Assembly: GCA_001723855.1 (NCBI GenBank)
Contig: MCBC01000131.1
Location: 1-23,777, forward strand
DNA from: Candidatus Altarchaeales archaeon WOR_SM1_86-2
GTDB lineage: Archaea; Altiarchaeota; Altiarchaeia; IMC4; MCBC01
DNA length: 23,777 nucleotides
Reading direction: 5' to 3'
Shown piece by piece: positions 1 through 23,777 of this stretch (its first letter is position 1; every line of letters starts with the position of its first letter). The notes under the pieces are model-generated. The model was not told the origin of the DNA. It was given only the letters and a program-made list of their open reading frames with translations, and did not search any database. The position numbers and the translations under genes are program-made.

Positions 1-924
1 AGAACGGTTTTGTCGTTCATCGTATCCATCGCGATCCTCTACCTCGTTATATCAAGCGTAAATGTCCGGAGCACAATTGAGATAATGACCGGCGCTGACC
101 CTTTGCTCTACATCTGTGCCTTTGTCGCATACTACCTTACTTTCCCTCTCAGGGGGTTGAGATGGAAGATACTGCTTGAGAACATCGGTTTTCAAAAAAA
201 TATAAAAGATCTCACGGAAATCGTATTTTTGTCCTGGTTTGTTAACTGCATACTCCCCGCGAAACTCGGGGATCTGTACAGGGCGTATCTGGTGAAGCAA
301 AATTACTCGTTCTCGGGCTCAAAAACACTTGGAACGGTTTTCATTGAAAGATTGCTTGACCTTCTTCTTCTGCTTGTACTTATGAGCATACTATGTGTTT
401 TGATTTTTACACGAACCCCTGCTCCAATAGTTGACGCATTAAAAATCTTGCTGCTGCTTATCCTGGCCCTGACCATACTGCTGTTACTTCTGAAATTTCG
501 ACCAGATGCGATCGTAAGGGTGATCGGATCAATAAAAGTTCCGCAGATAGAAGATTACATTATGAGATTCAGGAGCGGCATTTCAGCGATAACCTCCCGA
601 ACTATGCCGTCGTTAATATTCTGCACCGCTGCGATATGGTTGCTTGAAGCGATGCGGTTGTTTTTTGTTACCCGCGCGGTGGCACTGGATCTCCCGTTAA
701 CTGTCGTGCTGTTTGTCGCATTTGCGGCAGCGGTTCTGACGGCAGTTCCGATCACTCCGGCGGGATTGGGTGTTGTCGAGGCATCCATGCTTGGGATTCT
801 CGTCATGGTTGGAATCAGTGCGGATGCTGCCTTATCTGTTGCACTGCTGGACCGGTTTATCAGTTACTGGAGTTTGATTGCCATAGGCGGAATAACTTTT
901 TTTATGAGCAATAAAAATCAATAA
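1..924 (+). CDS. LPG-synthase-TM / UPF0104 flippase-like membrane protein (5' end outside window)
   Basis: An integral membrane protein with about seven or eight hydrophobic helices. It matches the lysylphosphatidylglycerol-synthase transmembrane (UPF0104, flippase-like) family: an LRGLRW motif follows the second helix (about residue 50 from the TTG at 10), NCILPAKLGDLYR at about 79-91, and ITPAGLGVVEA at about 250-260. The frame is open from base 1 and the only early start is a TTG at 10, so the gene probably begins upstream and its first residues are missing. Archaeal members often lie next to Dpm1-like synthases and are thought to act on lipid carriers or lipid-linked sugars; the substrate here is unknown. 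By eye its G+C is clearly higher than that of the genes at 1-19 kb and resembles the synthase at 19.9 kb. Family assignment is firm, function is not. Confidence 0.8.
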   Translation, partial: RTVLSFIVSIAILYLVISSVNVRSTIEIMTGADPLLYICAFVAYYLTFPLRGLRWKILLENIGFQKNIKDLTEIVFLSWFVNCILPAKLGDLYRAYLVKQNYSFSGSKTLGTVFIERLLDLLLLLVLMSILCVLIFTRTPAPIVDALKILLLLILALTILLLLLKFRPDAIVRVIGSIKVPQIEDYIMRFRSGISAITSRTMPSLIFCTAAIWLLEAMRLFFVTRAVALDLPLTVVLFVAFAAAVLTAVPITPAGLGVVEASMLGILVMVGISADAALSVALLDRFISYWSLIAIGGITFFMSNKNQ

Positions 925-991
925 ATTAGCAATCAAAGAGATAATTATTGAATGAAAAGGATCCAACGGATGTAGTTGAAATGGTAATAAC

Positions 992-1129
992 GTGAAACCT
1001 TTTTTAAGGTCAAAATTTAATAGAGGATACAAAAACGCAAAAGTTCACTTTACTATAAACGAACATCTACCAGAATTTGAGAAAAATAATGTGTCTTCAA
1101 AGTTATTGGCTAATGAAGTAATATTATAG
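992..1129 (+). pseudogene. Relict 3' tail of a GT-C membrane glycosyltransferase
   Basis: A 45-codon frame (GTG 992, stop TAG 1127-1129) reads ...TINEHLPEFEKNNVSSK... near its end. This matches the tail of the intact membrane glycosyltransferase at 18288-19937 (TVDEYLSEFEKNNMSSK). At the DNA level 1071-1105 and 19858-19892 agree at 34 of 35 positions in the same orientation; beyond that the two diverge with three-base indels, and the relict ends early after ...LANEVIL. No membrane segment precedes it, so it is a gene fragment rather than a small gene. The rest of 925-1173 is AT-rich and I see no other gene in it. Confidence 0.7.
1071..1105 (+). repeat. Direct repeat, left copy (GT-C gene tail)
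   Basis: This 35-base stretch is identical to 19858-19892 except for A/G at position 21. The two copies have the same orientation, are about 18.8 kb apart, and lie at the two ends of the AT-rich glycan gene region. Confidence 0.75.
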
Positions 1130-1173
1130 ACTACAATAAAAAATAACACCCACAGATATCATATCCAAACAAA

Positions 1174-1721
1174 ATGGCGCTTGATATATCCAAACATAAA
1201 GATTTGATATGGGAATTGGCAAAAAGGGATTTGAAAATAAGGTATAAAAACTCTGCATTGGGTTTCCTGTGGTCTCTATTAAACCCATTTTTTTTGGAGG
1301 AACCGCAGGTGCTCTTCAAAGTATTGTTGGCAACGCCGATCTCGTAAGAAAGATCTACTTTCCAAGAGAGATTTTAACAATTTCCAGCGTTCTTTCAGTG
1401 TTTGTAAGCACATTACTTGAATTCTTAGTTTTACTGATGCTTCTACCTATCTTAGGTGTCAGCCTATCATTTCTTGTTTTACTGTTGCCTGTTCTCCTGG
1501 TTCTACAACTGATATTTGTATTAGGTGTTTCATTCATTTTATCGTCCATGTATGTGTATTACAGAGATATCGCACATATATGGGAGGTTGTAATGCAGGC
1601 AGGTTTTTTTCTTACCCCGATCTTTTACCCCAGCGTAATGTTTGTTATCTCACTCGTTTTCCTGTTTATGGGATATCATATATTTAAGAAATTAGAACCA
1701 AATTTTGCAGAGGAGGTTTGA
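1174..1721 (+). pseudogene. ABC-2 polysaccharide export permease (Wzm type), internally deleted and frameshifted
   Basis: Two reading frames together carry the landmarks of a Wzm/TagG-type permease. From ATG 1174 the frame gives LIWELAKRDLKIRYK then GFLWSLLNPFF, the standard N-terminus, but stops at TAA 1345-1347. From about 1290 the frame one base back gives GALQSIVGNADLVRK, IYFPREIL, helices, VYYRDIAHIW, GFFLTPIFYP and a normal tail LEPNFAEEV. The join lies at a run of eight T (1288-1295). Intact relatives are about 250-270 residues; joined, this one has only about 183. Roughly 50 residues are missing after LNPFF, and the stretch between FFLTPIFYP and the last helix is also shortened. The long downstream frame alone (GTG 1269) lacks the N-terminal cytoplasmic motif and first helices. 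I judge it non-functional unless the sequence is wrong. Its partner ATPase follows 34 bases later. Confidence 0.75.
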
Positions 1722-1755
1722 TTTAAAATATAAAAAATTAATATATTATTAAAAA

Positions 1756-2979
1756 GTGAATGCTATAGAAGTCAATAATGTATGGAAGAAATTTAAAATT
1801 CCTCATGAAAAAAGGGACACATTGGTTGAGAATGTAGCAGGTTTCATTAAGGGAGAAAAAGCCGCTTATGAGGAATTCTGGGTGTTGAAAGACATCAACT
1901 TTAATGTCAAAGAAGGAGAATGTCTTGGCATTATCGGAGAAAACGGCAGCGGGAAAAGTACATTATTGAGGATAATTTCAAACATTCTCCCAATAAATAA
2001 AGGTAATGTTAAGGTTAGAGGCGGCATAGGACCATTTCTTGAACTTGGCACCGGATTCAGGGGAGATTTAACTGCAAAGGAAAATGTTTATTTATATGGG
2101 CATATAATGGGTTTAAAGAAGAAGCAAATTGATAATGTAATAGACAACATTTTTGAATTTGCTGAACTTGAGCGATTCAAAGACATGAAACTCAAGGATT
2201 TTTCATCCGGCATGAGCATGAGATTGGCATTTTCAACTGCGATTGCTACAAACCCTGATATTTTATTGATAGATGAAGTGTTAGCGGTAGGGGATGAGTC
2301 CTTTCGGAGAAAGTGCATGGATAAGATTATGGAGTTTAAAAGTGAAGGCAAAACAATTGTGTTTGTTTCACACAGTTTAGCATCTGTAAAAAATCTGTGC
2401 GATAAAGGTATATGGCTTAATGACGGTGTTATAGAAACACAAGGTTCTGTAGAGAAAGTTGTCGGATTCTATCTTGAATCAATCAGAAAAAAAGAGGAGA
2501 AGGAACTCTTGAAAGAGCATAAAAAGACAGAGGAAGAAAAACAAAAGGACAGATGGGGCTCTGGAGAAATTGAAATTACCGATGTTAAATTCTTTAACAA
2601 AGAGGGCAAGGAATGCCATGTTTTTGAAACCGGGGATAATATGGTGGTGAGGATGAAGTACATGGCGCATAAGGAAATTAAAAACCCTATTTTTCAAGTT
2701 CAGATAATCAGAAATGATAATACCTTCATATGTGGAATGAATACAGAAAGAGATAATATAAAGATTAGCACGTTACCAAGAAAGGGGAAAATTGATCTCG
2801 TTTTTGATAATTTATCCCTACTCAAGGGGGTTTACTTTTTTAATGTGGGAATTTTATCCAATTGGGATGGGCCACATTATGATTACCATGACAAACTTTA
2901 TAAGGTTATAATAAAAAGTAAGAAGTGTGACGGAGCGGGAATTTTCGTGAACCGCCATAAATGGATAATAAAAAAATGA
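1756..2979 (+). CDS. Polysaccharide ABC exporter ATP-binding protein (Wzt type) with C-terminal substrate-binding domain
   Basis: The cytoplasmic ATPase of a Wzm/Wzt-type glycan exporter. Visible motifs are Walker A GENGSGKST (61-69), signature DFSSGMS (148-154), Walker B ILLIDEVLAVGD (169-180) and switch His206. The N-terminal EVNNVWKKF and FWVLKDINF are typical of TagH/Wzt/KpsT proteins. After a charged segment (about 243-267) a domain of about 140 residues begins at RWGSGEIEI, as in the Wzt C-terminal domains that recognise a modified glycan end before export. At 407 residues it has the length expected of the two-domain form. The start is GTG 1756. The stop overlaps the next gene in an ATGA, so the two are probably translated together. 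The permease just upstream is broken, so either another permease serves this ATPase or export is lost. Confidence 0.92.
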   Translation: MNAIEVNNVWKKFKIPHEKRDTLVENVAGFIKGEKAAYEEFWVLKDINFNVKEGECLGIIGENGSGKSTLLRIISNILPINKGNVKVRGGIGPFLELGTGFRGDLTAKENVYLYGHIMGLKKKQIDNVIDNIFEFAELERFKDMKLKDFSSGMSMRLAFSTAIATNPDILLIDEVLAVGDESFRRKCMDKIMEFKSEGKTIVFVSHSLASVKNLCDKGIWLNDGVIETQGSVEKVVGFYLESIRKKEEKELLKEHKKTEEEKQKDRWGSGEIEITDVKFFNKEGKECHVFETGDNMVVRMKYMAHKEIKNPIFQVQIIRNDNTFICGMNTERDNIKISTLPRKGKIDLVFDNLSLLKGVYFFNVGILSNWDGPHYDYHDKLYKVIIKSKKCDGAGIFVNRHKWIIKK

Positions 2980-5564
2980 AACAAAAAATTTTAGTGATGG
3001 GTTTGGATGGGGCAACATTTGATTTGATAAAACCATTGATTAAAATGGGAAAATTGCCAAATATGGCCAAGTTAATGGAAAGTGGGACCCATGGTGTTTT
3101 AAAATCAATAATTCATCCAATAACCCCCGCAGCGTGGGTGTCTTTTTATACGGGAAAAAATCCAGGTAAACATGGTATATTTGATTTTAGGGAACGAAAA
3201 AAAGGAAGTTACGATACGCAAATTATCAATGGAAGTTTCTGTAAAGAGAAAAGTTTGTGGTCTATTTTGAGTGATAATAAGAAAAAAGTTGCGATTATAA
3301 ATGTGCCCATGACTTTCCCACCAGAACCAGTAAATGGTTTTTTAATTTCAGGTATGGATTCTCCAAGTAATGATGTAACGTTTACCTATCCACCAGACCT
3401 GTATATGAAATTAAAAAATGAAATTGGTGAGTACATAATTGATACTCGGTTTAACGAAAATACTGAAAAAGACCAATATATCGCCAGCATAGATAAGATG
3501 ATAAGGGATAGAGGAAAGACAGTAAAATATTTTCTAAGAAAATATGATCTTGATTTTTTGATGGTCGTTTTTGTGGCCACAGACAGAGTTTCTCACGCAT
3601 TTTGGAAGTATATGGATCCAAATCACCCTGATCATGATCAAAAAGAAAAGGATAAATATGGAAATGTTATATTTGAATGCTATCAAAAAATAGATAATGA
3701 GATAGGAGAAATTCTTAATGTTGTAGATGACAACACACAAATTATAATAATGTCCGATCATGGTTTTGGTCCGTTATATAAGGATATTTATATAAATAAA
3801 TGGCTGATGGACAAGGGTTTGTTAAAATTAAAGGAAGAAGCAGATGGCGAATTAAGAGTATCTAGTGTTGATTGGGGAAATAGATTCTCTAGTGTTGATT
3901 GGGAAAATACAAAAGCATATTCATTTGGATTTTTTGGTAATATTTTTATTAATTTGAAGGGTAGAGAAAAGAGAGGTGTTGTAGAACCCGGTAAGGAATA
4001 TGAAGATGTAAGGGAGTATATAATCAATGGATTATACGATCTTTGTGATGTTGAGGACGGTAAAAAAATCGTAGATAAGGTTTATAAAAGTGAAGAGTTA
4101 TATTTTGGTAAAAATAGTGACAAAGCACCAGATTTATTGATTAAGGCAAGAAACTATAGTTATATGGCTAGGGATTCTTATGAATTTAAGTTTGATGACA
4201 TCGTAAGTAAACCAATAATAAGCCACTCGGGTAACCATACTACGGAAGGCGTGTACATAATATCAGGAAAGGATATTAATAGTAATTTGACTTTAAATGC
4301 GAGTATATTGGATGTCGCACCAACAATATTACATATGATGGAGATTCCAATTCCATCCGATATGGATGGTCGTGTGTTAAAAGAAATTTTTAAGGATAAC
4401 AGCAAGTTTAATGAAAGAGAAATAAAATATCGGACACATTATGAAGAGTGTAGTGAAAAAGAAAAGATTAAGGCAGCAATAAAAAAATGCATTAATGAGG
4501 AACATAAGGACAATCTCGATAGGATAAACATTCGTGATATGGAATCCACAGGTAAACGCATAGTTCCCGGTCAAGGTAAACCACTTGAACGCCTAGTTCC
4601 CGGTAAACCAGAACTTAATGATACTTATGTTGAGCATATATCTAGATACATCTTTGCAAAAAATTACATTAAAGACAAGACAGTATTGGATACTGGTTGT
4701 GGATGCGGGTACGGCTCTTATTATTTAGCAGAGGAAGGTGCTAAAAAGGTTGTTGGTGTAGATATATCAGAAGAGGCGATAGAATACTCAAAAGAGCACT
4801 ACAAAGACGAAAAATTAGAATTTAAAGTTATGGATTGTACTAATTTGTCTTTTCCTGACAATAGTTTTGATGTTGTTGTTTCTTTTGAGTTGATTGAGCA
4901 TATTCCCGAATATAAAAGGCATCTATCTGAAGTGCAACGCGTACTAAGAAAAGAGGGAGTATTTATAATTTCTACACCAAACAAAAAAATATATTCAGAT
5001 TGTGCAGAGATACCTCAGAACGAATTTCATGTTAAAGAGTTCTATTTTAACGAATTTCAAGAGTTACTTATGGATTACTTTGATTATGTGGAGATTTACA
5101 ATCAGAGATATTATGACGAATTCTTAATTAAGAGACAGTTACAAGAGCTGCATGTGAACATACGCAATCTGACACAAAAACTGCAAATGATTGGCTGTTT
5201 ATCCCCCGAAGAATCAATTCAGTTTTCTGAAGAAATTAAACCGATAAACTTAACATTAAATGATATTAGAATAGATAAAGAGAATATTGAAAATCCATTA
5301 TTTTTTATAGCAGTGTGCGGAAAACAAAATCTAGAAAAATATAAAATGATAATGCGTTGTATGCCGAAAAAAAAAGAGAATTCAATAAAAGATATTTATG
5401 AAAACAGTAAACAATTAAAGAATGAACTAAAAAATTATAATTCTATTGTTAAATTGGTGGAAAATAAAATAAATGAAAAGGACAAAGTGATAAAAAATCT
5501 TGAGAATAGTAAAGCACTTAGATTTGCAAGGAAAATTGATGAGATAAAAAGGAGAGTCATGTGA
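2976..5564 (+). CDS. Fusion: AlkP-superfamily phosphodiesterase + SAM methyltransferase + C-terminal coiled coil
   Basis: Residues are counted from ATG 2961; I prefer the in-frame ATG 2976 (residue 6), which forms an ATGA overlap with the upstream stop. Residues about 8-480 are a type I phosphodiesterase / nucleotide pyrophosphatase domain of the alkaline phosphatase superfamily: GLDGATF with metal ligand Asp16 and probable nucleophile Thr19, TPAAWVSFYTGKNPGKHGI, TDRVSHAFW, SDHGFG (Asp266, His267) and SGNHTTEG. About 555-700 is a class I methyltransferase with VLDTGCGCG (575-583), GVDIS and a preceding ERLVPG box typical of this group. The last 60-70 residues are Lys/Glu/Asn-rich and probably coiled. 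There is no signal peptide, so it should act in the cytoplasm, possibly removing or transferring a phosphate ester and methylating a glycan or lipid intermediate; the substrate is unknown. A 27-base tandem repeat at 3861 duplicates SSVDW in the first domain. Confidence 0.85.
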   Translation: MKQKILVMGLDGATFDLIKPLIKMGKLPNMAKLMESGTHGVLKSIIHPITPAAWVSFYTGKNPGKHGIFDFRERKKGSYDTQIINGSFCKEKSLWSILSDNKKKVAIINVPMTFPPEPVNGFLISGMDSPSNDVTFTYPPDLYMKLKNEIGEYIIDTRFNENTEKDQYIASIDKMIRDRGKTVKYFLRKYDLDFLMVVFVATDRVSHAFWKYMDPNHPDHDQKEKDKYGNVIFECYQKIDNEIGEILNVVDDNTQIIIMSDHGFGPLYKDIYINKWLMDKGLLKLKEEADGELRVSSVDWGNRFSSVDWENTKAYSFGFFGNIFINLKGREKRGVVEPGKEYEDVREYIINGLYDLCDVEDGKKIVDKVYKSEELYFGKNSDKAPDLLIKARNYSYMARDSYEFKFDDIVSKPIISHSGNHTTEGVYIISGKDINSNLTLNASILDVAPTILHMMEIPIPSDMDGRVLKEIFKDNSKFNEREIKYRTHYEECSEKEKIKAAIKKCINEEHKDNLDRINIRDMESTGKRIVPGQGKPLERLVPGKPELNDTYVEHISRYIFAKNYIKDKTVLDTGCGCGYGSYYLAEEGAKKVVGVDISEEAIEYSKEHYKDEKLEFKVMDCTNLSFPDNSFDVVVSFELIEHIPEYKRHLSEVQRVLRKEGVFIISTPNKKIYSDCAEIPQNEFHVKEFYFNEFQELLMDYFDYVEIYNQRYYDEFLIKRQLQELHVNIRNLTQKLQMIGCLSPEESIQFSEEIKPINLTLNDIRIDKENIENPLFFIAVCGKQNLEKYKMIMRCMPKKKENSIKDIYENSKQLKNELKNYNSIVKLVENKINEKDKVIKNLENSKALRFARKIDEIKRRVM
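3861..3909 (+). repeat. 27-base-period in-frame tandem repeat inside the phosphodiesterase domain
   Basis: Bases 3861-3882 recur at 3888-3909 with one mismatch in 22. In frame this gives SSVDWGNRF followed by SSVDWENTK, a nine-residue duplication in a probable surface loop. Confidence 0.7.
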
Positions 5565-6853
5565 AGTTGCGCTCTATCGATGAAGCTACTTTTTTATTAA
5601 GCAGAGTAGAACATATTACAATTATTAAAAATAAGGAAAATATTGAAAGATATTTTTCAAAAATAAAAATGACTCGAAGGCAAATAAAAAAGGAAAAGAG
5701 ATGGATACGGGCAGGTTTAAGGATAACACTAAATTATCTAAGGTTGATTATACATTTTACCAGAATATTTTTCTATGGCATATCCTCCATTTTAATTTTT
5801 TCAGTGTTCTGGTTTTTCTTGTTAAGTGTAATGATTTGCTCTAATTTTAGGTCTCGGGAAGAAAACAAGAAGAATAACCAAAAATATATCAATGGTTTAG
5901 TTTCAATTACAATTGTAAACTGGAACGGCAAGAAATATCTCAAAAAATGCATTGGCTGCATCAAAATGCAAACTTACAAATCAATAGAGATAATAATCTC
6001 TGACAATGGTTCAACTGACGGTTCTCTTGAACAGATAGAAAAGTCCCATCCGGATATCAAGATTATAAGAAACAACACCAATCTTGGATTTTCAAAGGGT
6101 CACAACATTGCAATAAGAAAAGCGAGGGGGGAGTATACACTTCCCCTTAATTTTGATGTATTTATGACAGAAAATTTTGTGGAAGAACTTGTGAAAGCAA
6201 TAAATAAAGATAAAAACATCGGCTCTGTCTCTGGCAAATTATTGCTGGAAGACAAAAAGACAATTGATTCTACTGGTATAATTTTTCACAATATGTTTCC
6301 AAAGGATAGAGGAGAAAATGAGATAGATAACGGACAATTTAACTCAATTACTCATATTTTTGGTCCTTGTGGTGCAGCACCATTGTACAAAAGAGAAATG
6401 CTTGAAGATATAAAATATGAAAATGAATATTTTGATGAGGATTTTAATCTCTATGTTGAAGATGTTGATTTAGCGTGGAGAGCACAGCTTAGTGGATGGA
6501 ACTCATTGTATGCACCATTGGCTGTGGCTTATCATGAACGTGGTGTCACAAGAAAGGGTAATACAGAACGATTAAAGCAATATGAAATAATCGGCTATAG
6601 AAACCGGTATCTTGCAATTATAAAGAATCTTCCTTTAGGAGTTTTCTGGAATAATTTTAAACAAATAGCAAAAAAAGAGATGATGTTTATAGGATCGTTT
6701 ACTTATGCAAATTGGAGACCTTACAGGTTCTACTCATACATTGGCACAATTACTCTTGCGGGAAAATTTGTCAAAAAAAGAAAATACATACAGAACAAAA
6801 AAAGAGTTGGAAACAGGTACATTTCAAGTCTTTTATTTCCAAAAAAGAGGTAG
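5561..6853 (+). CDS. Family 2 glycosyltransferase with an N-terminal membrane helix
   Basis: The GTG start overlaps the stop of the upstream fusion gene by four bases (GTGA). Residues 1-55 are basic and look helical; about 60-92 is strongly hydrophobic and probably anchors the protein. The GT2 catalytic domain begins at about 113: SITIVNWNG, ISDNGSTDGSL, NTNLGFSKGHN, then LNFDVF (Asp199) where relatives usually have an NND/DxD, and VEDVDLAW (from Glu300) holding the probable catalytic acid, followed by AYHERG. The family, which resembles WcaA/RfbF-type enzymes, transfers a nucleotide-activated sugar such as dTDP-rhamnose to a growing glycan at the cytoplasmic membrane face. Being the third gene of the operon after the export ATPase supports glycan assembly. 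The donor sugar cannot be told from the sequence. The anchor is unusual for this subgroup. Confidence 0.88.
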   Translation: MKLRSIDEATFLLSRVEHITIIKNKENIERYFSKIKMTRRQIKKEKRWIRAGLRITLNYLRLIIHFTRIFFYGISSILIFSVFWFFLLSVMICSNFRSREENKKNNQKYINGLVSITIVNWNGKKYLKKCIGCIKMQTYKSIEIIISDNGSTDGSLEQIEKSHPDIKIIRNNTNLGFSKGHNIAIRKARGEYTLPLNFDVFMTENFVEELVKAINKDKNIGSVSGKLLLEDKKTIDSTGIIFHNMFPKDRGENEIDNGQFNSITHIFGPCGAAPLYKREMLEDIKYENEYFDEDFNLYVEDVDLAWRAQLSGWNSLYAPLAVAYHERGVTRKGNTERLKQYEIIGYRNRYLAIIKNLPLGVFWNNFKQIAKKEMMFIGSFTYANWRPYRFYSYIGTITLAGKFVKKRKYIQNKKRVGNRYISSLLFPKKR

Positions 6854-6887
6854 ATCCCCAATTTCATTTAACCCTTTTTATATCCTT

Positions 6888-6897
6888 TTTATATAAT
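6888..6897 (+). promoter_or_regulatory. Putative TATA box for the radical SAM pair
   Basis: TTTATATAAT lies in the 103-base gap between the GT2 stop and the first radical SAM start, about 60 bases upstream of the start. That leaves room for a transcription start near 6920 and a leader of about 40 bases, and the gap holds no gene. Confidence 0.4.
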
Positions 6898-6956
6898 AGA
6901 TTACACACCGTTTAAAAATTTAACAAAGTTGCAGTAATTAAATGAATTGGTGGTAG

Positions 6957-8156
6957 ATGACAATGAAAATCAAAGATATGCTAAAAAATAAGGTTACATC
7001 TTTTAATGAGTATATAAAAAAGTCAGTAGGTCTCTCCAATACGGAAATGAATCTAAGTGAATGCAAGAATCTTCCACTTGTCATGAGGAGCAAACCTATT
7101 CTTATCTATGCTGAAGTTTGCACCTACTGCAACCTTAAATGCCGTATGTGCGGAAGGAATGTGCACGGAATGTCAAAATCAGACCAAGGATTTATGAAGC
7201 AAGAGCTTTTTGAGAATCTTGCAGAGCTTTTCACTCAAGGGGGAACCCTCGGTCTGTTCGGCAGAGGTGAAACACTGTTACACCCTAGGTTTCCGTATTT
7301 CCTGAAACTAGCAAAAGAAAAAGGTATGACTGTATGCTTCAATTCTAATGGCAAATCTCTGACAAAAAACATAGCTAAAGCGATGGTTGAATATAGACAG
7401 AACGCCATAACATTATCTTGCAGCGCTGGCAAGGCAGAAACTTACGAGATGATCCATGTTGGTGGCAAATGGGATCATCTGTGGGAGAACATCACATACC
7501 TAATAGAAGCCAAAGAGCGATATGGCACAGGCAAAAATGGAATGCCTTCCGTCTATCTTGAGTTTGTCTCTCAAAAGGACAATATAAAGGAACTTCCTAT
7601 GCTTATTGAAAGAGCAATCAAGAAAGGTCTTACAGGAGTACTTGTTATTGATATGGTAGCGCATTCAGATGAATTGGAAAAACAACGCATGAACACGCCT
7701 GAGATGCTTCCTGTAGCCGAAAAATATTATAGAGAGGCACTTCAGGTAGTTGATAGGCTAAAACATCTGAACCCGGATTTTGATTTTAGACTTCCCGGGG
7801 ATTACGACCCCGTAACTAAAAAATTCTCCATGGGTAAGGAATCAAAGAAGACCAGTGACGAATTGTTGAAGAAGTTGGATTGTGGTGAAGAGAAAAACAT
7901 GTGCCTAGAGCCATGGCAGACTTTTTATGTGCGGCACAATGGAAAAGTAGCTCCGTGTGTTATCACAAATAGAAACCTTGGTGATCTTAATAAGGGGGGT
8001 GCCATTGAAATATGGAATGGCCCCAATTTTCAGAAATTCCGAGAAAGAATGCGTTCCCAAAACAAGCCGTTTGAGTGTTTAAGATGCCACCTGTTCCCAG
8101 GTCCACAAAGATATGACAAAGCGCTGGACAATGCTGGCGAATATGAACCGTTATAA
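6957..8156 (+). CDS. Radical SAM protein with SPASM-like C-terminal domain
   Basis: Cys58-x3-Cys62-x2-Cys65 (CNLKCRMC) binds the [4Fe-4S] cluster that cleaves SAM. GRGETLLHP follows, as the GGE-like SAM-contact strand. The C-terminal part has CLEPWQTFYVRHNG...APC and a later CLRC, the pattern of a SPASM or truncated SPASM domain holding an extra Fe-S cluster. Relatives act on peptides, sugars or lipid intermediates, and the substrate here is unknown. Two ATGs compete, 6957 and 6963; GGTGGT at 6949-6954 is better spaced (8 bases) from 6963, so the protein may be two residues shorter. It ends one base before the next radical SAM gene and is probably co-transcribed with it. Placement in a glycan locus suggests glycan or anchor modification. 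Confidence 0.88.
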   Translation: MTMKIKDMLKNKVTSFNEYIKKSVGLSNTEMNLSECKNLPLVMRSKPILIYAEVCTYCNLKCRMCGRNVHGMSKSDQGFMKQELFENLAELFTQGGTLGLFGRGETLLHPRFPYFLKLAKEKGMTVCFNSNGKSLTKNIAKAMVEYRQNAITLSCSAGKAETYEMIHVGGKWDHLWENITYLIEAKERYGTGKNGMPSVYLEFVSQKDNIKELPMLIERAIKKGLTGVLVIDMVAHSDELEKQRMNTPEMLPVAEKYYREALQVVDRLKHLNPDFDFRLPGDYDPVTKKFSMGKESKKTSDELLKKLDCGEEKNMCLEPWQTFYVRHNGKVAPCVITNRNLGDLNKGGAIEIWNGPNFQKFRERMRSQNKPFECLRCHLFPGPQRYDKALDNAGEYEPL

Positions 8157-8157
8157 A

Positions 8158-9585
8158 ATGAAAACAACCCTAATTTTTGCAGGAATAACAGAATGTGGTT
8201 TTGATAGTTTTGGAAAAACTATGGAAGGAAGCTGGATTAGTCACGGATTATGCCATCTGTCTGCTTGTGCAAAAGAAAAAGGATTTGATATCAATCTTAT
8301 TGATCTAAGAAAATTAAAAGGATGGGAACATTTCAGGGAAAAGATTAAAGAAGAGAAGCCAGATGTTGTTGGGTTATCTATGATGAGTGTTGATTATGAT
8401 TATGTTGTTAAATGTGCAAGAATAATAAAAGAAGAAATGCCCGATACAAAGATTATTGTTGGTGGCCCGCATCCAACAATACTTTTAGACGAGGTGAAAG
8501 AAATAAAAGAATTTGATCATATTATTATGAAGGAAGCGGAGATATCTTTTGTCGAACTTCTTGAAAGAATAAAAAACCGGGAAGAATCTGAACGAATCAT
8601 CACAGGCAAGATGCCAGACCTAAATAAACTTCCATTTGCTGACCGGGAATTATTTGGTCAGCACGAGATACCCATATCGGATTTTCTTCCAGAACCATTC
8701 GTGACCCTTATTGCAGGAAGAGGATGCATATATAATTGCAGTTTCTGCCAGCCTGCAGAAAGAAAGATTTTCGGGAACAAAGTAAGGAGAAGAAGTGTTG
8801 ATAATGTCATATCAGAATTAAAATTTCTTAGGAATAAATACAATTTTAAAAGTATGATGATTCACGATGATTGTCTTACAGAAGATAAGGAATGGGTAAA
8901 AGAATTCTGCAGAAAATATAAAGAAGAGGGATTCATTCAGCCTTTTGTCTGTCAGTCAAGAGCGGATATAATCTGCAAACACGAAGATATGGTCAAAGAG
9001 TTAAAAGATGCGGGTCTTGTTACGTTCTTGATAGGATTTGAATCAGGAAATCAGAGAATACTTAATTTCTTAAGAAAAGGAACGAAGACAGAACATAACT
9101 TCAGAGCAGCAGAAATCTGCCATAAACTTGGAATAAAAATTTGGGCAAATTATATGCTTGGCATACCCACTGAGACCAAAGAAGAGGCCATGGACACAAT
9201 TGATATGATCAAAGAAATAAAACCGTACCATTGCAGCCCTGCTTTCTTCACACCCCACCCTGGAAGTGATCTTTATGATTATTGTGTAAAGAATGACCTG
9301 ATGATAATGCAAAAGCACTCAAGTTATAGGAGAAACATAAATATAGAGGAACCAAAAATAAAGGGAATAGATTATGTCTATCTTCAAAAAATAACTTATG
9401 AGTCATTAGATTATTCTGAAGAAGCGGAGAATAGGATAAAATTTACAAAAAAAATCAAACCATTATACATCATATTGGGCAAAAGACTATTTAGGCTTAT
9501 GCTTAAAGCGAAGGATATTCTTTTAAAAGAGGGATTTAAGTCCTTTTTGTTCAAGACAAAAGAATACATTTTTACTCGAATTTGA
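8158..9585 (+). CDS. B12-binding-domain radical SAM enzyme
   Basis: I start at ATG 8158, one base after the upstream stop; an in-frame ATG at 8113 would overlap that gene by 44 bases and adds no conserved sequence. Residues about 1-140 form a cobalamin-binding-like Rossmann fold: GLCHLSACAKEKG, VVGLSMMSVDYD and VGGPHPT, without the classical DxHxxG. A radical SAM core follows with Cys190-x3-Cys194-x2-Cys197, then LIGFESGNQRIL, NYMLGIPTET and FFTPHPGSDLYDY, as in BchE-like and Fe-S oxidoreductase families that often methylate or rearrange unactivated carbons. A basic tail of about 60 residues completes 475 residues. The substrate is unknown; the pairing with another radical SAM enzyme suggests sequential steps on the same molecule. 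Confidence 0.88.
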   Translation: MKTTLIFAGITECGFDSFGKTMEGSWISHGLCHLSACAKEKGFDINLIDLRKLKGWEHFREKIKEEKPDVVGLSMMSVDYDYVVKCARIIKEEMPDTKIIVGGPHPTILLDEVKEIKEFDHIIMKEAEISFVELLERIKNREESERIITGKMPDLNKLPFADRELFGQHEIPISDFLPEPFVTLIAGRGCIYNCSFCQPAERKIFGNKVRRRSVDNVISELKFLRNKYNFKSMMIHDDCLTEDKEWVKEFCRKYKEEGFIQPFVCQSRADIICKHEDMVKELKDAGLVTFLIGFESGNQRILNFLRKGTKTEHNFRAAEICHKLGIKIWANYMLGIPTETKEEAMDTIDMIKEIKPYHCSPAFFTPHPGSDLYDYCVKNDLMIMQKHSSYRRNINIEEPKIKGIDYVYLQKITYESLDYSEEAENRIKFTKKIKPLYIILGKRLFRLMLKAKDILLKEGFKSFLFKTKEYIFTRI

Positions 9586-9716
9586 CATTATCTAACGTGC
9601 CAGAGACTATCACTATGTTTTTCGTTCATACCCGCAATATTTTCTTTGCCGGTATTTTTAGAATTTAGAGTTATCCAACGATTATATAACAAGACCTATA
9701 TTCTATTTAAATTCAT

Positions 9717-9732
9717 AAAAAACATAAAAAAA
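9717..9732 (-). terminator. T-rich terminator after the minus-strand GT2 gene
   Basis: Read on minus, runs of seven and six T lie immediately after the stop codon at 9735-9733. Poly-T tracts without a hairpin are the usual archaeal terminators. The rest of the gap 9586-9716 between the convergent genes holds nothing I recognise. Confidence 0.45.
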
Positions 9733-10800
9733 TTAAATTCCACAGTAATCTCTTTTTGATAAATTTATTTCTTTTTTAATGCATTTTAATAAAGGCGATA
9801 TTAGCCCCATTTTATATAATTCTTTATCACTTCTTTTTCTTTTTTTCTGTATAATTTTTCTTTTCTTTAATGTTTTTGGTAATTCTTTGATAAACATATA
9901 GTTTCCTTTTAAAATTGCCACAACACAGTCAAATTTCCTATTTATTGTATGTTTTATTATTTTAACAATATCATAACCTACCGAAATAATTAAACCCCTG
10001 AAAAGGTTAAATATTTCAAGATTTTTCACCATATTGCTCAATCTATTTTTTTGAGTCAAATATAACTTAAGGGGTATATGTCTGCCACCCCCAAAAGAGC
10101 CCCCCATCTTGTGATATACAATCGCGGTTGGGATATATAATGTTTTATATCCATATAACCACAATTTCCAACAAAGATCAACATCTTCAAGATATGCAAA
10201 ATAATCTCTATCAAAACCATTAAGTTTATTAAATATTTCTTTTTCTATAAGCATGGCTCCGCCACATGCGGATGTGTATTTAATTTCATTATACCTCCCG
10301 TCATCTTTTTCAAGATGGCCTATATTGTATCCGGATCCAATAGGGGTTATCCTGTCTCCTGCGGAGTCTATAATCGTCCTATCGTAATAATTAAGCATCT
10401 TGCCGACAACACATTTTATGGTCTCATCTTTCATTACTGAACTCGTTAATTCAATCAACCATTTCCCGTCAACTTCAGTATCATTATTTAAAAACACTAA
10501 ATACTCGCTTTTTGGTTTTGTACATTCAACCGCTTTATTATTGCCTTCAGAAAAACCATAATTTTTATTAAATTTTATCACTTTAACTTCTGGAAAGCTT
10601 TTTGTGACATATTCCACAGAACCATCAGAAGAGGCATTATCCGCCATAATTACCTCATACTTATCCTTCGGATAATTCAACTTTTCTAATGACTCAAAAC
10701 ATTCTTTTAAATGTTGTTTCCCGTTATAGTTCAGTACTATTACACTCACAAATGGTAATCCCTCCTCATTTACACTCCTTTTAATTTTTTTGTTGACCAT
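9733..10800 (-). CDS. Family 2 glycosyltransferase (RfbF/WcaA-like)
   Basis: A GT2 enzyme of 355 residues. SVIVLNYNG (19-27) and ADNASSDGS bind the nucleotide, NYGFSEGNN follows, NND (105-107) is the metal-binding motif, YLEDVDLCW near 205-213 holds the probable base, then IVYHKMGGS. It is a cytoplasmic, membrane-associated sugar transferase. It is related to the enzyme at 5561 but lacks the N-terminal membrane anchor and keeps the standard NND. The 80-residue C-terminal stretch is basic with a hydrophobic part. It lies 14 bases downstream of rfbA in one minus-strand operon (rfbD-rfbA-GT2), so dTDP-rhamnose is a plausible donor, though this is inference. Confidence 0.9.
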   Translation of the reverse strand: MVNKKIKRSVNEEGLPFVSVIVLNYNGKQHLKECFESLEKLNYPKDKYEVIMADNASSDGSVEYVTKSFPEVKVIKFNKNYGFSEGNNKAVECTKPKSEYLVFLNNDTEVDGKWLIELTSSVMKDETIKCVVGKMLNYYDRTIIDSAGDRITPIGSGYNIGHLEKDDGRYNEIKYTSACGGAMLIEKEIFNKLNGFDRDYFAYLEDVDLCWKLWLYGYKTLYIPTAIVYHKMGGSFGGGRHIPLKLYLTQKNRLSNMVKNLEIFNLFRGLIISVGYDIVKIIKHTINRKFDCVVAILKGNYMFIKELPKTLKKRKIIQKKRKRSDKELYKMGLISPLLKCIKKEINLSKRDYCGI

Positions 10801-10814
10801 TATCTTTGCGTGAC

Positions 10815-11882
10815 CTACATCATTATATCAGAATGTTCCCCCACAACAAATCTATCGCCCACTGGAATTTTCTCCCGTTTAGATAAAATTTTTGAATCCC
10901 GTCCAATCAAACTCTCAACTATTTTTTTTCCACAATTGATGATCGATTCACCCATAATTATAGAATCTTCGATTTCTCCGCTGATAATTTTCGTATCATT
11001 ACCAACAGATGTGTAGGGTCCTATGTATGCATCTGCAATTTCACAATTTTTACCTATGCTCACAGGCCCCTTTATGACCGAATTACCCCTGATAATCGTG
11101 CCTTTACCAATTTCAACCCTGCCGTGAATTTCAGCCCTCTCCTCAACCTTTCCATTGTTAAAACCTTCAATTTCATCAAGGAATACGCGATTCGCCTCCA
11201 AAATATCTTCCGGTTTTCCCGTATCCTTCCACCAGCCTTTGACTATGTGATAATCAACATCATACCCATTATTTATAAGTTCCTGGATTGCATCCGTAAT
11301 TTCTAATTCCCCCCTCCAGGATGGTTTTATATTCTTTACTGCTTCAAAAATCGGTTTTGTGAATAAATAAACACCTACAAGCGCCAAATCCGTCTTTGGA
11401 AGTTTTGGTTTTTCCACAAGACGAACAACTTTATTGTTTTCAATTTCAGCAACACCAAATTGCCGGGGATCTTCAACATGAGATAAAAGTATGGATGCAC
11501 CTGGCTTTTTATCATTAAATTCATTGACCATCTCCTCAATACCCTGCTTCAGTACATTATCTCCAAGATACATTACAAACGGCTCATCACCTAAAAAATC
11601 TTCAGCGACCATAACAGCATGTGCCAATCCTTTCGGCTCTCCCTGTTCGATATAAGTAACATTAACTCCAAATTTTGAGCCGTCGCCAACCGCGTTCCTC
11701 ACCTGTTCTGGCATATTTAACCCTAAAATTATTCCAACATCTGTTATTCCTGCTTCTTTTAAATCCTCAATTCCGTAAAATAATACGGGTTTGTTTGCTA
11801 CAGGAATTAGTTGTTTTGGTCCCGTATGTGTGAGCGGTCTCAAACGCGTTCCGCTTCCCCCAGATAAAATCAAACCCTTCAT
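10815..11882 (-). CDS. rfbA: Glucose-1-phosphate thymidylyltransferase, long form with C-terminal beta-helix
   Basis: It makes dTDP-glucose from dTTP and glucose-1-phosphate, the first step to dTDP-L-rhamnose. Signature motifs are LSGGSGTRLRP (6-16), GPKQLIPVANKP, YLGDN (metal site) and GWWKDTGKPEDIL. At 355 residues it is about 60 longer than bacterial RmlA; from about 245 it has left-handed beta-helix hexapeptides (GRVEIGKGTIIRG, GPVSIGKNCEI), as in archaeal and StrD-like enzymes. Those could instead use UTP, but the adjoining rfbB, rfbC and rfbD support dTTP. It overlaps rfbD by four bases (ATGA). Confidence 0.93.
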   Translation of the reverse strand: MKGLILSGGSGTRLRPLTHTGPKQLIPVANKPVLFYGIEDLKEAGITDVGIILGLNMPEQVRNAVGDGSKFGVNVTYIEQGEPKGLAHAVMVAEDFLGDEPFVMYLGDNVLKQGIEEMVNEFNDKKPGASILLSHVEDPRQFGVAEIENNKVVRLVEKPKLPKTDLALVGVYLFTKPIFEAVKNIKPSWRGELEITDAIQELINNGYDVDYHIVKGWWKDTGKPEDILEANRVFLDEIEGFNNGKVEERAEIHGRVEIGKGTIIRGNSVIKGPVSIGKNCEIADAYIGPYTSVGNDTKIISGEIEDSIIMGESIINCGKKIVESLIGRDSKILSKREKIPVGDRFVVGEHSDIMM

Positions 11883-12757
11883 TTTATTTCTTTTTTCATT
11901 TCATTTAAACCTTCGTAAATATTCATTAAATGAACCCCCGATTTTTCTTCAGTTTTACCGACATCCAACGAGGAATTTCGTGGTCTTTTAGCTTTTTGTT
12001 TTAAACTATCAGATGTTATAGGATTTATAAGTTTTTTATTTAAATTAAAAACATCCGCAATTTTCTCTGCAAACTCGTATCTTCCTATTTCTTCACTTCC
12101 AGCAGTATGAAATACTCCGTCGATGTCTTTTCCAACCATAGTTAAAAGCACTTCTGCAAGATTATCCGCATAAGTCGGCGAAGTATATTGGTCTATAACC
12201 ACGTTAACTCTATTGTCATTCTTTAATTCATCAATAACCCATGTTACAAAGTTGAAATTCTTATGCCATCCGTAAAGCACGCTTGTTCTTGCAATGCAGT
12301 AATCTATATCAATATTTTTAATCAACTTCTCCCCTTCAAGTTTTGTTTGACCGTAAACACTTACAGGGTTTGTTGGATCTGTTTCTTTGTACATTCCTTT
12401 TTCACCGTCAAACACAAAGTCTGTTGAAACATAAATTAATCTTGCCCCAACTTCTTCACAGCCAAGCCCAATATTCTCTGTTCCTTTGGCATTTATTTTA
12501 TATGCTTCTTTGGGATGTTCTTCGCAGTAATCCACGTTGGTTAATGCTGCAGCATGTATAACCGCAGAAGGATTTAATTTTTTGATAAGTTCGATTGTTT
12601 TATCTTTATCGGACACATCAAGTTTATAGAATTCATAATCGGTTATATCTTTTTGTGCTACTCTGTCGGCGCCAAAACATTTAAATTCTTTAAAACCATG
12701 TTTTATTACCTTGTTTCCAAGCAAACCTGAACATCCTGTGATCAGTATATTTTCCAT
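11879..12757 (-). CDS. rfbD: dTDP-4-dehydrorhamnose reductase
   Basis: Catalyses the last step to dTDP-L-rhamnose, the NAD(P)H reduction of dTDP-4-keto-rhamnose. It is an SDR fold of 292 residues: GCSGLLGNKV (8-17) is the Rossmann glycine loop, AALTNVDYCE the RmlD signature, YVSTDFVFDG the catalytic Ser/Thr strand, and VYGQTKLEGE holds the Tyr-x3-Lys pair. It is first in the minus-strand operon rfbD-rfbA-GT2. Its start codon is only 35 bases from the divergent rfbC start, so both transcripts must begin within or near that gap. Confidence 0.93.
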   Translation of the reverse strand: MENILITGCSGLLGNKVIKHGFKEFKCFGADRVAQKDITDYEFYKLDVSDKDKTIELIKKLNPSAVIHAAALTNVDYCEEHPKEAYKINAKGTENIGLGCEEVGARLIYVSTDFVFDGEKGMYKETDPTNPVSVYGQTKLEGEKLIKNIDIDYCIARTSVLYGWHKNFNFVTWVIDELKNDNRVNVVIDQYTSPTYADNLAEVLLTMVGKDIDGVFHTAGSEEIGRYEFAEKIADVFNLNKKLINPITSDSLKQKAKRPRNSSLDVGKTEEKSGVHLMNIYEGLNEMKKEIK

Positions 12758-12792
12758 TTATTTATTTTATAAATTAGATTCAATATTTAAGG
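12758..12792. promoter_or_regulatory. Compact divergent promoter region between rfbD and rfbC
   Basis: The 35 bases are almost all A/T. A plus-strand TTTATAAAT-like box at about 12768-12776 would place a start site close to the rfbC ATG, and a minus-strand TTAAATAT box at about 12791-12784 would place one close to the rfbD ATG. Both mRNAs would then be leaderless or nearly so. No Shine-Dalgarno is seen for either gene. Confidence 0.45.
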
Positions 12793-13350
12793 ATGCCGTT
12801 CAAATTTAAAAGACTGGAAATTCCAGAGGTTGTTCTCATAGCACCAAAAGTTTTTGAAGATGATAGGGGCTTTTTCATGGAGACCTATAGGAAAAGCGAT
12901 TTTGCAAAATTTGGAATAAATAAAGATTTTGTTCAGGAAAACCATTCAAGTTCAACAAAAAATACTTTGCGAGGATTGCATTATCAAAAAGAACCAATGG
13001 CTCAGGGGAAATTGGTGAGGGTCATTAGAGGAGAAATTTTTGACGTGGGGGTTGACATAAGAAAGGGCTCCCCAACTTATGGGAAGTATATATCTGAAAT
13101 TTTGTCGGAAAAAAATAAATTAATGCTTTACATTCCGGAAGGGTTTGCTCATGGGTTTTGCGTTTTAAGTGATGTTGCGGATGTTATATACCTGACAACA
13201 GAAGTGTACACCCCAGAGTATGACAGAGGGATAATCTGGAATGATGAGGATTTGGCTGTAGAGTGGCCAATGGAAAAACCGATATTGTCGGAAAAAGATT
13301 TAAAGCAGCCAGGATTAAAGGATGCAGATATAAATTTTCAATATAAATAA
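12793..13350 (+). CDS. rfbC: dTDP-4-dehydrorhamnose 3,5-epimerase
   Basis: Epimerises C3 and C5 of dTDP-4-keto-6-deoxyglucose. The 185-residue cupin shows DDRGFFMETY (23-32), FVQENHSSS, LRGLHYQ with catalytic His63, GEIFDVGVDIRKGSPTYG, and YIPEGFAHGF. The length is normal for the family. It is followed nine bases later by rfbB, and the two form a short plus-strand operon facing away from rfbD-rfbA. Confidence 0.95.
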   Translation: MPFKFKRLEIPEVVLIAPKVFEDDRGFFMETYRKSDFAKFGINKDFVQENHSSSTKNTLRGLHYQKEPMAQGKLVRVIRGEIFDVGVDIRKGSPTYGKYISEILSEKNKLMLYIPEGFAHGFCVLSDVADVIYLTTEVYTPEYDRGIIWNDEDLAVEWPMEKPILSEKDLKQPGLKDADINFQYK

Positions 13351-13359
13351 ACAAGAGAG

Positions 13360-15405
13360 ATGAAAAATGTTTTAATAACAGGTGGTGCTGGATTTATAGG
13401 CAGTAATTTTGTGCATTATATGCTTGAAAAACACGATGACCATGAAATTACAGTCCTGGATAAATTGACTTATGCCGGAAATCTGGATAACCTTAAGGAT
13501 GTGATTGATGAAATTAAATTTGTAAAAGGCGACATCTGCGATAAAAAAGTAGTTGAAAAATTAATTAAGGGCTCTGATGTTGTGATTAATTTTGCAGCGG
13601 AGACCCATGTTGACCGCTCCATCATCGATGCAGGAACATTTGTAAAAACAGATGTCTTTGGCACTTATCGATTACTTGAAGCGTCACGAAAATTTGATGT
13701 TGAAAAATATATTCAGATTAGCTGTTATGATGAAAAAACGAGAGCGTTAACAACAGAGGGATTGAAAACATACAAGGAGTTAAAAGAAGGGGATATGGTT
13801 TTTTCATTGAACCCAGTGACTCAAAAAATAGAAGTTAAACCGATACAGAAGGTTATAATTCAACATTATAAGGGAGAGATGATCCATTTCAATAATCAAC
13901 GAATCGATTTACTTGTAACGCCTAATCACAATATGTTTATACTTAACTCACAGAAAACAAAGCTACTTGTCGAACCAGCGGAAAAAACATCCCAGAGAAG
14001 TATATTTTATATGCCGGGAGGGTCATGGATCGGTAAAGGGAAAGAACATTTTGATATAAAAGATCATGGCAGAGTTAAAACAAAGGATTTGATGTATGTA
14101 TTAGGTATCTTTATTGGTGATGGATTTACTGCCTATCAAGAAAAAGAAGTGGAGACAAAAAGCGGTTTAATAAGAGAGGATTTTCTTAATGAAGCAAGGG
14201 ATATAGATACAGGCAGGTTTAAAAAAATAAAGAAAAAAGGAAATTACAAATCTAAAAGTCATTCATATAGAATATTTTTTGATATACCTGAAGATGATAA
14301 ATGCCGTAAAAGAGTAGAAAAAACGCTGTCCAATTTAGGAATAAAATATCATTGTCATAAAGGGAAAGCGGGGGAACATTTGTATTTCACATCCAAAGCA
14401 TTTATGGAATTTTTTAATCAATGTGGACAAGGTGCATATGATAAACATATTCCTCGCTGGGCGTTGGACCACCCACCAGAATATCTTCGTTACTTACTCC
14501 AGGGTTTAATGGATTCAGATGGTCACGAGGGGGTTATATACCATACGGTCTCAGAGAGATTAGCTTCCGACATATCTGAACTTTGCATAAAATTAAATCT
14601 TAAACCAAGCATACATAAGAGACATACCAAGTCATTCATAAATGGCAGAAAGATAGAAGGTGATGCATATTATGTTTTCATTGCCGACACCACTAAATCA
14701 ATCAGTCGTCATAGAAACAAAATAGTTAATTATGAGGGGATCATCTGGTGTTTGAAAGTCAAAGATAATAAAAATTTCATTGTTGAGAGAAATGGCAGAT
14801 TTGATTTTTGCGGAAACACAGATGAGGTATACGGAAGCATTGAAAGGGGCTCATTTAAGGAAACAGATGCATTGAATCCTTCATCACCTTATGCTGCAAG
14901 TAAAGCATCAGCAGATATGCTTGTTAATTCCTATTATGTTACTTATGGTCTGCCGACAATCATAACAAGGTCATCAAATAACTTTGGACCTTACCAGTAT
15001 CCTGAAAAATTAATCTCATTATTTGTTACAAATCTATTACAAGAAAAAAAAGTCCCGGTTTATGGTGATGGACTGAATGTTAGGGACTGGATTTATGTTA
15101 TGGATAACTGCGAGGCAATTGATGTGGTTATTGAAAAAGGAAATTTTGGTGAAATTTATAATATTGGGGGCGATAATGAGAGAGCCAATATCGAGATCAC
15201 CAATATAATTTTAAAAGAACTCGGGTTTGATGAGAGTTATATAGAATTTGTGGAAGATCGACTGGGACATGACAGAAGATACTCACTGGATTCGACAAAG
15301 GTTAAAGCACTTGGCTGGAAGCCAAAATATAAGTTTGAAGATGCTATTGTGGAAACTATTGAATGGTATAAAGATAATGAGTGGTGGTGGAGAAAACTGT
15401 TGTAA
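13360..15405 (+). CDS. rfbB: dTDP-glucose 4,6-dehydratase precursor interrupted by an intein
   Basis: Converts dTDP-glucose to dTDP-4-keto-6-deoxyglucose. The precursor is 681 residues. Removing residues 122-486 leaves 316, a normal RfbB length. The N-extein (1-121) has GGAGFIGSNF (8-17), LDKLTYAGN, NFAAETHVDRS and ends KYIQIS. The C-extein starts TDEVYGS (487-493), then SPYAASKAS with Tyr511 and Lys515 (146 and 150 after splicing), RSSNNFGPYQYPEKLI, GDGLNVRDWIYV and GHDRRYSLD. All SDR-extended dehydratase motifs are present, split only by the intein. The catalytic Thr-Asp-Glu triad begins at the first C-extein residue, so an unspliced chain should be inactive. The reading frame is open throughout, so splicing at the protein level is required and sufficient. 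Confidence 0.95.
   Translation: MKNVLITGGAGFIGSNFVHYMLEKHDDHEITVLDKLTYAGNLDNLKDVIDEIKFVKGDICDKKVVEKLIKGSDVVINFAAETHVDRSIIDAGTFVKTDVFGTYRLLEASRKFDVEKYIQISCYDEKTRALTTEGLKTYKELKEGDMVFSLNPVTQKIEVKPIQKVIIQHYKGEMIHFNNQRIDLLVTPNHNMFILNSQKTKLLVEPAEKTSQRSIFYMPGGSWIGKGKEHFDIKDHGRVKTKDLMYVLGIFIGDGFTAYQEKEVETKSGLIREDFLNEARDIDTGRFKKIKKKGNYKSKSHSYRIFFDIPEDDKCRKRVEKTLSNLGIKYHCHKGKAGEHLYFTSKAFMEFFNQCGQGAYDKHIPRWALDHPPEYLRYLLQGLMDSDGHEGVIYHTVSERLASDISELCIKLNLKPSIHKRHTKSFINGRKIEGDAYYVFIADTTKSISRHRNKIVNYEGIIWCLKVKDNKNFIVERNGRFDFCGNTDEVYGSIERGSFKETDALNPSSPYAASKASADMLVNSYYVTYGLPTIITRSSNNFGPYQYPEKLISLFVTNLLQEKKVPVYGDGLNVRDWIYVMDNCEAIDVVIEKGNFGEIYNIGGDNERANIEITNIILKELGFDESYIEFVEDRLGHDRRYSLDSTKVKALGWKPKYKFEDAIVETIEWYKDNEWWWRKLL
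13723..14817 (+). other. Intein with LAGLIDADG homing endonuclease domain inside RfbB
   Basis: 365 residues (122-486 of the precursor). It begins with Cys122 in CYDEKTRALT, followed by KELKEGDMVFS (block A). Block B is LLVTPNHNMFI with Thr187 and His190. Two LAGLIDADG motifs follow: LGIFIGDG (248-255, Asp254) and LLQGLMDSDG (379-388, Asp387). Both catalytic acids are kept, so the endonuclease may be active. The end is IWCLKVKDN, KNFIVERNG (block F), then FCGN with terminal Asn486; the following extein residue is Thr487. The penultimate residue is Gly rather than the usual His. The Ser/Cys and Asn/Thr junctions restore RfbB exactly: KYIQIS joined to TDEVYG. Base composition is like the host gene. 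Confidence 0.93.
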
Positions 15406-15420
15406 CGGAAAACGAATGTT

Positions 15421-16353
15421 CTATTTTTCGTAACTTTTATGCGCACTAAAATTTCTTTTGATAAACACGGGCAGATATTTTTCTTTCTTACCTAAAAATA
15501 CCCCCATAAATTTTAAGATATCGTATATTATGGCACAGGGAATCCACACGACATGTCCTTCTTTCAATAGGAATTTTAATTCTTTAATTTCATATCTTAG
15601 GCCGTCACGAATAAAATCTAACAGCCCATAGCTGCGTTTATCGTGTAAAATCCATAGAACAGAACCTAAATCAAAAAATCTTTGAAATGTTGTTTTTAAA
15701 GAATAATTATGTGAATGATACACCGCTGCGCTTGGGTCATAAACGATATTATATCTGGCTGAAAGCACTTTTTTGCACCAAACTTGATCTTCACCAAAGA
15801 CCAAATCTTCTGGGAACTTATACTTTTCTAAATATTCCTTTTTTATTGCAGAATTTGCATTGGAGAAAATGGCTCCCCCATGCTGCAATCCCCTGTTATC
15901 CACTCCTTTCCCCATATTATTCAAGGATCTAATTATTTTTAAGGGAGGGTATTGTTGTGATAAAAAAAACTTTTCCATGGGGGTTGCATCGTCTTTAGCT
16001 ATCTGCCTGCCATATACGCCTGCAATCTTGTCGTCTTTGAGGTTATTTATTAGATTTTCAAGCCAGTGATCATCTTTTGGTATGGCGTCCTGAGTTATAA
16101 AAACCATATATTTTCCATTGGCATTTTCCACACCCAAGTTTCTTGTTTTACCATGATTAAATTCCTCTGGCTTAATCTTGATAAGTGTGATGCGATATTT
16201 CTCTGCTATGCCAAGGGTTTCATCTGTAGAGCCGGAGTCAATCATTAACACTTCAAAAACCCCGTCATATTTTTGAGAGAATATCCCTCCCAATGTTTTT
16301 TTAAAACCTTTTCCGGCATTTTTAGTAAGTATTATAATAGTTGTTTCAACCAT
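15421..16353 (-). CDS. Rhamnosyltransferase-like family 2 glycosyltransferase
   Basis: I start at the ATG at 16353 (310 residues), one base past the upstream stop; an earlier in-frame ATG at 16389 would overlap that gene by 35 bases. Motifs (numbered from 16353) are TIIILTKNAG, MIDSGSTDET (38-47), EFNHGKTRNLG (64-74), FITQDAIP (85-92) and FGEDQVWCKK. The EFNHGKTRN plus TQDA pair is typical of bacterial and archaeal rhamnosyltransferase-like GT2 enzymes. With the complete dTDP-rhamnose pathway next door, a role adding rhamnose to a membrane-linked glycan is likely but not shown. Its 3' end faces rfbB, 15 bases away. The C-terminal part has a hydrophobic stretch (VWIPCAIIYDILKF). Confidence 0.88.
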   Translation of the reverse strand: MVETTIIILTKNAGKGFKKTLGGIFSQKYDGVFEVLMIDSGSTDETLGIAEKYRITLIKIKPEEFNHGKTRNLGVENANGKYMVFITQDAIPKDDHWLENLINNLKDDKIAGVYGRQIAKDDATPMEKFFLSQQYPPLKIIRSLNNMGKGVDNRGLQHGGAIFSNANSAIKKEYLEKYKFPEDLVFGEDQVWCKKVLSARYNIVYDPSAAVYHSHNYSLKTTFQRFFDLGSVLWILHDKRSYGLLDFIRDGLRYEIKELKFLLKEGHVVWIPCAIIYDILKFMGVFLGKKEKYLPVFIKRNFSAHKSYEK

Positions 16354-16354
16354 A

Positions 16355-17536
16355 TTATATATCCCTCTGTATGTTTTTTTCTCTTTCACATATTTCTTTT
16401 ATAGTTCTTGCAAGGGTATTTGATGTGAATAGTTGAACCCCCAGGATAATCAATAATGCTCCTGAAATAATGTATGACCAGTGCAGAGTTATATTCATGG
16501 TTGTAATATATTCCAACATCATTGGCATGTTCAAAACAATACCCAGGACAATTAAAATAACTCCCAGGATATCATATCTGGCAAAAAAATGGGGGGAATA
16601 TACAAACTTACGCACGCGACACGTGTTCATTTCCTTTCCATGTAATACATGAACAATGATATCGGATAAAATTCCAAATGTTACTAAATTAATCCCCCCC
16701 GCAATTAATATGAGTGAAGCCATGCTACGATATATAAGATAATCTGGAACAGTATGTGTTTGAATGTAATATACCAAGGATGGCATCCCAATTAATACCC
16801 CTGCTAAGATGAGCAGCAAACCGATTGTACCGAAAATCTTTAAAGGCCTGTACTGTGTGACCATACTCAACATACCCATCAGAAATCTATATCCGTGCCT
16901 GCTGGGACTAAGTTTGGATTCTCCCATTCTTTCTTGATAGGTAATTGGAACCTCCATCATTTTTAGATCCTCATGAACTGCTCTTGTGCTCATAACCGGC
17001 GTGAATTCCAGATCATCCGGGAGGGGATATATCCGTGGAAGAACGCTTTTCTTGAAGACCCGCATACCACTTGCGGTATCAGTAATTTTTGAACCCGTTA
17101 AGATACCAAGAAATTTTGCAAAGAACCGGTTTCCCATATATCTAATTTTTGACATTTCTGTATATTTCCCCGCGAGCCGGGAACCAACCACAATATCTGC
17201 ATCATTATCTATCAACTCCCTACATAATTTATATAAATATTCCGGCGGGTATGTGCCGTCAGCATCTAAAAAAGCAAGCAAGTCCCCGTTTGCATTTCTA
17301 AATCCTGTTTTAAGTGCCGCACCATATCCTTTATTATGTTTATGGGTTATTAATTTTACGTCATACTTGGATACTTCATCAAATGTATCATCAGTTGAGC
17401 AGTCGTTTACTACTATAATTTCAACATCCTCCATACCATTTTCGATTATTTTTTCTTTACTATTCCATATCCTTTCTATAGTTTTTCCAATCCCGCTTTC
17501 TTCGTTATATGCAGGGATTATTATTGACAACTTCAT
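16355..17536 (-). CDS. Polyprenyl-phosphate glycosyltransferase-like GT2 with C-terminal membrane helices
   Basis: Residues 1-230 are a GT2 domain of the Dpm1/ArnC type: IIIPAYNEESG (5-15), VVNDCSTDDT, HNKGYGAALKTG, FLDADGTYPP (89-98, metal site DAD), VVGSRL, DTASGMRVF. About 232-375 holds four hydrophobic helices. The family moves a sugar from a nucleotide donor to polyprenyl phosphate at the cytoplasmic face. It is the first gene of a two-gene minus-strand operon with the rhamnosyltransferase-like gene. A perfect 20-base palindrome lies 36-55 bases upstream of its start, over the probable TATA region. Confidence 0.88.
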   Translation of the reverse strand: MKLSIIIPAYNEESGIGKTIERIWNSKEKIIENGMEDVEIIVVNDCSTDDTFDEVSKYDVKLITHKHNKGYGAALKTGFRNANGDLLAFLDADGTYPPEYLYKLCRELIDNDADIVVGSRLAGKYTEMSKIRYMGNRFFAKFLGILTGSKITDTASGMRVFKKSVLPRIYPLPDDLEFTPVMSTRAVHEDLKMMEVPITYQERMGESKLSPSRHGYRFLMGMLSMVTQYRPLKIFGTIGLLLILAGVLIGMPSLVYYIQTHTVPDYLIYRSMASLILIAGGINLVTFGILSDIIVHVLHGKEMNTCRVRKFVYSPHFFARYDILGVILIVLGIVLNMPMMLEYITTMNITLHWSYIISGALLIILGVQLFTSNTLARTIKEICEREKNIQRDI

Positions 17537-17571
17537 TTTGAGAGCCGATAAATTCCACCCCTCTGCTTACT

Positions 17572-17591
17572 TAAATCATAGCTATGATTTA
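17572..17591. promoter_or_regulatory. Perfect 20-base palindrome in a divergent promoter
   Basis: TAAATCATAGCTATGATTTA is its own reverse complement. It sits in the 97-base gap between the divergent starts at 17536 (minus) and 17634 (plus), overlapping a minus-strand TATA-like stretch. A homodimeric repressor or activator site is plausible; the regulator is unknown. Confidence 0.5.
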
Positions 17592-17633
17592 TTTTTAAAT
17601 TCAGATTAATTAAAAAATCAAGTAAAGTAATTA

Positions 17634-18155
17634 ATGGCATTAAAAGAATTAAACAGTAAAAAAGAATCAGGAATAAACCTTGAATCAACCATATACGCAA
17701 CGTTTAAAATCTTGCTGGTTCTTTTTTTATTGACACTACTGGTGCAGGCATTTATCGATGACATATATTATTGGTATTTGTTTGGCGGGGGCGGCGTCCC
17801 CGGGGAGGACAGCGAGCGGCTTCTAAAGTTCCCGGAGGATGATATGGGCATGGAATGGGCAGAAAATGCAGAAGTCCGGAAATATGCAAACAGCAGCACA
17901 ACCGTTGAAAAGGTCAATAATTCACTCATACTTGAACTTAATCGGCAAGAAAGGCGGGTTACCTTAGAAACATCTGATGGGACGACCCATCTATACACTC
18001 TAAAAAGGGGGAATTACAACCCAGGCATATATTACCTCTTAGTTATTGTCATTATTTTTGGGGTTTTAACAATGTTAACCAAAAAAGGGGATATGGAGAG
18101 GCTCAAGACGAAGAAGTTGAAGAAAAACCAACCACCGCTTATTACTTGCTTGTAA
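17634..18155 (+). CDS. Unknown membrane protein, C-terminus probably altered by a frameshift
   Basis: I do not recognise the family. Residues about 21-45 form a membrane helix. About 50-128 is a polar, probably outside domain with a GGGG start, acidic patches and two N-glycosylation sequons (N86SS and N95NS). A second helix follows at 132-150. After LTKKG the frame becomes Lys-rich and stops at 18155. The frame one base back continues instead into GYGEAQDEEVEEKP and two further hydrophobic helices up to 18271. The switch point coincides with AAAAAAGGGG at 18081-18090. Read through with one base added, the protein would have 212 residues and four helices. Its place beside a membrane glycosyltransferase suggests a role in the same surface pathway, but nothing more can be said. 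Confidence 0.6.
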   Translation: MALKELNSKKESGINLESTIYATFKILLVLFLLTLLVQAFIDDIYYWYLFGGGGVPGEDSERLLKFPEDDMGMEWAENAEVRKYANSSTTVEKVNNSLILELNRQERRVTLETSDGTTHLYTLKRGNYNPGIYYLLVIVIIFGVLTMLTKKGDMERLKTKKLKKNQPPLITCL

Positions 18156-18271
18156 TTTTTATGTGGGCGCTGGGAGCTTTTTTAATCTGGCATACACTTA
18201 AAACGATGGATGTTGGTTATGTTGCTTATTTGATTTCAGGACTTGGTGGGGTTTTAATTATATGTTTATAA
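18082..18271 (+). pseudogene. Out-of-frame C-terminal continuation of the 17634 membrane protein
   Basis: This frame has no good start of its own upstream of the hydrophobic part. It encodes an acidic linker then YYLLVIFMWALGAFLIW and YVAYLISGLGGVLIICL before TAA 18269-18271. The YYLLVI at its start resembles the second helix of the upstream frame (YYLLVIVII). Coherent membrane helices and an acidic linker argue that this was once coding. It fills the gap before the next gene at 18288. Confidence 0.55.
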
Positions 18272-18287
18272 ATTTTAAATCAGAAAA

Positions 18288-19937
18288 ATGAAAAAAATTG
18301 ATATAAAATTAAAAATTTTATTTTTAATTTTTGTATTTGGGATACTCAGTTTTATCAGTTATGACCTCAATAAATATGAGGCATTTTACATACCCGATTT
18401 TACAGTAAATATATTTTTCTCTAAATTGGTCGCAGAAGAGCATACATTAAAATACTGCAATGAATATGCCGTGAAATATAATGCCCCTGTTTTTGGTGGA
18501 AGATACTTCGTCCGCGCAAAAGATGATGGTTGTGTAACACATGCGTATTTTCACGGTTACATAATAATCCTGGCTATTTTTAGAATGATTAATGAGTCCT
18601 TGATATATTTTGTAACTCCATTGCTCGCAGTGATCGCATTAATATTTTTCTATAAAATATCGCGATTATTTTTTGATGAAAAAACATCCCTCCTGGGGGT
18701 TATAATATTGTCCTTTTCCGTGCCTTTTTTCTCTTTTTCGGTTATTTATTATAATAACCTCGCATTATTCGCGTTCTTTCTCGGTGCACTATACTTCTTT
18801 TTCAAATTATTGCAGACCAATGCCACCAGATATTATATATTGTTCCCGATTTTCTTATCGATCGCCATATGGGCGAGATACCCTGCTGTCCTGTTTTCCA
18901 TACCATTGATAATTGGCTTTTTTAGTGGGGGATACAGAAAAAAATTTTATTTCTTGAATCGCGATGAAATTAGCATCAAGGACAGCAATGAAGCAAAATT
19001 GTTAATATCCGCGCTCGTGTTCCTGATTATGATTTTACCTTTATTTGCCCTGAACATTGATTTATACGGGCATCCGTTGGGATTGTTTTTCAGCCAACAA
19101 ACCTCATTTAACCAGTATACTACTGAAGCAGTTATGCATGAATACGGAATTGAAAATAAAGGCATATCATTTTATGGTTTTGATATCATGTTCAGTAATT
19201 TGAAGTATTTTTTAAAATTAAACAGCATAATATCAATCTTCTCTGCGATCGCTCTCGTTTATTTCATTATAAATAAACAGAAAAGAAAAGAGATATTTTT
19301 TTCCAATACGTTCTGGATATTGACGGGTATAGCATTATTTTGTTGTTTATTTTATTTAGGGGTTGATTGGTATGACCCCATTGCGTACAAATTTATGATA
19401 CTTCCATCATTAGGAAGGTATTTATTGCCCGTTCACGCGATTATGATACTATTAAGTTCATACATCGTGATTTCATCATTAAAATGTGCCGATCCACGTG
19501 CCGGCAAGATAGTAATTGCAGCGGTCGTTATTTTCATTATTGCCTTTAACCTAAATATCACGGTGAATGAAGTATCTGGTCTGAACAATATGAAACTCTG
19601 GGTACTGGCAGCGGAGCATAAACAAAATATTATATTGGAGGCGGTTCCTGAAAAAGATGCCGTAATTTTTACCAGATATTCGGATAAATATATCTTTCCA
19701 AAACGAACTACTGTAATCTATACCGCTTTTCCACCAGAAACACGAATAAAACAAACATCTGACTTGGCAGAGAAACTGTTAAATGATGGTGTGCCTGTCT
19801 ATTTCATAAACGAATCTGGAGCAAGATATGATATATTCACGGTAGATGAATATCTATCAGAATTTGAGAAAAATAATATGTCTTCAAAGTTAGCTAATAA
19901 TGAAAGCGTTTATATTTACAAGGTGCATTTAAACTAA
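18288..19937 (+). CDS. GT-C type membrane glycosyltransferase (family 39-like)
   Basis: A 549-residue protein with about ten or eleven hydrophobic helices and a polar C-terminal tail of about 110 residues. The first extracytoplasmic loop has PDFTVNIF (36-43), whose Asp is a candidate for the catalytic acid usual in GT-C enzymes, then GGRYFVRAKDDG and THAYFHGY. The overall plan resembles PMT/ArnT/GT39 enzymes, which transfer sugars from polyprenyl-phosphate donors outside the membrane. The tail includes a stretch duplicated as a relict at 992-1129. The gene ends 9 bases inside the converging Dpm1-like gene, whose product could supply the lipid-linked donor. Specific sugar and acceptor are unknown. 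Confidence 0.8.
   Translation: MKKIDIKLKILFLIFVFGILSFISYDLNKYEAFYIPDFTVNIFFSKLVAEEHTLKYCNEYAVKYNAPVFGGRYFVRAKDDGCVTHAYFHGYIIILAIFRMINESLIYFVTPLLAVIALIFFYKISRLFFDEKTSLLGVIILSFSVPFFSFSVIYYNNLALFAFFLGALYFFFKLLQTNATRYYILFPIFLSIAIWARYPAVLFSIPLIIGFFSGGYRKKFYFLNRDEISIKDSNEAKLLISALVFLIMILPLFALNIDLYGHPLGLFFSQQTSFNQYTTEAVMHEYGIENKGISFYGFDIMFSNLKYFLKLNSIISIFSAIALVYFIINKQKRKEIFFSNTFWILTGIALFCCLFYLGVDWYDPIAYKFMILPSLGRYLLPVHAIMILLSSYIVISSLKCADPRAGKIVIAAVVIFIIAFNLNITVNEVSGLNNMKLWVLAAEHKQNIILEAVPEKDAVIFTRYSDKYIFPKRTTVIYTAFPPETRIKQTSDLAEKLLNDGVPVYFINESGARYDIFTVDEYLSEFEKNNMSSKLANNESVYIYKVHLN
19858..19892 (+). repeat. Direct repeat, right copy (within GT-C gene tail)
   Basis: Matches 1071-1105 at 34 of 35 positions. 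This copy is within an intact reading frame, so it is the source form and the left copy is the fragment. Confidence 0.75.
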
Positions 19938-20657
19938 ATGTTTTTTAAAAAGACGATTTTTAAGGACATTGAAATTAAACCCAAAAAAATCAAAGACATC
20001 CCAATTGGACAGTTTGGATTTCCCCTCTCTGCGCTCCTTAAAAACAATGGGGATCTCCTTTATCTTAAACCCTTTTTTACTTGCCCGGTGCAGCATCTCC
20101 ACCTGGAATGCATAACCATCAGATTCTATTTCATTCAGATCAATCACCTCAAGAACTTCCCCTCTATATGCCCTGAAACCTGAGGTCAGGTCGTTGATCT
20201 TTAGACTCAAACATTTCCGCGAGAACATATTGGCCGTCCTGCTTACCACTCTCCTGTGCAAACCCCAGTGCTCAATTCCCCCGCCTTCAACATACCGCGA
20301 GCCGACCACGACATCATAATCCGCGATATTTTTGATAAATCGGGGTATGTCCCAGGGGTTGTGAGAAAGATCGGCGTCCATCTCGAATATAACATCCGCA
20401 TCACTATCCAATGCATGCTTAAATCCCGCAACATATGCCGACCCGATGCCTGCTTTTCTTTCCCGCCGGATCAAGGCTATCGGATATGCTGCCGTCAGCC
20501 CCCGAACAATTTCTGCGGTCCCGTCCCCGGAGTTGTCATCAACAACGATGACCTTTCCCTGGATTTCATGCTGTTTGAATACCTCAAAGATCTGCGTAAG
20601 CACAACTTCAATATTTTCTCTTTCGTTGTATGTCGGCAGCACCATGGATATGTTCAT
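19929..20657 (-). CDS. Dolichol/polyprenyl-phosphate mannosyltransferase-like synthase (Dpm1 type)
   Basis: Makes a polyprenyl-phosphate sugar from a nucleotide sugar at the cytoplasmic membrane face. At 242 residues it is a soluble Dpm1-type form without C-terminal helices. Motifs are MVLPTYNERENI (5-16), VVDDNSGDGTA, RKAGIGSAYVAGF, FEMDADLSHNP (91-101, DAD metal site), VVGSRYVEGG, NDLTSGFRAYR, and FKERREGKSKLS, all diagnostic of the family. G+C is visibly higher than in the genes to its left, suggesting a resident gene. It converges with the GT-C gene by a 9-base overlap. Mannose and glucose cannot be told apart as donors. Confidence 0.92.
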   Translation of the reverse strand: MNISMVLPTYNERENIEVVLTQIFEVFKQHEIQGKVIVVDDNSGDGTAEIVRGLTAAYPIALIRRERKAGIGSAYVAGFKHALDSDADVIFEMDADLSHNPWDIPRFIKNIADYDVVVGSRYVEGGGIEHWGLHRRVVSRTANMFSRKCLSLKINDLTSGFRAYRGEVLEVIDLNEIESDGYAFQVEMLHRASKKGFKIKEIPIVFKERREGKSKLSNWDVFDFFGFNFNVLKNRLFKKHLV

Positions 20658-20745
20658 TTGTGATTAAAATTATTTTTTTAAATAATAAAATACAGGATGT
20701 CAACTTTCTCCTGACCAAAATTCCGTACCATCTATAAATGAAGTG

Positions 20746-20767
20746 TTTATATGTTTATCCTGGCATA
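20746..20767 (+). promoter_or_regulatory. Promoter element of pilin gene 1 (repeated ahead of pilin gene 2)
   Basis: TTTATATG (20746-20753) begins a 22-base stretch identical to 21402-21423. It is a TATA-like box about 65 bases ahead of the start codon, predicting a leader of about 40 bases. The rest of 20658-20818 is AT-rich and would also hold the Dpm1 promoter on minus. Confidence 0.55.
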
Positions 20768-20808
20768 ATATTAATAATAGTGGTTTGCAATAATAATTAA
20801 TGTCCAAC

Positions 20809-20814
20809 GGAGTG
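20809..20814 (+). promoter_or_regulatory. Shine-Dalgarno site of pilin gene 1
   Basis: GGAGTG, four bases before the ATG at 20819. Pilin 2 has GAGGTG in the same place. Most other genes in the window lack a clear site, so these are stronger than usual. Confidence 0.6.
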
Positions 20815-20818
20815 AAAA

Positions 20819-21277
20819 ATGCAAAAACCGAACAGAAAAGGACAAGGTGCGATGGAGTACGTTATGGTCTACGGCTGGGCAATCATGGTTGTGATAGTCG
20901 CGGGCGTTGCGCTGTGGTATATGGGGGTGTTTAACCTCGGAGTAACACCAAAAAACTTTAAGGGGTTTGAACCATTGAAACCATTGAGCTGGGCGGTTTA
21001 TTCCGACGGCAGTGCTTCAATTATTATGGTGAGTGCCGAAACGACGATTATAACCATTACTGACGTAGGAGGCGACTGTGATTTTAACCTGCCAAATGAA
21101 ACGCATATTTCTCCCGGGGGGGAATTTCAGATAACTGCAGATGCAGGCGACTGTGATACTGGTGCTGCGAAGGGGGGTGTTTACCATATAGAGGTGAGAA
21201 TTATCTACAGCAAGTCAATAAGTGCGGTACCCGAGACCCACAGCAGTACAGGGACAATACACGGCCAGTATGAATAA
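20819..21277 (+). CDS. Class III signal peptide (archaeal pilin-like) protein 1
   Basis: Begins MQKPNRKGQGAMEY followed by a hydrophobic helix (about 15-37). Archaeal prepilin peptidases of the EppA type cut before the Gln in such Q-x-x-x-E sequences, here after Gly8, with Glu13 the conserved +5 Glu; the helix would then pack in a pilus core. The outer domain of about 115 residues has LSWAVY, two cysteines (Cys87, Cys112) that may pair, a sequon N93ET, and ends HSSTGTI.GQYE. About 60% identical by eye to the next gene. The family is secure, the assembled structure (pilus or surface protein) is not. A T6 tract follows at 21282-21287. Confidence 0.88.
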   Translation: MQKPNRKGQGAMEYVMVYGWAIMVVIVAGVALWYMGVFNLGVTPKNFKGFEPLKPLSWAVYSDGSASIIMVSAETTIITITDVGGDCDFNLPNETHISPGGEFQITADAGDCDTGAAKGGVYHIEVRIIYSKSISAVPETHSSTGTIHGQYE

Positions 21278-21281
21278 ACCA

Positions 21282-21287
21282 TTTTTT
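21282..21287 (+). terminator. Poly-T tract after pilin gene 1
   Basis: Six T in an AT-rich stretch, five bases after the stop codon. The same TTTTTTAAATAATAAA sequence also occurs at about 20674, upstream of pilin 1, and may mark the edge of the duplicated unit. Confidence 0.4.
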
Positions 21288-21401
21288 AAATAATAAATAT
21301 AGTCGTTTGGTTTGAAGTTTTGAGATTCAAAACCGTGAGCGATGCCGTGAGCCTGAAATACACTCATGATGTGCACGATGTTGCGATAATGTCCGTCATT
21401 A

Positions 21402-21423
21402 TTTATATGTTTATCCTGGCATA
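21402..21423 (+). promoter_or_regulatory. Promoter element of pilin gene 2 (copy of that of gene 1)
   Basis: Twenty-two bases identical to 20746-20767, starting with TTTATATG. The distance to the start codon is about 20 bases longer than in gene 1; the extra sequence includes TGGCAG ... CTGCCA, a possible stem. Between the pilins (21278-21401) there is a small 7-bp hairpin at 21317-21333 and no gene. Confidence 0.55.
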
Positions 21424-21485
21424 GATAGTAATAATGGCAGTTTGGCATAAATTTTCCTGCCAGCCATAATAATTAACGTCCAGCA

Positions 21486-21491
21486 GAGGTG
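21486..21491 (+). promoter_or_regulatory. Shine-Dalgarno site of pilin gene 2
   Basis: GAGGTG, four bases before the ATG at 21496, a strong match to the 16S rRNA 3' end. Confidence 0.6.
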
Positions 21492-21495
21492 AAAA

Positions 21496-21972
21496 ATGCA
21501 AAAACCAAACAGAAAAGGACAGGGTGCAATGGAGTACCTTATGAGCTACAGCTGGGCAATCCTGGTGGTTGTGATTGTAGGTGTTACGCTGTGGTATATG
21601 GGGGTGTTTAGTTGGTTTGGGGGAATATACTCCTTTGGGGGAGCACCCAAAACCTTCACCGGGTTTGAAGAAATAAAGCCGTTGAGTTGGGCAGTATACG
21701 AGAACGGCAGCGCCGTGATTACCATGATGAGTTTGGATTACGCATCTGTGACCCTCACCAGTGTGGGTGGTGATTGTTCATTCAGGTTACCGGATGACAG
21801 GGTGATCCCCCCCGGAGAAGCATTTCAGATAACTGCGGATGCAGGGGACTGCCCTGCTGATGCCAGGGGCACGGTCTACCGCATGGGCGTAAAGATCTTT
21901 TACACAACGAATATAGCACACCAGGGTGAATTACATTCCAGCACAGGGACAATACAAGGCCCTTATGAATAA
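21496..21972 (+). CDS. Class III signal peptide (archaeal pilin-like) protein 2
   Basis: A paralogue of the preceding gene. The first 14 residues are identical, including the K7-G8|Q9 cleavage site and Glu13. The helix (15-37) is conserved; six extra residues (FGGIYS region, about 41-49) lengthen the segment after it. Cys94 and Cys119 match the Cys pair of protein 1, and QITADAGDC is shared exactly. The sequon is N70GS instead of N93ET. It ends HSSTGTIQGPYE. Its own promoter copy and strong Shine-Dalgarno suggest independent, probably high expression. It probably co-assembles with protein 1. Confidence 0.88.
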   Translation: MQKPNRKGQGAMEYLMSYSWAILVVVIVGVTLWYMGVFSWFGGIYSFGGAPKTFTGFEEIKPLSWAVYENGSAVITMMSLDYASVTLTSVGGDCSFRLPDDRVIPPGEAFQITADAGDCPADARGTVYRMGVKIFYTTNIAHQGELHSSTGTIQGPYE

Positions 21973-21975
21973 ACC

Positions 21976-21989
21976 TTTTTTTCTTTTTT
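21976..21989 (+). terminator. Poly-T terminator after pilin gene 2
   Basis: Seven T, a C, then six T directly after the stop codon, ending within the last codon of the converging ACT gene. Typical archaeal intrinsic terminator composition. Confidence 0.6.
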
Positions 21990-22383
21990 AGAACTCATAA
22001 TCCTCATCATCCAGTGCTTTCAATGCCCTTTCAAAGTCATCCGGCTTAATTAACAATCTCCCCTCTTTTTCAGATGTTGTCAGGAGATAGATATACTGGA
22101 GGTCAACTTTCTTCTGAGCCAGTTTGCGGGCGATTCTTGCTACCTCCCCTGGTTTGTTGGCTACCTTTATTGTTATAACGTCGGACTCCAGGACCTTAAA
22201 TCCCCTCTTTTTCAAAACCTTTACCGCGCTTCCAACATCCTCGACCATTATTCTTATAACTCCTGTTTCAGCGATCCCTTCACCAAGAATGGAATCTATG
22301 TTTATATTGGCGCTGCCTAAAGCGTCGCAAACCCCAACCAAAACTCCGACCTTATTTTCTGTAATAACCGTTATTTGTTTCAT
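21988..22383 (-). CDS. Tandem ACT-domain regulatory protein
   Basis: 131 residues made of two ACT domains. The first (1-68) begins ITVITENKVGVLVGVCDALGS and the second (70-128) VITIKVANKPGEVARIARKL; both show the beta-alpha-beta start and the Gly at the turn where amino acids bind in this family. No catalytic or DNA-binding domain is attached, so it would be a small ligand sensor acting on a partner. Archaeal genomes hold many stand-alone ACT proteins of this size; the ligand is unknown. It converges with pilin 2 (15 bases) and is divergent from the KaiC-like gene. Confidence 0.88.
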   Translation of the reverse strand: MKQITVITENKVGVLVGVCDALGSANINIDSILGEGIAETGVIRIMVEDVGSAVKVLKKRGFKVLESDVITIKVANKPGEVARIARKLAQKKVDLQYIYLLTTSEKEGRLLIKPDDFERALKALDDEDYEF

Positions 22384-22400
22384 TTTCTATTTAGGTTTAT

Positions 22401-22418
22401 ACCTTTTATATTTATATT
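22401..22418. promoter_or_regulatory. Divergent AT-rich promoter between ACT and KaiC-like genes
   Basis: The 68-base gap carries TTTATATTTATAT (22406-22418). Read on plus it is a TATA-like box with a start site expected near 22435, close to the GTG. Read on minus it gives ATATAAATATAAA about 25-35 bases before the ACT start. Neither gene shows a Shine-Dalgarno, so short leaders are likely. Confidence 0.4.
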
Positions 22419-22451
22419 TCAATATTAATTATTAATAAACTAAAATCTGCA

Positions 22452-22730
22452 GTGGAACGAAAAGCAATAGAGAAAACACCCACGGGCATTAAAGGCTTTG
22501 ACGAAATACTATTCGGGGGATTGCCGGAGGGCTGGACCGTGCTGCTCAGCGGATCAAGCGGCACCGGCAAAACCATATTCTCGGTGGAATATCTGTACAG
22601 GGGCATAACGGAGTTTAATGAGCCGGGGGTTTTCGTTGCCTGCGAAGAATCCTCGGATAAGATCAAGAGGGCTGTTGCCGGGTTTGGATGGGATCTTGAA
22701 GCACTGGAAAAGGAGGGAAAACGGATATAG
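22452..22730 (+). CDS. KaiC-like ATPase, N-terminal part of first domain (frameshifted)
   Basis: GTG start. It begins KTPTGIKGFDEILFGGLPEG, the usual opening of archaeal KaiC-domain proteins, then Walker A GSSGTGKT (34-41) and the CEES catalytic-Glu strand (65-66). The frame stops at TAG 22728-22730 after KEGKRI, in the middle of the RecA fold. The rest of the domain continues in the frame one base back. Ninety-two residues alone cannot form the domain. Either one base is missing near GGGAAAA (22715-22721) or the gene is inactivated. Confidence 0.75.
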   Translation: MERKAIEKTPTGIKGFDEILFGGLPEGWTVLLSGSSGTGKTIFSVEYLYRGITEFNEPGVFVACEESSDKIKRAVAGFGWDLEALEKEGKRI

Positions 22731-23777
22731 GGGATACGAGTACTGCATACGGGCTGGGCACAGTGATAAAAGAAGTTGAGAATGCTGTTAAAAAAATCGG
22801 GGCTAAAAGAGTTGTCGTTGACCCGACCTCTACATTACTATTACAATTTGATCTGGCTGTTGCGGTGAGAGGCGGGCTGAATAAGATCTCTAAATCCCTT
22901 GAAGCCCTGGGGTGCACCTCTATACTCACGACCGAAAAACCGGAATCCCTTGGAATGACCACATGGAAGAATGTTGAAGATTTTGTGCTCGACGGCATAA
23001 TAGTGTTATACAGCAGGGCGGAGGATGGTAAAAGGATCAGGGAGGTGGAGGTTGAGAAGATGAGGGGGGAATCTTTCTTAACCGGAAGACACCCGTTTAG
23101 GATAACAAATGAAGGGGTGGGGGTTTTTTCGATGCCGAAGTATGAGCCGTCTGCCGCAAGCGAAGAGAGGGTCAGTATCGGCTCCGAAAGCATTGATAAA
23201 ATGATTGGAGGGGGCGTGTTTAGAGGGGATTGCACACTGGTGGCTGGTCCAACGGGAACCGGAAAAACCCTTTTAGGCGTGCAGTTCATAAAAAACGGTG
23301 TGGAAAATAATGAAAAAGGACTGATTATTTCCTTTGAGGAGTCTCCCGGCGTTTTGATAAGAAACGCCGAAAATATAGGATTTAATTTAGAAAAGGCTGA
23401 AAAGGACGGTTTGGTAAAGATAATTCATCCCTCCACCATCGATTTAATCCCCGAAGAATTTTTGTCGATGGTAAAAGAAGAATTAAATGGCGCAGACAGG
23501 GTGGTTATCGATAGTGCTACATCTTATTCTTCTGCGTTCAAGGACCCTGCATCATACAAAGATAATCTTGTAACCATGCTCCAGTTGTTTAAAAGCAGGG
23601 GTATAACCCCCATCATCACATCAGAGATGCCGGAGTTATTTGGGGCATTTAAGATAACCAACTCCGGAACTTCGTTTATTGTTGATAACATTATAATTTT
23701 GAAGTATGTTGAAGTTGCATCCGAAATACGTAAAGCGATTTCTGTTTTAAAGATGCGGGGCAGCCAGCATGAAAAAG
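22721..23777 (+). CDS. KaiC-like ATPase, rest of domain 1 and most of domain 2 (3' end outside window)
   Basis: Continues the broken first domain: KEVENAVKKIGAKRVVVDPTS is the Walker B strand, then TTEKPES and EVEKMRG. A second KaiC domain begins SIGSESIDKMIGGGVFRG, with Walker A GPTGTGKT, IISFEES (catalytic Glu), RVVIDSAT (Walker B), ITSEMPE and VLKMRGSQHEK at the end of the window. The only starts inside this frame, such as GTG 22763, would leave domain 1 headless, so it is best read as one gene with the piece at 22452. Two-domain archaeal KaiC relatives act as ATP-dependent regulators; a target cannot be assigned here, though pilus genes are near. Confidence 0.78.

Follow-up and report, generated by a model that had tools for sequence, protein, structure and literature searches.

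Introduction

The main hosts of inteins are polymerases, topoisomerases, helicases and ribonucleotide reductases; other inteins occur in housekeeping genes, including those for metabolic enzymes (passages of PMC7765530). The residues assisting splicing are the threonine and histidine of block B, the penultimate histidine and positions 4 and 13 of block F; at position 4, Asp is the commonest residue, followed by Cys and then Trp, and at position 13 the commonest is His (passages of PMC4031507). The systems closest to the RmlB intein described below differ from it in several respects. The archaeal VMA inteins TliVMA/PhoVMA (7qsu, 7qss, 7qst), PI-PfuI (1dq3) and PI-PkoII (2cw7) are 18–21% identical to it and occupy other hosts and sites; PI-PkoII was the sole PDB chain retrieved by sequence search with an E limit of 0.1 (E 0.012). 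The mycobacteriophage RDF intein (Bethlehem gp51) is, by its description, alike in belonging to class 1, in its penultimate glycine and in phage-borne copies, whereas the host protein differs; this phage intein splices with its penultimate Gly, and the upstream block F histidine can take over (passages of PMC5050341). Class 3 inteins, defined by a WCT motif, have the Cys at F:4 in common with the RmlB intein, which differs from them by Cys1, Met B:12 and Cys G:5.

dTDP-glucose 4,6-dehydratase (RmlB, RfbB) carries the motif [ST]DExnYx3K, in which Asp serves as acid and Glu as base (passages of PMC8987622). The original prediction for this locus held that RfbB is not a commonly listed intein host, and this agrees with the literature searched: in open-licence PMC full text, covered by titles, abstract starts and opened passages, with supplementary tables and InBase outside the scope, none of the papers listed is on an intein in RmlB, RfbB or GDP-mannose dehydratase. 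In the passages concerned, PMC5109656 has an intein only as a cited paper beside the enzyme's name, PMC4465626 treats ribonucleotide-reductase inteins and rfbB clusters separately, and the intein of PMC3655853 is in ribonucleotide reductase. The rmlB intein is little noticed and widespread, and it belongs to a known kind of mobile element; what is new is that it spans paralogous enzymes, that viral contigs carry copies and that two assisting histidines have been lost.

Results and Discussion

The rmlB gene and its insert

The window, i.e., the whole stretch of 23,777 nucleotides that was analysed, contains a complete dTDP-rhamnose gene set, with rmlA and rmlD on the minus and rmlC and rmlB on the plus strand, surrounded by genes for glycosyltransferases, an ABC-transporter ATPase and radical-SAM proteins. 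The relevant features are as follows (fractions refer to 140 aligned precursors among the matches listed):

10815..11882, minus strand: rmlA, long form (TIGR01208, 488 bits)
11879..12757, minus strand: rmlD (TIGR01214, 265 bits); homologous site YVS-TDFVFDG empty
12793..13350, plus strand: rmlC (TIGR01221, 264 bits)
13360..15405, plus strand: rmlB precursor ORF, 681 residues (N-extein, intein, C-extein), stop included
13360..13722, plus strand: N-extein, residues 1–121, NAD-binding part of RmlB, last residues KYIQIS
13723..14817, plus strand: intein, residues 122–486 (365 residues), C1 ... FCGN
13723..13761, plus strand: block A, residues 122–134, with the predicted nucleophile Cys122 (Cys1, 140/140)
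13918..13929, plus strand: block B TPNH, residues 187–190 (Thr B:7, His B:10; both 140/140)
14101..14124, plus strand: first LAGLIDADG motif LGIFIGDG, residues 248–255 (Asp254; Asp in 139/140)
14494..14523, plus strand: second LAGLIDADG motif LLQGLMDSDG, residues 379–388 (Asp387; Asp in 139/140)
14731..14778, plus strand: block F YEGIIWCLKVKDNKNF, residues 458–473 (Cys464 = F:4; Lys471 in the column of the His of GMD-type relatives)
14806..14817, plus strand: block G FCGN, residues 483–486 (penultimate Gly485 and terminal Asn486, both 140/140)
14818..14820, plus strand: codon of Thr487, predicted +1 nucleophile of splicing and catalytic Thr of the enzyme
14818..15402, plus strand: C-extein, residues 487–681, first residues TDEVYG
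14890..14904, plus strand: YAASK, residues 511–515, with the enzyme's catalytic Tyr511 and Lys515 (both invariant across 112 aligned precursors)

The reading frame is continuous, as had been predicted, and open for 681 residues. The codon of residue 122 begins with base 13723 and that of residue 486 ends with base 14817 (365 + 316 = 681), and the predicted borders of the intein are therefore exact. Its removal was expected to restore KYIQIS-TDEVYG, and indeed the family sequence is regained. TIGR01181 matches the precursor with 440.3 bits (curated cut-off 365.1) in two stretches that flank the insert, the gap corresponding to residues 122–486. The motif [ST]DExnYx3K is present as T487 D488 E489, Y511 and K515, and Thr487 therefore belongs to the Thr-Tyr-Lys triad (passages of PMC8987622). 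This fits the proposal that the catalytic threonine of the enzyme itself serves as the +1 residue. On the other hand, Thr-Asp-Glu, previously named as the catalytic triad, has to be replaced by Thr487-Tyr511-Lys515, since the same source assigns Asp488 and Glu489 the role of acid/base pair. Unspliced RmlB precursor is likely to be inactive, and splicing might, as originally proposed, gate rhamnose synthesis; a second, intein-free rmlB may be present elsewhere in the source genome.

The insertion borders are KYIQIS↓CYDEKTRAL and GRFDFCGN↓TDEVYG, with the arrow marking the junction. Cys1, the TxxH of block B, the C-terminal Asn, Thr at +1 and an in-frame insertion absent from relatives of the host assign the element to class 1; the penultimate His, which is usual in this class without being obligatory, is replaced by Gly. 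Two LAGLIDADG motifs with catalytic Asp identify a homing endonuclease domain. Recognition of the intein by profiles was partial: LAGLIDADG_3 (PF14528) passes (23.1 against 22.5), whereas Intein_splicing (PF14890), matched on residues 130–476 with E 2.7e-8 and 34.2 bits, stays just below its gathering score of 35.8. In a fold search, the predicted model of the intein alone matches inteins composed of HINT plus LAGLIDADG; a search with the whole precursor gave enzyme folds only among the best 50 matches listed. Base composition does not mark off the insert (GC 0.342, exteins 0.347 and 0.361). Assignment to class 3, which has Trp B:12, Cys F:4 and Thr G:5 without Cys1/Ser1, was rejected because the insert, with Cys F:4, has Cys1, Met B:12 and Cys G:5; a mini-intein was rejected as well.

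Elsewhere in the window, an 867-residue ORF (2961–5564) combines a type I phosphodiesterase domain with a methyltransferase domain, and two tandem genes (20819–21277 and 21496–21972) encode small proteins that look secreted, begin almost identically (QKPNRKGQGAMEY) and have no Pfam match. Two ORFs of the window are presumably class-III-signal-peptide-like, which would suggest an archaeon; as they have no Pfam match, this assignment was set aside.

Conservation of splicing residues and absence of assisting histidines

Searching with the intein region yielded 292 clusters with E values of 1e-3 or lower from 3361 candidates, of which the best 120 of 292 were used; a search with the whole precursor added at least 24 further proteins. 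The window sequence was aligned with 144 homologues among the matches listed, and of the 145 sequences, the five lacking the N-terminal part were dropped, leaving 140; homologues were selected by shared words and score, which may hide mini-inteins. Among these listed matches, Ser at –1, Cys1, the block B Thr and His, the penultimate Gly and the C-terminal Asn are each present in all 140 precursors. The +1 residue is Thr in 138 and Ser in two, F:4 is Cys in 139, G:5 is Cys in 130 and Ser in ten, and each LAGLIDADG Asp is found in 139. The inserts of the same listed precursors measure 333–385 residues (median 365), and TDE follows directly (S↓TDE) in 137. Named sources among the matches listed are Omnitrophota, WS2, Patescibacteria and 'archaeon', most precursors coming from metagenomes, and only three intein-bearing genome loci have named organisms, namely NPL-UPA2 Unc8 (L001) and two Patescibacteria (L002, L003). 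All four TDE-motif hosts tested against TIGR01181 (P0101, P0104, P0116, L050) scored 169–302 bits, below the cut-off of 365, and 'RmlB-type' is therefore a motif label.

In a wider set, the penultimate Gly occurs in 251/251 inteins and Cys F:4 in 250/251, and the column of the block F histidine holds His in 65 of 67 GMD-type copies, compared with Lys in 125, Arg in 12 and His in a single one of the 141 RmlB-type copies. By sequence, the RmlB branch lacks both C-terminal assisting histidines, the penultimate one and that of block F, a double loss that represents a derived state if other hosts keep the older one. The takeover by a block F histidine described for the phage intein (passages of PMC5050341) is thus not available to the RmlB-type intein. 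Since both assisting histidines are missing and the +1 nucleophile would be Thr, the intein might splice slowly or incompletely.

Empty sites and rarity of the allele

In 22 of 25 rmlB loci on genome contigs, the enzyme crosses the site without an insert, and only L001, L002 and L003 are occupied. These empty sites, together with the nucleophiles conserved in 140 precursors, bear out the predicted identity as an intein, and they also speak against a native domain conserved in relatives. L003 has an additional intein-free gene with the GMD motif QASTSEMFG. An apparent long insertion in the Woesearchaeota loci L004/L005 was rejected, as it arose by joining adjacent genes; rmlB in these loci carries no insert. 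The allele is rare: it was found in two of 1299 sampled genomes from five phyla (0/371, 1/9, 0/148, 1/379 and 0/392), both of them seeds, with the empty sample of 148 being uninformative by itself and the genome of L003, a carrier, lying outside all five samples. Weaker matches with 26–45% identity in 6/371 and 6/392 genomes appear to be inteins in other ORFs. When the DNA of ten occupied sites was compared, positions +1 to +17 proved nearly constant apart from wobble positions.

Shared descent and transfer between paralogous enzymes

The original prediction overlooked that this intein belongs to a large family of alleles, whose members occur in bacteria, in an archaeon, on viral contigs and in paralogous enzymes. 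A quick tree was calculated for 252 inteins, leaving out 14 duplicate, truncated or double rows and five truncated ones. Of these, 232 interrupt a nucleotide-sugar dehydrogenase at its catalytic Ser/Thr motif (141 RmlB-type, 69 GMD-type, 22 others), five are at other sites of such enzymes and 15 are labelled as other proteins; host labels combine the flank motif with our own labelling, and those of the 15 derive from flanks or listed Pfam domains. Nearest relatives of the hosts include RmlD (P0084; TIGR01214 208 bits, below the cut-off of 224), GDP-mannose dehydratase (L052 and L053; TIGR01472 366 and 292 bits, below 415), UDP-glucuronate decarboxylase (P0093; 2b69, E 1.7e-48) and CDP-tyvelose 2-epimerase (P0109; 9rl0, E 6.2e-64). 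The L052 intein as query retrieved 102 proteins, three of them already in the first set and 92 with PF16363, a domain also matched by RmlB. When 30 chosen hosts were aligned, position +1, occupied by Ser, Thr or Cys, fell in the same column in 21 cases, one codon upstream in six and one downstream in three.

For the eight closest inteins among the matches listed, identity to the window is 76–80% for the intein and 61–67% for the enzyme. The inteins of P0077 and P0078 are 88.0% identical in enzymes of 43.9% identity, and those of P0077 (RmlB-type) and P0084 (RmlD) are 77.5% identical in hosts sharing 24.4%; the latter pair therefore indicates movement between paralogues. In the tree, P0084 groups with P0077 and P0078 (SH-aLRT 100) inside a set of 78 rows (98) in which every host but that of P0084 is RmlB-type. 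The sequences thus document one clear, well-supported jump between RmlB-type and RmlD hosts. Only in 5908 of 9730 pairs, and in 92 of the 139 that involve the window, do the inteins share a higher identity than the exteins. The matrices of intein and extein distances correlate with r 0.34, a value reached by 0/200 permutations; part of the history of the intein is therefore shared descent. The host label must change at least 15 times on the tree, compared with 99 times when labels are shuffled; jumps are accordingly rare, and most copies keep their host type. Several long branches meet in this tree and non-SDR-labelled hosts are interspersed, so any rooting and any direction of older jumps is tentative.

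Viral copies

Nine IMG/VR loci (L042–L050), on contigs of 15 to 406 kb, encode TDE-motif hosts that carry the intein, L044/L045 and L046/L047/L049 being near-identical. The contigs include ones of 406 kb (L043), 239 kb (L044 = L026), 219 kb (L050) and 154 kb (L049). The phage-family check covered the L026 contig alone: neighbouring genes match tubulin PhuZ (phrog_4733, E 1.2e-9), a DNA helicase (phrog_16, E 1.3e-73) and a glycosyltransferase family (phrog_2170, E 4.2e-36), and five of ten ORFs are without any match. The 'nucleotide-sugar epimerase' profile phrog_540, matched by L026:5001-7097, comprises 715 positions, twice the normal enzyme, and perhaps already includes intein-bearing members.

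Proposed mechanism and alternative explanations

Judging from the sequences, residues 122–486 are very probably a class 1 intein with an inserted LAGLIDADG homing endonuclease, which splices, homes and has occasionally entered paralogues and large viruses. Next to the anatomy, predicted fold, conservation, empty sites and horizontal signal documented above, splicing and DNA cutting are steps that we infer. Cys122 would attack the carbonyl of Ser121, the N-extein would be transferred to Thr487, cyclisation of Asn486 would release the 365-residue intein, and an O–N shift would create the Ser121-Thr487 bond of a 316-residue RmlB. The endonuclease would cleave intein-free rmlB at the IS↓TDEVYG codons and repair would copy the intein in. 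Occasional entry into paralogous enzymes would be possible because the target motif encodes the catalytic Ser/Thr common to nucleotide-sugar short-chain dehydrogenases, and some copies would be carried by large viruses.

This large family sits in the catalytic centre of cell-surface sugar enzymes and offers a natural series for how an endonuclease tracks a conserved protein motif between gene families, and for splicing with Thr as nucleophile and without either assisting histidine. A further-reaching reading, which we consider unlikely, sees one intein lineage of bacteria, archaea and large viruses as a specialist for the catalytic Ser/Thr motif in short-chain dehydrogenases that act on nucleotide sugars; within this lineage the RmlB branch, having Lys/Arg in block F and neither assisting histidine, would have acquired a distinct, possibly Lys-assisted and Cys-redox-sensitive splicing that times surface-sugar synthesis. 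Likewise, it is rather improbable that a functional intein acts as a conditional switch, with slow or redox- or temperature-dependent splicing controlling nucleotide-sugar synthesis. Splicing would rebuild the catalytic centre, Cys is conserved within the splicing blocks at position 1 (140/140), F:4 (139) and G:5 (130) among the matches listed, and the DnaB intein of M. smegmatis pauses when its catalytic Cys is held in a disulfide (passages of PMC6195587); selfish homing alone, however, explains why the intein is sporadic, why relatives are empty and why the endonuclease is intact, and no regulatory correlate was seen in the window.

That the intein has decayed, no longer splices and leaves rmlB dead in the source organism is very improbable. 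The penultimate Gly, which is noncanonical, the Lys that replaces the block F His and the Thr at +1 might suggest it, but the frame is open, the catalytic residues of the exteins and all splicing nucleophiles are intact, and decay would not produce Gly in 140/140 precursors among the matches listed or Lys/Arg in 137/141 RmlB-type copies; moreover, the mycobacteriophage intein with penultimate Gly splices, and its exchange to His slows splicing (passages of PMC5050341). A native accessory domain of an RmlB subfamily that is never excised is scarcely credible, since the insert, although conserved wherever present, is absent from 22 of 25 rmlB loci, parts Ser121 from the catalytic Thr487, matches inteins of HINT plus LAGLIDADG in its predicted model and has a 77.5% identical copy in an enzyme of 24% identity.

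Related inteins at other sites

Inteins of the NAD-synthetase type (L120–L123) are 42–44% identical to the RmlB intein over 1–365 and resemble it in the GN end and Cys F:4; they differ in their unrelated host, their site (GYF↓TKYGDGG) and the retained block F His. They were detected in four of 392 genomes (phylum of L006); the host is NAD-synthetase-like by our own reading, and P0225, with a like flank, has PF02540.

The GMD-type insertion point shows three registers one codon apart in QA-S-S/T-S-E (P0156, P0157 and P0172; P0145 and P0148; P0167). A different site, DY↓CEAMW with Cys at +1, is used in GDP-mannose-dehydratase-like ORFs of L033 (Woesearchaeota) and P0242. In IMG/VR, related inteins occur in enzymes that we read as UXS-like (L058/L059; catalytic Tyr motif, A↓CYDEGKR) and sulfoquinovose-synthase-like (L063/L072; TMGEYG↓TPN), and several active-site motifs of sugar dehydrogenases are therefore targets. 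A single nucleotide-sugar epimerase-like ORF (L051:3-3053) carries two inteins, at SS↓SSEVYG and FFN↓CYGTRQ. Related inteins are also present in methyltransferases with PF13489 and PF08484 (P0202, P0205, P0208, P0233 and, with the host assigned by flank, L055) at GYGA or AYGA↓STKGNT, and in proteins with PF01717 of the methionine-synthase type (P0236/P0240).
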